A stretch of 64,000 bases of DNA from Synechococcus sp. ROS8604 (GTDB lineage: Bacteria > Cyanobacteriota > Cyanobacteriia > PCC-6307 > Cyanobiaceae). The notes under the pieces were generated by a model, which had not been told where the DNA came from, did not search any database, and was given only the letters and a program-made list of their open reading frames with translations. The translations under genes and the position numbers were made by a program. Numbering within the stretch: position 1 is the stretch's first letter; every line of letters begins with the position of its first letter. The DNA is taken from positions 372,001-436,000 of the forward strand of contig NZ_CP047946.1 in the NCBI RefSeq assembly GCF_014279655.1. Reading direction: 5' to 3'. Below are positions 1-64,000 of the stretch, piece by piece.

Positions 1-871
1 ATCGCCGAGCGCTCCCCTCTCGGATGGCTGGCTGAACCTTGAAGAGCTGCTTCTCTAACTGCTCGTAACTGCCATCAAAGGGGCAGGAATCGTGGCTTGG
101 ACAGTCCTGGCAATACCGCCCATTGCTGTAGCGCGCCAGATTTTGACGATTAAAGAAATAGGGCTTGTGACTGAAGCAGCTGGCCACCCACTGCCAGCTG
201 AGGTGGTTGCTGGCGGGGTCGCCATCCAGCAGGTGTTCGAGGAACCAGTCAGCCCCTGCACGCCAGTGCACCCGTCTCCAATGCACGAGGTAGGCCGCCA
301 TCCACATCCGCGCGTGGTTGTGGAGCCATCCGTGGCTCACCAGTTCGTTCCTGAAACCGTCGATGCAGGCCAGTTGTGTGCGTCCTTCGCGGACGTCATC
401 GGGAAGAGCTTGCTGATACTCAGCGGCGGCAAAGCCGGTTTTGTGCTCTTCCTGATCGTCATGAATGCGATCGCCGAGATCAAGCCACATCCGCTGCCAG
501 AAATCACGCCATCCCAGCTCGTTAATCATTTTTCCGCCGTCATCCCTCCCTTGGTTGTTCTGTTTCAGCTGTGAGAAGACAGCATCTCGGACCTCCGCAA
601 GCGTGAGAATTCCGTGGCGGATGTAGGGCGATAGGCGTGTGACAGCGCCATTGAGGTGGTTGCGACTGCGGCCGTAGCGCTTGGCATCGACCGCAGCGAG
701 CTGCCGGTTAGCAGCAGCGCGACCGCCTTCGATCGGACTCAGCTCCCCAGAGGCGTTTGGAAATTCTTGCGATAACAGCGAATTCAGCGCCGAGCGCTCG
801 TTGAGATCTCGGGGAAGATCTGTGGATTCGCTCGGCCAACTGAGCGGCGCAGCGTGCGGCAGCCTGGACAC
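1..871 (-). CDS. Photolyase/cryptochrome-type FAD-binding protein, 3' end outside the window
   Basis: The minus strand stays open from about 871 to the window edge. It encodes the FAD-binding helical domain of the DNA photolyase/cryptochrome family. Recognisable stretches include ELGWRDFWQRMW, then FRNELVSHGWLHNHARMW, and a later LLDGDPASNHLSWQWV, which match the flavin pocket and the conserved Trp/Asn region. A cysteine-bearing segment (RYCQDCPSHDSCPFDG) follows near the edge. A TGA lies three codons upstream of a GTG at 871, so 871 is the farthest possible start. There is no room for a full N-terminal antenna-binding domain, so this is either a short photolyase-related protein or one with a missing N-terminal half. 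Light-driven pyrimidine-dimer repair is inferred from the family. Confidence 0.72.
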   Translation of the reverse strand, partial: MSRLPHAAPLSWPSESTDLPRDLNERSALNSLLSQEFPNASGELSPIEGGRAAANRQLAAVDAKRYGRSRNHLNGAVTRLSPYIRHGILTLAEVRDAVFSQLKQNNQGRDDGGKMINELGWRDFWQRMWLDLGDRIHDDQEEHKTGFAAAEYQQALPDDVREGRTQLACIDGFRNELVSHGWLHNHARMWMAAYLVHWRRVHWRAGADWFLEHLLDGDPASNHLSWQWVASCFSHKPYFFNRQNLARYSNGRYCQDCPSHDSCPFDGSYEQLEKQLFKVQPAIREGSARR

Positions 872-980
872 CGGTGCATGTCAAACAACACCACACCATG
901 CTGTCGATGTGTCGTTGTGAGCGTGAGTGCCCCGGCATGGGAGAGAATCGCTCGAATCAACCACTCCGGGATGCGGCCTG

Positions 981-1763
981 ATGCTTCTTGATCTCACTGG
1001 TAAGAAGATCCTTGTTACTGGCATCGCCAACAATCGCTCCATTGCCTGGGGCATCGCCCAGCAGCTCAAGGCGGCTGGAGCCGGGCTCGGGATCACTTAT
1101 TTGCCTGATGAGAAGGGCCGATTTGAAACCAAGGTGCGTGAGCTCACGGCTCCATTAGCGCCCTCGTTGTTTTTGCCTCTGAATGTTCAGGATGCCGCTC
1201 AGATGGAGACGGTGTTTGCTGAAATCAAAGACAAGTGGGGGCAGCTCGATGGCCTCGTGCACTGTTTGGCGTTTGCAGGAAAGGAAGAATTGGTTGGCGA
1301 CTTCAGCGCCACCACGGCCGAGGGGTTTGCGCGTGCTTTAGAGATCAGCGCCTATTCCCTTGCCCCTCTGTGTCGTCACGCCAAGCCATTGTTTAGCGAG
1401 AAAGCCGGTGTGGTGACCTTGACCTACCTCGGTGCTGAGCGGGCGATCCCCAATTACAACGTGATGGGTGTGGCCAAGGCGGCTCTGGAAGCCTCCGTTC
1501 GCTATCTCTCCGCTGAACTTGGACCCGAAAAGCAGGTGCGCGTGAATGCGATCAGTGCTGGCCCGATCCGCACGCTGGCGAGCTCTGCGATCGGAGGGAT
1601 CCTCGACATGATCCACAACGTGGAGGAAAAGGCACCCCTGCGCCGCACGGTCACTCAGAACGAAGTGGGGAACACGGCTGCGTTCCTGCTCAGTGATTTG
1701 TCGAGCGGAATTTCTGGCCAAACGATCTATGTGGATGCTGGTTACTGCATCAACGGCATGTGA
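981..1763 (+). CDS. fabI: Enoyl-[acyl-carrier-protein] reductase [NADH]
   Basis: This is FabI, the last reductase of each type II fatty-acid elongation cycle; it reduces trans-2-enoyl-ACP with NADH in the cytoplasm. The 260-residue length fits the family. The start at 981 gives the usual N-terminus MLLDLTGKKILVTGIANN, with the Rossmann motif in which FabI replaces the classical SDR glycine pattern. The catalytic tyrosine and lysine are Y159 and K166 (Y-x6-K), and a second conserved Tyr is at about 149. The reading frame is open further upstream to 927 but lacks family similarity there. The next gene begins inside this stop codon, so they are probably co-transcribed. Confidence 0.95.
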   Translation: MLLDLTGKKILVTGIANNRSIAWGIAQQLKAAGAGLGITYLPDEKGRFETKVRELTAPLAPSLFLPLNVQDAAQMETVFAEIKDKWGQLDGLVHCLAFAGKEELVGDFSATTAEGFARALEISAYSLAPLCRHAKPLFSEKAGVVTLTYLGAERAIPNYNVMGVAKAALEASVRYLSAELGPEKQVRVNAISAGPIRTLASSAIGGILDMIHNVEEKAPLRRTVTQNEVGNTAAFLLSDLSSGISGQTIYVDAGYCINGM

Positions 1764-2659
1764 TTCGGCCGCGCGGATGTCTTGATTACCTGCAGCTCTC
1801 CTGGTGGTTGATGAAACGCCAGGGGAGGAGCTTGCTGCTTGCAACGTTGCTTTGTGCGATCAGTCTCCCTTTAAACGAGATAATTTCTACGGCGCTGCTT
1901 CCAGAAGCTCTTGTTCAGGTTCTTGGTCTGCTTCTCAGCCTTTTTCTTGGTTTTCGCTACAGCCAGGCCTACAACCGCTGGTTAGAAGCACGGGTGTTAT
2001 GGGGTGCGTTGGTAAATCAGGGTCGTAATTGGCGTGACTTGTTAGTCCGTGTTTTACCCCGCCAGCTGCCGGTGTCCTGGAAACGTCGCCTGCTTCAGGA
2101 GGTGGTGTTATTGGTGTGGTGCCTAAATGCTCAACTGCGCAGCTCTAAAGGCAGCGCGGTCTTGCTTCCCGAGCCTGTGCGTGAGCTGGGGTTGAAGATT
2201 GGACTGCGCAACCTCAGTGTGCAATCGCTGCTTAAGCGAATGGCACGAGAGCAGCATTTACTTCGCCAGGGAGGCTGGGTGGATAGTTTCCAAAGCAGTG
2301 AGTTTGGTCTTCTGCAGCAGGCGTTCACCAATGTGATAGGCGGTTTGGAACGCATCCGTCACCAACCTCTTCCGGCGTCATCAACCTTCTTTATTCGTGG
2401 CATGACCTGGGTCTATGGCTATTTGGTTTTTCTAAAACTCGATGCGTTGGGACACATTTCTGCAGCGCTGCTGGGCTGGCTGGTGTTTTTGATTTTTCTC
2501 ATGGCTGAGAGGATTGGAACTTTTATTGAGCGTCCTTTTGTTGATGCCCGGTTTGCGTTGCCGATGGATCACTTTTGTGCGTTGATCAGCAATGATCTTC
2601 TTGGGGCCTCCGACCCACTGGCGCAACCTTCTTCCACAAAGGGGCCCTGGTTGCGTTGA
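1760..2659 (+). CDS. Bestrophin-family (RFP-TM/UPF0187) channel protein
   Basis: This is a 299-residue membrane protein of the bestrophin family, which form pentameric anion channels. The family signature is clear: two N-terminal hydrophobic helices, then FRYSQAYNRWLEARVLWGAL and QGRNW, and a second hydrophobic pair near residues 215-255 followed by ERIGTFIERPF. The listed GTG start overlaps the fabI stop (GTGA); an ATG at 1811 (MKRQGRS) is a plausible alternative. In cyanobacteria and chloroplasts, bestrophin-like channels have been linked to chloride or bicarbonate flux across thylakoids. Which ion this one carries cannot be read from the sequence. Confidence 0.82.
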   Translation: MIRPRGCLDYLQLSWWLMKRQGRSLLLATLLCAISLPLNEIISTALLPEALVQVLGLLLSLFLGFRYSQAYNRWLEARVLWGALVNQGRNWRDLLVRVLPRQLPVSWKRRLLQEVVLLVWCLNAQLRSSKGSAVLLPEPVRELGLKIGLRNLSVQSLLKRMAREQHLLRQGGWVDSFQSSEFGLLQQAFTNVIGGLERIRHQPLPASSTFFIRGMTWVYGYLVFLKLDALGHISAALLGWLVFLIFLMAERIGTFIERPFVDARFALPMDHFCALISNDLLGASDPLAQPSSTKGPWLR

Positions 2660-2713
2660 ACGTTATTCGCGATGATCAAGGCAGTCACGAGGCGTCGAGG
2701 GGCGCCTGAATGC

Positions 2714-3319
2714 ATGCGTATTGGGGAGATTCACCGCGTTACAGGCGAGACCGATGTGAGGGTTCGGCTCGGACTTGACGGCGGCGGCCGCTGCCAGGCC
2801 AGCACGGGTGTGCCTTTTCTCGATCACATGCTTCATCAGATCAGTAGCCATGGCCTGATTGACTTGGAGATCACGGCCACTGGCGACACGCATATTGACG
2901 ACCATCACACCAATGAGGACGTCGGGATTGCCGTTGGCCAGGCGCTCTCGAAGGCCCTTGGTGATCGGCGCGGGATTTACCGTTTTGGCCATTTTGTGGC
3001 GCCGCTGGATGAGGCCTTGGTGCAGGTGGTTCTTGATTGCTCCGGACGCCCCCATCTCAGTTGGGGGCTCACCATCCCAACGCAGAAGATCGGCACCTAC
3101 GACACCGAATTGGTGAAGGAGTTTTTTGTGGCTGTCGTCAATAACTCAGGCCTCACCTTGCACATTCGTCAGTTGGATGGGGTGAACTCCCACCACATCG
3201 TTGAGGCCTGTTTCAAAGCCTTCGCAAGGGCGCTGCGGATGGCCACGGAGATTGACCCGCGCCGCTCTGGATCGGTGCCCAGCAGTAAGGGGGTGTTGGA
3301 GCAAGCGGGTGGCTCCTAG
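2714..3319 (+). CDS. hisB: Imidazoleglycerol-phosphate dehydratase
   Basis: HisB converts imidazoleglycerol phosphate to imidazoleacetol phosphate, the sixth step of histidine synthesis. The two metal-binding repeats of the monofunctional enzyme are intact: DDHHTNED in the first half and [11 protein letters not shown] in the second. It also has [16 protein letters not shown] near the N-terminus. I chose ATG 2714 (MRIGEIHRV) because the 14 residues before it lack family character; that start gives 201 residues, a normal length. It has no phosphatase domain, unlike the bifunctional E. coli enzyme. The bestrophin-like gene ends about 55 bases upstream on the same strand. Confidence 0.95.
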
Positions 3320-3392
3320 CCAACGGATCTTCTCTCAAGGCCACGCTTCATGGTCTGTTACGAGAGGATGGTGATTGCCTTTGGGTAATCCG

Positions 3393-4880
3393 GTGACCAT
3401 TGCACCCTCCTCTGTTCGTTTCAATCGCTCGGAGTGGTCCAGTGCCTTCCGCAACGTGGACGAAGAACTCACGGATGTGCCCTTGAAGCCCGTGAGAGGC
3501 GCGCTGCCGGATGCGTTGCGCGGTTCGCTCTATCGCAATGGGCCTGGTCGTTTGGAACGCGATGGTCAGCGCGTGCATCATCCTTTTGATGGCGACGGGA
3601 TGATTACGGCTCTGCACTTTGATGCGGACGGCGTGAGCTGCAGCAACCGTTTCGTGCAGACCAAGGGCTGGAAAGCAGAGGAGGCTGCCGGGAAGGTGTT
3701 GTTCCGCGGTGTTTTTGGCAGCCAAAAGCCTGGAGGTCCGCTCGCGAATGCGTTTGATCTGCGGCTCAAAAATATTGCCAACACCAATGTGGTTCGGCTT
3801 GGAGATGATCTCCTGGCTCTTTGGGAAGCCGCTGAGCCCCATGCCTTAGATCCCCAAACCCTAGAGACAAGAGGCATCTCTCTTCTTGGCGGTGTGCTCA
3901 GCAAAGGGGAGGCCTTCAGTGCACACCCCCGTTTCGACCCAGGTCATCACGGTGACCCGCGAATGGTGACCTTCGGCGTGAAAACCGGGCCTCGCAGCAC
4001 CATTCGCTTGATGGAATTTGCGACCGCAGATGATGTTGCGGCTGGGATTCGAGCTGGTGATCTGCTCAGTGATCGTCGCGATACGTTTGCCGGATTCGCC
4101 TTCCTGCATGACTTCGCCATCACCCCGAATTGGGCGGTGTTTCTGCAAAATTCGATCAATTTCAATCCACTCCCCTTTGTGCTCGGACAAAAAGGCGCGG
4201 CTCAATGTCTCACGTCCAACCCCAATGGAAAAGCCAAGTTTTGGTTGATCCCCCGAGATAGCGGCGCTTTCGCTGGTCAGAAACCTCGCGTAATCGACGC
4301 TCCTGATGGCTTCGTGTTCCATCACCTCAATGCCTGGGAAGAGGACGGGGAGGTGGTCGTGGAGAGCATCTACTACAGCGACTTCCCATCGATTGGTCCG
4401 AATCAGGACTTCGCTGATGTGAATTTCGATCTCATCCCCGAGGGCTTGCTCGAGCAATGCCGCATCAACCTTGATTCAGAGTCGATTCAAACCACCCGCC
4501 TGAGTGAGCGCTGTTGTGAGTTCGCCATGGTGAACCCCAAACAGCAGGGTCTTCCCTGCCGCTTTGCCTGGATGGCTGCCGCGGCGCGAGAACAGGGGAA
4601 TGATCCCTTGCAGGTGATTAAAAAACTCGATCTTCAAACCGGCGAACGACACATCTGGAGTGCAGCCCCCTCTGGCTTCGTGAGTGAACCATTGATGGTG
4701 CCTCGACCCGGCGCCAGTGCAGAGGACGACGGCTGGGTGTTAGAGCTCGTTTGGAATGGAGCGAGACAGGCCTCCGATCTGGTGATTCTCGCCGCTTCTG
4801 ATCTCGCAGAAGTGGCCGTGTTGGAGCTCCCCCTAGCCATTCCTCACGGACTTCATGGCAGTTGGGTGCCAGAGGCCTGA
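3393..4880 (+). CDS. Carotenoid oxygenase (RPE65/apocarotenoid dioxygenase family)
   Basis: This is a seven-bladed beta-propeller non-haem iron oxygenase that cleaves a double bond in carotenoids or apocarotenoids. The four iron-ligand histidines can be placed in AHPRFDPGHHGDPRM, FLHDFAIT, FHHLNAWEEDG and the C-terminal IPHGLHGSW. The N-terminal substrate-entry region has LRGSLYRNGPGRLE and HPFDGDGMI. The length of about 495 residues is typical. The start is uncertain: TTG 3375 and TTG 3381 are in frame, while GTG 3393 (VTIAPSSVRFNR) is listed. An ATG at 3368 is out of frame. The substrate is unknown; a retinal-forming or apocarotenoid role is possible. Confidence 0.9.
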   Translation: MTIAPSSVRFNRSEWSSAFRNVDEELTDVPLKPVRGALPDALRGSLYRNGPGRLERDGQRVHHPFDGDGMITALHFDADGVSCSNRFVQTKGWKAEEAAGKVLFRGVFGSQKPGGPLANAFDLRLKNIANTNVVRLGDDLLALWEAAEPHALDPQTLETRGISLLGGVLSKGEAFSAHPRFDPGHHGDPRMVTFGVKTGPRSTIRLMEFATADDVAAGIRAGDLLSDRRDTFAGFAFLHDFAITPNWAVFLQNSINFNPLPFVLGQKGAAQCLTSNPNGKAKFWLIPRDSGAFAGQKPRVIDAPDGFVFHHLNAWEEDGEVVVESIYYSDFPSIGPNQDFADVNFDLIPEGLLEQCRINLDSESIQTTRLSERCCEFAMVNPKQQGLPCRFAWMAAAAREQGNDPLQVIKKLDLQTGERHIWSAAPSGFVSEPLMVPRPGASAEDDGWVLELVWNGARQASDLVILAASDLAEVAVLELPLAIPHGLHGSWVPEA

Positions 4881-4979
4881 ACGCAAAGGGAGGAGGTCAT
4901 GGTTAGACACATCTCAAGGGATGGCTAGCCGCTCTTTTTTCGTCTTTCCCTTCAGGCTGGGACTGGATTGAGAACGTTC

Positions 4980-5027
4980 TCGATGACTGCCTCAATGATT
5001 GCCTCGATGACTGCCTTCGTGACCGCT
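4980..5027 (+). repeat. 12-bp tandem repeat carrying successive in-frame start codons
   Basis: TCGATGACTGCC, TCAATGATTGCC, TCGATGACTGCC and a degenerate TTCGTGACCGCC follow each other without gaps. Each unit has a start codon (ATG, ATG, ATG, GTG) in the frame of the downstream SIMPL-domain gene, at 4983, 4995, 5007 and 5019. Confidence 0.85.
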
Positions 5028-5759
5028 GCCATAACGCGTCGGATCGTTTGCTCTCGACAGAGACGGAGATCCGGATCGGCGGTCTTGATTCCGGTTGTTG
5101 TTGGTGTTGGCCTTGGCGCAGCGACGCCTGCCTTGGCGTCAGCTCAGGAGTGCAGAGGCACCTTGTTGGAATTACAAGTGCAAGAAAGTGCAAGTACCGC
5201 CAGTGATCGCTTTCGCTTTTCGCTTGGATTGCAAGCTGAAGCTTCTTCCAAAGCGGCTGCGATGGAGCTTCTCAACCAGCGCCTTGATCGGGCGCGCCAA
5301 GACCTGAAGCCCCTCGTTCTTGGTGCTCTGAACATTCCCGCTCCGCGCAGCTACTCCTTTGGCGGTGGCAGTGCCTCCAGTCCCAAATTGGAGCGTGCCT
5401 CGACGAATGTTCGTGGTGAGGTGAGTCGCGGGAATTACGACGCGCTGATTCAATTGGCTGGTCGCTCGCCTGGCGTTCGCCTCCAAGGGATGACATCCCT
5501 GGCCTCCAGCCGTGGGGGTGTGGCCTTGGAGGATCAATTGCTGAAACAGGCCCTGAAGGAGGGGCGTCGCCGCGCGAACGTCACGGCGAGCGCCTTGGGG
5601 TTAGGCCGCGTGGACCTGCTGCGAATCAACCAACGCGCTGGAGGTGTGCGGCCCGTTGCCTATGCAGAGGCAAGGATGTCCAAGCCAGCGTTTCGTCCTG
5701 ACGAGGCCCCAAAACCTATGCGGTCGCTCACGCTTGGCTTGGATTATTGCCTGCGCTGA
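4983..5759 (+). CDS. Secreted SIMPL-domain (DUF541) protein
   Basis: This is an exported protein of about 258 residues with a SIMPL/DUF541 domain. An N-terminal basic stretch (RRIVCSRQRRR) is followed by a hydrophobic segment and a likely signal-peptidase site near ASAQE. The mature part begins CRGTLLELQVQESA and contains the regular SIMPL alpha/beta pattern, including the late LLKQALKEGRRRANVTASALGL helix and a final LGLDYCLR. SIMPL proteins are periplasmic or outer-membrane associated and have no single known reaction. The start is ambiguous because of the tandem start-codon repeat; a TTG at 4968 is also in frame. A gap of about 100 bases separates it from the carotenoid oxygenase gene. Confidence 0.75.
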   Translation: MTASMIASMTAFVTAAITRRIVCSRQRRRSGSAVLIPVVVGVGLGAATPALASAQECRGTLLELQVQESASTASDRFRFSLGLQAEASSKAAAMELLNQRLDRARQDLKPLVLGALNIPAPRSYSFGGGSASSPKLERASTNVRGEVSRGNYDALIQLAGRSPGVRLQGMTSLASSRGGVALEDQLLKQALKEGRRRANVTASALGLGRVDLLRINQRAGGVRPVAYAEARMSKPAFRPDEAPKPMRSLTLGLDYCLR

Positions 5760-5798
5760 TGCTGGTGGACACACTCAAGGGCTGGTGCCTTTGCCCGG

Positions 5799-6998
5799 AT
5801 GCCCCATCGCCGCCTCTGGTTGGTCAGCTTGCTGTTTGTGGCCTGGCTGGTCTGGGCAGAGACCAGTTCTCAGTTTTACGACCATGCCCTTGGCCGTGAT
5901 CTTCAGCTCTCGGCAAGTCGGGTCTCGCTGATTGCAGGCAGTTTCCTGGTCCCCTACGGCTTGCTGCAGATCCCCGTCGGGCGTCTGCTTGACCAGGGCC
6001 GAGTGGATCGCTGGATCTGGATTGCCGCCCTGATGGCCTCCGGGTTCAGCTTGACGTTTGCATTCAGTACGGATCTTGTGGGGCTGATGCTCAGCCGGAT
6101 GGGAACCGGGGTGGCCTGTGCCGTTGCCTTTCCTGCCTCGGATTTGCTCGCTCGTCGCGCTTTGCCGGCGCACAGATTTGCCTTGGCGATGGGCCTTCAC
6201 CGATAGTTCGCTCGGCTGGGGTGCTGTCTTTGCTGCCCTGATCCCGCTGGTGTTCCCCTGGACGGTTTGGCGTCAGTTGGTGGTTTTCCAAGCGCTGTTT
6301 CTGGTCGTCATGGTGGTGGTGCCGGTGATCGCCCTTGGCCGAGGGGTGCCATCCCCTGAGCGACCCCAAACCCTTGGCAGCTTGGCCTCCCCTGCCCCCC
6401 CGATCCAGTGGGATCGCGCTGGTGTTGGCAAGGTCATCAAGGCTTGCTTGATGTACGCCTGGGGTGGTGGGTTTGTGTTTGGTTTGGCCCAGTACGGGCT
6501 GATTTCAGGATTGCCTGTTTGGGGCGTTGAGCGCACGCAGTGGATGTCCCTGACGATGTCGTTTGGAATTGGTGTTGGGATCGTGTTGGCTGGTTGGATC
6601 GGGAGCCTCGCAAGCCGCCGGGGGCTGATGCTGCTCACTGGCACTGGCATGAGTGTGTTGGCCTGATCGCCTTGCTTCAGCTCCCGAATGCCATGGGAGG
6701 CCTGTTGTTGCTGGCAGCCCTCGGACTGGGTCTTGGGCTTGGATCCTCGGTCCTGGCGTTCCTGATTGCTGAAGACGCAGCACCTGCGGGTCAAACCGGC
6801 CTGATCGTGGCCATCGTGAACACCACTGGCACCGTCACCGGCGGGGTGATGTCGATCGTGTCCGGGTTGATTCTCGAGGCCTCAGGACCGGGTGATCTGA
6901 GCCCGGTCCTTGCGGTCTATGGCCTCTATGGCCTCTTTGGTTTTGCGGTCGCGGCTTGGATTCAGTTCAGTAGCGCTCCCGTTCAATCAGTAGCTTGA
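5799..6998 (+). pseudogene. MFS transporter gene broken by two compensating frameshifts
   Basis: Three consecutive reading frames together spell one major-facilitator transporter of about 400 residues. Frame 1 (5799-6206) has the N-terminal helices and the motif PVGRLLDQGR. It ends at TAG 6204. The next part continues in the +1 frame from about 6195 (SSLGWGAVFAALIP) to a TGA at 6664. The last part returns to the first frame from about 6660 (LIALLQLPNAMGGLLLL) to 6998. A net one-base insertion near 6195 and a one-base deletion near 6662 would explain this. Helices and loops are otherwise well preserved, so the damage is recent or is an assembly error. The substrate is unknown. The 3' end overlaps the convergent BCCT gene by 16 bases. 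Confidence 0.85.
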
Positions 6999-8539
6999 CC
7001 GCTGCGTTGCCATTCCTTGAAAGCCAGCCTTGGAGCGCTCCACAGCGTGAACAACACCAGCGGTGTGACGGGCACTGCTGTGATCACGATGAACGCTTGC
7101 AGGGCATCAATCGAGGTGCTGTCACCTAAGCCCGTACCGATTCTCAACAACACCAAGGTGAGGCTGCCGATCATCAAGGCCCAGAACAGCCGCAACCGCT
7201 TCGATGGCTCATTGCGTCCGCTTACCACCATGGCGGCGGCGTAACTCATCGAATCGGCACTGGTGCACATGAACAGCACCACCAACAGCAGCCCGATCGG
7301 GATCAGCAGACCTGAGAGGGGAAGCGCACTCAGGATGGCCAGCAAGGATGCAGCCGCTCCGCTCTGCGCTAGGGCCTCACTGATGCCTGCGCTTCCGAGC
7401 TCCAGGTTCATTCCAGTTCCACCAAGCAAGGTGAACCAGAGATTGGTCACGATCGGGCAGAGGATGGCAACAGCTAAGACCAGTTCACGGATGCTACGGC
7501 CACGGCTCACTCCCGCCGTGAACAGACCCATGAGGGGCGCATAGCCCAAGAACCAGCCCCAATAAAAAACAGTCCAGCTGTTCAACCACGGTTCTGTGAC
7601 GTCTGTTCGTGGCATCAAAGCCATCTGAGGCAGATGCACCAGGTAGGTCCAAAAACCGCTGAAAAAATGCTGGATGAGCCAGATGCCAGGTCCGAGGATC
7701 AGCAATCCGGCCCCTAATAAAAGGGTGAGCCAAACATTGAGTTCCGATAGCCACTTAATGCCTTTTTGGATGCCGCTGACGGTGGATGTGGCAAACACTG
7801 CTGTGAGCAGGACCACAACAAGCGACTGAAGTCCTGCACTGTCACTCAGCCAGGGGAGTTGTCCCGCTGCATTGCTGAGTTGAAGCGACAGGAAACCCAA
7901 AGGGCCAACAGTTCCGGCGATGGCCGCGACAACCGAAAGGCCATCGGCAAGATCCCCAATGGGGCCGTTCACCCAACCCTTGGGAAGGATGTTGACCAGG
8001 AGAGTGCGAGGCCGTAGCGGTTCCCCTCGCTGTTCCAAAATTGAAAATGTGATCGTGGTGGTGGTGGCCACGAGCGCCCAGGCGAGGAAGCCCCAGTGCA
8101 GAAAGCTCACGGCTAGAGCTGGATCAACAGCTGCCGCTGTGCTTCCCACCACTCCTTCAAAGACAGGGGAGGGTGTTTGAAAGTGGTAGAGCGGCTCAGC
8201 TGCAGACCAGAACACGCCGCCGCCCGCGAGCAGGGTGCAAATCAAGACAGCGCACCAATCGAAAAATTTCAGACTGGGCTTTGCTGTACCGCCCCCAAGC
8301 CGAAGTTTCCCCACCGGACTGATGGCAATGGCCAGGGCGATCAGGAACAGCAGCATCACCATCCATTGCCACAGCCCTCCGAGCGAATGGCTCACGATGG
8401 TTTTGCCGGTTTCCGTGAAGTGCTTCGCTAACGCCAGATCAATGGCGGAGACCAGCAAGAAAATCAGCAGGGGGATGGCACCAACCCAAAGGGGTGGCTG
8501 GCTCAAGGACGAGCGGACTGGGGTGGGGGATTCAGACAA
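6983..8539 (-). CDS. BCCT-family betaine/carnitine/choline-type transporter
   Basis: This is a 518-residue, 12-helix secondary transporter of the betaine-choline-carnitine family, which imports quaternary-amine compounds with Na+ or H+. The family signature is visible: FWSAAEPLYHF early, and WTVFYWGWFLGYAPLMGLF followed by AGVSRGRSIREL in the helix 8 region. That segment is divergent from the classical YWAWW...WAPFVG form, so the substrate may not be glycine betaine. It is the last gene of a four-gene leftward unit and lies 17 bases after the flavoprotein gene, which suggests that the imported compound feeds those enzymes or that their product is recaptured. Confidence 0.88.
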   Translation of the reverse strand: MSESPTPVRSSLSQPPLWVGAIPLLIFLLVSAIDLALAKHFTETGKTIVSHSLGGLWQWMVMLLFLIALAIAISPVGKLRLGGGTAKPSLKFFDWCAVLICTLLAGGGVFWSAAEPLYHFQTPSPVFEGVVGSTAAAVDPALAVSFLHWGFLAWALVATTTTITFSILEQRGEPLRPRTLLVNILPKGWVNGPIGDLADGLSVVAAIAGTVGPLGFLSLQLSNAAGQLPWLSDSAGLQSLVVVLLTAVFATSTVSGIQKGIKWLSELNVWLTLLLGAGLLILGPGIWLIQHFFSGFWTYLVHLPQMALMPRTDVTEPWLNSWTVFYWGWFLGYAPLMGLFTAGVSRGRSIRELVLAVAILCPIVTNLWFTLLGGTGMNLELGSAGISEALAQSGAAASLLAILSALPLSGLLIPIGLLLVVLFMCTSADSMSYAAAMVVSGRNEPSKRLRLFWALMIGSLTLVLLRIGTGLGDSTSIDALQAFIVITAVPVTPLVLFTLWSAPRLAFKEWQRSGQATD

Positions 8540-8556
8540 TGGTTGTATTGAGGGAT

Positions 8557-9744
8557 TCAGGCGCGGACGGCGTCGCGTTGATGGCTCCAGCAGGAGATAT
8601 CGGCTGCTGGTTGTTCTCCGCTGGCAAGACGGGCGAGCGAATCACCAATCAGCGGCGCAAATTTGAACGATTGGCCCGATCCACCGGCAAACAGGCTCAG
8701 CTTGGGGGTGAGACGATCCAAGACGAAATTCACATCGCTTGTCATGGAATAAGGGCTCATCACCGTTTCCACCCGCTCTTGCACGCCGTCCAGCTCGTTG
8801 AATAGGAAGGTGTCCAGGAGCTCCAGGAGGCGGGCTGGTGCTTCGGTGCACATGGTGTTCGGTTCAGCGACGCGGAGCTCCTTGGGAGACCAGTCGATCC
8901 CGGCTTTGATGCGAGGACGCCCGTCAGCAGTGGTGCTGAGAGAGGGGAAGCCGTAATAGAGGCCGCCGTCATCGCCGCGCTCTTTCTGGAAACAAAACCA
9001 CTGGGGATAGCGGCTGGCGAGGGCTGGATCCACGGTGTAGTGGGCCCAGAGCATTGGCCAGATTTCTAGTTTTGGTGCGAGTCCTAACGGGGCCAGCAGG
9101 AGTTGACTCCAGATGCCGCAGGCCACAACAACATGGCCAGCGCTGATGTGATGACCACCTTCGAGGGTGACGCCGCCCCCATCGGCATCAATGCTGCTGA
9201 CGGGACTGTGCTCAAGGACTTGATGGCCTGCTTGACGGGCGGTTCGAACCCAGTGAGCAATCACCTTGTCGCTGCGGACAGCACCAGCGGTGGGTTCGAA
9301 CAGTCCTGTGAAATCGGCTTTTGGTTTCAGCGGGAAGCGCTCTGCGATCTGAGCAGCATTCAGGGCTTCATAGGGAATGCCCTGATCGTCCATGACTTTG
9401 CGGGCGCCCGGGATCGATCCTTCGATCGTCTCTTCATCCCAGCTTTCTCCGTAAAAGAGAAGCCCATGGGTGTCTCGCAACACTTCCCCGGCATGGGCCT
9501 CCTCCTCTCGCCAAAGGCGATTGGCTTCCTGCGCAAGGCGGCAGAGCACCGGGTCGGAATACATCTCCCGGAACATTCGGGTCTCTCCGAAGCTGCTGGC
9601 TCGCGCATGGGCCAGGGTTTTGCCTTCAAGAAGAATCACGTCGCGGATTCCTCGGCGCGCGAGCGATGCGGCACAGCTGAGGCCGGCCATGCCGCCACCG
9701 ATGATCACGACGGCGGCGCTAGCTGGGAGCGAAGTGGATGTCAT
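8557..9744 (-). CDS. FAD-dependent amine/N-methyl-amino-acid oxidase (sarcosine oxidase-like)
   Basis: This is a DAO-superfamily flavoprotein of 395 residues, closest in layout to monomeric sarcosine oxidase and N-methyltryptophan oxidase. The dinucleotide-binding motif is G16-x-G18-x-x-G21. SSFGETRMFREMY near residue 50 and GGSGQSFKFAPLIG near 354-367 are family signatures. In sarcosine oxidase a Cys in a Cys-x-Tyr-x-x-x-x-Asp context holds FAD covalently; here the equivalent segment MSPYSMTSD (329-337) has Ser330, so FAD is probably not bound at that site. The start overlaps the upstream dehydrogenase stop (ATGA). An oxidative demethylation or deamination role is inferred from the family; the substrate is unknown. 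Confidence 0.85.
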   Translation of the reverse strand: MTSTSLPASAAVVIIGGGMAGLSCAASLARRGIRDVILLEGKTLAHARASSFGETRMFREMYSDPVLCRLAQEANRLWREEEAHAGEVLRDTHGLLFYGESWDEETIEGSIPGARKVMDDQGIPYEALNAAQIAERFPLKPKADFTGLFEPTAGAVRSDKVIAHWVRTARQAGHQVLEHSPVSSIDADGGGVTLEGGHHISAGHVVVACGIWSQLLLAPLGLAPKLEIWPMLWAHYTVDPALASRYPQWFCFQKERGDDGGLYYGFPSLSTTADGRPRIKAGIDWSPKELRVAEPNTMCTEAPARLLELLDTFLFNELDGVQERVETVMSPYSMTSDVNFVLDRLTPKLSLFAGGSGQSFKFAPLIGDSLARLASGEQPAADISCWSHQRDAVRA

Positions 9745-10805
9745 GCGGCTGTTCCGAAGCTGAGTCCAATGGGATCTTTGCCGGTGTGGGCGGCAACTTC
9801 AACCAGAGCGTCACTGACGGTAAAGCCATCGCCACGTTGTTTTAAAAAGTCCGTGGCGCGCTGACGCACTTCGTGGCGTACGAAGTCGTACACCTCTCGA
9901 GCTGAAGCCTGGTCCCAGGCATCTGGGGAGAAGCGCTCGATGGAGTCGGCGATGACGGCGCCAGCATTCACGAGTGGATCTGGCAGGACGCGAATGCTGC
10001 GTCGACGCAGATCATCGGCAATCTCAGGCTGCTGGAAAGGAGCATTGGCCGCTGGAACAATCGCGTTGACCTGCATGGCGTTGGCCATCTCCGTGTCGAT
10101 CAAACCGGAGATGGAGCAAGGCAACAGCAGGTCGAGTGGTTTCTCCCACCAGGAGCTGCTCGGTGGCAGAGGTGTTGCGCCCTGAAGCCCCGCCCGCTCG
10201 GGGTTCATGTCAACGGTGAAAACGTCCCAGCCATGCTGAATCAGCGTTTTTGCCACCGTTCCACCCACGGCCCCACAACCGTGCACAAGCGCTTTGCCTG
10301 GCTGCGCCTCCGTTAACGATTGCGCAAGCACGGCTTCAATGGCACCCACGGTGCCGAAGGCGGTGGCGGCGCTGGCATCCACAGGGCTTCCGACGGCAGC
10401 CAAGACATGGGGTGTGAGCGACATCAATCGCTCCATGTCTTCCAGGTTGGTGTTGAGATCACATCCCGTGATCATGGCGCCGTTCAAGGATTGGAGCAGC
10501 TCAGCGGTGACGCTGATCAACTCATCTTTCACAGTGGCGGGTTCCGCAGCCCTGGCCACGATTTTTCCGCCGGCAAAGCCCGTTCCGTAGAGGTCGTGCT
10601 TGTGCGTCATCAGACTGGCCAAGCGATGCCCATCGGCGATGCAGGCCTCATCACTGGAGTAATTGAGCAGCCGCAGGCCACCATTAGCGGGTTTGCCGGT
10701 ATCGCTGCTTTCGGCTACGACAAACACCGAAAGATGATCGGAGACGTGTTGAGCCAGCACCGACACCTCAGGGGGGCCGGCGGATTGCAGAGAAGCCATG
10801 GTCAT
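9741..10805 (-). CDS. Glu/Leu/Phe/Val-type amino-acid dehydrogenase
   Basis: This is an NAD(P)-dependent amino-acid dehydrogenase of the Leu/Phe/Val dehydrogenase type. The N-terminal catalytic domain has GGLRLLNYSSDEA, MTHKH (K69) and the GGK loop (K81), the two lysines expected for substrate binding and catalysis. The coenzyme domain has a G176-CGAVGG Rossmann turn followed by VDMNPERA, whose Asp favours NAD. The length of 354 residues is typical. I used ATG 10805, which overlaps the upstream TGA (TGATG); a longer frame to 10856 would overlap the methyltransferase gene. The reaction is probably reversible oxidative deamination of a branched or aromatic amino acid, or of a modified one. Confidence 0.85.
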   Translation of the reverse strand: MTMASLQSAGPPEVSVLAQHVSDHLSVFVVAESSDTGKPANGGLRLLNYSSDEACIADGHRLASLMTHKHDLYGTGFAGGKIVARAAEPATVKDELISVTAELLQSLNGAMITGCDLNTNLEDMERLMSLTPHVLAAVGSPVDASAATAFGTVGAIEAVLAQSLTEAQPGKALVHGCGAVGGTVAKTLIQHGWDVFTVDMNPERAGLQGATPLPPSSSWWEKPLDLLLPCSISGLIDTEMANAMQVNAIVPAANAPFQQPEIADDLRRRSIRVLPDPLVNAGAVIADSIERFSPDAWDQASAREVYDFVRHEVRQRATDFLKQRGDGFTVSDALVEVAAHTGKDPIGLSFGTAA

Positions 10806-11842
10806 CAGGCCACGCGCTCCATGATCTGGTGGTGCTCCACGTAATCGAGGCTCCACTCCTCTGGAGAGGCTGCAATGCGCTGCTTCAGGCGCTCATAGAC
10901 AAGATCGGCTGTCTCATCACCAGCGACGGAGGCAAAACTGTGGCGGCTCCAGCTGCGGATGGTGGCCATCAGTCCCTCGGCGAACGCCGCGGTGTCTGCG
11001 TCTTCGTTCCAGCGCTTGCGATAGGGGCAGGGCACGTAAACGGTGCGCTCGTCAACAAGCCTGAGGCCATTGAGATAGGCCGCTGAAGTCTTGTCCTTCA
11101 GGGGGGCCATGAATTCGTCCGGAGACTTGTAGAAATTCAGGATCGTGCCCTTGCGGTAGATCTCTTCGCTGATCACTCCCTCATCAGCCAGGCTGCGCCA
11201 GATTTGATGGAGCTGGTCGTGAACATTGCGAGTGACTCCACCGTTATGACCGAGGTATCGGCCTTCTTCATCACGGGACAAATTCACGGTGAGCAGGCGG
11301 CCGCCCACGGCGAGCTCCACGCTGCGGAGCTCGAGGATGCTCGCCCAATCCTTCATGGCCTGAGCCGTGAACCGCGCAAGGGCCTCTTTGTCGTCTGATG
11401 CGAGCACATGGGTGTGCGTGTTGAGGGGGCCTGGGGATTCACTCAACCAATGCATGGCTGTTGCTGAGAAGCCGAAGCTCACGGTCTCAGGGGCCACCAG
11501 GGGTTCGTAAAAGCTACGAGCACTCACCAGGACGGTGGGATTGGGCGCGCGGCCCAGCTGCTTGGCAATATTTTCGGCCAAGGCAACGTTGTCGTTGCTA
11601 GGGAGATCGTTGCCGATCAAGGTGAGATGGGCCTTGGGCTGACGTTGATGCAGCCGATCCATAACCTGGGACCACAGCCCGACAGCGGTGCCTCCGTCGG
11701 CAGCGCCGTAATCCATCAGCACATGGCTGCAATCGTTCGTTAATTGTTCAACACAAGTCAGGGCCCAGTCCGAGGCTGCATCAATGCAGAGGCGTGCGCC
11801 TTCGGTTTGAGCGCTGTAACCCGTGGTCATGGCGATGGCCAT
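10805..11842 (-). CDS. SABATH-family SAM-dependent carboxyl methyltransferase
   Basis: This 345-residue protein resembles plant salicylate/jasmonate carboxyl methyltransferases (SABATH, Methyltransf_7). It starts near TGYSAQTEGA, the region that matches the family's YxxNSxxQ opening. MDYGAADGGT (43-52) is the SAM-binding loop. FSATAMHWLSESP (125-137) is the diagnostic substrate-pocket segment, with H131-W132. A later DLHQ-like region and YKSPDEF match the C-terminal cap. ATG 11842 is preceded by AAGG; the frame also opens with TTG 11860. It heads a four-gene leftward operon. Methyl-ester formation on a small acid is the family reaction; the acceptor here is unknown. Confidence 0.8.
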   Translation of the reverse strand: MAIAMTTGYSAQTEGARLCIDAASDWALTCVEQLTNDCSHVLMDYGAADGGTAVGLWSQVMDRLHQRQPKAHLTLIGNDLPSNDNVALAENIAKQLGRAPNPTVLVSARSFYEPLVAPETVSFGFSATAMHWLSESPGPLNTHTHVLASDDKEALARFTAQAMKDWASILELRSVELAVGGRLLTVNLSRDEEGRYLGHNGGVTRNVHDQLHQIWRSLADEGVISEEIYRKGTILNFYKSPDEFMAPLKDKTSAAYLNGLRLVDERTVYVPCPYRKRWNEDADTAAFAEGLMATIRSWSRHSFASVAGDETADLVYERLKQRIAASPEEWSLDYVEHHQIMERVA

Positions 11843-11884
11843 AGACCTTGTCAGTAGCAAGGGGCACCGTACCGCGTTGTTCTG

Positions 11885-12505
11885 TTAGCGATTTGGCGTT
11901 GTGCCCAGGTCTTGAATTGGGTTGTGGGCGAGAAGCTTCTCCAGTTCTGGCGTTAGTAGGGCAAAGGCGCGTCCTCGATGTCCGTGTTTTTTTTTGTAAT
12001 CCAGACTCATTTCCGCAAAGGTGAGTCCACTGTTTTTGACCTCAAACACGGGGTCGTAGCCGAACCCTTGCGTTCCTCGGGCGCTGAAGGTGATCGAGCC
12101 TTCGCAGTGCCCCTCCACGGCTGCAAGCACGCTGCCGTCCGGTGCTGCGATGCAAAGCGCCGCACTGAAGCGCGCCTGGCGGTCGTTGCGATCTCCCAGC
12201 TCTTGGAGGAGACGTTGAATCCGTTCAGGGTCGGAGTCTGCGTAGCGGGCCGAATAGACCCCAGGGGCACCCCCCAGTGCATCGACGCTCAGGCCCGAAT
12301 CATCGGCGAGTGCCCAATGGCCAGAGGCTTCTGCAACGGTCCTTGCCTTGAGCAGGGCGTTGTCGCGGAAGGTGCTTCCGGTTTCCTCCACCTCGATCCC
12401 CTCGGGTTGGGGTTCCACTTGCAATGGCCAGGGTTGCAGCAGGTTCGAAAATTCTCGGATTTTGCCGGCATTGCCGCTGGCAATTACCAGGACGCGGTTG
12501 GTCAT
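11885..12505 (-). CDS. rdgB: Non-canonical purine NTP pyrophosphatase (RdgB/HAM1)
   Basis: RdgB hydrolyses ITP, XTP and dITP to the monophosphates, keeping deaminated purines out of nucleic acids. The N-terminal motif is VIASGNAGKIREF. The catalytic core has ALADDSGLSVDALGGAPGVYSARYA, broken here for length into ADDSGL and GGAPGVYSARYA, and the C-terminal GFGYDPVF and HRGRA. The length of 206 residues is normal. The ATG at 12505 overlaps the stop of the upstream phosphoglucomutase gene by four bases, so the two are translationally coupled. The open frame extends 96 codons further upstream without family similarity. Confidence 0.95.
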   Translation of the reverse strand: MTNRVLVIASGNAGKIREFSNLLQPWPLQVEPQPEGIEVEETGSTFRDNALLKARTVAEASGHWALADDSGLSVDALGGAPGVYSARYADSDPERIQRLLQELGDRNDRQARFSAALCIAAPDGSVLAAVEGHCEGSITFSARGTQGFGYDPVFEVKNSGLTFAEMSLDYKKKHGHRGRAFALLTPELEKLLAHNPIQDLGTTPNR

Positions 12506-13965
12506 ATGGCGGCAGCAAAGGTGCGGGCCCAGCTCAGAACCTCCTCCACCCGCGACGGGCTTGGGGCTTCGCAATAGAGGCGAAGCAAGGGTTCCGTCCC
12601 AGAGAAGCGGAGCATCAGCCAATGGCTCGGCCCCAGCCTGAGTTTGACGCCGTCTGTGCTGACCACCTCGAGCACAGGGGATCCAGCAACCTCCTGGGGA
12701 GGCGTGTCTGCCAGCAGGGCTTCCAGCCGCCGGCGGGAAGCCATATCGGCGAGGCGGAGATCGAGTCGGTCGTAATGAGCCTCGCCTCCACATCGCTCCT
12801 GAATGGCTTTCATGCGCTCGCCAAGGGGCGTCTTGCTTTCCACCAAGGCTTCGAGCACGAGCATCGCGGCAAACAGGGCATCCCGTTCTGGTAAGTGCAT
12901 GCCAAACCCCACGCCGCCCGACTCCTCGCCGCCGATCAGCACCTCTCCAGCCAACATTTCAGCAGCGATGTACTTGAAGCCCACAGGCAGTTCAAGAACC
13001 TCCCGCCCCAGATCTTCCGCCACCAGGCGCATGAGGTCGGAGCCGCTCACCGTTTTCACCACCGATCCAGGAAGATTTTTGGCGCGAGCCAAGTGATCGA
13101 TCAGCAGGGGCATCAACTGCTGGGTGCTGCAGAACCGTCCGTTTTCATCCACGGCGGCGATGCGGTCTCCATCGCCATCAAACACCAGCCCAACGGCATC
13201 ACGGCCGGCTGCTTTTGAGTCCTTCAGCGCTGCGATCAGCTCCCCTAGGTGAGGGGCCAGGGGTTCCGGTGCACATCCGCCAAAGAGGGGATCACGGTTG
13301 GTTCGGATCTCGGTGATCAGATCCTTGGCGTCGTCTCCCAAGAGGTCTGCAACGCAACCGGCCGCCGACCCATGCATGGGATCGACGAACACGTGCAGAC
13401 CCATGGCGCGCAGGCCAGTGCTCAGAGCCTTGAGGTCCAGTTTTGTTCGCAATCCTGCGAGATGTTCCCCGCGGCCATCAAAGCGTTCGTAACGGCCCGC
13501 CACCGGTGCTGTGATCCCTCCAGCGGCGAGCCGGCGCTCCACCGCTGCCGTGAACGTGCCCTCGACCGATCCACCAAAAGGGCCTTTGATTTTGAGGCCA
13601 AGCCATTCCGGAGGGTTATGGCTGGCCGTGATGACCAGAGCTCCGAGCGATTGGCGCTCCACCACAGCCCAGCTGCAGGCCGGTGTGGGAACAGCTGTAT
13701 CGGTGAGAAGCGGCTCAAGGTCGCAGCCACGGACCGCTGCCGCGACGACTTCGGCCAATTCAGGGGCGAGGAAGCGGCGGTCGTAGCCGATCACCACCGT
13801 GCGGCTGTTCAAGCCTTCAGGTGCCTGGTGGGCGAGCTCCTGGGCTGCTGCGACGGCAACAGGAAGCAATCGCTCCACGGTGATGTCCACCCCCAAAATG
13901 CCTCGCCAACCATCGGTACCAAAACGGATCGGGGAGGCCTCCAGTGGGAGCGGGGAAGACACCAT
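12502..13965 (-). CDS. Phosphoglucomutase/phosphomannomutase family protein
   Basis: This is an alpha-D-phosphohexomutase of about 487 residues that interconverts hexose 1- and 6-phosphates, linking glycogen, sugar-nucleotide and envelope pathways. All four family motifs are present: the phosphoserine loop VITASHNPPEW, the metal loop VFDGDGDRIAAVD, the sugar-binding GGEESGGVGF and the C-terminal phosphate loop RFSGTEPLLRLY. The N-terminus is IRFGTDGWRGILG. ATG 13965 (MVSSPLP) is listed; ATG 13983 is also possible. Substrate preference (glucose, mannose or both) is not readable. The downstream rdgB overlaps it by four bases. Confidence 0.93.
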   Translation of the reverse strand: MVSSPLPLEASPIRFGTDGWRGILGVDITVERLLPVAVAAAQELAHQAPEGLNSRTVVIGYDRRFLAPELAEVVAAAVRGCDLEPLLTDTAVPTPACSWAVVERQSLGALVITASHNPPEWLGLKIKGPFGGSVEGTFTAAVERRLAAGGITAPVAGRYERFDGRGEHLAGLRTKLDLKALSTGLRAMGLHVFVDPMHGSAAGCVADLLGDDAKDLITEIRTNRDPLFGGCAPEPLAPHLGELIAALKDSKAAGRDAVGLVFDGDGDRIAAVDENGRFCSTQQLMPLLIDHLARAKNLPGSVVKTVSGSDLMRLVAEDLGREVLELPVGFKYIAAEMLAGEVLIGGEESGGVGFGMHLPERDALFAAMLVLEALVESKTPLGERMKAIQERCGGEAHYDRLDLRLADMASRRRLEALLADTPPQEVAGSPVLEVVSTDGVKLRLGPSHWLMLRFSGTEPLLRLYCEAPSPSRVEEVLSWARTFAAAI

Positions 13966-14017
13966 GGGTTGCAAGCGATGCACAGGATCTAGCAGCTGGC
14001 CGCCTTACCGTCGGTTC

Positions 14018-15505
14018 ATGGGTGCCACCCCTCTCGCTGACAAGCCGCTCACGGACAGGTTGCTGCGGAGCTGGGTGCGCTGCCGGCGGAGGGCATGGCT
14101 CGACCGCCATGCCAATCCAGATGATCGGCTTTACACCGCCCATCGCACCCTGCAGCTGGATGACCAACAGCGCAGTTTTGTGGCCTTGCTGCCAGGGAAG
14201 CCAGGGTATGGCCAGGCGGCTTGCGAGCGCGGAGAGGCCGGCGTGGTGGGGGTGCGATTGCGCGGGGTCTTTCCTGATGTCTCAGCCCAGAAGGATGCGG
14301 CTCTAGAGGCCCATCCGCCTCTGCTTGAACGGGTGAAAGGGTCCAGTCGCTGGGGGGAATTTGCCTATCGGCCCGTGATTGCTCGGCAGGGCCGCCGCTT
14401 AACCAGAGAACATCGTTTGCAGCTTGCTTTGGCTGGACGCTTGTTGGCTGAATTCCAGGGTGGGCCAGTGCCGGATGGCCTTGCGGTGGCAGGCTCGGGG
14501 TGCCGCTTAGAGCGGGAGCGTTTACCGCTTGGCAACAGCTTGAACCGTCAGCTCGATGAGGCTCTGCTGAGGTTGTCAGCCGACTTAACTAGAACCGATC
14601 CGCCGGCTTTGGCAGCAGATCGACGCAAGTGCACGCTGTGTAGCTGGAGGGGGCTCTGCAACGACGTGGCGTCTCATGAAGGGCATCTCAGTGAGGTCAG
14701 TGGAATTGGGGCCAAAAGGCGCGAGATGTTGCAAGACATCGGGGTGAATAGTCTCCAGGCCCTGGCTGCAGCCAACCCCAAGGATCTCGCTGGGCAGCTC
14801 AATCGCTTCGGCGAGCAGCATGCAGCGATGGCGGCCCCTTTGGTGGCCCAAGCCCGTGCCCAGCGAGATGGGGTGGTTGAGCGTCTTGATGCACTCCCAG
14901 CACTCCCTGAATTGCTGAATGCCCCAGGGGTCTTGCTTTACGACATCGAATCCGATCCGGATGCCCGTGATGACTTTTTGCACGGATTTGTGCGCTTGCC
15001 CAAGAACGGAGGTGAAAGCTGGGATCTCACCCGTGCCACCTACCACCCGCTGCTGGTGCTTCAAGAGCATGGTGAGAAGCGCTGCTGGCAAAGGATCCAA
15101 CGCTTCCTTGCCACCTATCCCGATTGGTTGATCCTTCATTACGGCGAAACCGAGTCGCTGGCTTTGTTGCGCATGGCCAAACGCCAGGGCGCCTCAGACC
15201 AAGAACAGCAAGCCCTGCGAGAGCGCTTGATTGATGTGCATGCCCGCTTGCGTGCCCATTGGCGGCTTCCCCTCAGCAGCTATGGCCTCAAGGCCGTTGC
15301 GGGTTGGAGAGGATTCAAGTGGGGCCAGTCAGGGGCCGATGGTGCCAGGGCCCTGTTGTGGTGGCGTCAGTGGCGCGGTGAGGGGGTGAACGCGCGAGGC
15401 TCCAGCCATGCCTTGCGTTGGATCCTCACCTACAACCGCGACGATGGAATGGCCACTTGGGCTGTGGCCCAATGGTTGTTGAGCGCTGATCAAGGTCTGG
15501 TTTAA
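14018..15505 (+). CDS. TM0106-family RecB-like nuclease
   Basis: This 495-residue protein fits the TM0106 family of RecB-like putative nucleases. The N-terminal part has the RecB-type fold and a cysteine cluster, CTLCSWRGLC, resembling the Fe-S cysteines of related nucleases. A helix-hairpin-helix-like segment follows (EVSGIGAKRREMLQDIGV). The C-terminal half is an RNase H-like 3'-5' exonuclease domain: it begins VLLYDIESDPDAR with the acidic pair, has LILHYGETESLALL, and ends with YNRDDGMATW. ATG 14018 (MGATPLAD) was chosen since it avoids the divergent phosphomutase gene. Its cellular role is unknown. The 3' end overlaps ygfZ by four bases. Confidence 0.8.
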   Translation: MGATPLADKPLTDRLLRSWVRCRRRAWLDRHANPDDRLYTAHRTLQLDDQQRSFVALLPGKPGYGQAACERGEAGVVGVRLRGVFPDVSAQKDAALEAHPPLLERVKGSSRWGEFAYRPVIARQGRRLTREHRLQLALAGRLLAEFQGGPVPDGLAVAGSGCRLERERLPLGNSLNRQLDEALLRLSADLTRTDPPALAADRRKCTLCSWRGLCNDVASHEGHLSEVSGIGAKRREMLQDIGVNSLQALAAANPKDLAGQLNRFGEQHAAMAAPLVAQARAQRDGVVERLDALPALPELLNAPGVLLYDIESDPDARDDFLHGFVRLPKNGGESWDLTRATYHPLLVLQEHGEKRCWQRIQRFLATYPDWLILHYGETESLALLRMAKRQGASDQEQQALRERLIDVHARLRAHWRLPLSSYGLKAVAGWRGFKWGQSGADGARALLWWRQWRGEGVNARGSSHALRWILTYNRDDGMATWAVAQWLLSADQGLV

Positions 15506-16356
15506 GGGCGTGTGGGTGGCTCGGAAAACGCCTGTGGTTTGGACAGCTGAATCGAGCCTTGATCGTTGTCGAGGCTGAGCTGGGGGTCTGCCAGGGCATG
15601 CCGGCGCACGAGGGCGAGGCCGATCCATTCCGCTGGCGCTCCCTCAGTAGGAGCAATCTCCATGGCGGAGGTAATGACACCAGCGCGTTCACCCTGGCGT
15701 CGCAGCACGGTGCCCCGTTCAGGGACAGTCCCCTGAAGGTCGCTGGAGGGGGTGCGCCAACGCCGGAGTTGTTGCTTGACCTCCCCTTTTGAAGCGAGCT
15801 TTGCCACCGTTTCCTGCCCTAAATAACAGCCTTTGTTGAGATGCACCCAGGGGGAGAGGCCCAGCTCAAAGGGATTGGTGGTTCCATCCAATTCACCAGG
15901 GCTGAGAGGCCATCCCTGGTCCAGACGCCAACGCTCGAGTTGGTGGGCGTTGGCGACCTCACTGGCGGGAAAACGATCGCTGGCGTCCGGTGCATCCTCT
16001 GCCCAAGAGACGTTGACCGGATCCATCGGTTGGCCTTGCACCAGCAGCTCTTGTCTGCGTTGTTGTCGGTTGCCTTTGAGACGGACGCGGTCGGCTGGAA
16101 AAATCACACGGTCGAACCCTTGGCTAAGGGCTTCCACCGTCCCAGTCAGCACGAGCACATCAGCGCCTGTGGCATCCACTCGGATTTCAAGCAGAGCCTG
16201 CACCCGTCCGGTGGCATCCAGCCAGCAGGCCGGCAGGGGGGCGCCCTCCTCCGCCTGCTGGACGTCGGCACTGGTCTGACCTTGAAGAAACGTGCGACTG
16301 CCACTTCCCTCGAGACGCAAGACCGGGAAGCGTTGATCCCAAAGGAGCTTGTTCAT
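15502..16356 (-). CDS. ygfZ: Folate-binding YgfZ/GcvT-like Fe-S cluster repair protein
   Basis: The protein (284 residues) is a YgfZ/IBA57 relative, a tetrahydrofolate-binding homologue of the glycine cleavage T protein that helps to make or repair some Fe-S proteins. The family signature K-G-C-Y-x-G-Q-E is present in [20 protein letters not shown]. The N-terminus has [20 protein letters not shown] and a later [15 protein letters not shown]. It follows pyrE with a four-base overlap on the same strand and meets the convergent nuclease gene at its 3' end. Confidence 0.92.
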
Positions 16357-16922
16357 GCTTGGAGTTCACGGGACAGGGCGGCCACCTCTTCCAGGCGATA
16401 AAGGCTGAATAACTCAAGACCAGCGGCTTGCATGGCAGCAGCCCCTCCCTCTTCACGGTCCACAATCGTCACCACCCGATTCACGCTGTAGCCCGCTGCT
16501 CGGAGTTGTTCGACAGCCTTGATCGACGACCCACCGGTGGTGACCACATCTTCAAGAACGGTGACGAGCGCGCCTTGCGCAGGCAGGGGACCCTCCAGCC
16601 AAGCCCCTGTGCCGTGGCCCTTGGCCTCTTTTCGCACGATCAGAGCGTCCAGCGAGCGTCCAGCCTGGGCGGCAACAAGGGCAACGCCACTAACGAGCGG
16701 ATCGGCTCCCAGGGTGAGACCTCCAACGGCGGCCGCGTCGGCTTCCACGAGAGCCAACATCGCTGGGCAGAGCAGGGCTAGGCCTGAACCGCTCAAGCTG
16801 ACCGGCTTGCAATTCACGTAGTGATGACTGCTGCGACCGGACGCGAGCGTGAAGCTGCCGTGGCGGTAAGCCTCTTTCGCTAACCCCTCCAGCAGAGGGT
16901 CGTGTTGAAAACGTTGAGACAT
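16353..16922 (-). CDS. pyrE: Orotate phosphoribosyltransferase
   Basis: PyrE makes orotidine 5'-monophosphate from orotate and PRPP, the fifth step of pyrimidine synthesis. The PRPP-binding motif is [18 protein letters not shown]. Upstream it has the orotate-contacting [16 protein letters not shown] and [16 protein letters not shown], whose lysines contact PRPP. The 189-residue length is normal. It is the first gene of a two-gene unit with ygfZ. Confidence 0.95.
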
Positions 16923-16964
16923 CGGGGCTGGTGCGAAGCGAATCCTCTTCCTAGTTTGCGCGCA

Positions 16965-17501
16965 GTGGTGACGGTTTTTGTGCGCAGGCTCCCGTTTGGT
17001 GTTCTGGTGGTCATGGGCCCACTCGCTCTGTGGCAGGCCAGCCCTGGTCAGGCCAATCCTGTGGTGTGCGAGACAAGCCTTGAAGCTCCTTCGTCTTCAA
17101 GCCGTGCTGGCGAGGTCCTCGCTCCCGTGGAGGTGAGCCGTTGTGGCTCTGTCAAAACCACGGATGCGCTTGTGACTGAGCGGTTTTATACCTGGACGGC
17201 ACCCTTCGCTCGTGGCGTTGATGTGATGCACCAGATCACCGACCTGCTTGGCATTGCAGTGGCGGGGCCTGAGGGCAACAGGGTGATGGGATTTGGCTTC
17301 CCCGATCAGACGATTGTTTGGGATGGATCGGCCATTCAATCCACGTATCAGGTGTTGCTGGAGGAGCAAAGTCCGGCCATTCCCTGGCGCACTGTGGATA
17401 TTTCCAACGGATTCACGAGCAGCTTGGCGGAGGAAGGTCAGGTCAGAATGCCCATTGAGCGGGAGGATCCACCCTCAGCACCCATTCGTGCCTTGTGGTA
17501 A
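16965..17501 (+). CDS. Predicted exported protein of unknown function
   Basis: I do not recognise a named family. The protein is about 178 residues. GTG 16965 was chosen because earlier in-frame starts overlap pyrE. It begins [16 protein letters not shown], then a hydrophobic run ending in [10 protein letters not shown], which reads as a signal peptide. The mature part has two cysteines near its start (VVCETS and VSRCGS) that could form a disulfide. It ends with a Pro-rich tail. Codon use matches its neighbours. It is divergent from pyrE and is followed closely by a tRNA gene. It looks like the conserved secreted unknowns found in marine picocyanobacteria. Confidence 0.65.
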
Positions 17502-17514
17502 CCCTTGATAAAGC

Positions 17515-17587
17515 GGGGGTCTAGCAATCTGGTGAATGCAGCGAACTCATAATTCGCCTTAGCCGAGTTCGATCCTCGGGACCCCCA
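17515..17587 (+). tRNA. tRNA with CAU anticodon (elongator Met or Ile2)
   Basis: A full cloverleaf folds by eye: acceptor GGGGGTC/GACCCCC, D arm GCA...TGC, anticodon stem GCGAA/TTCGC around loop CTCATAA (anticodon CAT), T arm CCGAG-TTCGATC-CTCGG, and discriminator A. CCA is not encoded. The G1-C72 pair and the lack of three G-C pairs in the anticodon stem argue against initiator tRNA. The loop CTCATAA resembles tRNA-Ile2, whose C34 becomes lysidine, but elongator Met cannot be excluded. Confidence 0.9.
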
Positions 17588-17601
17588 TTCATTCATGACT
17601 C

Positions 17602-18879
17602 ATGCGCAACCTGCTGCTGATCGCGCTTTTGGTCTTACCGGCGTTTTTTGCAGCGGCGGAAGTGGCCTTGCTGCGACTGCGGCCGAGCCGCGTTCATGAA
17701 CTTCGAGAGGAGGGTCTGCCAGGGGCTCCAGCGGTCGAGCGCCTCCAGCGCCGGTTGCGAACGGCTCTGCTGATGACCCAGTTCGGAACCACCTTGTCGT
17801 TGGTGGCGCTCGGTTGGATTGCGAAAGGCTTTGGTCAGCGTTGGTGGCCGATGGAAACCCCCGCCGGTCGTTGGTGGGATCTGGCCTGGTTCCTGGTGTT
17901 GGTCGTCTTGGCCACGTTGTTATCCGGGTTGCTCCCACGGGCTTTGGTCCTTAGCCGTCCGGAGCCAGCTGCCTTGCAATTGTCTCCGGTCCTGGAAACC
18001 ACCATGCAGGTGTTGCGTCCCCTGCTGTCAGCCCTGGAGGTCATCGCCTCCCTTCTGCTTCGTCTCGTGGGCTTGAAGCCTCGCTGGGATGCACTCGTGC
18101 CGGCACTCACAGCTGGTGAGCTGGAGACCCTGGTGGAGAGTGGTGGAGTCACGGGACTTCGGCCGGATGAACGCAACATCCTCGAAGGAGTGTTTGCCTT
18201 AAGAGACATGCAGGTGAGGGAAGTGATGGTGCCTCGCTCTGGGATGGTCACCCTGCCGGTGGAGGTGCGTTTCGCCGAGTTGATGGAGGCCGTCCACCGC
18301 ACCCGACATGCGCGTTTTCCAGTGATTGGGCAGTCGCTGGATGATGTGCGTGGCGTGCTCGACTTACGCCGCTTGGCTGAGCCGATCGCCCGTGGCGAAC
18401 TGCAAAAAGATTCCGCTCTTGAGCCCTATTTAAGTCCTGCCGAGCGGGTGCCTGAGACCAGCAACCTCGCCGAATTGCTGGCGATTATTCGCTCTGGACA
18501 TCCGTTGCTATTGGTGGTGGATGAACACGGGGGAACCGAGGGATTGGTCACTGCCGCCGATCTCACGGGTGAAATTGTTGGCGATGAGCCAGAGCAAGAA
18601 AGTGCCGAGCCAGACCTGCAGGCGATTGAGGGACAGGAAGGTGCCTGGTTGGTTGCTGGTGATTTGGAGATCTTCGAGCTCAATCGCCAACTCGACCTAG
18701 ACCTGCCTGAGGCCTCGGACCATCACACCCTTGCTGGCTTCTTGTTGGAACGGTTGCAGCACATTCCTTCCGCCGGAGAAGCTCTGCGGCACAACGGAGT
18801 TCAATTTGAAATCGTCACGATGAGAGGCCCGCGCATCGTTCAGGTGAAACTGGTGATTCCCGGAGTGACAACCCTCTGA
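17602..18879 (+). CDS. CNNM/CBS-domain membrane protein (hemolysin/CorC-like)
   Basis: This 425-residue protein has the layout of the CNNM/TlyC-like family: an N-terminal CNNM (DUF21) membrane domain with helices near residues 1-22, 55-75 and 90-115, then two CBS domains (about 190-320), and a C-terminal CorC/HlyC domain (about 340-425). The linker GVFALRDMQVREVMVPRSGMV and VVDEHGGTEGLVTAADLTGEIVGD are characteristic, the latter quoted only to place it around residues 305-330. Members act in Mg2+/Co2+ efflux; the historical hemolysin label is not functional evidence. It starts 15 bases after the tRNA gene. Confidence 0.85.
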   Translation: MRNLLLIALLVLPAFFAAAEVALLRLRPSRVHELREEGLPGAPAVERLQRRLRTALLMTQFGTTLSLVALGWIAKGFGQRWWPMETPAGRWWDLAWFLVLVVLATLLSGLLPRALVLSRPEPAALQLSPVLETTMQVLRPLLSALEVIASLLLRLVGLKPRWDALVPALTAGELETLVESGGVTGLRPDERNILEGVFALRDMQVREVMVPRSGMVTLPVEVRFAELMEAVHRTRHARFPVIGQSLDDVRGVLDLRRLAEPIARGELQKDSALEPYLSPAERVPETSNLAELLAIIRSGHPLLLVVDEHGGTEGLVTAADLTGEIVGDEPEQESAEPDLQAIEGQEGAWLVAGDLEIFELNRQLDLDLPEASDHHTLAGFLLERLQHIPSAGEALRHNGVQFEIVTMRGPRIVQVKLVIPGVTTL

Positions 18880-18932
18880 AGCAGCCCTAGCTGTTGATCA
18901 CCGATAATCAGCTTTGACCTGCATTCCCTCCG

Positions 18933-19937
18933 ATGACCGACCCTATGGTTCCGGTAAAGGTCGGAGTAATTGGAATCGGCAACATGGGTTGGCATCACGC
19001 CCGTGTTCTCAGTCTTTTGAAGGACGCAGATCTTGTTGGCGTCTCCGATCCGGATGCCGAGCGCGGAGCGTTGGCAAAAGACCAGTTCGATTGCCGTTGG
19101 TTCGCGGATTACCGCGAGATGCTGTCTGAGGTCGAAGCGGTTTGCATCGCGGTGCCGACCTTGCTTCACCATGCCGTTGGTTTGGCCTGTTTAGAGGCTG
19201 GGCTGCACGTTTTGATCGAAAAGCCAATTGCGGCCAGTCAAGAGGAGGCGGCTTCGCTCAGCGAGTCGGCAAGCCGGGTGGATCGGCTGCTGCAGGTGGG
19301 GCATATCGAGCGCTTCAATCCTGCGTTTCGTGAGTTGACCAAGGTGGTGGCGAATGAAGAAGTTGTTGTACTGGAAGCCAGACGTCATAGCCCCCATTCC
19401 GATCGAGCCAATGATGTCTCGGTGGTTCTTGATTTGATGATCCACGATTTGGATCTTGTCTTGGAACTCGCCGGGGCATCCGTCGTGCATTTATCAGCGG
19501 CTGGTGGACGTAGTGCTGAAGGGCCGATCGATTACGTGAACGCAACACTTGGATTCGACAACGGTGTGGTCGCAAGCCTGACGGCCAGCAAAATGAGCCA
19601 TCGAAAGATCAGGAGCTTGAGTGCGCACTGTCGAGGAAGCCTTGTAGAAACTGATTTTCTAAATCACACCTTGCATATTCATCGGCGTGCCCATGAGTGG
19701 TATTCCGCTGATCACGGTGAGCTTTTGTATCGCAACGATGGATTCATTGAAGAGGTGAGCACCACGTCGATTGAGCCGCTTTACGCCGAGTTGGAGCATT
19801 TTTTGCAGTGCGTTCGCGGCCGTGAAACCCCTGCCGTGGATGGCCAGCAGGCTTCTCGTGCCCTGCGCCTCGCCGACCTCATTGAGCAGGCGGTGGAGCG
19901 GCCTGCTGGAGGCGTCACACTTTCTTCGCCTATTTGA
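18933..19937 (+). CDS. Gfo/Idh/MocA-family sugar oxidoreductase
   Basis: This is an NAD(P)-dependent oxidoreductase of 334 residues. The N-terminal Rossmann motif is VGVIGIGNMGWHHARVL. The conserved catalytic segment is HVLIEKPIAAS, with Lys in EKP. The C-terminal half has the family's DLMIHDLDLVLEL histidine motif. Paralogues with HHA after the GxGxxG turn often oxidise UDP-sugars such as UDP-GlcNAc at C3, so a role in lipopolysaccharide or exopolysaccharide sugar synthesis is possible. Alternative starts exist at 18945 and 18951. It is the last gene with normal base composition before the AT-rich island. Confidence 0.85.
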   Translation: MTDPMVPVKVGVIGIGNMGWHHARVLSLLKDADLVGVSDPDAERGALAKDQFDCRWFADYREMLSEVEAVCIAVPTLLHHAVGLACLEAGLHVLIEKPIAASQEEAASLSESASRVDRLLQVGHIERFNPAFRELTKVVANEEVVVLEARRHSPHSDRANDVSVVLDLMIHDLDLVLELAGASVVHLSAAGGRSAEGPIDYVNATLGFDNGVVASLTASKMSHRKIRSLSAHCRGSLVETDFLNHTLHIHRRAHEWYSADHGELLYRNDGFIEEVSTTSIEPLYAELEHFLQCVRGRETPAVDGQQASRALRLADLIEQAVERPAGGVTLSSPI

Positions 19938-20551
19938 GCCTTCTGGGAATGACTTCGATAGGACCGATTTGAGACGCTGGCCCATTCAGAGAATTGTTGA
20001 GATCTTCAGTTTCCTGTCAAATCTGATTTTGGACCAGATAGTAAGTCAAGGTTATTGAAACTTAAAGCCTTTGCTGAGAAATATAGGTTGTCTCGTTTTG
20101 CTGAATTGTCTATACGTTATCCCGATTGTTTGAACTTTTCCAAAGTGAACTTCTTTGATTAAATTGTTTACGATTACAGGTTTCACCTGGATTGAATTAG
20201 GGAGACTCTGTACATCAAAAGCTGCTGCGACGGTAATACCTGCCGAATGAACACAGGAGAAATGATCAGACTGGGCCAACCTCTTTGTTGAGCTTATATT
20301 TATGGCTGTATTGATAAAAGCTTTGCGTGAGCTTGGAAGGACTGCAAAGCCTTGATTGTTATCCCCAAGGCTGTTGATGTTGATTTCTCTAAGTGAAGAA
20401 TGAAAATGCTACCCCTTCTAGCCATTCCTCACTCAGCAAAAAACCTTGATGGTCCCCAGTGTGATGAATAAAGGATCGGACACTGGTTAGAGCAGCCCTG
20501 AAGGAGAGGTGCTGAGATGTGCACTTGAATCAAGTGATGCATAGTAGATAT
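19938..20551 (+). other. AT-rich stretch without a confident gene (left end of island)
   Basis: Base composition turns AT-rich here and no reading frame has family similarity. A short frame at 20057-20161 (KAFAEKYRLSRFAELSIRYP) is helix-like and may be a gene remnant. Another short frame near 20304 reads MAVLIKALRELGRTAKP. I see no tRNA or repeat that would mark an attachment site. Confidence 0.6.
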
Positions 20552-20579
20552 ATTAAATTGTGTTGGCTTAGTTATGCTA
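20552..20579 (+). promoter_or_regulatory. Repeated promoter-like element, copy 1
   Basis: ATTAAATTGTGTTG, six variable bases, then TTATGCTA. The same 14-mer, the same spacing and TTATGTTA recur at 22358-22385. TATGCT could serve as a -10 hexamer. Copy 1 ends at the start of the decayed phosphorylase-like gene. Confidence 0.5.
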
Positions 20580-21433
20580 ATGAATAGACCGCAAGATATC
20601 AATTTTGTTATAGTTACGTCTCTTTTGGAGGAAAAGCAGGCTCTTCAAAATTGCTTAGGTATTGAATTTGAAGCAATAGCGAAAAATAGAATTCACTACA
20701 ATTTGGGCACAGTAAAGCATAAAAAACGAGCTATCAATGTTGCTATAGTCCAGCCGATTGACATGGGGCCAATACCAGCGGCTGTCATTGCTACAAAATC
20801 AATAATAGAGTGGCAGCCTGTCGTCATTGCGATGACCGGAATATGTGCAGGGAAATATTACTGTCTAAAGCTAAGTCTTCGACCACATAGCCGGAACGTA
20901 CAAAAATGGCTCTATTACACCCTTTCAGCAATCAATAGGCCAAGATCAATGGGTACTGCAATTTATTCAATCAATAATAGATGACGAAAAATATAGAAGA
21001 GATCTCTTTGAGTCACCCTAAACCTAAAAGCGCTACTGGAAAAATTGATTCCCACATCGGACCAATGGCATCTGGCAGCTTTGTTGTCAAAGACTCGGAA
21101 TATATAAAAGATCTTCTTGACAAGGCCTCTAAGCTTTATGGCATCAATATGGAATCTTATGGAGTTGCATCAGCAGCAAAAATTTGTAGTTCACCGTTCA
21201 GCAATGTCACGTGGTTGGTCACTAAAGGAGTCGTGGATTATGTTGATAATAAGAAGAAAGATGACTGGCATTCGTACTGTGCATTTGCAAGCACAAAATT
21301 TCTGATAATTATAATTAACGAAATGCTGAAGAGAGATAATGCTTGCGCATGGCTAGAGAATCAAAGAAAAGTAAAAATACTAAAAACCAGCGGCATCTGT
21401 CTGATTAATAGAATGGATTCGTTTGGCAAATAA
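20580..21433 (+). pseudogene. Nucleoside phosphorylase (MTA/SAH nucleosidase-like) gene, frameshifted
   Basis: Three reading frames in succession spell one phosphorylase-superfamily domain. Frame A (20580 to about 20875) has FVIVTSLLEEKQALQN and VVIAMTGICAGK, the N-terminal strand and ligand loop. Frame B (about 20881 to 21020) reads AGTYKNGSITPFQQ and then WVLQFIQSIIDDEKYRRD. Frame C (about 21015 to 21433) has HIGPMASGSFVVKD, the purine-binding INMESYGVASAAK and TKGVVDYVDNKKKDDWHSY. Each switch moves by one frame, so at least two indels have occurred. Relatives occur as sensor or effector domains fused to other modules; here only the domain is left. Low GC and decay suggest an acquired gene. 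Confidence 0.8.
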
Positions 21434-21533
21434 CGGAGAATAATGGAATCAGCGATCTGGGCTTGAGATTTGCCTAAGCCCCTTTTCTAGCACTTGTTTC
21501 TTCTCAGTCATGTGCCTAGTATCTTTCACTTAG

Positions 21534-22094
21534 GGAAGCTCTGGGAAGAATTGTTCTTAGCTGTCTAGGCAACGAGTAGCACGCTTTGAATAGGTGATCT
21601 GGCTTGGACGGTCTCAAAAATCTGTTCGCCGAGCCCATGCTTCTCAAGCAGATGGCGGAAGGTGAGGATTGTTGTCTCATCGAGGATCCGGTCGCTGATC
21701 AGCTCGATGCCAGCAAAGCGGCGCATGGTGGGCACCTCAATCAGGGCCTCTTCCAACGGCCTCCGGCCCACTCCGCTTCGCTCCGTAAACGCCGGGGCAC
21801 TCAGGGAATACCACTGCTGCAGCAGGTGAATCAGCAACATGGTGCCGAGCGGATAGGGAGGCCGCCCTCTTTTCTTGCTCGCCTTGGTGTATCGGGGCTT
21901 GATCAAAACTATCAGCGCCTGCCATGGCACGATCGCCTCAATCTCAAGGAGAAATTTCTCACGCTTGGTCTGCTTCTTGTCTGTGGTCAGCTCGTAATCT
22001 GAGAAGCCGAGCTGCTTGCCACCCATCAATCCAGTTCTGGATAGCGATCACAGGTCCATTGTCGCGTGGATCGCCTGGGTTTCCCAGCGTCTCC
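21534..22094. mobile_element. IS5-type element, internally deleted, with target-site duplication
   Basis: Imperfect terminal inverted repeats bound the element: left GGAAGCTCTGGGAAG (21534-21548), right, read on the minus strand, GGAGACGCTGGGAAA (22094-22080), matching at 11 of 15 positions. TTAG flanks both sides (21530-21533 and 22095-22098), which fits the 4-bp YTAR target duplication of IS5-group elements. At 561 bp it is about half the usual length, so the centre and catalytic C-terminal part of the transposase are gone. It is non-autonomous, but its ends may still be mobilised in trans. Confidence 0.85.
21565..22029 (-). pseudogene. Truncated IS5-family transposase
   Basis: The N-terminal domain of an IS5-group transposase is clear: GGKQLGFSDYELTTDKKQTK, RGRPPYPLGTMLLIHLLQQW, EVPTMRRFAGIELISDRILD and ETTILTFRHLLEKHGLGEQI. 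After QIFETV the similarity stops and a short tail ends at 21565, so the DDE catalytic domain is missing. Between LLQQWYSLS and EEALIEVP there is an extra segment (APAFTERSGVGRRPL) compared with the family pattern I know, possibly a small insertion near 21757-21800. The gene is not expected to make an active transposase. Confidence 0.88.
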
Positions 22095-22357
22095 TTAGCA
22101 GCAGAGTGAAAGTTGATGAGTATTTGTCACGATATATTCTTTTTGTCCTGCTCGCTAAAATAGTGATTTTGAGAGAATTGTAGATTGATCTATTTTGGAC
22201 TCTGCATTAAACTATTTCAGAAATTAGTGGACCTAGAAGCTATTTCTACTTTCGGTATGAGCATGATCTGAGACAGAAAAAGATATTACTTTGCAAGCAA
22301 ATAGTGTCAATAATACTTGTTTTTTGGACAGCAAGTTAGGCGCTGGGTTCATCATTG
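22095..22357 (+). other. AT-rich intergenic stretch
   Basis: Between the IS remnant and the next promoter-like element there is AT-rich sequence with stop codons in all frames. I see no gene, tRNA or hairpin terminator in it. Confidence 0.55.
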
Positions 22358-22385
22358 ATTAAATTGTGTTGCGTCGTTTATGTTA
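22358..22385 (+). promoter_or_regulatory. Repeated promoter-like element, copy 2
   Basis: ATTAAATTGTGTTG, six bases, then TTATGTTA: the same 14-mer and spacing as copy 1 at 20552-20579. TATGTT is a possible -10. It lies about 30 bases upstream of the oxygenase-like gene. Confidence 0.5.
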
Positions 22386-22414
22386 CATTGGTTTTATCTA
22401 GTCAATGAATGAAG

Positions 22415-23224
22415 ATGGCTGATCAAAACTTGAAAGCTTCCCAGGTTTCGTATCCTTGGTACGATTCGAGATGGCTGCAAAAATACAAGCTTGCATGTCG
22501 TGCAATCAGCAGTCATCATCCAGGTAGGCTGCAGGAATTCAAGAATGCATTCAATGCTCTCAGAACTCGATCTGATTTTAAGACATTAGAGTATAAATCA
22601 ATTTTTGACGAGAGCACTCTTACAAGGATACGTGAAATTATTAAATCAATTCGTCCAACAGAAATTGAGTTGCATGAGCTTAGGGATTTTCGACGCTTTA
22701 TTCTGCATGATCATCCTTATATGACCATGTTGCAGAACAACTTAATTGATTTAGTTAGCGAGGGAGCTGGAGAGGAAGTTGAACCGGCTTATAATTTTCT
22801 GTGTCTTTATCGTTCCGGTGGTGTTTGTAAGGTGCACATGGATGCGCCAGTAGCTAAATGGACTTTAGATGTTTGCGTCGAACAGGATGAACCTTGGCCT
22901 ATTTACTTGAGCCAGGTTTTGGATTGGCCTGAAAATTATATTCAACCGCGTGGTGATTGGGAAAAGCAAATTAAAATGTCCTGCGCTAACGAATTTGATA
23001 GTTACTCTCTGGATGCAGGAACGGGAATCCTATTCTCTGGTAGTAGTCAATGGCATTATCGGGATAAGAAACCAATGTCTTCATCCCCAAAATTGTCACC
23101 TTTTTGTGATTTAATTTTCTTTCATTATATCCCAGTCGGAATGAGTGAGATCGTAAAACCAATGAATTGGCATCGAATCTTTGATTTGCCCGAGCTCTCC
23201 GCTCCTTCCTTTGAATGTGATTAA
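22415..23224 (+). CDS. 2OG-Fe(II) oxygenase-like hydroxylase, substrate unknown
   Basis: This 269-residue protein fits the double-stranded beta-helix 2-oxoglutarate/Fe(II) oxygenases. A facial-triad pattern is visible: H141-x-D143 in KVHMDAP and H214 in LFSGSSQWHYRD, about 70 residues apart. The sentence-like motif DAGTGILFSGS before the distal histidine is typical of the family's penultimate strand. A 2OG-binding Arg or Lys near IPVG (240) is not certain. The start is ATG 22415; ATG 22409 is two codons upstream. Codon use is AT-rich like the rest of the island. Proteins of this type hydroxylate free or peptidyl amino acids, so linkage to the nearby RiPP-type genes is plausible but unproven. 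Confidence 0.65.
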   Translation: MADQNLKASQVSYPWYDSRWLQKYKLACRAISSHHPGRLQEFKNAFNALRTRSDFKTLEYKSIFDESTLTRIREIIKSIRPTEIELHELRDFRRFILHDHPYMTMLQNNLIDLVSEGAGEEVEPAYNFLCLYRSGGVCKVHMDAPVAKWTLDVCVEQDEPWPIYLSQVLDWPENYIQPRGDWEKQIKMSCANEFDSYSLDAGTGILFSGSSQWHYRDKKPMSSSPKLSPFCDLIFFHYIPVGMSEIVKPMNWHRIFDLPELSAPSFECD

Positions 23225-23366
23225 CATCTATCCTGATAGATATTAAGGATTAATATTCAGGAAGGAAAGGGACTATTTGCATGCTTAAGTTTTGCAATCG
23301 TGATAAGTAGATTGATTTCTTTTCGGCGCAGGCTATTATATTTTGTAATCGATTGCTTTTCTGCTA

Positions 23367-24542
23367 ATGATTGACCATGTCAACGCAAAAAATAGTTACG
23401 TTGGGTCAATTTTACGTAAAATTGTTTCAATTGTTGTTGAGGCGGGTGCCGAGCTTCATCCCTCTCTCCTGATAGTTGAAAAAGATGGTGAATTATCACT
23501 GCATTCAAGTATGCCTTTGAAAGTAAAAGATTATGCTCAATTGTGCAGTCTTCCCCGTGTCTTGTTGTTGCCTACGAATGGAGCAGACTGGCAGATTTGC
23601 TCTGAACAATTATTCTTAAAAAGGGCTCCTGATTCTTTGAGTTTAATTCAAGAAGAGTTGCTTTGCCTTCATGTTGAAATTTACAATGCAACATGTAAGA
23701 TAAAAAATAGTTCCAAGCATAATCTCTCGCAGCTTGTTTTGGAGCGGCCAGAGATATTGGAAGCTGTTCAACAGATCCAGCCTTATAGGACATTCGATTT
23801 ATCATTAGCCGATCAGTTTGTATCAAACCGATTGTGTTGGATTGATGATGTATCCACAAGCGCAGAACATGTGGAGCAGATAAATAATTCGGATTCAGGG
23901 GAGCCTGGGATCTTTCCAATAATGGATTTTTTGAATAATCATCATGATGCAGGTAATTTTGAGTTTGATGACTATTCAGTTAAGATGGAAATTTCCAGGC
24001 CAAATAATACTAGTGAATGTTTTTTGCGTTATGGAGGGCGGCGTGACGTACTCGACTATGCATTAGGAATGGGTTACTTCGACCAAACATCACCGTATGC
24101 ACACTCCGCTCCGTTTTCAGCCGAACTGAACCATCTTGGTGCTCTTCAGATTGAATCTTTACTTTCAAGACCTAAAAGTCGTTTTGATCCACCGCATGTC
24201 CAATTTACAGATGATGGCATCCGATTAAGTCATTTCACATGTCATCTAAAGAAGCCCAATCGCTCTCTTCTGGCCTTTTCTTTAGCGATTGAGGGGCTTT
24301 CGCGTCGCTCTGGCGGCACACCATCAGAGGCCAAAGAGCTTATATTGCTTGCAAAGGATGCCTTACTTCAAGAAAACCTGATTCGTCTTGAAAAATTACG
24401 ATCAGCTGCTAATCCTTATGCCATTCATTGTCCCTCGGCCCAATTGTTGATGGATGCTGCACGGCGGCAGGCGAATATTCTTCAGGTTGTTTTGGGGTCG
24501 AGCTCAAGAAAAACTATTAATTATACTTTTCCACGCGATTGA
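23367..24542 (+). CDS. SET-domain-like protein (LSMT type), divergent
   Basis: This 391-residue protein has a weak but consistent match to SET-domain methyltransferases of the Rubisco LSMT type. GIFPIMDFLNNHHDAGN (181-197) corresponds to the usual P-x-x-D-x-x-N-H-x-x-x-x-N motif, and CFLRYGGRRDVLDYALGMGY (218-237) to the YG...L...YGF motif that binds SAM and lysine. The C-terminal 130 residues are helical and resemble the substrate-binding domain of LSMT. The normal NH pair is altered to NNHH, so activity is uncertain. It follows the oxygenase-like gene after 142 bases on the same strand. Function is not known. Confidence 0.55.
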   Translation: MIDHVNAKNSYVGSILRKIVSIVVEAGAELHPSLLIVEKDGELSLHSSMPLKVKDYAQLCSLPRVLLLPTNGADWQICSEQLFLKRAPDSLSLIQEELLCLHVEIYNATCKIKNSSKHNLSQLVLERPEILEAVQQIQPYRTFDLSLADQFVSNRLCWIDDVSTSAEHVEQINNSDSGEPGIFPIMDFLNNHHDAGNFEFDDYSVKMEISRPNNTSECFLRYGGRRDVLDYALGMGYFDQTSPYAHSAPFSAELNHLGALQIESLLSRPKSRFDPPHVQFTDDGIRLSHFTCHLKKPNRSLLAFSLAIEGLSRRSGGTPSEAKELILLAKDALLQENLIRLEKLRSAANPYAIHCPSAQLLMDAARRQANILQVVLGSSSRKTINYTFPRD

Positions 24543-24677
24543 ATTTTCTTTTAATGTTAATTTGATTAAGAATAAAGTTTTTGAGTTGTCCCAGAATTCG
24601 AATCGATATTTTTTTATTGTTGGTCGAGGTAAATTGCTATTGGCAAGCACAACTGTTAGTGGTGAATACCGTATATT
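24543..24677. other. Short AT-rich gap between convergent genes
   Basis: The SET-like gene (rightward) and the B2-like gene (leftward) converge here. I see no clear hairpin terminator. The minus-strand frame after the B2 stop stays open for about 45 codons without recognisable similarity. Confidence 0.5.
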
Positions 24678-25085
24678 CTATAATGTTAAGATATGGCAAT
24701 CGTCGTTAGCATTAATGCCTGGGGTGAGCTCCTTGCCTAAGCTTGTAAGCCAAGCGTGAGGAATTCGGAGATCTTTCCTTACTGCTGTCATTCCTATGTG
24801 AAGTTCATTTTGTACGCCTAGAATATCAAGTAATACTCTGCCAAGAGTCGACCGACTTAGGCAACTAGAAAACATCTTGGAATGGCAGCTTCTCTGCATT
24901 ATAAGGCTTTTGACTCTAGGGATTAAAAAAGCAATCAAACGCTTTTGGCTCTTTAGCGTTAATTTTTTCCAAGGCCTGTTTTTGATTAAATTAAAAACCA
25001 CATAGTCAGGAAGTAAATTGATAAGAAGCCATATGTTAGCGTCTGCCAGACTGAAGAATAGATACGAAGCGGGCCTTAAGTTCAT
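24678..25085 (-). CDS. Lasso-peptide B2-like transglutaminase-fold protease
   Basis: This 135-residue protein matches stand-alone B2 proteins of lasso-peptide clusters, cysteine proteases that remove the leader of a RiPP precursor. The nucleophile motif is SSCLSRSTLGRVLLDILG with C75, and the histidine motif is RIPHAWL with H110, 35 residues later. In characterised McjB the catalytic Asp lies 12 residues after the His; here that position is P122 (ELTPG), so the triad seems incomplete. The N-terminal 60 residues are hydrophobic and helical, as is usual. ATG 25085 overlaps the pqqD-like stop by four bases, so the pair is translationally coupled. Low GC marks it as part of the island. Confidence 0.75.
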   Translation of the reverse strand: MNLRPASYLFFSLADANIWLLINLLPDYVVFNLIKNRPWKKLTLKSQKRLIAFLIPRVKSLIMQRSCHSKMFSSCLSRSTLGRVLLDILGVQNELHIGMTAVRKDLRIPHAWLTSLGKELTPGINANDDCHILTL

Positions 25086-25351
25086 CGATTTATTGCTTTG
25101 ATCATGCCTTTATTTACTGCTTCTTGGAGGAAATTAGCTGTCTCTTTCGTGCATTGATCAGGTTCAACGTCGAATTGGTTCAGCAATTCAGAGATGATGT
25201 CTTCTATAGTTTTAGGTACGCTTATTGCATTCCATATGGCAGTCCCTGATGAATTCAAATTTAAATATTCCGCAGTGGAAGGATCAAAGAGGCATGCCGT
25301 GCCATCCAGCTCGGCAGAGCAAACATCAGAACTCCGAGAATAAAGCTTCAT
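25082..25351 (-). CDS. PqqD-family RiPP recognition element (lasso B1-like)
   Basis: An 89-residue PqqD-like protein. These winged-helix domains bind the leader peptide of ribosomally made, modified peptides and present it to partner enzymes. The pattern is complete: DGTACLFDPSTAEYLNLNSS (residues 16-35) forms the beta strands, GTAIWNAI (36-43) the recognition helix, followed by TIEDIISELLNQFDV and a last helix TANFLQEAVNKGMI. It lies directly upstream of, and overlaps, the B2-like protease, the standard B1-B2 order. A good sigma-70-like promoter lies 19 bases upstream. No cyclase or kinase partner is encoded beside it. Confidence 0.82.
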   Translation of the reverse strand: MKLYSRSSDVCSAELDGTACLFDPSTAEYLNLNSSGTAIWNAISVPKTIEDIISELLNQFDVEPDQCTKETANFLQEAVNKGMIKAINR

Positions 25352-25369
25352 GAATCTAAGTTTTTCATT

Positions 25370-25397
25370 ATTTTATTGGGCTGTGATTCCTTGTCAA
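25370..25397 (-). promoter_or_regulatory. Sigma-70-type promoter for the pqqD-like/B2-like pair
   Basis: On the minus strand TTGACA (25397-25392), a 16-base spacer and TAAAAT (25375-25370) form a near-consensus promoter. The ATG of the pqqD-like gene is 18 bases beyond the -10, so the transcript would have a very short leader. Confidence 0.6.
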
Positions 25398-25535
25398 GTT
25401 CTTTGAAACGTTTTCGCGCGGGATATTAATCAAAGACCCGACTAAAAGTGGTGTGCGGAATTTTTTTTAAGCCGCTGAAAGTACTTGTGCCTCTAGCTCC
25501 TATGTTCCCTTGCCTTAAACGCCTGTTTGAGCAAT

Positions 25536-25560
25536 CTCTTTGCGTTGTCAACGTAAAGAG
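25536..25560. repeat. 25-bp near-perfect palindrome
   Basis: CTCTTTGCGTTG, a central T, then CAACGTAAAGAG: 12-base arms with one mismatch. It lies about 140 bases upstream of the pqqD-like promoter. No T-run follows on either side, so it is not a standard terminator; an operator or a small IS end is possible. Confidence 0.6.
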
Positions 25561-25581
25561 ATTAATTATCTACTTGATGCT

Positions 25582-25743
25582 CTAATCGAGCAATTGCGGC
25601 GTTGGGTCTCTGAGGGGATTCTCTCCATTGCTTATGGCCTTAAGTCTCGGCTGATTGCTGCCTTTGATTGTTGAAAAGCTTGTTGAACTTGGAGATGATA
25701 TTTGATGGACTGATTGTGCTTTGATTGCTTTTATTTGTGTCAT
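25582..25743 (-). CDS. Small frame upstream of the pqqD-like gene, doubtful
   Basis: A 53-codon frame starts with ATG 25743 (MTQIKAIKAQSVHQISSPSS) and ends at TAG 25582, same strand as the RiPP-type pair. It is rich in Ser, Thr and Gln, and has a polar C-terminal half with ISNGENPLRDPTPQ. There is no good ribosome-binding site, and the opposite strand holds a helix-like remnant in the same place. It could be a precursor peptide only if the pair still works; chance is as likely. Confidence 0.2.
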   Translation of the reverse strand: MTQIKAIKAQSVHQISSPSSTSFSTIKGSNQPRLKAISNGENPLRDPTPQLLD

Positions 25744-25780
25744 TTGCTGGCAGGCTACGATTTTTAAGACTTATTTGTTA

Positions 25781-28700
25781 TTATAGTATTCCTTCTTGTT
25801 CGGTTAGTTCACGCATTGCTTCGATCAGCCATCGGCGGCATCGAGCAGGGGATGCTTGATAAAACTGACTCCAAGCCGCGGCTTTGTGTTGGTTGTAGCT
25901 GCCAATGTCTTGATCGGGATGGGTGCTTTGCCAGCCCACACGCACGGCATGGCCAATCACCACATCCAGTGCAATGTCGTCCTCAAATCGCATGTCAGGA
26001 TTAGTCATCGCGAAGGCCATCAGAGAGAGCAGGCTTTCCGTGCACAGTTGGCGGTACTCAGCAGCTTCAATACGACTGAGCAGGTGCTCGACCTGAATGG
26101 CGAAGTTGCGTTCGCCTGGGGTTTTTTCCAGCACCAAAGCGCTGGTTAGACGGTTGCGTCGCTCCAATTTGTCTCCGATTACCAGCCCACGGCAGTGATG
26201 CAGGAGGGACCAGATGCCGGCATAGAACTCCTTCGGGACTTGTTGCAGGGAGCCCAAGCGCATGCGGTGTTGCAGCCAGTCGGATCCGCTGGGTCGTTCC
26301 TCAAGGGGCTCAGGCACGGTCCACTGCACATGTCCGCGCAGGTGAAGCAGCTCTCGTCGCTGTAGGGCTGCGCGGGCGTGGTCGACGTCGTTTAGCAGGG
26401 CTTGAAGGCGCAAGCTGATCGCATGGGGGGCTTCGCTGCACAGGGCTTCAAAGGCTTCGTCCTGACTCAGTTGCCTCTCGGCTGCGAGTTCTGAGGTGAG
26501 CAGAAGCAGCAATTGCCCCAGCTGCAGGGTGAGCGTGCCCTTGAGTTTTTCTGGTTCTCGGCGGGCAAGGCCATCAAGAGCCACGAGCAATTCCTGCTGC
26601 AGCATCCGTTCTCGGCCGTCATTGCCACAGGTGCGTTCAATCAGCGCGGCAATGGCCGGGCTGGAAGCCGGGGCGCTGAGACGGGAGTCGCTGGTGTAGT
26701 TCCTTCCCACCACCACTTGCTTTTGGCGGCTGAGTAGGTCGATCACAGCATCCTCAAGCTGAGGATGGACCTGCCCCATTGCACCTGCACAGCGGCGTGC
26801 CACATTCCAGTCACCCTGGCTCAGCCCGCGGTGGTAGATCTCCTCCAGCAGGGTGACCAGCTCAATCGGTGTGCCTTGAGGGCCACTGAGAATCGCTCGA
26901 GGCCCCAGTTGGCGCTTGAGCAGTTCAAGCACTTCGGCTTGTTCTCGGAGCGAGTGGCTGCTCCAGAGGCGATTGCGGAGCTGAGCGAGGGGGATGTCAT
27001 CGAGCTCCTGCTCCTGGGCTGCGGTGAGGTCGCTGAAGTCGGTGGAGTCTTGTAGGTAGCGCGCTGCATTGCTCCGTTGCTGGGCGTTGCTCTTGGCAGT
27101 CGTGGTGGGCAGCGTCACCCACTGAGCGCTGAGAGAGAGTGTTTCAAGGTCGCTGAAGCAAACAGGAACATCCTCGATGCGTCCGGATTGCAGACGCGTG
27201 GTGAGATCGACCAGCAGCTCAGGGTTGTTCTCAAGAAGGTTGGCTTCCACTGGGATCAGCAAGAGCGGTGAACCTTCACCGCGCCAGTGCCGCTGCAGCA
27301 GGTGCAGTTCATTGATGACCGTTTCCATGAGCTGGCGTGGGTCATGACTGACGAAAAAGGTGTCTTCTTCCAACACGGCCGGTAGGACGGCAAGCTGCTC
27401 GTCGCCCTGGCGGTAGAGGCGGGCTGTGTCCGAGGTGTCGGCTCGGAGCATCGGCTGACCGCTCAAGCGCAGAGCTTCATCTGCCCCGACGGCGCCGAGG
27501 CGATCGTTGAGGTTGCTGGATGGCACCACCTGGATCGGGCAGGCCTGTGGATCGCTGACCGGGAGCCCTCGTGCCTTGAGTTCAGCGGCGAGGGAGCTGT
27601 TGGTGGGTGCAAGGGCCACCAGAACCTGTTCGGCGCCGATCTCGGCGGGGAATCGGCGGCCGCAGGGATCCAAGTCCCCTGGCTCGATCAGTCCTGCCAT
27701 CAGCATGTCCCCCAGCCAGGCAAGGCTCTGGGTCCAAAGCAAAGGCACGTTCTCGTTGGCTAGGCGTTGTTGGCTTCCTGGTGCCCGTCGTTCCAGTTCC
27801 ACCGCACTGTCTGGGACCAGATAGAGCTCGGGGTAGAGCTGCTGTCCATGGCGTTCGACCTGCAGGATTTTGAGCCGTTCTTGCCAGTAATGCGCGTCGG
27901 TCCAACGCTCTTCGCAGCAGGCTGTCAGCTGCTCATAGGCCAAAAAAAGAGGCCATTCCGATTCCACGCCTTCGAAATTCACGAGTTCGGCCCGTTCGTA
28001 ATGCAGCCGACTGACGTCTTCGACAACGGTTTGATGGCCGTCGCGGCGGAAGCGTTTGTATCCATAGGGGCCACCGAGCTCGCGGCGGATGCGTTGGACG
28101 GTTCGCTCCACCAGCTCGTGCTCTTCCACCGCCCAGGCTGGGTAGCCGATGATCGAGAGACAGGCGCTGTCGACCTCCTTGCTGGCGGATTCCCTGGGCA
28201 GAAGTCCTTGCAGGGCCCGACGCAAGCGGACGACAGCCCCTTGCGGCACCAGCACCTGCACCGATCCATCCCCGTGGGAGCTGAAAAGATCCACGCCATC
28301 AAGGGCCTCAAGTGCCGCTTTGGCCATGCCAATGGAACTGGCGTTGCGTTCGGGCAAGCCTTGATTCCCCTTGTCTCCCCGCTCCCAAATTCCGTAGTCG
28401 GGCACTCGGTAGGCCCGGGCTACGTAGTAGACGAGGTTTTGGATGAACGCCACTTCATGGCGATTGCGAATCACGGCGAGACCGCCGCGGCTGAGTTGAG
28501 CGAGCTGCAATAAGAACAGCGATGTCGCATCTAGTTGCAGATGTCCCCAGCCGTCATCGGCCACAACCTGATCGCCATTGGCGCTGTTGTATTTGGCATG
28601 CAGGGCGTCGAGCGGATCGAGGCTGTACTTGAAGCGCTCCACTTTTGAGGCTTGGCGCATCATGCTGTTAAGCAAGCCGCGCATCAGCCCCAGAACCCGT

Positions 28701-29029
28701 TGTTCGAGTTCCCAGCTGCGTTGGCTGCTGCCTCCGTGAAGGCGACGATGGGCGATCGCCAGGCCCCAAACGCACTGAATCGAGTACACGCAATCGCGAA
28801 CCCAGGCGTCTCCGTAGTTTCCGTGCACGGTGTTTGCCGTGCTCGCTGGAAGCAATCCGCTCACGGGATGCTGACGTTCTAAGACCACCGCTTCGATGGC
28901 CAGATCCAGGCTCTTTAGTTTTTCAAGGCGTAGCTCGTGCTGCTCCTGAGGGGTCGGATGCGACAAAACCGTGGCCTTCCAAGCGACCGGATCTAGATTC
29001 TCGCTCGCAGTCGATTTAGGGATGGACAT
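25781..29029 (-). CDS. GH15/phosphorylase-kinase alpha-like (alpha/alpha)6-barrel protein
   Basis: This is a large protein of about 1082 residues related to glycoside hydrolase family 15 and the alpha/beta subunits of phosphorylase kinase. The N-terminal catalytic-like barrel has HPVSGLLPASTANTVHGNYG, DAWVRDCVYSIQCVWGLAIA, DGWGHLQLDATSLFLLQLAQ and YGIWERGDKGNQGLPERNAS, which line a glucoamylase-type pocket. The last 500 residues resemble the helical C-terminal region of the kinase regulatory subunits. Substrate and activity are not known. ATG 29029 (MSIPKSTA) and ATG 29038 are both possible. Its 5' end overlaps that of the divergent glycosyltransferase gene. Confidence 0.82.
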   Translation of the reverse strand: MSIPKSTASENLDPVAWKATVLSHPTPQEQHELRLEKLKSLDLAIEAVVLERQHPVSGLLPASTANTVHGNYGDAWVRDCVYSIQCVWGLAIAHRRLHGGSSQRSWELEQRVLGLMRGLLNSMMRQASKVERFKYSLDPLDALHAKYNSANGDQVVADDGWGHLQLDATSLFLLQLAQLSRGGLAVIRNRHEVAFIQNLVYYVARAYRVPDYGIWERGDKGNQGLPERNASSIGMAKAALEALDGVDLFSSHGDGSVQVLVPQGAVVRLRRALQGLLPRESASKEVDSACLSIIGYPAWAVEEHELVERTVQRIRRELGGPYGYKRFRRDGHQTVVEDVSRLHYERAELVNFEGVESEWPLFLAYEQLTACCEERWTDAHYWQERLKILQVERHGQQLYPELYLVPDSAVELERRAPGSQQRLANENVPLLWTQSLAWLGDMLMAGLIEPGDLDPCGRRFPAEIGAEQVLVALAPTNSSLAAELKARGLPVSDPQACPIQVVPSSNLNDRLGAVGADEALRLSGQPMLRADTSDTARLYRQGDEQLAVLPAVLEEDTFFVSHDPRQLMETVINELHLLQRHWRGEGSPLLLIPVEANLLENNPELLVDLTTRLQSGRIEDVPVCFSDLETLSLSAQWVTLPTTTAKSNAQQRSNAARYLQDSTDFSDLTAAQEQELDDIPLAQLRNRLWSSHSLREQAEVLELLKRQLGPRAILSGPQGTPIELVTLLEEIYHRGLSQGDWNVARRCAGAMGQVHPQLEDAVIDLLSRQKQVVVGRNYTSDSRLSAPASSPAIAALIERTCGNDGRERMLQQELLVALDGLARREPEKLKGTLTLQLGQLLLLLTSELAAERQLSQDEAFEALCSEAPHAISLRLQALLNDVDHARAALQRRELLHLRGHVQWTVPEPLEERPSGSDWLQHRMRLGSLQQVPKEFYAGIWSLLHHCRGLVIGDKLERRNRLTSALVLEKTPGERNFAIQVEHLLSRIEAAEYRQLCTESLLSLMAFAMTNPDMRFEDDIALDVVIGHAVRVGWQSTHPDQDIGSYNQHKAAAWSQFYQASPARCRRWLIEAMRELTEQEGIL

Positions 29030-29807
29030 CACCAGCATCGGTCCGCGTGATCAACGTCGCTTCCAAGTGCTGGGGGTGCCAGTCGATGCTTGTCGCGATG
29101 TCACGGCAGCAGCCATCGGTGTGCATGCCGACGGGGGAGGTCAGCTCGTGACCCTGAATGCCGAAATGACGATGGCGGCACGTGCCAACCCACGCTTAGG
29201 CGCCGTGATTGCTGACGCCGATCTGGTGGTCCCCGACGGTGCAGGCGTTGTTTGGGCTCTTCGTTTGCAGGGTGTCCGGGTTCGCCGAAGCCCTGGCATT
29301 GAACTGGCGTGGGACTTGTTGGCTTATGCCGAGGCCCATGGTTGGTCGGTGGCGCTCGTGGGGGCTGCGCCGCAGGTCATGGAGCGCCTGTGTGATCGCT
29401 TGGTGGTGGAGCGGCCTGAATTGCGCCTGGTGCTGGCGCAACATGGCTATCTCAGCGAGGAGAAATGGCCTCAGCTGGAAGCCAACTTGTGCAAGCTGAA
29501 CCCAGATTTGGTGCTTGTTGCTCTTGGCGTTCCCCGTCAAGAAGTTTGGACTCAGCGCTTGAAAGCCACGCAAACCGGCATCTGGATGGGTGTGGGTGGC
29601 AGCTTTGATGTCTGGGCTGGCCTCAAGGAACGGGCACCACGATGGGCCAGCCATTTCCAGGTGGAATGGCTTTACAGGCTTTTGCAGGAACCAAGCCGTT
29701 GGAGGCGTTATCTCGCCCTACCCCAGTTTGTTTGGGCTGTTTTGGTCAGCGGAAGCCGACGGAAGCCTGCCAAACAAAAGCAAGCAACAGGAAGAACAAG
29801 GGAATGA
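29022..29807 (+). CDS. WecB/TagA/CpsF-family glycosyltransferase
   Basis: This GT26-family enzyme of about 261 residues transfers an N-acetyl-mannosamine-type sugar to a lipid-linked acceptor in polysaccharide synthesis. The motifs are [32 protein letters not shown] with the catalytic Asp, [27 protein letters not shown] and [20 protein letters not shown] chose ATG 29022; upstream codons in the frame lack similarity and lie over the GH15-like gene. The C-terminal tail is basic. The 3' end overlaps psbK on the opposite strand by about 62 bases. Confidence 0.88.
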
Positions 29808-29889
29808 TCGGCAGGATGTCGATCAGCGGACCAAAGGCTTGATAGGCCTCAGGTAGCTGGGCCAGCAAATCGAGGGTGTAAGCAGCCAT
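29746..29889 (-). CDS. psbK: Photosystem II reaction centre protein K
   Basis: A 47-residue gene reads [20 protein letters not shown] and continues [20 protein letters not shown] to QASVGFR. The mature PsbK starts near QLPEAY after a short presequence and has one transmembrane helix ending in VWQASVGFR, the strongly conserved C-terminus. PsbK stabilises photosystem II at the thylakoid and helps hold CP43 and pigments. It lies 30 bases downstream of tgt on the same strand, a common cyanobacterial order, and overlaps the 3' end of the glycosyltransferase gene. Confidence 0.95.
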
Positions 29890-29919
29890 CCCGGCGAATT
29901 CAGGGTCGGAGCACGGACG

Positions 29920-31038
29920 CTACCACGTGTGATGGGCTCTGGAGCTCGGCTCCCACGGAGCGAAATCCTCTGAAAAGCAACCATCACGAATGGCTTGCCC
30001 CATGGCGGTGGTGAATCGGATCAGATGGGTGAGGTTATGGAGACTCAAGAGTGTGAGTCCGAGCAGTTCCTCACTACGGATCAGATGGTTCAGGTAGGCA
30101 CGGGTGTGATGGCGGCAGGCCGTGCATGGGCAGCTTGCGTCTAAAGGGGTGTGGTCGTGCCGGAACCGAGCATTGCGCAGGTTCCAGCGCTCGCCTCCCA
30201 CCAAGGCGGTGCCATGTCTGCCGAGACGGGTGGGCAGAACGCAATCAAACAGGTCAATCCCATTGGCAACGGCGACGGCCATCTCGCGCAGGGTGCCAAT
30301 GCCCATCAGGTAGCGGGGGCGATCCGCGGGTAACAGGGGTGTGACCTGACGCACGATCTGATGCATCTCCTCCACCGGTTCGCCAACGCTGACGCCGCCG
30401 ATGGCGATGCCGGGCAGGTTGAAGTCCGCCACCGTGCGTGCGCTGAGATCGCGAAGGTGGGGAAAACAACCCCCCTGCACAATCCCGAAGAGGGCTTGGT
30501 CGTCGCGTTGATGGGCGTCTGCACAGCGGCCCAGCCAGGCGTGAGTGCGCCGACAAGCTTCCGCAACATCGTTCTCGCTGGCTGGATAGGGCGGACATTG
30601 ATCGAAGGCCATGGCCACATCGGCGCCAAGGCGCATTTGGATCTGCATCGACCGCTCGGGGGTCAGCAAGATTCGGCTGCCGTTGCGAGGGTTGCGGAAG
30701 TCGACCCCTTCATCGTCAATCCGGTTGAGATCGCCAAGGCTGAACACCTGGAAGCCACCGGAATCGGTCAGCATCGGTCCGTCCCAGCCCATGAACCGAT
30801 GCAGGCCGCCGGCGTCGGCAACGATCGCTTCCCCAGGCTGGAGATGCAGGTGATAGGTGTTGGACAGCACCATTTGAGCGCCGGTCTCTGCCAATTGAGA
30901 GGTGGTCACCCCTTTCACGGTGCCCAGCGTGCCCACGGGCATAAATCGTGGCGTCGTGACGGGACCGTGAGGTGTGTGGAAGCATCCACAGCGAGCAGCC
31001 GTGTGTCGGCAAGAGGCCTGAATCTCGAACTGGAACAC
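29920..31038 (-). CDS. tgt: tRNA-guanine (queuine) transglycosylase
   Basis: Tgt swaps guanine 34 of GUN-anticodon tRNAs for preQ1, the first tRNA-level step of queuosine synthesis. The catalytic segment [16 protein letters not shown] contains the nucleophilic region's first aspartate, and the zinc site is [20 protein letters not shown] (Cys, Cys, Cys and His). The length of 372 residues is normal with GTG 31038 (VFQFEIQAS). The frame extends to ATG 31098, which would overlap the start of cobS. psbK follows 30 bases downstream. Confidence 0.93.
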
Positions 31039-31096
31039 AGGCCCTCGGGCAACGGACCAATTTACGGTGAGCCCTGTTGGTGCATGGGTCGAGGTC

Positions 31097-31861
31097 ATGG
31101 CTTCAGCCCCCTTCTGGCTGCGCGATTTCGTGGGTGCCTGGATTTTTTATTCGGTGCTGCCGGCCTGGCCCTGGCCGCAGCCTCGCTTTGAGCGCATCGC
31201 CCGCTTTGCGCCCTGGATCGGCTTGGTGATTGGCGGACTGCAGGCGGGATTGTGGTGGCTTTTGTCCGCTTTGGGATGGCCTCAAGTCGCGCTCGTCCCA
31301 GTTGTTTTGGCCTTGGGGTTGTGGTTGACCGGTGGGCTCCATTTCGATGGACTGATCGATACGGCTGACGGTCTCGCTGCAGGACCGGAGCGCTGCCTAG
31401 AGGCGATGGAGGACAGCCGTGTGGGTGCTAGTGGTGTGCAGTTGTCTGTCCTGGTGCTGTTGCTGCAATTTGCTGCTTTGGTGCGTTTGGGCTCCCTGGC
31501 GCCAATCGCCTTAGTGGTCACGAGCTCTTTGGCAAGGGTCTCGCCCCTTTGGGCGATGGCGCGTTTCGCTTATTTGCGCGTGAATGGAACGGCTGGGTTT
31601 CACCGTCGTCACCACCAGGGTCTTGGCGATGCTGTCCCAACCCTTGTTTTGTTGGTGGTGATGAGCCCCCTGCTTGGGCAGCTGCCGCTCTTAACGGTTC
31701 CTGTTTGTTTCCTTAGTGCACTGATTGGCGCTGAGTGGCTCGGCCGGCGTCTAGGGGGGATGACGGGAGATGGCTATGGAGCTGTTGTGATGCTCAGCGA
31801 GACCTCTAGTTTGTTTTTCATCGCCCTGTTGGCGCCTTTGCTGGGCTCGGGGGGAGGCTGA
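31097..31861 (+). CDS. cobS: Adenosylcobinamide-GDP ribazoletransferase (cobalamin synthase)
   Basis: CobS joins alpha-ribazole to adenosylcobinamide-GDP, completing (pseudo)cobalamin at the membrane. The 254-residue protein has about six hydrophobic helices. The characteristic motif is [20 protein letters not shown] followed by [15 protein letters not shown], whose acidic residues bind Mg2+. ATG 31097 was chosen ([10 protein letters not shown]). Divergent tgt may start immediately beside or inside it. The 3' end overlaps the convergent histidine kinase gene by 44 bases. Confidence 0.93.
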
Positions 31862-32954
31862 GAAGGAAGGCATTGCCGCGGCTTGGCAGGCTCGGGTCGA
31901 GCTGGTTCGGTGTGGTGTGTAAAACCAGTGATCCACCCCGTTCTTCGGCGAGATGTCGGGCGAGTGCGAGGCCTAGTCCGGATCCGGATTGATCCCTGCC
32001 GCTGCTGCCCCGTTCTCCTTTGCGGAAGATCAGCTCTTGTTCTTGATCCGGGATGGGAGGTCCCCCGTCCCAGATCAAGATGCCGCGTTCCAGCAGGCTG
32101 AGTCCGAGTGGACAGCCTGTAGGGCTGTATCGAAAGGCATTTTCCAGCAGATTGGCCACGATCTCTGAGATCACGGCATCGTTATCTGGCCGAATTTCTT
32201 GTGTCCAGGCAGGCCAGTTGGCTGGTGTTTGCCAGACGCGGTTCTGGAGGGCTGCGGTTGCGGCAGCCCGTTCAATCAGGGGTTGGAGGAGGCGTTCGAT
32301 CGTGAGCCCTGGGCCCTTCGTTTGCACCTGAGGAAGTAGCAGTGGGGCGGGGGCCTCGGGGCGATGCGGCAGGTTTGCTTGACCGATCAGGTCCAGGGAT
32401 GTGATGTAGCGGTCGAGCTGGGCCTGCTCTTGAAGGAGTCCCGTTACCAGTGGGCGTTGGAGATGCTCGGGCCCCAAGCGACGGAGCAGAAGCTGGGCAT
32501 AGGTGCGCAAGGCTGCCAGTGGGTTGCGCAGCTGATGCACCACAAGATTCAGCTGTTGGCGTTGCTGATGGAGCTCCTCCCGTAGGCGACTGCGTTCGAG
32601 TTCCAGGCCAAGGCTGTAAGCCAAGGCTGAGGCGCTGGCTTGCAGGCGGCGATCGAGTTGGTCGGACCATTCCGTCTCGCGCTGCTGCTCTGCCCTGATG
32701 ACTCCCAGCAAGAGGTCGTCATGACGAAGGGGAAACCAGTGACGCTCTGGCGCTGGAATGCGCAGGATGGGGTCGTCGGCAATCTCTGGTAGGCGGCCAC
32801 CATCGGGAGGCCATTGATCCAGCATCGTGAAGCTGGGCGCATCTCCTTCACTGCTTTGCGCGATGTAGACAACGAGCTTGTCCAAAGCCTCGTCGCCAGA
32901 AAAACTCTGCAGTTGTTGCTGGACCAGGGTGAGGAACCGGTTGGACAGCTGCAT
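31818..32954 (-). CDS. Two-component sensor histidine kinase, GAF-like N-terminus
   Basis: This 378-residue protein has no transmembrane segment. The N-terminal ~120 residues resemble a divergent GAF-type sensor domain. The dimerisation/phosphoacceptor helix is LNLVVHQLRNPLAALRTYAQ, with the phospho-His in VVHQLRNP. The ATPase domain has an N box IVANLLENAFRYSPTG, G1 LIWDGGPPIP and G2 SGSGLGLALARHLAEE. No receiver domain or response-regulator gene lies next to it, so its partner is encoded elsewhere. The signal is unknown. Confidence 0.88.
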   Translation of the reverse strand: MQLSNRFLTLVQQQLQSFSGDEALDKLVVYIAQSSEGDAPSFTMLDQWPPDGGRLPEIADDPILRIPAPERHWFPLRHDDLLLGVIRAEQQRETEWSDQLDRRLQASASALAYSLGLELERSRLREELHQQRQQLNLVVHQLRNPLAALRTYAQLLLRRLGPEHLQRPLVTGLLQEQAQLDRYITSLDLIGQANLPHRPEAPAPLLLPQVQTKGPGLTIERLLQPLIERAAATAALQNRVWQTPANWPAWTQEIRPDNDAVISEIVANLLENAFRYSPTGCPLGLSLLERGILIWDGGPPIPDQEQELIFRKGERGSSGRDQSGSGLGLALARHLAEERGGSLVLHTTPNQLDPSLPSRGNAFLLSLPPSPAKAPTGR

Positions 32955-33344
32955 TCGTGAAGTTGTGTGCCTGGATACAGCCGGGGAGGCAACTCAAGAC
33001 CTGACCGTCTTGCCAATTCTGGGAAAAGTCTTAAGATCAGATGATCGACCGACGGCGCTCTTCATTGCGGTGCCGGTTTCCTGTCGATTCTGCTCGGGTT
33101 GCACTTTCGTTGCTACCAAGGTTACAGCAGAGGTTGATGTGTCTCCTGTTGTCATCGGTTTTATGCCGTTGAAAGCGATGGTGTTTGTCGGTTTGTCTCG
33201 CAGCTTTGGTTGCGCGATCGACCCCCCGATTCGCTGACGTCACGATGCTCTTTTGAGTGTCTCACTTGATCGAATGCCGTCTCAAAACGGTGCCGGTCTT
33301 TCTTGACACCCCCCTCTCACTCCCTCAACAGGGATTTTTGCCCA
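32955..33344. other. 390-base intergenic region
   Basis: This separates the divergent histidine kinase and DUF3155 genes and should hold the promoters of both. I see no convincing small gene. The short frames present (for example 33037-33243 on the minus strand) look like chance. No strong hairpin terminator is visible. Confidence 0.55.
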
Positions 33345-33713
33345 ATGTCCAAAAAACGGAAGAGGATTAGTCGTCGTCGCCTCGCTGGCCAGCGTGTGCT
33401 CGCACACGTGCCGACTCACCATCTCGAAACTGGTGAACACAAGCCTGTGACAGCGGCTCGTCGCTACATCGCTGAGGGCGTGCTTATGCCCCCGGCCCTA
33501 GTCAACGTTCGCCGGAACGAACACACCACAGATCGATTCTTCTGGGGTGAAAAAGGACTTTTCAGTGCTCAGTACGCTGAGGAAAATCATTTCCTGTTCC
33601 CTTCCCTCCGTTCCATCGTTGATCACGTTGGTGAAGAGGTCATTTTTGAAGGCCTAGATCTGGCGTCTGACGATTGGGAGGAAATGGAAGAGTACGAATA
33701 CGCCTTCGTCTGA
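33345..33713 (+). CDS. DUF3155 protein of cyanobacteria
   Basis: This 122-residue cytosolic protein belongs to DUF3155. It opens with a very basic stretch, MSKKRKRISRRRLAGQRVL, has the family core KPVTAARRYI and VRRNEHTTDRFFWGEKGLFS, then AQYAEENHFLFPSLR, and ends with an acidic tail (DDWEEMEEYEYAF). The start at ATG 33345 gives the conserved N-terminus. The role is unknown; the basic N-terminus could bind nucleic acid, but that is a guess. Confidence 0.85.
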   Translation: MSKKRKRISRRRLAGQRVLAHVPTHHLETGEHKPVTAARRYIAEGVLMPPALVNVRRNEHTTDRFFWGEKGLFSAQYAEENHFLFPSLRSIVDHVGEEVIFEGLDLASDDWEEMEEYEYAFV

Positions 33714-33747
33714 TTCCCTTTCATTTCAACTCTTGATCGCAAAGCCC

Positions 33748-34371
33748 TTAAGCGTTCTGAGCTGTTTGATCCAGCCAGCGCTTGAGGGCTTTTTTCATCT
33801 CAGCCTGAGCCTCAACGGGGATGGCATGCCCATTCTCAAAACTAAACAGATCACAGACTTGCTTGCTGGGCGACAGCTCGTTTTTTAGCGCTAAGGCTGC
33901 GGAATGCGGCACAACATCGTCATGCCGTCCATGCAGAAGAAGCACAGGAGGGCGAATCACAGGAGTTTGCCAGTGGGGATGGGGATAGGCACTGCATGCG
34001 ATTAATCCGGCGAGCGGTAAGTCACAGCCCGCGGCCATGGCCATCGCGCCTCCTTGAGAAAAGCCCAACAGCACGGTTGCTTCCAGTGGGATCTCCGCCG
34101 AGCCCAGCTTGTTGATGCGTTCTTTTAACCCTTCAACCGCTGCTGGCACGGCGGCCCAGTCGGCTGGGAAGAGGCCGTACCACTGGCGTCCTGAGCCTTG
34201 GGTTTGCAGTTCGGGAGCTTGAAGGGCCACCAGTTCGAGGGGTGTCGCGATCGCCTCGGCGAGCGCTTGTCCCAGGGGCATCAGGTCGCCGGCATCGGCG
34301 CCCCAGCCATGAAGAAGAACCAGGCGTGCCCGAGCCGGTCCTGAGGGTTGGCAGAGTAGATCGGCGGCCAT
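33748..34371 (-). CDS. Alpha/beta hydrolase, carboxylesterase/phospholipase type
   Basis: A 207-residue single-domain hydrolase of the carboxylesterase/acyl-protein thioesterase-like family. The nucleophile elbow is LLGFSQGGAMAMAAG (Ser in G-F-S-Q-G), the Asp is in HGRHDDVVP, and the His in FENGHAIP. The oxyanion region is LLHGWGADAGDL. Its substrate is probably a small ester; none can be named. It is divergent from purH by about 60 bases. Confidence 0.87.
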   Translation of the reverse strand: MAADLLCQPSGPARARLVLLHGWGADAGDLMPLGQALAEAIATPLELVALQAPELQTQGSGRQWYGLFPADWAAVPAAVEGLKERINKLGSAEIPLEATVLLGFSQGGAMAMAAGCDLPLAGLIACSAYPHPHWQTPVIRPPVLLLHGRHDDVVPHSAALALKNELSPSKQVCDLFSFENGHAIPVEAQAEMKKALKRWLDQTAQNA

Positions 34372-34431
34372 GGCATCAAGTGCGCGGTTGCTGCGTAGGT
34401 TGGCTCAAGCCCAGTCTTTCGTCCTGCTGTC

Positions 34432-36039
34432 ATGGCTCCAACTGCCTTGCTGAGCGTGTCTAATAAGCACGGGGTGGTGCCCCTGGCTGAGGCTCTCCAT
34501 CGGCTCCATGGCTATCAGCTGCTGTCCAGTGGTGGAACAGCCAAAGTCCTTGAAGAGGCTGGATTGCCTGTCACACGCGTGGCTGACCACACCGGTGCTC
34601 CTGAGATTCTTGGCGGTCGCGTTAAAACACTCCACCCTCGAATTCATGGCGGAATCTTGGCGCGAAGAGGAGATCCGGTCCATGAGGCCGATCTCCTCGA
34701 ACAGAAGATCGATCCCATCGATGTGGTGGTGGTGAACCTTTATCCGTTCAGGGAAACCGTCGCAGACCCTGATGTGAGCTGGAATACGGCCATTGAGAAC
34801 ATCGACATCGGCGGACCCACGATGGTTCGCTCTGCGGCCAAAAATCATGCCCATGTCGCGGTGCTCACCAGTCCTGAGCAGTACGACGGTTTTTTGCAAT
34901 CGCTGTCGAGATCGGCTGGAGGCGTGGACGCCAATGTGCGCCGGCAGTTGGCTTTAGAGGCGTTTGCCCATACGGCGGCGTATGACGTCGCGATCAGTCG
35001 TTGGATGCAAGCTCGCCCTGAGCTGCAACCCGCTGTGGATGCCAGCTCTTCCGTCGAGGCCAAAGCTCCAGCCGAAGCCCTGCCCTGGCTCGAAGCTCTG
35101 CCGCTTCGGCAGACGTTGCGCTACGGGGAGAACCCCCACCAGAAGGCGGCTTGGTTCAGCAGCAGCGTGGGCTGGGGGGGTGCCAAGCAGCTTCAGGGGA
35201 AGGAACTCAGCACGAATAATTTGCTCGATCTGGAAGCGGCCCTGGCCACCGTTCGTGAGTTTGGTTACGGCTCAGAGGGCCTTCATCGCGCCGAACAACC
35301 GGCGGCTGTGGTGGTTAAGCACACCAATCCCTGTGGCGTGGCGGTGGGTGATGGCGTGGCGACCGCCCTCACCCGGGCTCTCGATGGTGATCGAATCAGT
35401 GCCTTCGGCGGCATTGTTGCTTTGAATGGCGTGGTTGATGGCTTAGCGGCTAAGGAGCTCACAAGCTTGTTCCTGGAGTGTGTTGTGGCGCCTGGGTTTA
35501 GCCCAGAAGCGCGTGAAATTTTGGCCGCCAAAGGCAATCTCCGCCTCCTCGAGTTGGCGCCTGAGGCCATTGATGCGGCAGCCAAAGACCATGTCCGCAG
35601 CATTCTTGGTGGTGTTTTGGTGCAGGATCTCGACGATCAACCGATCGATCCTTCCGCTTGGACGGTGGCGAGCCAGCGTCAACCCACCACGGCTGAATAC
35701 GCCGATCTCCGCTTTGCTTGGCAGCTCGTGCGTCACGTGCGCTCGAATGCAATTTTGGTCGCACGCGATGGACAGAGCCTGGGTGTGGGGGCTGGTCAGA
35801 TGAATAGGGTTGGCTCTGCCCGACTGGCTTTAGAAGCTGCTGGTGAGCAAGCGCTGGGGGCTGTGCTCGCCAGTGATGGCTTCTTCCCTTTCGATGACAC
35901 CGTTCGCCTCGCCGCAAGCCATGGAATTAAGGCTGTGATCCATCCAGGCGGCAGCCTTCGGGATGCCGACTCGATCAAAGTCTGCGATGAGCTCGGTTTG
36001 GCCATGGTGCTCACCGGACGCCGTCACTTTCTTCACTGA
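34432..36039 (+). CDS. purH: Bifunctional AICAR transformylase/IMP cyclohydrolase
   Basis: PurH carries out the last two steps of IMP synthesis. The N-terminal MGS-like IMP cyclohydrolase domain (about 1-200) has [27 protein letters not shown], and [19 protein letters not shown]. The AICAR transformylase domain (about 200-535) has [27 protein letters not shown] with the catalytic Lys-His, AFGGIVALN, and [15 protein letters not shown]. The length of 535 residues is normal. Confidence 0.96.
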
Positions 36040-36089
36040 GAACGCGGGCACCTAATCTCGATTCACTCGTCCACTCAACGAACTGCCCC

Positions 36090-36551
36090 ATGACCCTGCC
36101 AGCTTTGCCTTTTGCCGCCAGCTTCATGCACCCCCTGATGATGTGGGGGCTTCTCGCTGCGGGTGGCTATTCGATGTTTCTTGGCATCAAAGCCAAAAAG
36201 GTTCGGACAGGGACCCCAGAGCAGCGCAAGGCCCTGCTGCCAGGCAAGTTTGCCCAGCGTCATTACCGCTGGGGAAGCGTGATCCTTGCGGTGATGGTGA
36301 CCGGAATGATCGGTGGGATGGCGGTGACGTATATCAACAACGGCAAGTTGTTCGTGGGCCCGCATCTGCTCGTGGGCTTAGCGATGACCGGAATGATCGC
36401 CCTTGCCGCGTCCTTGGCTCCCTTCATGCAGCAGGGCAATGTGATTGCCCGTAAAGCTCACGTTGGGCTGAACATGGGCACCCTCACGTTGTTCCTGTGG
36501 CAGGCGGTGAGCGGAATGGAGATTGTGAACAAGATCTGGGTGAACCGCTGA
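36090..36551 (+). CDS. DUF4079 membrane protein
   Basis: This 153-residue protein has four predicted transmembrane helices (about 10-30, 60-80, 90-112 and 122-145). It matches DUF4079, a cyanobacterial and plastid family distantly like cytochrome b561-type proteins. Conserved segments include MHPLMMWGLLAAGGYSMFLG, KFAQRHYRWGSVILA, GPHLLVGLAMTGMI and RKAHVGLNMGTLTLFLWQ, whose histidines could ligate haem. Function is unknown. It follows purH by 50 bases. Confidence 0.83.
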   Translation: MTLPALPFAASFMHPLMMWGLLAAGGYSMFLGIKAKKVRTGTPEQRKALLPGKFAQRHYRWGSVILAVMVTGMIGGMAVTYINNGKLFVGPHLLVGLAMTGMIALAASLAPFMQQGNVIARKAHVGLNMGTLTLFLWQAVSGMEIVNKIWVNR

Positions 36552-36574
36552 TCGTGTTCAGCTGATCGTGTTCA
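36547..36574 (+). repeat. Perfect 14-bp tandem duplication at a stop codon
   Basis: GCTGATCGTGTTCA occurs twice without a gap (36547-36560 and 36561-36574). The first copy includes the DUF4079 stop codon; the second reaches the end of the convergent DUF1997 gene. Confidence 0.9.
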
Positions 36575-37240
36575 AAAGGCTGCCCGCCTTCTGGGTGGGC
36601 ATGCCAAACCTTGGCTTGCATGGAAATCTTCTTGCACTTTCCAGGTGAGACGCCTGGAAATTTGCCGCACAATTTGGCGCAAAAGGTGATCGCCACTGGA
36701 CTGAACCAGCCCGTCAGGGAGCAGGGTGATCATCTTGGGCAGGTGAATCCAAACGGATAGATCAAGATCCCAGCTCACCGCCGTGAGCTCTTCGGAGGCG
36801 TCACTCGAGCTGTTGTCCTCAAGGCTGAGGTTGGCCTGGAAATCAACGTCGTACAGATCCGCTAGGGCTGGATCTTGATTGCTGAGAGGCACCGTAGAGA
36901 TCGCGTAATTACCAGCGTTCTGCGGTAAGAGGCGCAGGCCGATCGTGGGTTCTACCTCAAAACCGAAGTTGCCAAAGCGTCCGAGCGTGAGGGCATAGGC
37001 CTGCTCGTCAATGGCTTTCACCTCCATGGGAGAGGCACAACGGCGAAACCAGCCTTCGTGCCGATCGAGGTAGGCCCCGACGGTTTGAAAGTCAGCACGC
37101 ATCTCCATGCGATCGCGAAATTCACTGCGATAACAGCGGACTTGACGGCTATCGCTACCGCGCAATGTGTCGGTTGAGGGTCTCGTCAAGAGCAGCACGT
37201 AGGCAGGTCCCCGGTTGGAGAAGTCTCCATGATGAACCAA
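36572..37240 (-). CDS. DUF1997 protein
   Basis: This is a soluble protein of 222 residues matching DUF1997, a family found in cyanobacteria and plants with a START-like fold. Family-like stretches are YALTLGRFGNFGFEVEPTIG, then VDFQANLSLED and AVSWDLDLSVWIHLPKMITL. The start is uncertain: ATG 37108 or 37102 would make a shorter protein. The C-terminal tail is basic. Function is unknown. ispH lies upstream of it on the same strand? No: ispH is to the right, so this gene is downstream of ispH only if the 18-base gap is not a break. Confidence 0.72.
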   Translation of the reverse strand: MVHHGDFSNRGPAYVLLLTRPSTDTLRGSDSRQVRCYRSEFRDRMEMRADFQTVGAYLDRHEGWFRRCASPMEVKAIDEQAYALTLGRFGNFGFEVEPTIGLRLLPQNAGNYAISTVPLSNQDPALADLYDVDFQANLSLEDNSSSDASEELTAVSWDLDLSVWIHLPKMITLLPDGLVQSSGDHLLRQIVRQISRRLTWKVQEDFHASQGLACPPRRRAAF

Positions 37241-37258
37241 TGTAAAGGGAGCTGGGGG

Positions 37259-38455
37259 TCAGTTTTCGCTCAGGGCGATCAGTCTCTGAATGACATGCTC
37301 CACGACCCGATCTGGCGTGGAGGCCCCGGAGGTGATTCCGACGGTGACGGGCCCCTCGGGCAGGAACAGCTCTTCAAGGGTGAGTTCTTCGCCAAGGGGC
37401 TTGTGTTCAATCGAGTTGTCGGAGTGAATGCGCTCTGGAGTATCGATGTGGAAGGAACGGATCCCTCGGCTAACGGCAATTTCTTGCAGGTGGGTCGTGT
37501 TGGAGGAGTTGTAGCCCCCAATCACCACCATGAGATCCACGGTTTCATCAACGAGCGAGAACATGGCATCCTGCCGCTCCTGAGTGGCGTCGCAGATGGT
37601 GTTGAACGCTAAAAAATGCTCGTTGAGTTCTGTGGGCCCGTACTTGCTGAGCATGGTGCGCTCAAACAAGCGGCCAATTTCTTCGGTCTCACTTTTGAGC
37701 ATGGTGGTTTGGTTGGCCACACCCAAGCGTTCAAGATCACGATCGGGGTCAAAGCCTGGGGAAGAAGCGTTTGAAAACCGTTTCATAAACGCTTCGCGAT
37801 CGCCATTCCCGAGAATGTATTCAGCGACAAGCCGAGCTTCCTCGAGATCGAGAACAACGAGATACGTACCGGCAAAGGAACTCGTTGCCAGCGTCTCTTC
37901 GTGTTTCACCTTGCCGTGAATGATCGAGGTGAAGGATTGCTTCTTGTGCTTCTCCACCGTTGTCCACACCTTTGAAACCCATGGACAGGTGGTGTCAACA
38001 ATGTGGCAACCACGCTCATTGAGAAGTTGCATTTCCTGAACGGTTGCACCAAAAGCCGGAAGGATCACCACATCGCCCGAGGCCACGCCAGAAAAATCCT
38101 TAACTCCACCCTCGACGGAGATGAACAACACGTCCATTTCCCGCAGGTGGTCATTCACCGATGGGTTATGGATGATTTCGTTGGTGATCCAGATCCGTTC
38201 TTGCGGGTAGTGACGGCGCGTTTCGTAAGCCATGGCGACAGCCCTCTCCACGCCCCAGCAGAATCCAAACGCTTCGGCAAGGCGGACCTGGAGACGGCCA
38301 TGGGTTAAGCGATACCCGTTGTCTCGAATGGACCCGATCAGGCTGCTCTGGTAAGCCTGCTCCAAACTGCCTGCCACCTCTTCGGCTCGACCGAAGCCTC
38401 GCCGGTTGTAGCGGTCGGAATGATGCAGAGAGCGTTTGAAGGCGTGAGTATCCAT
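37259..38455 (-). CDS. ispH: 4-hydroxy-3-methylbut-2-enyl diphosphate reductase
   Basis: IspH is the Fe-S enzyme that ends the MEP pathway, making isopentenyl and dimethylallyl diphosphate for carotenoids, phytol and quinones. The three cluster-binding cysteines lie in [23 protein letters not shown] and [12 protein letters not shown]. The substrate loop is [11 protein letters not shown]. The length of 398 residues and the N-terminal extension before the first Cys are typical of the cyanobacterial and plastid type, which uses ferredoxin. The DUF1997 gene begins 18 bases downstream on the same strand. Confidence 0.95.
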
Positions 38456-38518
38456 ATCTGTAACAGCAATGAATCAACTCTATGGGCTGTCTGGCACTAG
38501 CGACTGACGCAGAGGCCA

Positions 38519-38550
38519 ATAAAAAACCCTGTCCCAGGATGGGACAGGGT
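38519..38550 (-). terminator. Rho-independent terminator after amt
   Basis: On the minus strand ACCCTGTCCC, a 5-base loop and GGGACAGGGT form a perfect 10-bp stem (38550-38526), followed by a six-base T run. It lies 34 bases after the amt stop. Confidence 0.92.
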
Positions 38551-38583
38551 GAAGCGCAGATTAAATGCTTCGAATGAAACGGA

Positions 38584-40056
38584 TTATCGGCCTGATGACA
38601 CGAAATCTGGATAGGCCTCCATGCCGTGCTCACCAATATCCAGCCCTTCCGTTTCTTCCTTCTCGGTGACTCGGATGCCACCGAACAAACCACCGATGAC
38701 AGACCAAGCAATCCAGCAGGTCACGATCGTCCAAATGGCATAGGCCGCACAGCCCAGTGCTTGGATTCCAAGCTGGCTGATGCCACCTCCCACGAGTAAG
38801 CCCAGTGGTGAGCCATCGCCCTGGATGTCAAAACCCCAAAGACCAACCACCAAGGTTCCCCAGACGCCACAGACGCCATGGACGGAGAAGGCTCCAACAG
38901 GATCGTCGATGCCTGATGCGTCAAGAGCTGATACGGCGAAGACGACAATGATTCCGCCGATCAGACCAGCAACCCATGAGCCCACAAACGTGAGGTTGCC
39001 GCAGCCTGCCGTGATGCTGACCAGGCCGGCAAGGATGCCGTTGATGATCATGGTCAAATCAGGTTTCCCTGATGTCATGGTTGAAATCACGGTGGCTCCG
39101 ATCGCGCCACCAGCTGCAGCCAAGGTTGTCGTTACGGCGACGTAAGGAACCCACTGATCCATAGCGAGCTGGGATCCGGGGTTGAATCCATACCAGCCAA
39201 TCCAAAGAATCAGCGCCCCAAGAGTGGCAATGGCCATGTTGTGACCAGGGATGGCCTGAGGCTTGCCATCAATGAATTTGCCAAGACGTGGGCCGAGAAG
39301 CATCGCTCCAATCAGTCCTGCCCAGGCTCCAACGGAGTGAACAATCGATGACCCAGCAAAATCAATAAATTCTTTGTCTCCAACGGAATTCAGCCATCCG
39401 CCATTCCATTCCCAGCTCCCTGCTATGGGGTAGATGAATGCAGTGAGAATGAGCGAAAACACCACGAATTCGCCAAATTTCACGCGCTCAGCCACGAGTC
39501 CTGAGACGATTGTTGCTGCCGTACCAGCGAAAGCTGCCTGAAACAAGAAGTCAACACTTGGAACAAGGCCTGCTTCTGAGATCAGTTCTGGAGTAACAGC
39601 GGGATCAAAAAACAACCCATTGAAGTAGAGCCAGCCAGCGGCTATGGCATCGCCATACATCAATGAATAACCAACGAACCAATAGGCTGTTACCGCAAGC
39701 GCAAAGACAAACAGGTTCTTAGCGAGAATATTGACGGCATTTTTCTGGCGACACATGCCCGCTTCCACCATGGCGAAGCCGGCGTTCATGAAAATCACCA
39801 GGATCGTCGCCACCAACAACCAAAGATTGTTAGCTAAAAAGGCTGCGCTGAGTTCTGGCATCTCTGCGGCATGAGCCGAGAGGTTGAACAGTCCAAGCCC
39901 GAACAGGGCCAATGGCACGCAGCCAAGCCACAAGAGTGAGCGATTGGTTTTAAATCCGCGGATGCTTTGGAGAAGCAGCATCGGGCCCTCCAAGAGGCTT
40001 GCCTCTTGAAGGAGAGATTTGCGTCGCCTAGTAGGCGACTCGTAAGCAGTTGTCAT
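38584..40056 (-). CDS. amt: Ammonium transporter (Amt family)
   Basis: Amt moves ammonium across the cytoplasmic membrane. This 490-residue protein has about 11-12 helices, with family motifs FMNAGFAMVEAGMCRQKNAV, GDKEFIDFAGSSIVHSVGAW with the first pore histidine in IVHSVG, and GAFSVHGVCGVWGTLVVGL with the second. A 50-residue N-terminal part before the first conserved helix includes a hydrophobic segment ending in AHA, which could be a cleaved leader. The stem-loop at 38519-38550 ends the transcript. In cyanobacteria amt is normally activated by NtcA, which is also encoded in this window. Confidence 0.95.
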   Translation of the reverse strand: MTTAYESPTRRRKSLLQEASLLEGPMLLLQSIRGFKTNRSLLWLGCVPLALFGLGLFNLSAHAAEMPELSAAFLANNLWLLVATILVIFMNAGFAMVEAGMCRQKNAVNILAKNLFVFALAVTAYWFVGYSLMYGDAIAAGWLYFNGLFFDPAVTPELISEAGLVPSVDFLFQAAFAGTAATIVSGLVAERVKFGEFVVFSLILTAFIYPIAGSWEWNGGWLNSVGDKEFIDFAGSSIVHSVGAWAGLIGAMLLGPRLGKFIDGKPQAIPGHNMAIATLGALILWIGWYGFNPGSQLAMDQWVPYVAVTTTLAAAGGAIGATVISTMTSGKPDLTMIINGILAGLVSITAGCGNLTFVGSWVAGLIGGIIVVFAVSALDASGIDDPVGAFSVHGVCGVWGTLVVGLWGFDIQGDGSPLGLLVGGGISQLGIQALGCAAYAIWTIVTCWIAWSVIGGLFGGIRVTEKEETEGLDIGEHGMEAYPDFVSSGR

Positions 40057-40111
40057 GGAAAAAAGCAGGACTGCAAATTGAGTTGGACAAGGGGTCCAAA
40101 TTCACCAACCA

Positions 40112-40153
40112 AAAATGCTCGCTAGAGCACACTTCTCAAGTGGCTGTTGCTAC
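40112..40153 (-). promoter_or_regulatory. Weak NtcA-type site upstream of amt
   Basis: On the minus strand GTAGCAACAGCCAC (40153-40140) resembles the NtcA box GTA-N8-TAC with one mismatch. It is followed 22 bases later by CATTTT (40117-40112), which resembles a TAN3T -10 element with one mismatch. The spacing fits NtcA-activated promoters and would start transcription about 50 bases before the ATG. The sequence match alone is weak. Confidence 0.3.
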
Positions 40154-40177
40154 CAAATCATCAATTGATACCTGTTC

Positions 40178-40939
40178 TCAGCCCTTTGGCTCCCGATCCA
40201 TTACGGGCTGGAGGCCTTCCCATGTGATCTGATCAAGCTCGAAGTTGAAGCGGCACGGCAGCACTTCCACTCCTGCCCCAATGGCAACTCTGAACAGATC
40301 TCCGTAGTGGGGATCGGCGCTGTCGCCGGGGGCAAACGCATTGACATCCGGCCGGCTTAGGCAGGGAATCAAGACCCCTCTTGCCTCAGGAAGGAGCGCC
40401 ATGAGTTCCTCCAGGTGTTTTTGTCCCCGTTCCGTCACCGTGTCGGGGAAGAGCGCAACGTCGCCGCAACTCCAGGTGGTGTTTTTAACTTCGACGTAAA
40501 TGGGGCGTTGATCGTCTGCGCTGTCATCTGGAGTGAGCAATAAGTCGATGCGACTCCTGCGATTGAGTCCGTAGGGAACCTCGGCGCGGATCGACTTGAT
40601 CGGGCCGAGTTGGGCTTGGAGTCCTCCTGCTTCAATCAAGGCCCGAATCAGTTTGTTCGGCAAGGCCGTATTGATGCCAGCCCAACACAGCGTTCCGTCG
40701 CTGCTTGGCACCTCTGCTTGCTCCCAGGTCCAAGCCAACTTGCGCTTCGGGGAAGGGGCATGACGGACCCGGACTCTTCCACCGGGATGGAGCACGCCTT
40801 TCATGGGCCCAGTGTTGGCGCAGTGGACTGTGACGACCTGTCCATCGTTGAGTTCCACTTCAGCCAGAAAGCGTTTGTAGCGCTTCAGAAGCACGCCTTC
40901 GCGGAGTGCGGGGAACTGAAGGATCGACGTGCCGGTCAT
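40178..40939 (-). CDS. sfsA: SfsA family DNA-binding/nuclease-like protein
   Basis: SfsA homologue of 253 residues. The family opens with an OB-like domain, here LLKRYKRFLAEVELNDGQVV and HCANTGPMKGVLHPG. The PD-(D/E)XK-like core follows with SRIDLLLTPD, IYVEVKNTTW and FPDTVTERGQKHLEELM, holding the acidic and lysine residues. The E. coli protein was named for sugar fermentation stimulation; nuclease-fold membership suggests action on nucleic acid. Its stop lies about 120 bases upstream of the amt start; it is divergent from murJ. Confidence 0.93.
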   Translation of the reverse strand: MTGTSILQFPALREGVLLKRYKRFLAEVELNDGQVVTVHCANTGPMKGVLHPGGRVRVRHAPSPKRKLAWTWEQAEVPSSDGTLCWAGINTALPNKLIRALIEAGGLQAQLGPIKSIRAEVPYGLNRRSRIDLLLTPDDSADDQRPIYVEVKNTTWSCGDVALFPDTVTERGQKHLEELMALLPEARGVLIPCLSRPDVNAFAPGDSADPHYGDLFRVAIGAGVEVLPCRFNFELDQITWEGLQPVMDREPKG

Positions 40940-41019
40940 GGCTGCTGGCTGAATCAGCCAATAGTGGCCTGGTACAGGGTTGAGAATGCTCTTTAAGAAG
41001 GGCTGTGAAGAGACGACGA

Positions 41020-42627
41020 ATGGCGAGATCTCTAAAGCGCATTGCCCTGGTTGTGACCTACGGCACGTTGTTGAGCAAAGTTGGCGGCTTAGTGCGTCAG
41101 TTGGTGATTGCGGCAGCCTTCGGGGTGGGTGCTGCTTATGACGCGTACAACTATGCCTATGTGCTTCCTGGATTTTTATTGATTCTTCTGGGAGGGATCA
41201 ATGGTCCATTCCATAGCGCCATGGTGAGCGTGCTCAGCCGCCGTCCTCGTGAGGAGGGTGCTCATATTTTGGCCACGTTGAACACGATGGTCAGCGCTCT
41301 GCTGCTGCTGGTAACGATCGTTCTCGTGTTGGCAGCTGATCCTCTGATCACGCTTGTTGGCCCTGGTCTCAGTCCGGAGTTGCACCGCATCGCCGCGTTG
41401 CAACTGCAAGTGATGGCTCCAATGGCTTTGTTGGCTGGTCTGATCGGCCTTGGCTTTGGATCGCTCAATGCTGCTGATGAGTTCTGGATTCCGGCGATTT
41501 CACCGTTGATGTCCAGCCTCGCGCTCATCGTGGGCATCGGTTTGCTCTGGTGGCAGGCGGGCTCTGCGATCTCAACGCCCGCTCTCGCGCTTTGGGGAGG
41601 GGTGGTGTTGGCCTTATCCACCCTGGTGGGAGCGTTTCTGCAATGGCTTCTGCAGCTGCCTGCTCTGATGAAGCAGGGGCTGGTTAAGTTGCGTCTTGCC
41701 TGGGATTGGCGGCATCCCGGTGTTCAGGAGGTTTGGCAGGTGATGGGCCCGGCCACCCTCTCGTCGGGAATGCTGCAGATCAACGTGTTCACCGATTTGT
41801 TTTTCGCCTCGGGGTTGCTTGGAGCGGCGGCTGGACTTGGTTACGCCAATTTGCTGGTTCAGACGCCGCTGGGGTTGATTTCCAACGCGTTGTTGGTGCC
41901 GCTGTTGCCAACATTTTCACGTCTCACGGCTCCGCAAGATCGCCCAGAGCTGATCGCTCGCATTCGTCAGGGCTTGATGTTGTCGACGGCTTCGATGCTT
42001 CCCCTTGGCGCCTTATTCCTGGCCCTCGCCACTCCCATCGTGGCGTTGGTGTACGAGCGGGGTGCCTTCAATCAAGGAGCGGTGGAGCTCGTGACGGGCT
42101 TGTTGATGGCCTATGGACTTGGCATGCCGGCCTATCTCGGCCGAGATGTGTTGGTGCGCGTGTTTTACGCCTTGGGCGATGGCACCACACCCTTTCGCCT
42201 TTCGGTCATCGGCATTGGCCTGAATGTGGTGTTCGACTGGGCCCTGGTGGGTGGGCCAACGCCTTGGGGACCGCAACTTCCCTTCAATTTCGGAGCAGCA
42301 GGTCTGGTGCTGGCCACCGTCTTGATCAATGTGCTGACCTGCGTTGCGTTGTTGTTAGCTCTGCAGCAGCGCTTGAAAGTCTTGCCGTTAAAGCAGTGGG
42401 GCTTGGATGGTTTGCGCCTCACGGTTGCAGCCGCTGGAGCTGGGATCGTGGCCTGGGGATTGAGCCAAGGGGTGCGTTGGCCCGTTGATCTAGTGGGCCG
42501 ACTCTTGCAGGTAGGCCTGTCGGGATCGCTAGGGGGTTTGGTGTTTTTGGGGTTAGGGCAAGCCTTTGCTGTTCAAGAGGTTCGCGAGATCAGCCAAGGT
42601 CTGACGCGTCGCTTCATTCGTCGCTGA
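41020..42627 (+). CDS. murJ: Lipid II flippase
   Basis: MurJ (MviN family) flips the peptidoglycan precursor lipid II across the cytoplasmic membrane. The protein of about 535 residues has 14 predicted helices. Recognisable parts include the N-terminal TLLSKVGGLVRQLVIAAAFG with the conserved Arg, YDAYNYAYVLPGFLL, GINGPFHSAMVSVLS, and late ALGDGTTPFRLSVIGIGLNV. ATG 41020 (MARSLKRIAL) is listed; GTG 41005 is in frame. Confidence 0.93.
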   Translation: MARSLKRIALVVTYGTLLSKVGGLVRQLVIAAAFGVGAAYDAYNYAYVLPGFLLILLGGINGPFHSAMVSVLSRRPREEGAHILATLNTMVSALLLLVTIVLVLAADPLITLVGPGLSPELHRIAALQLQVMAPMALLAGLIGLGFGSLNAADEFWIPAISPLMSSLALIVGIGLLWWQAGSAISTPALALWGGVVLALSTLVGAFLQWLLQLPALMKQGLVKLRLAWDWRHPGVQEVWQVMGPATLSSGMLQINVFTDLFFASGLLGAAAGLGYANLLVQTPLGLISNALLVPLLPTFSRLTAPQDRPELIARIRQGLMLSTASMLPLGALFLALATPIVALVYERGAFNQGAVELVTGLLMAYGLGMPAYLGRDVLVRVFYALGDGTTPFRLSVIGIGLNVVFDWALVGGPTPWGPQLPFNFGAAGLVLATVLINVLTCVALLLALQQRLKVLPLKQWGLDGLRLTVAAAGAGIVAWGLSQGVRWPVDLVGRLLQVGLSGSLGGLVFLGLGQAFAVQEVREISQGLTRRFIRR

Positions 42628-42892
42628 GGCGGACGTCTCGGTCTTCACGCACCTGGATCGGTAATTCGAGGTGTTGTCGACCGACGAGTTGGGGTCCTTG
42701 CACAGACAGGATGCGCGCTTCAATGCCGAAGTCTCGGAAAGCGGTTTCCATCTCTTGAATGAGCGCTTTTTCAACCTGAGCTTCGGGATCAACAACCTTC
42801 CCGATTAACCGTTCGCCGAGGCGGCCGATCCGTTGACGGATCACATCGCGGGCATTGGTGACCTCGATGATCAGCACGGCAGAGTCCAACAA
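42614..42892 (-). CDS. Small conserved-looking protein of unknown function
   Basis: I do not recognise a family. The frame is open far upstream, but the part from about 42892 onward is protein-like: EPLLDSAVLIIEVTNARDVI, RQRIGRLGERLIGKVVDPEA and IQEMETAFRDFGIEARILSV, then VGRQHLELPIQVRED. Possible starts are TTG 42892 or GTG 42877. It is downstream of a DUF3181 gene in what looks like a three-gene leftward unit, and its last 14 bases overlap murJ. It reads as soluble and alpha/beta; nothing suggests a signal peptide. Confidence 0.5.
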   Translation of the reverse strand: MLDSAVLIIEVTNARDVIRQRIGRLGERLIGKVVDPEAQVEKALIQEMETAFRDFGIEARILSVQGPQLVGRQHLELPIQVREDRDVRLSDE

Positions 42893-42902
42893 CGGTTCAA
42901 TT

Positions 42903-43193
42903 TTATCGGCAGTGTCCTTCGAGAATCTCTTCGAGGTCTGAAAGTTGAGAGGACGGCAACAGACGCGCCATCGGCAATCGCGTACTTCCTCCCCCAATCG
43001 GCACTTGAACCGCCTCCAGGGCTTGTCGTGCTGCCACAACGGCGCCTTGGTCGAGCAGCGCACTGCATTCAATCGCAAGGGCTTCGGCTAAGCCGGCATC
43101 TCCCAAATACAAGTGCCATCCAGCCACTTGGATATAAAGACGGTCCGCCAGTGTTGAGGTGAGGGCCCGTAGATCAGCTGAGTCAAGAGTCAT
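42903..43193 (-). CDS. DUF3181 protein
   Basis: A 96-residue protein of the cyanobacterial DUF3181 family. It begins MTLDSADLRALTSTLADRLY, then IQVAGWHLYLGDAGLAEALA, and ends SQLSDLEEILEGHCR. It is mostly helical, without membrane segments. ATG 43193 overlaps the stop of the upstream small membrane protein by four bases, so the two are coupled. Function is unknown. Confidence 0.8.
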   Translation of the reverse strand: MTLDSADLRALTSTLADRLYIQVAGWHLYLGDAGLAEALAIECSALLDQGAVVAARQALEAVQVPIGGGSTRLPMARLLPSSQLSDLEEILEGHCR

Positions 43194-43456
43194 CTTTCGT
43201 TTGTGTCTGTATCGGTGTCTGCATCTTTGCCTGGGCGCAAACGGATCACCACCAGCAGGTGAACAATCAAGACCCCAAGCCAAGCTTCAGTCCATAGGTC
43301 GAGATGGCTCCAGGGGTGACGCATCTCTTGCACAAACCAAAGCCCGCTGTTGACGGCGGCAAATCCCCCGGCGTGGAGGCAGAAATTCACCACCCTGTTG
43401 AAATGCCTGTAGGTGGCATTGTTTGGATCGGCGGGCCCGTACCAGCGGAGCGGCAT
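43190..43456 (-). CDS. Small 2TM membrane protein
   Basis: This 88-residue protein has two hydrophobic helices (about 24-45 and 57-74) separated by a short loop, and an acidic, Asp/Thr-repeat tail (KDADTDTDTNER). It begins MPLRWYGPADPNNATYRHFN. It resembles bacterial 2TM-domain proteins. It opens a likely three-gene unit with the DUF3181 gene and the next small gene. Function is unknown. Confidence 0.7.
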   Translation of the reverse strand: MPLRWYGPADPNNATYRHFNRVVNFCLHAGGFAAVNSGLWFVQEMRHPWSHLDLWTEAWLGVLIVHLLVVIRLRPGKDADTDTDTNER

Positions 43457-43548
43457 GGGATGACCCCTCGTAACTTCATCGATTTTGACGTGTTGTAGTC
43501 CGTTGGTTGACGAAGGGTGCCTTGATACGGTCAGATGGTGGCTTCCAA

Positions 43549-43622
43549 GCGCTTGTAGCTCAGCGGATTAGAGCATCTGACTACGGATCAGAGGGTCGGG
43601 AGTTCGAATCTCTCCAGGCGCG
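43549..43622 (+). tRNA. tRNA-Arg (ACG)
   Basis: The 74-base cloverleaf folds well: acceptor GCGCTTG/CAGGCGC with one G-U pair, D arm GCTC/GAGC, anticodon stem TCTGA/TCAGA around CTACGGA (anticodon ACG), and T arm GGGAG-TTCGAAT-CTCTC. The A34 would be read as inosine. CCA is not encoded. A terminator follows. Confidence 0.95.
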
Positions 43623-43628
43623 CTTCTG

Positions 43629-43656
43629 AAAACTGCCGACAGGGCAGTTTTTTTTT
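43629..43656 (+). terminator. Rho-independent terminator after tRNA-Arg
   Basis: AAAACTGCC, a 5-base loop and GGCAGTTTT form a perfect 9-bp stem followed by a long T run ending at 43656. It starts seven bases after the tRNA and separates it from glyA. Confidence 0.92.
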
Positions 43657-43716
43657 GAAGATTCGTGTGTCCAAGGGGCCTGTTCCCTACGATTCATGCA
43701 TTGGTGTTTGAAACGC

Positions 43717-45006
43717 ATGACAGATCGCTCCGCAGCCCCGATCAATGCATCTCTGAAGGCTGCAGACCCTGCCATTGCTGATTTGATCGATCAAGAGCGG
43801 ATGCGTCAGGAGACGCATCTTGAGTTGATTGCGTCGGAGAACTTCACCTCCAAGGCGGTGATGGAAGCTCAGGGTTCGGTTCTGACCAATAAATACGCTG
43901 AGGGGTTGCCCCACAAGCGTTATTACGGCGGCTGCGAGCACGTGGATGCCATCGAAGAATTGGCAATCACCCGGGCCAAGCAACTCTTCGATGCGGCTTG
44001 GGCCAATGTTCAGCCCCACAGTGGCGCCCAGGCGAACTTCGCTGTGTTTCTTGCCCTGCTTCAGCCCGGTGACACGATTCTTGGGATGGACCTCAGCCAT
44101 GGGGGGCACCTCACCCATGGCTCACCGGTGAATGTCAGCGGCAAGTGGTTCAACGTGGTGCAGTACGGCGTTGACAAAGAGACGCAGCGTCTCGACATGG
44201 AGGCCATTCGCAAGCTGGCTCTCGAGCACAAGCCCAAACTGATTATTTGTGGGTATTCGGCCTACCCGCGCTCGATTGATTTCGCGGCGTTCCGTTCCAT
44301 TGCGGATGAAGTGGGTGCGTACCTGTTGGCAGACATGGCCCATATCGCCGGCCTTGTGGCGGCTGGGGTGCATGCAAGTCCAGTTCCTCACTGTGATGTG
44401 GTGACCACCACCACGCACAAAACGCTGCGCGGCCCCCGTGGTGGTTTGATCCTTTGCCGCGATGCTGAATTCGCGCGCCGATTCGACAAGGCGGTGTTCC
44501 CAGGCTCGCAAGGTGGTCCGCTGGAACACGTGATTGCGGCCAAGGCCGTGGCCTTCGGCGAAGCCTTACAGCCCGATTTCAAGGCTTACAGCCAACAGGT
44601 TGTTGCCAATGCTCAGGCCCTCGCGGCCCGTCTTCAGGAGCGATCGATCGATGTGGTGAGTGGTGGTACTGATAACCATGTGGTGCTTTTGGATCTGCGC
44701 AGCATCGGGATGACCGGCAAGGTGGCTGATCTTTTGGTGAGTGATGTGCACATCACGGCCAACAAAAACACCGTTCCCTTTGATCCTGAGTCGCCCTTCG
44801 TTACGAGTGGTTTGCGTTTGGGAACGGCGGCCCTTACCACCCGCGGCTTCGACGAGAAGGCCTTCCACGAGGTTGCTGATGTGATCGCTGATCGGCTTCA
44901 GAACCCTGAGGATGACGCCATTCAGGCGCGTTGTTTGGAGCGAGTGAGTGACCTCTGCAAACGGTTTCCGCTCTATGCCCCTGCTCTGGAACCGGCTCTT
45001 GCGTAA
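43717..45006 (+). CDS. glyA: Serine hydroxymethyltransferase
   Basis: GlyA is the PLP enzyme that interconverts serine and glycine with tetrahydrofolate, the main source of one-carbon units. The 429-residue protein has [38 protein letters not shown], and the PLP-lysine motif [16 protein letters not shown]. The ATG at 43717 ([10 protein letters not shown]) is favoured over ATG 43696. It is preceded by the tRNA-Arg terminator, so it has its own promoter. Confidence 0.97.
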
Positions 45007-45095
45007 CTGCCTGAGGTGCAGTGTCCCTCGGCCCATTTCTGCCTAATATTTGTTCTTAAAAGATTCTTTTTGGTGTCGTTCCGCCGGAGCTTTTT

Positions 45096-46220
45096 GTGAC
45101 GTTTGCGAGCACTCCTCTCGCAGTCGCTTCGGCGAGTCTGGTGGTCGCGGCCGTCATTACGACGTTGCTCGTCCCCCTCGTGCGGCAGCTGGGGTTGAAA
45201 TGGGGTCTGACAGATCAGCCCGATCCCCGCAAACAGCACACCACCCCCATGGTCCGATTGGGAGGCATCGCCTTGGTGCTGGGTTTTTGTTTGTCCCTGG
45301 GGGTGACTTGGTGGATGGGCGGTTTTGGGATGTTGGCTCCGGCCCGTGACCAGCTCATTTGGACCACGCTTGCGGGGTCTCTCTGCTTTTTTGTGATCGG
45401 TCTTGCGGACGATCTGTTTGCCCTGTCTCCTTGGCCGCGCTTGGCGGGTCAGATCGCTGTTTCGGTGGTTGTTTGGTCCCAGGGCGTCCGGATTGGAGCG
45501 ATTGATCTGCCCTGGTTAGAGAGCAGTTCCGAAGCCTTGCTGCTTCCGGATCTGCTCAGCTTGCTCGCCACGGTGATCTGGTTGGTGGGGATCACCAATG
45601 CGATCAACTGGCTGGATGGTCTTGATGGCTTGGCTGCAGGTGTGGCTGGAATCGCAGCGGTTGGCTTGGTGTCCGTGAGCTTTTCGCTTCATCAGTCAGC
45701 GGCTGCTTTTCTTGCTGCCGCGTTAGCTGGAAGTTGTCTTGGCTTCCTCCGTCACAACTTCAATCCAGCGCGCATTTTTATGGGTGATGGCGGATCGTAT
45801 TTTTTGGGATTCACCTTGGCCGCCGTCAGCATTGTTGGCCCGGCGAAAGGGCTCACAACGGTGAGCTTGTTGCTGCCGTTATTGATTCTTTCCTTGCCCT
45901 TGGCCGATATGTCGGCTGTGATCATGGGGCGTCTCAGCGATGGTCACTCCCCCTTTTATCCAGATCGCCGTCATCTGCATCACCGCCTGCTGCGTGCTGG
46001 CTTTAGCCATCGACGCACGGTTGTTTTGATCTACGTGTTCACGCAGTGGCTGGCGTCCTTGGCCATGGTGGTGGCCAACGTGGAAATGCGTTTTCTCTGG
46101 CTTGGGCTGGCGACGGCCATCCTTGTGGCCACGGTTGTGACCATCAATCGTCAGCGTCATCTCGAAGCGGCAATGGAACCTTCAGGCATGGAACCTTCAG
46201 ACCCTGATCGCCATGTCTGA
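45096..46220 (+). CDS. WecA/MraY-type undecaprenyl-phosphate sugar-1-phosphate transferase
   Basis: This polytopic enzyme (374 residues, about 10-11 helices) transfers a HexNAc-1-phosphate, probably GlcNAc, from a UDP-sugar to undecaprenyl phosphate and starts a surface polysaccharide. Motifs of the WecA branch are [45 protein letters not shown] and the carbohydrate-recognition [19 protein letters not shown]. It starts with GTG 45096 (VTFASTP). cinA overlaps its 3' end by eight bases. Confidence 0.9.
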
Positions 46221-47505
46221 TCGCTCGGAGCGTTCTGGTGTTGAGATCCTCTGTGTTGGGACGGAGCTTCTGCTTGGCAACATCCTCAATGGCAATGCGC
46301 GTTGGTTGTCGGAGGAGCTTGCCTCTCTTGGTCTCCCTCATTTTCGCCAAACGGTTGTGGGAGACAACCGTGATCGCCTGATTGCCCTGGTTCAGGAAAT
46401 CGCGCAACGCTCCAGCGTGTTGATCGTGACCGGTGGGCTTGGACCAACCCCGGATGACCTCACCACGGAGGCGATGGCTGCTGCGTTTTCTGTTCCTTTG
46501 GAAGAGAGAGCCGACGTTTGGTCTGACATTCAAGACAAGGCCCATAGCCGCGGTCGTATCCCTGGCCCTGAAACCCGCCGTCAGGCGCTTTTGCCCGTTG
46601 GGGCCGAGGTTCTATGGAATCCAACGGGAACCGCTCCCGGCATGATTTGGACCCCGGTGCCTGGATTCACCGTTCTCACGTTTCCGGGAGTGCCCAGTGA
46701 GATGAAAGCGATGTGGAAGGCCACGGCCGCGCCCTGGTTCCGTTCGTCCGGCCTCTCGAAGGGTGTGTTTGTGAGCCGTCTCCTTCATTTCTGGGGAATC
46801 GGCGAATCCATGTTGGCCGAACAGGTGGCTGATCTGTTGGAGAGGGACAACCCCACCGTTGCGCCCTACGCCGGCCGCGGAGAGGTGAAGCTCAGGATTA
46901 CGGCCTGCGCTGATGAGCCTGCGCAGGCTTGGCTGCTGGTGGATCAAACCGAGCAGGAGTTGCGCCAGCGCACGGGCAACCTTTGCTTCGGCGTGGATCA
47001 AGATTCGCTTGCCTCTGTTGTTTTGAAGCGGCTGGGGCAAGCCAGCCAAACCCTGTCTGTGGCTGAATCCTGCACGGGTGGAGGGTTAGGCGCTCAGCTC
47101 ACAGAGGTGCCTGGCGCGTCTTCCGTGATGCTGGGTGGGGTGATCTCCTATGCCAATGCCATCAAGCGAGATCTGTTAGCTGTGTCTGAACAGCTGCTCG
47201 AGCAGCACGGTGCCGTGAGTGCGCCAGTGGCGGAGGCGATGGCGCTGGGTGTTCGTCGCCTGACGGGATCGGACTGGGCGCTTTCGGTCACGGGAATCGC
47301 TGGCCCTGATGGCGGAACGCCGGAAAAACCCGTGGGATTGGTGTTTGTTGCTGTCGCTGGACCCGATGGATGCAGCAGTCAGCGGTTGCGCTTGGGGAAC
47401 ACTCGCGGCCGGGAGTGGATCAGGACCGTCAGTGCTGGGGAGGTTTTGAATGCCCTGCGCTTGCGCTTAATCGCCAACGCTGAGAAGGCGTGCTCGGAGC
47501 AGTAA
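46213..47505 (+). CDS. cinA: CinA family nicotinamide-nucleotide amidase / competence-damage protein
   Basis: The 430-residue protein has both CinA domains. The N-terminal MoCF-like domain has [20 protein letters not shown] and [16 protein letters not shown]. The C-terminal PncC-type deamidase domain has [20 protein letters not shown] and [17 protein letters not shown], including the catalytic Ser. CinA hydrolyses nicotinamide mononucleotide and ADP-ribose-like compounds in NAD salvage and has been named from competence operons. The start overlaps the upstream transferase gene by eight bases. Confidence 0.94.
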
Positions 47506-47581
47506 CCCTAAAAAGCGAGATCCAGCGGATTGGATTGAACGCCATTTGCCTCTAGGGTTTTGAGTGAATTGTCGAGTGGGA

Positions 47582-48988
47582 ATGAGCAGCGGAACCCTGT
47601 ACGACAAGGTTTGGGATCTCCATCGCGTTGCGGAACTCTCTGGCGGCTCTACCCAGCTGTTGATTGGGTTGCATCTGATCCACGAAGTCACGAGCCCTCA
47701 GGCGTTTGTGGCCCTTGAAGACAAGGGGTTGAAGGTGCGTTGTCCGGAGCGAACGGTGGCGACCGTGGACCACATCGTTCCCACGACCAATCAGGCCAGA
47801 CCCTTTGCTGATCCGTTGGCGGAGGAGATGCTCAGCACTCTGGAGCGCAACTGCAGCAAGCATGGAATCGTGCTCAATGGGATTGGCAGTGGTCGTCAAG
47901 GAATCGTGCATGTGATTGCGCCGGAGCTGGGATTGACGCAGCCCGGCATGACGGTGGCCTGCGGGGATTCACACACCTCGACGCATGGGGCCTTTGGGGC
48001 GATCGCCTTTGGGATCGGCACCTCTCAGGTTCGTGATGTGCTGGCCAGCCAAAGCTTGGCGATGAACAAGCTCAAGGTCCGCCGTCTGTGGGTTGAAAAT
48101 CAGCTGAGTCCTGGGGTGTTTGCCAAAGATTTGATCCTGCATGTGATTCGGTCGCTTGGGGTCAAGGCTGGGGTTGGTTATGCCTATGAGTTCGCCGGAC
48201 CGGCGATCGATGCTCTCTCGATGGAGGAGCGGATGACCCTCTGCAACATGGCGATTGAGGGGGGAGCCCGTTGCGGGTACGTCAATCCCGACCAGACGAC
48301 CTTTGACTACTTGGAGGGCCGTCCCTCCGTACCGACTGGTGAGGCTTGGCAGCGGGCGACGCGGTGGTGGCGGTCATTGGCATCGAATGCCGATGCCGTC
48401 TTTGACGACGAGCTGCACTTCGATGCAGCGACGATTGCCCCAACGGTGACCTGGGGGATCACCCCCGGTCAGGGGATCGGCGTCGATGAGCAGGTTCCAA
48501 TGCCTGAGCAACTGGATCCTGCCGACCGACCGATTGCTCAAGAGGCTTATCGCTACATGGATTTAACGCCGGGCCAGGCCATCGCCGGCGTGCCGGTGGA
48601 TGTCTGTTTTATCGGCAGTTGCACCAATGGTCGCCTCAGTGACCTGCAGGCCGCCGCCGCTGTGGCCCGGGGCAGGCAGGTGGCTGCTGGGATCAAGGCC
48701 TTTGTGGTTCCTGGCTCCGAGCAGGTGGCGCGTGCCGCTGAGGCTGAAGGCCTGGACCAAGTGTTTCGCGATGCGGGGTTTGAGTGGCGTGAGCCTGGCT
48801 GCTCGATGTGCTTAGCCATGAATCCTGACCGCCTTGAGGGGCGTCAGATCAGTGCGAGCTCCAGCAACCGTAACTTCAAGGGGCGTCAGGGATCTGCTAG
48901 CGGCCGCACGTTGCTGATGAGCCCTGCCATGGTTGCTGCTGCTGCCGTGACCGGCCATGTCAGCGATGTTCGCTTGCTCGAGGCCTGA
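47582..48988 (+). CDS. leuC: 3-isopropylmalate dehydratase large subunit
   Basis: LeuC is the aconitase-fold subunit that with LeuD isomerises 2- to 3-isopropylmalate in leucine synthesis. The [4Fe-4S] cysteines are in [14 protein letters not shown] and in [32 protein letters not shown] is the substrate-binding signature. The start at ATG 47582 ([10 protein letters not shown]) gives a 468-residue protein of normal length. leuD follows after 73 bases. Confidence 0.96.
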
Positions 48989-49061
48989 TCTTCGGCTGTG
49001 GCGGCAGGGTGCCGCTCCGTGTTGCGTGTTTTGGTTGCTGTTTTCTTCCTTTTGATCCTTC

Positions 49062-49697
49062 ATGTCGCAAACCCACGATTTCCCTCAAGGCCTGATCACC
49101 AAAATTGAAGGCCGCGCCCTTGTTTTGCGGGGTGATGACATCGATACCGACCGGATTATTCCGGCTCGATTTCTGAAATGCGTGAGCTTTGAAGCGCTCG
49201 GAGCGCAGGCGTTCGCGGATGATCGCAAGGAGCTCGAAGGACGCCATCCCTTTGACCTCCCTGAGCATCAGGGATCCTCGATTTTGGTAGTGAATGACAA
49301 CTTCGGTTGTGGATCGAGTCGTGAGCATGCGCCTCAAGCCTTAATGCGATGGGGGATCAGGGCGCTGATTGGGGTGAGCTTTGCTGAAATTTTTTACGGC
49401 AATTGTTTGGCACTGGGAATCCCTTGTGCGAAGGCCAGTCAGGACCAGGTGCGCGCTTTGCAAGATGCCATGGCCCAAGACCCCTCAGCAATTTGGACCT
49501 TTGACTTGGAGACCTCAACCTGCAGCAGTGATCTGGGGCAATGGTCGATTGAAGTGGATCCGGGCCCGCGCGACATGCTCCTCTCCGGTCGTTGGGATGC
49601 GACGGGGCAGCTTTTGGCTCGGGATGCCGAGCTGCAGAGCACGCTCGATCGATTGCCTTACTTGAACGGGTTTTGCGTGGACACGGCAGACACTTGA
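49062..49697 (+). CDS. leuD: 3-isopropylmalate dehydratase small subunit
   Basis: LeuD is the swivel domain partner of LeuC. The 211-residue protein has DIDTDRIIPARFLK and the conserved NDNFGCGSSREHAPQALMRW, which forms part of the active site. It lies downstream of leuC in the same orientation; the pair should be co-transcribed. Confidence 0.96.
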   Translation: MSQTHDFPQGLITKIEGRALVLRGDDIDTDRIIPARFLKCVSFEALGAQAFADDRKELEGRHPFDLPEHQGSSILVVNDNFGCGSSREHAPQALMRWGIRALIGVSFAEIFYGNCLALGIPCAKASQDQVRALQDAMAQDPSAIWTFDLETSTCSSDLGQWSIEVDPGPRDMLLSGRWDATGQLLARDAELQSTLDRLPYLNGFCVDTADT

Positions 49698-49733
49698 TTT
49701 AGTGTCTATGAAGCAAGAAGCGGCATCGACGTC

Positions 49734-50231
49734 ATGACAGTTCTTCTTAGGCGCATCTGGTGTGCTTTTGGCTCGATGGCCCTGGTGCTAGGCACCTCGC
49801 CGGTTGTAGCAGGCTCTGTCACCGCGATTGCCGTGGAGCCTTTTGGCACCTCGCTGGAACGCTTGCTTGAGAGTGGCGCTTGCCAGGGATGTGATTTACG
49901 GGATGCGGATCTCCGCGGCCGTCATCTGATTGGGGCGGATTTGCGTGATGCTGATTTGCGCGGGGCCAAGCTCCATGGGGCAAATCTTGAAGGAGCTGAT
50001 TTGAGTGGTGCCAGGCTTGATGGTGCTGGCTTGCAAGGGGCGATGCTCAGCAATGCCGATCTCTCAGGCACGGATCTGCGCCGTGCCGATTTGCGTGATT
50101 CGGTTGTGATCAATGCCTATGCGCCAGGGGTGCAGACCGAGGGAATGCAGTTTGCAGGCTCGGATCTCACTGGAAGTCACTTGATCTATGGCGGTGGTCC
50201 TGAACTTGAGGACGAGGCACCAGATTTTTAG
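49734..50231 (+). CDS. Exported pentapeptide-repeat protein
   Basis: This 165-residue protein starts with a signal peptide (basic start, a hydrophobic run through about residue 25, then VVAGS). From about residue 48 it has A(D/N)LXX pentapeptide repeats: DADLRGRHLIGADLRDADLR and onward through ADLSGTDLRRADL, enough for several coils of a right-handed beta-helix. CQGCDL just before the repeats may hold a disulfide. The C-terminal tail is acidic. It would sit in the periplasm or thylakoid lumen. Function is unknown. Confidence 0.85.
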   Translation: MTVLLRRIWCAFGSMALVLGTSPVVAGSVTAIAVEPFGTSLERLLESGACQGCDLRDADLRGRHLIGADLRDADLRGAKLHGANLEGADLSGARLDGAGLQGAMLSNADLSGTDLRRADLRDSVVINAYAPGVQTEGMQFAGSDLTGSHLIYGGGPELEDEAPDF

Positions 50232-50240
50232 AAAAGAACT

Positions 50241-53200
50241 TTAAAAGGGACGGTTGTTGAGCTCGTTCGAAGGGTTGTAGGGGACAAAAGGCACGCCAGT
50301 TCCCGTGAAGTTGAAGTCATTGAGGCGGAATCGGAAACCGCCGATGCCTTCATAAGGGTTGAAGTAAAAGCCGAAATCGTAGGCACGACGTTGCCAGCGC
50401 AACTCGATATTGGAATCGATCACATCACCGTAAAACGGTGATGCGGGATCAATATTTAAGCCAAGACCTGCATTAATCACCAAAGGTCCTGCGATCTGTT
50501 GTGTAACACCAAGACCCAAGGTTCCAAGGTCAATGGCTTGGTCAAAATCGAACGGGCTCGAACCTTGCTTAAGAGTGCCCCCACCCGTAATGGATAGTTG
50601 GGTGTAATCAAAGAATGGTTTACTAAAGGTGCCCAAGGTGAGGCTGGGGCCACCACTCAGGCTAATGGTGGTTTGACGTTCACCATCACCGTAAGCCGCT
50701 AATAAGGTGTTGACGTTGGTCCTGAATGTCAAGCCTGGGACGATAGCAATTGGGGAATAGCGATAAGCCTCTTGGGGCGTCAGGGCTGCAGGTTTGCCAC
50801 GCCAAATTTGATAGCTGCTGTTCAAAGATCCGTAGAAGTTAGCGCGCCATAGATCTGTGAGATTTTCACTTTCAAATTGTTCGGCTTGATAATTTCCAGC
50901 GCCTACGCGCCAAATGTAGTTGTTAGACAGTTTGCCCACGTTGAAAGCACCTCTTTGCTCGAGAAAACTGCCGAAGGCGGAATAGACATCCGTTTCTCCT
51001 AAGGATCCGTTGTAGGCCTTGTAGCGATAAGCAGAAAAGAGTCTGGCCTTCACGTCGCCGAGCCAAGGGAGATCAACCGTCTTTTTCAGTTCACCCCAGA
51101 AGCGACTTCCATTGGCGAAGTTGTCAGGATTAAACGTGCTGATATCAGCATTGGCTTCTGCTCTCCATCCCCAGAGCTCACTGGTGAATTCAGCTTCGAG
51201 GCCAAATAAGTCGCCTGCCGTTGTGGGTTGGCTGACCTTTCCGCTATCGATTGAGCTACCTGGTTTGACGTAACTTTTGGTTGTGCCGTCAACCGCTCGT
51301 TGCAAGAGAAGTTGAGGTTGGAGGCTCAATAGTGTTTTTGGGTTGAGTTGAATTGGTCTGAGTGTTCTGCCGACAAAGAATCCGTCTCTGTCGTCATTGT
51401 CAATTCCGAAGACCCACCGATTTTCAACCTCTTCTTCTTTTGTGATGCGTTGCGTTCGGCTGACTGGGATCGGGAGTCGTTCCTCAACGATTAACTGATT
51501 GCGTGCACTCTCGATGAGAATGTCTCCATTGGGTTGTTCTTTGGCAACAACGTTTTCAGTGTCGATTCTGGTTTGTGCGGGTGTGAAGGGATCATTCGTG
51601 AACCCCATGCGATCTGCTGTCCAGCCTTCAGGTGTGAGCGAAACCTGGGCTGCTTGGATGCGCCAGCGGCTGATTTGGCCATCAATCAGTTGCGCTTTTC
51701 CGTAAGAAGGAAGTTGGTTGGGGCGAACCGATCCATATTTTGCTCTTTCTTGTACATCATTATTTGACAGGTCTACAAACTCATCGTTGCTGCCAAAGCG
51801 ACGATCGATGGTGAACCGTTGTTGGAGCTGGATGCTGCTAATCCTTTGATCAATCATCGCGATCGCTTGTTCGCGCAGCGCTTCCTGTTCAGCTGGGGAC
51901 ATCCCCGCATAGCGCGACTGAGCAAGCGGTTGAACGGGCTGGACTGTTTGCTTCCCGCCCGTGCCGAGGGTGATTTCTTCGAGCTTTTCGTTGAGGGTGA
52001 GTAGGGGCTGGCGGGTGGCGCGATCAGGGTCTGGGCAGCCCAAGGGAGGCGGAACTTCGGCGATTTGGGTTGAAATGGGATCTTCGCCCCAGCGGTAGCG
52101 CAAGCCGAGCAGGTAGGCATTGCTTCCTTCTTTGACTCCGCTATAGGTGCCAAACGCGCCGGAGCGATGGTGAATCCTCCCCACAAATGAGAGCTGATCA
52201 GAGACGGAGGCTTCGAGCTCGAAGGCCAAGTAGTTCAGCAGCTGGGTGTAGTTCTCCCGATACGTGCGTTCGTAGTTACTCACCGAGGAGTTGAAACTGA
52301 CTCCTTCCACAAACCCAAAGCTCAGCCAAGGCTGAAGCCAGAGTCGTGCCCCAAGCCCAAGGATGGCTTCTCCGAACTGTTGCTCTGGAGTGTCGGCATT
52401 GGGAACAGCCTGGTTGAAAGGTCCACCAGGTTGTTTGAACGCCTGATGGCCGAACAGATCGGCCTCCAATTCGAGCGCAAAAGGTCCAGCGCGCCAAAGC
52501 CGCTTTTGCATGCTGACCCCCAGAAGGTATTCCTCGCGCATGCGCCCGTTGAACAGGAAGGTGTCTCCAAAATTGGAATCAATCATCTGCCCGCCCCACG
52601 CGGTCACGGCCCACGGGTGAGGGTGCCAGTCGGGGATCGGCGGAAGCGGCACCGGGCAGGCCATGCCGGAGTCCGTTGACGTGCTGGTGTCTGCTGCTGC
52701 GGGTTCCGGGACTTCCCAGGTGAGCGTTGGTGCGAGCTCTGTCTCCCAGATGCTGTCTCCGCTCGGCTGATCGCTGATCTGTTCCGCGGTTCTGCCACCC
52801 AACTCCATATCAAGAGCGGTTGGGAAGCCAAGGCCTGAGCTCTCGAGGACAGGAAGGGTCTGCTTGGTCGGAGGTTCGACAGCCTGGGGTGAGGATTGGA
52901 AGCCTGCGGACAGCTCATCGAGTTCAAGGACGCCGTAAACGTCTTTGAGTTCTCCGCTGTTTTGAATCAGGCTGTAGCGGAACGTGCTCGCTTGGAAATA
53001 CTGCGATCCTCGGCGTAAACGCACGCTGCCTCGGGCGTAGAGGGTGTTGAAGTTGATGTCAAATTCGATGCGATCGGCTTGGAGCAAACCACCGCGAAGC
53101 TCAGCTTGAACGTCGCCTTCGGCAACAAACACTCCGCGGCGAGCATCAAATGATTGTCGATCAGCCTTGAGATTGATCGCTTCTGGAGGTTTTGGAGACT

Positions 53201-53396
53201 CCGTGATCGGTGCGTTTACAGAGGGATCCCTTGGAGATTCGCTGAAGGGTTGAACCTCAAGCTCTGACTGCTCCGTGACCCCATCGGTCTCATCAGCCAA
53301 AGAGTCCACACGCTGAGAGTGGACGGGAACTCCCGTCAGCGCAGCGGCAACAGCCAGAGATCCTACGATCCTGGTGATGGGGCTAAGCGCCGACAA
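50241..53396 (-). CDS. LptD/OstA-like outer-membrane LPS-assembly protein (DUF3769)
   Basis: This protein of 1051 residues has a likely signal peptide at the start. An OstA/LptA-like domain lies near residues 70-145 (FVAEGDVQAELRGGLLQADR and FNTLYARGSVRLRRGSQYFQ). The long C-terminal half is an antiparallel beta-rich region with alternating aromatic residues, as in an outer-membrane barrel; it ends YNPSNELNNRPF. The match is to DUF3769, the cyanobacterial LptD-like family, so LPS export to the outer leaflet is the inferred role. psbI lies just upstream on the same strand. Confidence 0.84.
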   Translation of the reverse strand: MSALSPITRIVGSLAVAAALTGVPVHSQRVDSLADETDGVTEQSELEVQPFSESPRDPSVNAPITESPKPPEAINLKADRQSFDARRGVFVAEGDVQAELRGGLLQADRIEFDINFNTLYARGSVRLRRGSQYFQASTFRYSLIQNSGELKDVYGVLELDELSAGFQSSPQAVEPPTKQTLPVLESSGLGFPTALDMELGGRTAEQISDQPSGDSIWETELAPTLTWEVPEPAAADTSTSTDSGMACPVPLPPIPDWHPHPWAVTAWGGQMIDSNFGDTFLFNGRMREEYLLGVSMQKRLWRAGPFALELEADLFGHQAFKQPGGPFNQAVPNADTPEQQFGEAILGLGARLWLQPWLSFGFVEGVSFNSSVSNYERTYRENYTQLLNYLAFELEASVSDQLSFVGRIHHRSGAFGTYSGVKEGSNAYLLGLRYRWGEDPISTQIAEVPPPLGCPDPDRATRQPLLTLNEKLEEITLGTGGKQTVQPVQPLAQSRYAGMSPAEQEALREQAIAMIDQRISSIQLQQRFTIDRRFGSNDEFVDLSNNDVQERAKYGSVRPNQLPSYGKAQLIDGQISRWRIQAAQVSLTPEGWTADRMGFTNDPFTPAQTRIDTENVVAKEQPNGDILIESARNQLIVEERLPIPVSRTQRITKEEEVENRWVFGIDNDDRDGFFVGRTLRPIQLNPKTLLSLQPQLLLQRAVDGTTKSYVKPGSSIDSGKVSQPTTAGDLFGLEAEFTSELWGWRAEANADISTFNPDNFANGSRFWGELKKTVDLPWLGDVKARLFSAYRYKAYNGSLGETDVYSAFGSFLEQRGAFNVGKLSNNYIWRVGAGNYQAEQFESENLTDLWRANFYGSLNSSYQIWRGKPAALTPQEAYRYSPIAIVPGLTFRTNVNTLLAAYGDGERQTTISLSGGPSLTLGTFSKPFFDYTQLSITGGGTLKQGSSPFDFDQAIDLGTLGLGVTQQIAGPLVINAGLGLNIDPASPFYGDVIDSNIELRWQRRAYDFGFYFNPYEGIGGFRFRLNDFNFTGTGVPFVPYNPSNELNNRPF

Positions 53397-53489
53397 AAGA
53401 ATGCAGCAATGGCCAGTGATCCTGCCATGTGCAAAGGCTCTTAAACGAGAGGGCTAACCAGTGCTCGGCGTGACCCTGTTAATGCGTGA

Positions 53490-53609
53490 TCAATCTTCGA
53501 GATCTTTCCGGCTAGGGGTGCGGCTTGGGTCGCTGGCAAGGAAGCCAAAGACAAAGATGCCGAGAAAGAAAAAGACGACGGAATAAACCGAAATCTTGAG
53601 GGCAAGCAT
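53490..53609 (-). CDS. psbI: Photosystem II reaction centre protein I
   Basis: A 39-residue gene reads [20 protein letters not shown] then [19 protein letters not shown]. One transmembrane helix is followed by the conserved stroma-facing SDPxRxPxRKD tail, as in PsbI of all oxygenic phototrophs. PsbI sits beside D1 and helps assemble the dimeric reaction centre. It is 93 bases upstream of the LptD-like gene on the same strand and may share its promoter. Confidence 0.96.
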
Positions 53610-53670
53610 GGCAACCGACCGGCGTCTGAAATTTGATCGCCATCCTATGGCGGAATGATGAAATATCACG

Positions 53671-56600
53671 ATGGAGAAGCCTCTGCACGCCCCGGGATCG
53701 GAGTGGATTGAAACGTTTCGATGTCGGAGTCGCGTTGATCTGCACCCCGGGTGGTGGCGACGTGGCGATCAGGAACGGAGTCCAGTACTGGCCGATCTAT
53801 GGGGACGTCATCACCGTCCTGATTGGGCTGAGCGAGGACTTTTGATTTGGCCGCGAGGGGGCAATTGGTTGCGCCTCGAGCAGACCCTGGTCTGTCCAAG
53901 CCCTTGGATGCAGGCCAGCGCATCCTGCGAGAGATTGGTGCTCAGCTGGTGGGCTGATCACGTTCGCCTCCGTATTGATGGGGTCCTGGTGCATGAGGGA
54001 GACCTTTTTGATACCCGCTGCCGTTGGCTCCTTCCCGCCGATTGGAGGGAGCGTGGGGGCCTGCGGATTCAGCTGGATTTACGAAGCCCCTGTCATGACG
54101 ATGGGGCTCTTATTGAAAGTGCACTCGTCCAGGAGCCTCTGATCCCCACCTGCGACGCGGATTGGGCCTTGCTGCCGGAAGCCTTGGCCCTGTCCTGGGC
54201 CAGCGGAGCGACGCTTCCGGATGCGCTGTTGTCTTGCGACCCGATGGGATCGGAGGCTGTTGGCTTGGTCGATCGCCACTTGGCGACATGCCCTAAGCCC
54301 GTGGGTGTGGTGCATTGGCTGGGCCACGCCCATCTCGATCTTGCCTGGCTTTGGCCCGTGGCTGACACCTGGCAAGCGGCGGAACGCACCTTTTGCTCGG
54401 CGCTCGATCTGATGGAGCGATACCCGGAGCTGCACTTTGCGCACTCCACCCCGGCTCTGTATGCCTGGGTGGAATGCCATCGGCCCGCCTTGCATGCGCG
54501 CATTCAGCAGGCCAGTCGTGAAGGCCGTTGGGAGCCGATCAATGGCCCTTGGGTCGAAACCGATTGTGTGTTGGTGAGTACGGCATCGCTCTCGCGTCAG
54601 TTCACGCTTGGACAGGAGGACAGCCAGAGGCGTTTCCCGGAATGGCGGCATGAGTTGGCTTGGTTGCCTGACAGCTTTGGGTTCGCTGCCGGACTTCCCG
54701 CCGTCGCGGTTGCCAGTGGAGTGCGCTGGTTCTGCACGCACAAGCTGGCTTGGAATGCCACCAACCGCTTCCCCCACCGTTTGTTTCGCTGGCGCAGCCG
54801 CGGAGGCGCTGAGGTTTTAGCGCTGATGCTGCCAGCGATTGGCACCGATGCTGATCCTGTCGCGATCGCACAAGAGCAGCGCGCTTTTCAAGCTGCGACT
54901 GGGGTGGAGCAGGCGATTTGGCTCCCGGGTGTTGGAGATCACGGTGGTGGTCCCACTGCCGAGATGCTGGAACAGCTCAGGCTTTGGGAGGGCCAGCCGC
55001 AGGCAGTGACCCAGCAGCCTGGAACGCTGCGCGCCTACCTCGATCACTTGGAGCCTTGGCGCTCCACCTTGCCGGTCTGGCGGGATGAGCTCTATCTCGA
55101 GCTGCATCGGGGTTGCGCGACCAGTCGGCCTGATCAGAAACGGCACAACCGCAGCCTGGAAAGGCTTCTTCGTGAAGCTGAACTGGCTGCCGCGCTGCTT
55201 GGGGCTCGGGCTGATCGGCTTGTGCCCAACCACGCCCAGGACAGCGATTGGCGCCCTCTGCTGTTCCAACAATTTCATGACATCCTTCCTGGCACCTCGA
55301 TCCCCGAGGTGTTTGAGCAGGCTGAACCGATCTGGTGTGAGGCTCGCCGGCGTGCGGTGCGCTGTCGAGACCAGCTTTTAGGCCATCTGCTTGCGTCCAA
55401 CGAGGAGGGGTTGGATTCCGATCCCCATCGCTCTCGTTGGACTTGGTGCGGCTTGCAGCCCCTGGCGCATTGGTCACCGTTGCTGCGCCTGCCGAAGGGG
55501 CATTGGTCCAGTGGTGGGCAGAGTCTTCCTGGGCAGGTGGCGCCTTCAGGCGGTGTTTGGGTTCAACTGCCCTCTAGTGAGGGCGTTTGCGCGCTCCCTC
55601 TGCAGCGCAGCCGTGAGCCTTTGGGCTCTGTCTTGCCCGTTCGTCATCCGGTGAGCGTGGAGGTGGTGTCGTCGGGACTGTGGAGGTTGAGCAACGGTCT
55701 GGTGACGGCAGATGTCGGCGTCCATGGGCTGGTTCAGCTGCTTGACGGCAAGGGGGTGCCACAGCTCAGCGAACCCCTGCGATTGCGGCGCTTTTCCGAT
55801 CGAGGGGAGTTTTGGGATGCTTGGGATCTTGCCGCTGATTACCGCCAACATGTGCTGCCGATGGCCGAACGCTGGTCGGCAGAATTGGTGGAGTCGGGCC
55901 CTCTCACCGCCCGAATGGTGCTGCGCACGATGGCTGGACTGAGCAAGGTGCGCTTGGACCTCATGCTGCAGGCCGATTCTCCCTGGCTCGAGGCCCAGCT
56001 CAGCGTCCAATGGGAGCAGACCCATGAATTGCTGAGATTGGAAGTGCCGTTGAAGAGGCCTGCGGTGCGTTGGGCGGCCGATACGAGTGGTGGAGTGATC
56101 GAGCGACCAGCACAAGCCCGCACTCCCTTTGAAAAGGAGCGTTGGGAATTGCCTGTGATTTCATGGCTGGCTGCCGAAGCGGAGGCTCCTGGGGGTGGGA
56201 TGGCTGTCTTGCTGGATGGCCCCCAGGGGGTCGATGCAAGCGATCGCCATTTAGGGGTGTCGCTGCTTCGAGGCCCAACCTGGCCGGATCCTTCTGCGGA
56301 TCACGGATGGCATCGGCACCGCTTGGCCTTGATGCCAGCGGCGCTCGGTTGGAACCGTAGTGGTGTGCCCCAGGCAGCGATCCGATTCAGGGAGCCGGGT
56401 TGGCTCGGTCCTGTTGCGCTGGATCATCGCTGGCAAGGGCTTCCCGCTTTGCCCATCGGTCTGGTGCCGATTTCAGTGCGATCAGCCCAGGGTGAAGGAC
56501 TCAGCGATCAGGCCGTTCAAATTGAGTTGCTCAATGCCGGTTCAGCGCGTCAGCGTTGGTTGCCTGGGAGCGATTGGACGCTGAGTGGCGTCGAATTGAA

Positions 56601-56676
56601 CGAGCGAAAGACGGTCTGGGAAGTCCAACCTGGCCAGCTCATCAGCTTGGTTTTGGAGCGTGTTCAATCCTCGTGA
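53671..56676 (+). CDS. GH38 alpha-mannosidase
   Basis: A glycoside hydrolase family 38 protein of 1001 residues. The zinc-binding signature is [20 protein letters not shown] (H-x-H-x-D). The nucleophile Asp is in [16 protein letters not shown], and a later zinc histidine in [15 protein letters not shown]. The mid-helical bundle has [20 protein letters not shown], and the C-terminal half holds beta-sandwich domains. Such enzymes hydrolyse alpha-mannosidic links in glycans; the substrate in a marine picocyanobacterium is unknown. It has no signal peptide, so it acts inside the cell. It meets psbN at its 3' end. Confidence 0.88.
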
Positions 56677-56804
56677 TCATCAAACGGATCGTCGAGGTTT
56701 TTGGATGGCGGTCCAAAGGCGGTGTAGACCCCCAATCCTGTTAACCCAAGCAGGGCCGCCAGCACCGCAATCGCCACTGACATGGCCGGGGACGAACTTT
56801 CCAT
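56664..56804 (-). CDS. psbN: Photosystem II assembly protein N
   Basis: A 46-residue gene starts at ATG 56804: [20 protein letters not shown], then [20 protein letters not shown] and FDDHED. One helix followed by the [20 protein letters not shown] tail is diagnostic. PsbN helps assemble photosystem II and is not a subunit of the mature complex. It is divergent from psbH by 86 bases, the arrangement also found in other cyanobacteria and plastids. Its last 13 bases overlap the mannosidase gene. Confidence 0.95.
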
Positions 56805-56890
56805 CACAACTCTCCACAGGATCGACGCCTTTACGGGTCGTAGCACCTACAGTATCGAGACTTAATTCCACCCGAGACTTCAGCGCTGCC

Positions 56891-57097
56891 ATGGCTCAAC
56901 GCACCCGTCTGGGAGATTTGCTCCGCCCCCTCAATTCGGAATACGGCAAAGTTGTCCCTGGTTGGGGAACAACACCAGTGATGGGGATCTTTATGGCCCT
57001 CTTCCTTGTGTTCTTGCTGATCATTCTCCAGCTGTACAACAAGTCACTGATCCTCGAAGGAATCAATGTCAACTGGAACGGCTTGGGCCTCGGCTGA
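56891..57097 (+). CDS. psbH: Photosystem II reaction centre protein H
   Basis: The 68-residue protein starts [20 protein letters not shown] and has the single transmembrane helix [20 protein letters not shown] with the C-terminus [20 protein letters not shown]. PsbH binds near CP47 and stabilises the quinone-binding side of photosystem II. It is nine bases upstream of tatA. Confidence 0.97.
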
Positions 57098-57106
57098 TCT
57101 CAGCGA

Positions 57107-57385
57107 ATGAATGTTTTCGGCATTGGCCTGCCAGAGATGGCCGTCATCGCGGCGGTCGCTCTTTTGGTGTTTGGCCCTAAACGGCTTCCCGAGTTCGGTC
57201 GCACCTTGGGAAAAACTCTGAAGGGTTTTCAATCGGCCTCCAAAGAGTTTGAGCGAGAAATCAATAAGGCCATGGCCGACCCTGAACCTGTGGCAGATCA
57301 GGCAAAAGTTTTAGAGGCACCCACAGAGGCCGCTGTTACGCCTGCGGTTGCGCCAAAATCAGAGCTGACACCCCCCTCTGATTGA
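57107..57385 (+). CDS. tatA: Sec-independent (Tat) translocase subunit TatA/E
   Basis: A 92-residue TatA-type protein: a short N-terminal helix (IGLPEMAVIAAVALLVFGPK), the conserved FGPK hinge, and an amphipathic helix RLPEFGRTLGKTLKGFQSAS, followed by a polar tail with Pro and Ala. It builds the pore that moves folded proteins across the membrane. It lies between psbH and pth with nine- and five-base gaps. Confidence 0.93.
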   Translation: MNVFGIGLPEMAVIAAVALLVFGPKRLPEFGRTLGKTLKGFQSASKEFEREINKAMADPEPVADQAKVLEAPTEAAVTPAVAPKSELTPPSD

Positions 57386-57389
57386 TTTG

Positions 57390-58013
57390 ATGAATCGCGG
57401 TGATCTCCGCTTGGTGGTGGGATTGGGCAATCCAGGCAATCGTTATGCCAACACCCGCCACAACGTGGGCTTCATGGCCTTGGAGCGGCTGGTCTCTCGC
57501 GAGGGAGGTGGTTTTCGTTCGACGCCCAAGCTCCAAGGTCAGCTTGCTGATCTGGGCTCGGGAGATCGGCGATTGCGCTTGTTGATGCCCCAAACGTTCA
57601 TGAACGACAGCGGTCGCTCGATTCGGGCTGCGCTCGATTGGTTCGGGTTTGAGCTCCATCAGCTATTGGTGCTCGTGGACGATATGGATCTGCCGCTTGG
57701 TCGTTTGCGTTTGCGCGCCCGCGGCTCTGCTGGTGGCCACAACGGCCTGAAAAGCACCATCCAGCATCTCGGCACCCAGGATTTTGGGCGTCTGCGGATA
57801 GGCATTGGTGCACCCGGGCAAAATCCCAGTGAGCGCAAGGCGCGAACGGTGTCGCACGTCCTGGGAAGTTTCAGTCGTGAGGAGGAGCCCCTGCTCGACA
57901 AGGTGCTGGTGGAGGTGGTCGATGGTTTGGAGCGGATTCAGCGGCAAGGTCTCGACCTCGCCGGAAATCACATCAATGGGCTTCAGTTGGCTCCCACCAA
58001 CCCTGAGGCGTGA
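57390..58013 (+). CDS. pth: Peptidyl-tRNA hydrolase
   Basis: Pth frees tRNA from prematurely released peptidyl-tRNA. Family motifs are LVVGLGNPGNRYANTRHNVG (with the catalytic His in TRHNVGF), FMNDSGRSI, LVLVDDMDLPLGRLRLR and GSAGGHNGLKS. The length is 207 residues. The next gene begins inside the stop codon (TGATG). Confidence 0.96.
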   Translation: MNRGDLRLVVGLGNPGNRYANTRHNVGFMALERLVSREGGGFRSTPKLQGQLADLGSGDRRLRLLMPQTFMNDSGRSIRAALDWFGFELHQLLVLVDDMDLPLGRLRLRARGSAGGHNGLKSTIQHLGTQDFGRLRIGIGAPGQNPSERKARTVSHVLGSFSREEEPLLDKVLVEVVDGLERIQRQGLDLAGNHINGLQLAPTNPEA

Positions 58014-58270
58014 TGGCAGCGCTCCCCGTTACCACCGCCCACTTAAGGGTTCAACGCCAGAGTTTTGCGGATCAATGTTTGGAGGGAGACGTCCAGGCCG
58101 GAGGCTTCAATTGGCAGTTCAGCTGGTTTTTTGATCGTGGCGAGTTGAGTGTGGAGCCGTCCTTGGGGCGCGCGTTGATTCAAGACGCGCTGCTTCGCTT
58201 TCTTGTGAAATCCGACTATGACCTGGAACCGGGAGGGGACTACACCTTCACCGTGAGAGCCCGGTTCTGA
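58013..58270 (+). CDS. DUF3146 protein
   Basis: An 85-residue protein of the cyanobacterial DUF3146 family: FADQCLEGDVQAGGFNWQFS, then WFFDRGELSVEPSLGRALIQ and YDLEPGGDYTFTVRARF. It is soluble and rich in beta strand. Its ATG at 58013 overlaps the pth stop. Its last 23 bases overlap the convergent YqgF-like gene. Function is unknown. Confidence 0.78.
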   Translation: MAALPVTTAHLRVQRQSFADQCLEGDVQAGGFNWQFSWFFDRGELSVEPSLGRALIQDALLRFLVKSDYDLEPGGDYTFTVRARF

Positions 58271-58700
58271 GGGGATCTGGACCCGGCCATTGCAATGGTC
58301 GATCGAGATAGTCCTCGAGGATGACGAGCGCGGCGATGGCATCGAGATCGCCCGATGGGATGCGTAGGCCTTTGGGAAGCAAGCGTTTCCAGCCCCGTGC
58401 CGGCCACAACTGCCAGTAACGCTCTCTGGCCCGCAGGGTGGTTCCCGTTTCGTCGACGACGCGGATCGGCAGGCTTGCAGGCAGTTGTTGTTGCCAGATC
58501 ATGCTGCTGGTGCCATCCCCGATCACCAGTTCAGCAATCTGGGCGGTGTCCCCCTGAGCGTCCGCCATCCAGACGCGAAGCTGATCAAGGACCTCAGCGC
58601 TGGGGATCACCATCCCTTGAAGCACGGTGCTCGTGGCGGTGTCTGCGAGGAGCAATCCACTTTTGCTTCGGCCGGGATCCATGGCGACAACGCGAGTCAT
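58248..58700 (-). CDS. YqgF/RuvX-like RNase H-fold protein
   Basis: This 150-residue protein looks like an RNase H-fold Holliday-junction/pre-16S rRNA nuclease relative. The first strand has VVAMDPGRSKSGLLLADTAT with the acidic D, a mid strand LVIGDGTSSMIWQQQL, and RVVDETGTTLRARERYW with the Asp-Glu pair. A last acidic residue lies in GDLDAIAALVILEDYL. This is a divergent cyanobacterial form rather than canonical RuvX. The stop of the upstream DUF3084 gene overlaps its start by four bases. Confidence 0.78.
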   Translation of the reverse strand: MTRVVAMDPGRSKSGLLLADTATSTVLQGMVIPSAEVLDQLRVWMADAQGDTAQIAELVIGDGTSSMIWQQQLPASLPIRVVDETGTTLRARERYWQLWPARGWKRLLPKGLRIPSGDLDAIAALVILEDYLDRPLQWPGPDPLRTGLSR

Positions 58701-59827
58701 CGGCTGAGACGCAGCTGGATGGCGATGGGATCTGCTGTTTCGCTGCGGCGTAACGCCACCGCTTCCAGCCCCGCGAGTCCTCCGTTGCGGTCGATCAGCT
58801 CTTGGCCAAGCGCATTGATGGCATTGCCATCAAACTGCAATCCCTTGCTGAGAGAACCGCGTCTTTGCACCTCGGCCAATGTGGAGGCGAGGAGAAGGTT
58901 CAGCCGATTGCGCACGGCTTCAGGGTCGCGTTCATTGCTCGCCAGGGTAGTGCGTGCCAAGACCTCACCCTCCCTGGTCACCGTGACATTGGGACGCACT
59001 TCAGGGAAGGCGTAGACAACGGTTTCGCCCAGCAGCACATTGGCGGCTGAACGGATGTTCACAACCCAGGTGCCAGGTTTGCGAATCGTTTGTTCCAAGC
59101 GCTTGATGTCAGGCCTCGGAACCAACAGGATTTGACGCTCTGCCGGTTGGCCAGGCAGGACCTGTTGATAGGCCTGAAGATTGGCGTCTCGGAGCAACTG
59201 ATCGATCACCGTTTTTGCCTGATCGGGGCGTTCGAGTTTCAGGGTCACGGTGGCAAGCGGCTGCCCGCTGCTGATGGCGACGTTGCCGCGCCGCAGCGCG
59301 AGGAGCGTGTCTTCCAGTTGATTGAGTTCTTTCTCGCCATCGCGAATTTGCGTACGCACAGCAGAGAGTTCCTGTTCGGTGCGTTGGATCTCGATATCTT
59401 TGGCATCCACGTCTTGGCTCAAGCGCTGTCGCTCCGCTTCCAAGGATCGGGTTTGCTCCTGGAGAGGCTTAAGGGTGCGACGCAGTTCTGCCGCGCGTTG
59501 TTGGGCCGTTGTGAGCTCCTTGCTGGCCTGCTCCTGAGCGCTTTTGCTGGTTTTGAGATCAGTGCGACTGCTCCTTAATTTGGCTTCGAGAGCATTCAGT
59601 TCAAACAGCCCAACCCTGAGTTGCCGACTGATCAAGAGCAGGAGTCCAAGGGAAAGCGCACTAATCAGACTGCCGGTCAACACCGTGATCACCACGGCTG
59701 TGCGCTTGGGACGCAGTCCAAGCAAGCTCAGCCGAGCTTTCCCCACGCGAGAGCCAAGGCGGTCCCCCAGGGTTGAGAGCACCCCTCCAAGCACAAGCAG
59801 GGCGAGAAGTAGAAACCAGCCGGTCAC
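58697..59827 (-). CDS. DUF3084 membrane-anchored coiled-coil protein
   Basis: The 376-residue protein has two N-terminal helices (about 3-20 and 45-68) and then a long coiled coil (about 75-175). DUF3084 begins WFLLLALLVLGGVLSTLGDR. The C-terminal half is alpha/beta with repeated VARTTLASNERDPEAVRNRL-like stretches (the quoted part is about residues 283-302). It is membrane anchored and probably faces the cytoplasm. Function is unknown, but the family is widely conserved in cyanobacteria. Confidence 0.85.
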   Translation of the reverse strand: MTGWFLLLALLVLGGVLSTLGDRLGSRVGKARLSLLGLRPKRTAVVITVLTGSLISALSLGLLLLISRQLRVGLFELNALEAKLRSSRTDLKTSKSAQEQASKELTTAQQRAAELRRTLKPLQEQTRSLEAERQRLSQDVDAKDIEIQRTEQELSAVRTQIRDGEKELNQLEDTLLALRRGNVAISSGQPLATVTLKLERPDQAKTVIDQLLRDANLQAYQQVLPGQPAERQILLVPRPDIKRLEQTIRKPGTWVVNIRSAANVLLGETVVYAFPEVRPNVTVTREGEVLARTTLASNERDPEAVRNRLNLLLASTLAEVQRRGSLSKGLQFDGNAINALGQELIDRNGGLAGLEAVALRRSETADPIAIQLRLSR

Positions 59828-59878
59828 GGAAAATGAAGGATCAGAGTTCGGATGGGAGCTCCATCTTCACCTGCATGG

Positions 59879-60613
59879 TCAGCTGAACCGCTTGGCGAGA
59901 GCGATTGGATCGAGAACAGTGATCTTTTTGCGATCGATATCGACAAGGCTCGATGACTTGAGGTCCCCCAGGAGACGCGTGATCGTGACGCGTGTGGACC
60001 CGATCGCCTCGGCAATGGCTTGGTGGGAAAGGCGTAAATCGATGGTGATCCCCCGTTGACCAGGCACACCGAAATCTCGACAAAGCACCAGCAGAAAGCT
60101 CACCAGTCGAGACGACATGTCCCGATGGGTGAGGGTTTCGATCATCGTTTCGGTCTGGAGAATCCTGCTGGACAGCCCCTGCAACAACAGCAATCCCACA
60201 CTGGTGTCGTCTTCAATGGCCTGCCGCACGGATGTGGCTGGAGCCGTCACCATCTCCACCCGTGTGAAAGCGATTGAGTGATAAAAACGATCGGATCGGT
60301 GACCTGTCAGCAACGACAGAACGCCAAACAAACTGTTTTCTCGCAACAGGGCAACCGTGATTTCTTCGCCCGATTCATAAACCCTGGAGAGGCGGACGGC
60401 ACCTCGACGAATCAGATACACCTTTTCAGCGGGGTCGCCGGGGAAAAAGATGGTTTTCCCACGTTCCACCATTTCCGAGTTGGCACCATCGAGTCCCCGA
60501 ATGACGTCTTGAAGGGTGCGACTAGCTGGAGCCGCTGGGGTTCCGAAACTCGAGCCCGCTGGGCGGATGGTTGGGGGAGCGTATCGGCTGAAGCCGCGGC
60601 TGACTTCGGCCAT
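59879..60613 (-). CDS. ntcA: Global nitrogen regulator NtcA
   Basis: NtcA is the Crp/Fnr-family activator that senses 2-oxoglutarate and turns on nitrogen-assimilation genes. The effector domain has [20 protein letters not shown] and [20 protein letters not shown]. The C-terminal recognition helix is [20 protein letters not shown], then [13 protein letters not shown], nearly identical to known NtcA. The 244-residue form has an N-terminal extension with many Pro and Ser; a shorter start is possible. amt in this window is a likely target. Confidence 0.95.
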
Positions 60614-60690
60614 GGTTTCTACTCGTGTTCCGGGATGCTATGGATCAGCACCTCCTGCTCATGTAGCAAGGAACACGAAAACCCGCACTT

Positions 60691-61416
60691 TCACCTATTG
60701 GAGAGAGCCCAATTCTGATTCTGCATAATCTGCTTGAGCCCAGGCTCGGCGAGGTCCAGTAGGTCATTGAGCTGGTGACGACTAAAGGGAGCGCCTTCCG
60801 CCGTGCCCTGTAGCTCCAGCAAATGCCCCTCTCCGTTCATCACGACATTGAGATCCACATCGGCTTGGCTGTCTTCGCTGTAGTCGAGATCGAGTAGAGG
60901 GCGTTGGTGAATCACGCCAACGGAGACGGCGGCCACCTGGGATTGAACAGGATTGCTGCTGAGGACCCCTTGCTGAACCAGCCGTTCGCAGGCCCGTTGC
61001 AGCGCGACCCAAGATCCGCTGATCGCAGCGGTGCGCGTGCCTGCATCCGCCTGAATCACATCACAATCGATTCTCAACGTGTTTTCGCCAAGTGCTTCCA
61101 TGTCGATCGCTGCCCGTAGGCTGCGGCCAATCAGACGCTGAATCTCCTGGGTGCGTCCGCTCAGTTTGAGGAGTTCACGGTTCTGTCGCTCTGGAGTGGA
61201 TCCAGGGAGGAGTCGGTATTCGGCGCTGAGCCACCCCTGGCCTTGATCTTTGCGCCAGCGAGGCACTCCTTCTTGATGACAAACGCTGCAAAGAACAGCG
61301 GTGCGCCCGCTGTGGATGATCACGGAACTCAGGGCAAATCCCATCGGATCCCAGCTGATCGAGAAGGGGCGAAGCTCGCCCGGCTGACGTCCGTCATTGC
61401 GAGAGGTGCCTGTCAT
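60691..61416 (-). CDS. rph: Ribonuclease PH
   Basis: RNase PH trims tRNA 3' ends by phosphorolysis. The 241-residue protein has [60 protein letters not shown], and the active-site [20 protein letters not shown]. The C-terminus has [20 protein letters not shown]. Compared with the usual RDG start the N-terminus reads [11 protein letters not shown]. The length is normal. Confidence 0.95.
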
Positions 61417-61550
61417 GAGCCCAAGGTGCGGAGATGCTTTGAGCCTGCCAGGTGGCTAGGCACACCATGGATGGTGTCAAAACACTTGTGTCTTGGCCTT
61501 TCACCGCTAGATTCATGCACATCCGGATTTGCCGGACATCGGCGAATGTG

Positions 61551-62159
61551 ATGACCGTCAGCCTCAGCCCTACCCATCATTCCCGTGAGTCGCGGACTGT
61601 TGACCACAGGACTCTCGAGCAAGCAGGTCTCAGGCGACTCCCTTCTGTGGAGGTTCGTCCGCCGCTGCATTTGGTGGCTCCGGAAGGTCAGCTTCAGGTG
61701 CATACCGCCTCCTTTCGTGGGAGTTTTTCTGGTGTTCTGAGCCAGGCGCTGCGTGCGGCGGGCCTGGGTAGCCATGTCTTAATTGCTCAGTTTCTTAAGG
61801 GTGGAGTGGGCCAAGGCCCTCAGAGCAGCCTCACCCTCTGCGATCGGCTGAGATGGTTGCGCCCCTCCGTGACGGAATGCCTTTCAGATGCTGCTGATAG
61901 CCGCGATGACGAGGTCAAAGAGGCGGTTCAGGCGGTTTGGCAGATCTGCAAAACCCATCTTCTAGAAGGCACCTTGGATCAACTCGTGTTGGATGAGATT
62001 GGCTTGGCGATCGAGCTTGGCTATCTGACTCATGAGGATGTCTTGTCGGTGTTGGAGCAACGGCCATCCGCCATGGATGTGATTGTGACGGGGCCCGCGA
62101 TCCCTGCAGAGATGATGGAGATGGCTGATCAAGTGACGGAACTGCGTCGAGGTTTTTAA
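61551..62159 (+). CDS. CobO/BtuR-like P-loop-fold protein with altered Walker A
   Basis: The 202-residue protein has the fold pattern of cob(I)alamin adenosyltransferase (CobO/BtuR). Family-like segments are SHVLIAQFLKGGVGQGPQ, LEGTLDQLVLDEIGLAIELG and SAMDVIVTGPAIPAEMMEMA. The nucleotide loop, normally GxGKGKT, reads HTASFRGSFSGVLSQAL with no GKT/S. Adenosyltransferase activity is therefore doubtful. ATG 61551 (MTVSLSPTHHS) is the likely start. The stop overlaps the dcd start (TAATG). Confidence 0.75.
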   Translation: MTVSLSPTHHSRESRTVDHRTLEQAGLRRLPSVEVRPPLHLVAPEGQLQVHTASFRGSFSGVLSQALRAAGLGSHVLIAQFLKGGVGQGPQSSLTLCDRLRWLRPSVTECLSDAADSRDDEVKEAVQAVWQICKTHLLEGTLDQLVLDEIGLAIELGYLTHEDVLSVLEQRPSAMDVIVTGPAIPAEMMEMADQVTELRRGF

Positions 62160-62752
62160 TGCTGAAGAACGATCGTTGGATTACGGATCAAGCCGATGCA
62201 GGCATGCTTGAGCCTTTTCAAAATGGGTTGGTACGCCACTTGGATCCGGATCAACGCAAGAGTCCGGTTCTTAGTTTTGGCTGCTCGTCGTATGGCTACG
62301 ACTTGAGGCTCTCGGCTAAGGAGTTTTTGATCTTTCGCCATGTCCCAGGCACGATCATGAATCCCAAGCGATTCAACCCTGACAACCTTGAATCAACGCC
62401 TCTTCATCATGATGAGGATGGCGACTATTTCATCCTTCCGGCCCATTCGTATGGCTTGGGTGTGGCCCTTGAAATAATGCGCGTGCCACCCAATATCACG
62501 GTGATTTGCCTTGGTAAGAGTACGTATGCCCGTTTAGGCATCATTGTGAATACCACTCCAGCAGAGGCTGGATGGGAAGGACACCTCACCTTGGAATTTA
62601 GTAATAGTTCTGGCGCTGATTGTCGGATTTATGCCAATGAAGGGATCTGTCAGTTGTTGTTTTTCGAGGGTGATCCTTGTGAAACCACCTACAGCGACCG
62701 GCAAGGGAAATATCAGCATCAGCCAGAGCGGGTAACGCTGGCCAAGGTCTGA
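62159..62752 (+). CDS. dcd: dCTP deaminase
   Basis: Dcd makes dUTP from dCTP for dTMP synthesis. The 197-residue protein has SFGCSSYGYDLRLSAKEFLI, then VALEIMRVPPNITVICLGKS, TYARLGIIVNTTPAEAGWEG with the active-site Glu, and LEFSNSSGADCRIYANEGIC. The ATG overlaps the stop of the CobO-like gene. thyX, whose product makes dTMP, converges with it. Confidence 0.95.
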   Translation: MLKNDRWITDQADAGMLEPFQNGLVRHLDPDQRKSPVLSFGCSSYGYDLRLSAKEFLIFRHVPGTIMNPKRFNPDNLESTPLHHDEDGDYFILPAHSYGLGVALEIMRVPPNITVICLGKSTYARLGIIVNTTPAEAGWEGHLTLEFSNSSGADCRIYANEGICQLLFFEGDPCETTYSDRQGKYQHQPERVTLAKV

Positions 62753-62763
62753 ATGAATGGTTG

Positions 62764-63513
62764 TTAGGGAGCAAGCCTGGCTTTATGCAGTCTTGTTTTT
62801 TCGTACCAGCTTGCAAATTCTGGAGTCCAAGCTTTGAGATGGGGCCACATCAAATCGCAGAGTTCGCGGATTTCTTGCTGGGCATCCAGCTTGGCGCGTA
62901 GGTCCATGAAATGCAGGAAGGCCCTGAGCGTGAAGCTCACCACAAAATGTTGTCTGTAATCGAATGGGAGGATGCCGCGGGCATGTTCTTCGGCAAAACC
63001 AGCCTGAAGCAATTCCTGATAGCGAGCGGCACTGATTTTGCAGTGGCTTAAATCTTTTTGCCGCTCAGCTTCGCTGTAGAGGTATTTTTTGCCTTTTCGG
63101 TCGCTGTACTCGCCGACGGGGCGCAAATAAAACACTTCTTCGAGATCGAGTTCTCCGAGGGCAGCCCTGCAGATGCGATCGCCTGTGTAACGCATGGATT
63201 GCACATCAAAACTGACGCCCACCCGGTGCGTTCGTGCCTGTTGCATCACGGAATGGGGAAACCAGCCCACGTTCAACACAATCTGGGCATGCTCCATCGG
63301 TCCGTAATGGCCCCGCTCTCCAGCCAGGAGGCGTTTGACGCAAATTTCGCCAGCTTTGATTTCATCGGGCCATTGCGCGCGATCGGCTGCCACAAAGCCC
63401 TCGCTGTAGTCCTGGTGCATTCCCACGTACACGCACTGTTGCGGATTCGGGGTTGCGGCGATCAGGTCAACTCGAAAACGAGAGTCCATGGGGGTCGTCT
63501 GCGATGAACTGTT
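62764..63513 (-). CDS. thyX: FAD-dependent thymidylate synthase ThyX
   Basis: ThyX makes dTMP from dUMP with FAD and NADPH, replacing ThyA. The class motif RHRxxSxNxxSxR is read as RTHRVGVSFDVQSMRY, with an unusual N-terminal side. The protein of about 249 residues starts at ATG 63513 (MNSSSQTTPM). Other family features are GERGHYGPMEHAQIVLNVGW and FDYRQHFVVSFTLRAFLHFM. A longer frame to 63591 would overlap the upstream thioredoxin gene. Confidence 0.93.
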   Translation of the reverse strand, partial: NSSSQTTPMDSRFRVDLIAATPNPQQCVYVGMHQDYSEGFVAADRAQWPDEIKAGEICVKRLLAGERGHYGPMEHAQIVLNVGWFPHSVMQQARTHRVGVSFDVQSMRYTGDRICRAALGELDLEEVFYLRPVGEYSDRKGKKYLYSEAERQKDLSHCKISAARYQELLQAGFAEEHARGILPFDYRQHFVVSFTLRAFLHFMDLRAKLDAQQEIRELCDLMWPHLKAWTPEFASWYEKTRLHKARLAP

Positions 63514-63523
63514 CATGTTTTGT

Positions 63524-64000
63524 CTAGCTGTGGCTGCGGGGGCCTGGGCTTGAAACCGTCTCCGCAGGGGGCACGCTGCTGGTCGAACCAACGCCAGCCA
63601 GCGCAGGCAACGGCGAATTGTCGATCAAGGCAACCGCCAATGCTTCCAACTCGTCTGCTGTTCGCGCCCCAAGCGAACGGCCGCGCATCACAGCGTCGGC
63701 TGAAAATAAATTGAGCTGTGGAATCCCTGTGACGTCATACAGGTTGATCAAATCGAGCCAGCGTGGATTATCGATATTCACCAAAACCACATCCAACTGA
63801 TCGGCGTGTTTTTGTTCCGTCTGAAGCATCGCTGGCGCCATCGCTTGGCAGGCCTCACACCAATCGGCGTAAAACTCCAGCACGGTGGGCCGGGAGTTGT
63901 TGAGAGCGATCTCCGGATCGAGGGATTGCCTGGCCAGCTGGTCGAGAGGAGCTTCCTGGTTGAGACCATTGCGCAGCAGAAATAATCCAGCTGCGAGGAC
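63524..64000 (-). CDS. Thylakoid-type thioredoxin-like protein (TxlA/HCF164), 5' end outside
   Basis: The gene enters from the right edge; its start is beyond 64000. The visible part is about 158 residues: a hydrophobic stretch at the edge (VLAAGLFLLRNGLNQ), a linker, then a thioredoxin domain with the redox motif VLEFYADWCEACQAMAPAML (WCEAC), and cis-Pro in DVTGIPQLNLFS. WCEAC with a membrane anchor fits the cyanobacterial TxlA and plastid HCF164 proteins, which carry electrons to the lumen for cytochrome b6f assembly. thyX follows about 10 bases downstream. Confidence 0.85.
   Translation of the reverse strand, partial: VLAAGLFLLRNGLNQEAPLDQLARQSLDPEIALNNSRPTVLEFYADWCEACQAMAPAMLQTEQKHADQLDVVLVNIDNPRWLDLINLYDVTGIPQLNLFSADAVMRGRSLGARTADELEALAVALIDNSPLPALAGVGSTSSVPPAETVSSPGPRSHS

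Follow-up and report, generated by a model that had tools for sequence, protein, structure and literature searches.

Why would a chromosome hold a PqqD-like recognition element and a B2-like leader peptidase with no cyclase or precursor gene in view? The question is raised by an AT-rich island in the 64,000-nucleotide stretch analysed here (the window), which the initial annotation took for either an eroded lasso-type cluster or a different peptide-modifying system. We consider it, with a probability of about 0.75, to be half of one lasso-type RiPP pathway whose genes are divided between two AT-rich islands on the same chromosome. The island, with its 2OG-like and SET-like genes and its coupled PqqD-B2 pair, is confirmed: GC content is 0.36-0.46 per 500 bases at about 22.0-25.7 kb (0.41 over 19938-25780), compared with about 0.53-0.64 for the core genes on either side, and all four reading frames are open where they had been placed. 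The features of the island and its flanks are, in window positions:

18933-19937, forward strand: Gfo/Idh/MocA oxidoreductase, left flank of the island, marking a locus common to genomes G339 and G426
21565-22029, reverse strand: truncated IS5-family transposase, left side of the island
22409-23224, forward strand: 2OG-Fe(II) oxygenase-like protein of 271 aa that may hydroxylate the precursor peptide (fold matches, HxD...H)
23367-24542, forward strand: SET-like protein of 391 aa in the RLSMT/SETD3/SETD6 class, a putative methyltransferase of the peptide (profile, weak fold match, residues)
24678-25085, reverse strand: B2-like leader peptidase (Transglut_core3), 135 aa (PF13471 and alignment)
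25082-25351, reverse strand: PqqD-like recognition element (B1), 89 aa (PF05402, E 6e-17)
25370-25397, reverse strand: near-consensus sigma-70-type promoter ahead of PqqD-B2, TTGACA-16-TAAAAT (11 of 12 bases)
25781-29038, reverse strand: GH15/phosphorylase-kinase-like gene, right flank, a neighbour also in G339 and G426

The PqqD-like and B2-like identities hold, the former by its PF05402 match and the latter by PF13471 (E 4e-7, 30.3 bits, cut-off 26). The best NCBIfam match of the PqqD protein is lasso_PqqD_Bac (58.2 bits, below the cut-off of 80), and B2 scores 24 bits with the NCBIfam lasso B2 model (below the cut-off of 33). Translational coupling is borne out by an ATGA common to the pqqD stop and the B2 start, a 4-nucleotide overlap. 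The promoter proposed for the pair is present and ranks first among 11 promoter-like sites, but because shuffled sequences give 9.3 (sd 3.5), the number of such sites is not above chance. The catalytic triad of B2 cysteine proteases is Cys-His-Asp; Cys75 and His110 are kept in 12 of 12 usable B2 sequences, a thirteenth (L009) having been dropped from the alignment as a wrong-frame ORF, and a third catalytic Asp is not evident in these 12 members of the subfamily. Inactivating changes in the pair, which had been named as a sign against a single working system, are not seen at these two residues of B2.

That a cyclase (C) and a precursor are not recognisable is true of the window and untrue of the genome. 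Both belong to another AT-rich island, 28-38 kb further left and just beyond the window (which starts at chromosome position 372001), so that their loss is ruled out and the pathway is to be described as split rather than stripped. The features of this second island are, in chromosome coordinates (G000:C1):

351031-351939: sulfotransferase
351936-352970: HPr-kinase-like gene
352928-354181 and 356016-357098: nucleotidyltransferases
357040-358788: ABC transporter
358859-359020: precursor A1, with WQTPEI, Thr at -2, Asp8 and Glu9
about 359409-359555: precursor A2, with LQAPEI (no aromatic residue), Thr at -2 and Glu9
364780-366342: short cyclase C, 520 aa without stops

The cyclase was found in the genome by 38% identity (E 1.6e-103), and its match to NF033535, a model of lasso cyclases, has E 3.5e-8, with 32.5 of 525 bits. 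A Pfam search of the protein gave no Asn_synthase match, and a PF00733 search of the whole genome gave three short matches and missed it; the PF00733 match at 249.7 kb is a truncated gene resembling Asn synthetase, with sugar genes around it. The protein has no glutaminase domain and reads SSGLDS and GGDQ, whereas longer cyclases read SGGIDS and GGDE or a further variant. The open copy of the HPr-kinase-like gene (344 aa) matches PF07475 at 33.7 bits (cut-off 33.3).

The precursors A1 and A2 stand in tandem with the same leader and core frame, and differ in the compared stretch by 2 synonymous and 7 non-synonymous codon changes; the match of the own precursor to the NCBIfam PadeA (paeninodin) model reaches 15.9 bits (cut-off 27, E 0.0077). 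Nine candidate precursors of this cluster type were chosen by eye on the leader motif, A2 being taken from the duplication, and cores were numbered from a cut placed 15 residues after the start of the motif, a rule fixed after the nine had been viewed. On this numbering Asp or Glu occupies core position 8 or 9 in eight of nine (shuffle mean 1.93; 0 of 5000 shuffles reach 8), the L025 precursor having no acceptor at 7-9, and Thr stands at -2 in seven. All nine end in Ser, both own precursors included. In a wider scan of 20 loci, 14 of 3138 small ORFs fit the rule of leader, Thr and acceptor (1.55 expected), including one in L012 that is antisense and was discounted; searches for a precursor in L010, L012, L071 and L072 found none. 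The precursors of L077-L081, loci in which HPrK-like genes are present, end in A, C, P, P and P.

Related genomes argue for the lasso-type reading of the pair, as do the cyclase and precursors of the own genome. Related picocyanobacteria have PqqD, B2 and C side by side at 11 loci in 10 genomes (L010, L012, L025/L066, L067, L068, L069 and L071-L075), and an HPrK-like gene is seen at nine of these loci, whereas here 28-38 kb separate A and C from B1 and B2. In the clusters of G167, G339 and G426 a SET gene stands tail-to-tail with C, and those of G339 and G426 border the CBS-MocA-GH15 genes that flank the window island, placing them at the same chromosomal locus. In G152 a homologue of the 2OG protein sits in a lasso-type cluster with its own C, B2-like and PqqD-like parts. 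The initial annotation held that its idea of one system would fail if the pair were never found near such oxygenase and SET genes; these four genomes provide the association.

Clusters of the paeninodin/pseudomycoidin type comprise A, B1, B2, C, an ABC transporter, an HPr-kinase homologue and a nucleotidyltransferase, some with a putative sulfotransferase, according to the available portions of PMC8498205 and PMC9266682. The present genes resemble them, as far as those portions describe them, in the separate PqqD and B2, the Asn-synthetase-like C, the ABC transporter and the HPr-kinase-like, nucleotidyltransferase and sulfotransferase genes, and also in the C-terminal Ser of the precursors, which is the target of the kinase in those clusters (PMC8498205, PMC9266682). 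They differ in being spread over two islands, in the glutaminase-less C, in the extra SET-like and 2OG-like genes, in the ATP-grasp gene of several relatives and in the picocyanobacterial host. We read the system as a kinase-bearing, paeninodin-like type of lasso-peptide pathway with unusual putative tailoring. From the genes, motifs, positions and co-occurrences observed, a route may be predicted in which PqqD would bind the leader (LEWQTPEI); the kinase, SET and 2OG proteins would modify the linear precursor, the most likely target of the kinase being the C-terminal Ser; B2 would cleave one residue past Thr(-2); C would close a ring between Ser1 and Glu9 (or possibly Asp8, in A1 only), giving a presumed lasso knot; and the ABC transporter would export the product, the two islands working jointly. 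With a constant leader and acceptor and an altered core, A1 and A2 allow ring size and the choice of modified residues to be tested directly.

The 2OG-like identity of the first facing gene holds at the level of fold and residues. In Foldseek the best E is 1.2e-4 and 26 rows reach E<=0.001, the majority named as 2-oxoglutarate or Fe(II) enzymes, and VIA-align gives Z 14.3 with 2rg4, both from a weak model (pLDDT 55), so that the protein appears to have a double-stranded beta-helix with HxD...H. The motif (H143, D145, H216) is common to the window protein and its G152 homologue (50-52% identity), an assignment made from these two sequences. Single-sequence Pfam, NCBIfam and PDB searches gave no support for the 2OG family, a PDB profile search with the two sequences gave no match, and a viral scan gave no relatives; a cyanophage protein annotated as a 2OG-Fe(II) oxygenase matches partially at 28%. 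Weak partial matches occur in four genomes of another family. In canucin biosynthesis the 2OG hydroxylase CanE, aided by B1, hydroxylates the C-terminal Asp of the precursor (available portions of PMC9266682). The likeness to canucin, drawn from the same portions, is that a 2OG enzyme accompanies a lasso pathway whose B1 and B2 are separate; unlike canucin, the own core ends in Ser and the window protein has no detectable Pfam kinship, CanE being likened by description only.

The second facing gene belongs to the SET class, as proposed, according to a profile of 18 homologues that matches SETD6 at 4.6e-5 and SETD3 at 0.0023 across the P-x-x-D-x-x-N-H and YG regions, and to a weak fold match: the first 15 VIA-align rows are RLSMT, SETD6 and SETD3 (Z 5.0-5.9, unrelated rows 4.7; model pLDDT 55). 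Pfam finds a SET domain in 0 of the 18 members, single-sequence Pfam, NCBIfam and PDB searches of the window protein gave no support for the family, and a viral scan gave no relatives. An NH motif and a Tyr in the catalytic region are marks of class VII SET methyltransferases; the window protein keeps N190, H192 and Y222 and departs at 191 and 235, its motif reading N-N-H-H. Unlike the known members of that class (RLSMT, SETD3, SETD6), these proteins are bacterial and in some genomes lie near lasso cyclases. A SET protein is expected to act on a side chain nitrogen, as against the carboxyl group for LasF and StspM. The latter are lasso O-methyltransferases acting on the C-terminal carboxyl group (available portions of PMC8498205), and methylation as lasso tailoring is what the SET protein would putatively share with them. 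Since A2 has Arg at the position of Lys7 in A1, this Lys was rejected as the only target of SET. The SET fold is best known from histones, Rubisco and actin, and if it modifies lasso peptides, a protein-methylating fold joins the RiPP tailoring enzymes; a SET-type protein in lasso pathways was not found in the papers searched, and two reviews of lasso and RiPP modification hold no mention of one under the terms used.

We propose tentatively, with somewhat more doubt than belief, that lasso systems of at least three phyla have taken up SET proteins of the RLSMT/SETD6 class as tailoring methyltransferases, alongside a clade of short cyclases that lack the glutaminase domain, and that the split pathway still works here. 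The SET and 2OG proteins may instead merely share the island with PqqD-B2 and act on another target, such as a self-protection target or an unrelated protein, which we think unlikely: 14 of 19 SET loci in the genome scan have no C nearby, the SET neighbours in L032-L043 look unrelated, where listed, and the 2OG protein has a homologue in only one other of 399 genomes, but SET directly adjoins C in five loci of three phyla (G167, G339, G426, a beta-proteobacterial contig and a Microthrixaceae contig), and in G152 the 2OG homologue and the HPrK-like gene of its lasso-type cluster overlap. It also speaks for another target that the lasso-linked SETs are not one clade; a dedicated lasso clade was sought in a tree of 18 rows with long branches (L034, L035 and the duplicates L027, L030 and L031 left out) and rejected, with 4 changes and 204 of 500 shuffles as low.

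For a split pathway, the initial annotation's alternatives of erosion or a different system prove wrong or incomplete, although some erosion is real. It is improbable, in our view, that both islands are decaying remnants of a once contiguous lasso cluster whose peptide is no longer made. The islands are separated by about 28 kb and both carry IS remnants, the left end of the second (about 349.7-350.1 kb) having DNA 77% identical to the window transposase copy; a second HPrK-like copy is frameshifted, one transporter copy is a remnant, and an ATP-grasp gene, present in several relatives, was not found in the own genome, which among 400 genomes scanned is the sole member of its genus with a B2 match. 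At 191 and 235 the window SET protein has N and M, against H and Y in all 17 aligned relatives. Yet the reading frames of 2OG, SET, B2, PqqD, C, the ABC transporter, both precursors, one kinase and the sulfotransferase are intact, and the leader and Glu9 are kept in both precursors while other core residues differ. A role in a surface polysaccharide instead of a peptide is very improbable for the kinase, sulfotransferase, nucleotidyltransferase and ATP-grasp genes: the ATP-grasp proteins of the relatives belong near ATPgrasp_ST ('sugar-transfer associated'), the sulfotransferase is of a general family and the G426 and G162 clusters include a family 2 glycosyltransferase, but PqqD, B2, C and precursor genes are adjacent, and lasso clusters with kinase, nucleotidyltransferase and sulfotransferase genes are known (available portions of PMC8498205).

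The split pathway favoured here is also a practical trap, as cluster callers based on proximity would give an incomplete cluster at this locus. A programmed frameshift in the SET genes of G186 and G090 was considered and set aside: one of the two breaks falls at a C9 run and the other away from any run, so that error or decay is as likely.

The asparagine-synthetase-like lasso cyclase, C, lies outside the window (G000:C1:372001-436000). When the C protein from a related cluster was searched against the genome of Synechococcus sp. ROS8604, it matched a homologue (38%, E 1.6e-103) at 364780-366330; 5.7 kb separate this gene from the left edge of the window, and the 2OG gene lies 28 kb to its right. 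C is a short protein of 520 aa without the glutaminase domain, and carries the motifs SSGLDS and GGDQ. The 15 kb to its left contain two nucleotidyltransferase genes, an ABC transporter, a sulfotransferase, a transporter remnant and two HPr-kinase-like (HPrK-like) genes, one open and one frameshifted. Preceding the transporter is a small ORF with a lasso-type leader, and a second precursor copy lies ~0.5 kb upstream of the first; a precursor search of the genome returned these two copies (A1 and A2) and only two weak further matches (E 0.55 and 0.88). One further gene is located between the precursors and C:

G000:C1:361105-362085 (L082:12105-13085), 326-aa protein with HExxHxxGxxH.

This protein has no Pfam match at 0.01 and is possibly a secreted metalloprotease. 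The transporter, the precursors, C, the frameshifted kinase and the second nucleotidyltransferase (GC 0.37-0.42) are AT-rich like the window island (GC 0.40-0.41), whereas the open kinase, the sulfotransferase and the first nucleotidyltransferase (GC 0.59-0.62) are not, from which we infer that an incoming AT-rich cluster joined a resident GC-rich remnant and was later split.

Within the window, the AT-rich island and all four genes match the description in the initial annotation: Pfam bears out the PqqD and B2 calls, the two genes are coupled by a shared ATGA, and a near-consensus promoter precedes the pair. Single-sequence searches gave no support to the SET and 2OG identities; the SET class was recovered by a profile of 18 SET homologues, which matched human SETD6 (4.6e-5) and SETD3 (0.0023), and the 2OG fold is indicated by a low-confidence predicted model that matches 2OG enzymes (Foldseek E 1.2e-4, VIA-align Z 14.3). 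Two AT-rich ORFs at window:20574-21433, the second weakly similar to the C-terminal part of MTA/SAH nucleosidases (E 1.6e-4, far under the cut-off), are possibly a broken gene.

The system probably works like a kinase-bearing lasso pathway, and its core genes are those of such a pathway, with a predicted product and a predicted knot. It differs from that type in being split (contiguity of the lasso genes fails in this genome), in its short C, and in its additional SET and 2OG genes. According to PMC8498205 and PMC9266682, known lasso-pathway kinases, hydroxylases and methyltransferases take the linear precursor as substrate, and the hydroxylase of a lasso pathway is aided by B1. On that precedent, PqqD (B1) would present A1 and A2 to the kinase, 2OG and SET proteins, and B2 and C would act after these steps.

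Nine candidate precursors of the window cluster type were chosen by eye from leader motif and position, A2 being taken from the duplication, and the cut was placed 15 residues after the start of the motif. Under this rule, which was set after the sequences were seen, eight of the nine (all except that of L025) have Asp or Glu at core position 8 or 9, compared with a mean of 1.93 for shuffled cores and 0/5000 shuffles reaching 8, in a set where A1 and A2 are not independent and five members had also passed the acceptor filter of a broader scan (14 of 3138 ORFs passing versus 1.55 expected). The C-terminal residue is Ser in all nine, and position -2 is Thr in seven, Ser in L067 and Ile in L069; the Thr(-2) and Ile(-2) rules are those given in PMC10368454. 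From A1 to A2, Asp8 becomes Ala while Glu9 is unchanged, which favours a predicted Ser1-Glu9 ring.

Of 400 genomes of the family, 19 have a PF13471 match, and ROS8604 is the sole representative of its genus among the 19. Mapping of known proteins on fetched loci placed PqqD, B2 and C together at 11 loci, spread over 10 other genomes; nine of these loci also have HPrK-like genes and three have SET (L010, L012 and L025). At those three, SET and C converge and their ends overlap. A 2OG gene was mapped at none of the 11, several contigs being so short that absences there carry little weight. In L012 and L025 the cluster adjoins CBS, MocA and GH15 genes, which also flank the window island. The 2OG gene has a homologue in one of 399 other genomes (G152), in a differently built cluster with an HPrK-like gene, a C that has the glutaminase domain, and a precursor carrying a fused S74 domain (L009:13863-14282; leader YERPQL...LTQ, then GGAGTMNE, then the Peptidase_S74 chaperone domain). 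This lasso-type cluster also encodes a PRMT-like methyltransferase whose C-terminal stretch is PqqD-like (L009:12715-13830), a second type of protein methyltransferase beside a 2OG gene.

A genome scan for SET yielded 19 loci, five with a C gene nearby (L025, L026, L027, L028 and L031; L027, L031 and L025 were taken as contigs of G167, G339 and G426, respectively) and 14 without. L026, a beta-proteobacterial MAG contig, combines HPrK-like, sulfotransferase, ATP-grasp, SET, C and PqqD genes with four candidate precursors, and L028, a Microthrixaceae contig, has C, SET, HPrK-like, PqqD and sulfotransferase genes; tblastn found B2 in neither. Distant SETs have unrelated neighbours, and the lasso-linked SETs are not united in the tree. 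Over all these loci, the link between SET and lasso genes is recurrent but not exclusive. The window SET retains N190, H192 and Y222, but at positions 191 and 235 it has Asn and Met instead of the His and Tyr of all 17 other aligned sequences; judging by these residues, it may be a weak or altered copy. Both the SET gene of G186 (L011 ~4084) and that of G090 (L013 ~10800) carry a frameshift ahead of one and the same conserved region; in G186 the break falls at a run of nine C.

HPrK-like, sulfotransferase and PqqD-like genes also occur together three more times in the ROS8604 genome, with a transposase-like gene adjoining:

L023:8342-11042; L024:5038-7759 and 10444-12631 (G000:C1 ~1158-1161 kb and ~2434-2442 kb), further HPrK-like/sulfotransferase/PqqD-like sets.

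Two of the sets are in tandem, and the HPrK match is partial in the set listed last; neither B2 nor C nor a leader-type precursor was found next to any of the three. A small ORF at L023:2476-2646 has a leader-like stretch, LTLDQFTTISGG, which we take to be reminiscent of other cyanobacterial RiPP leaders.
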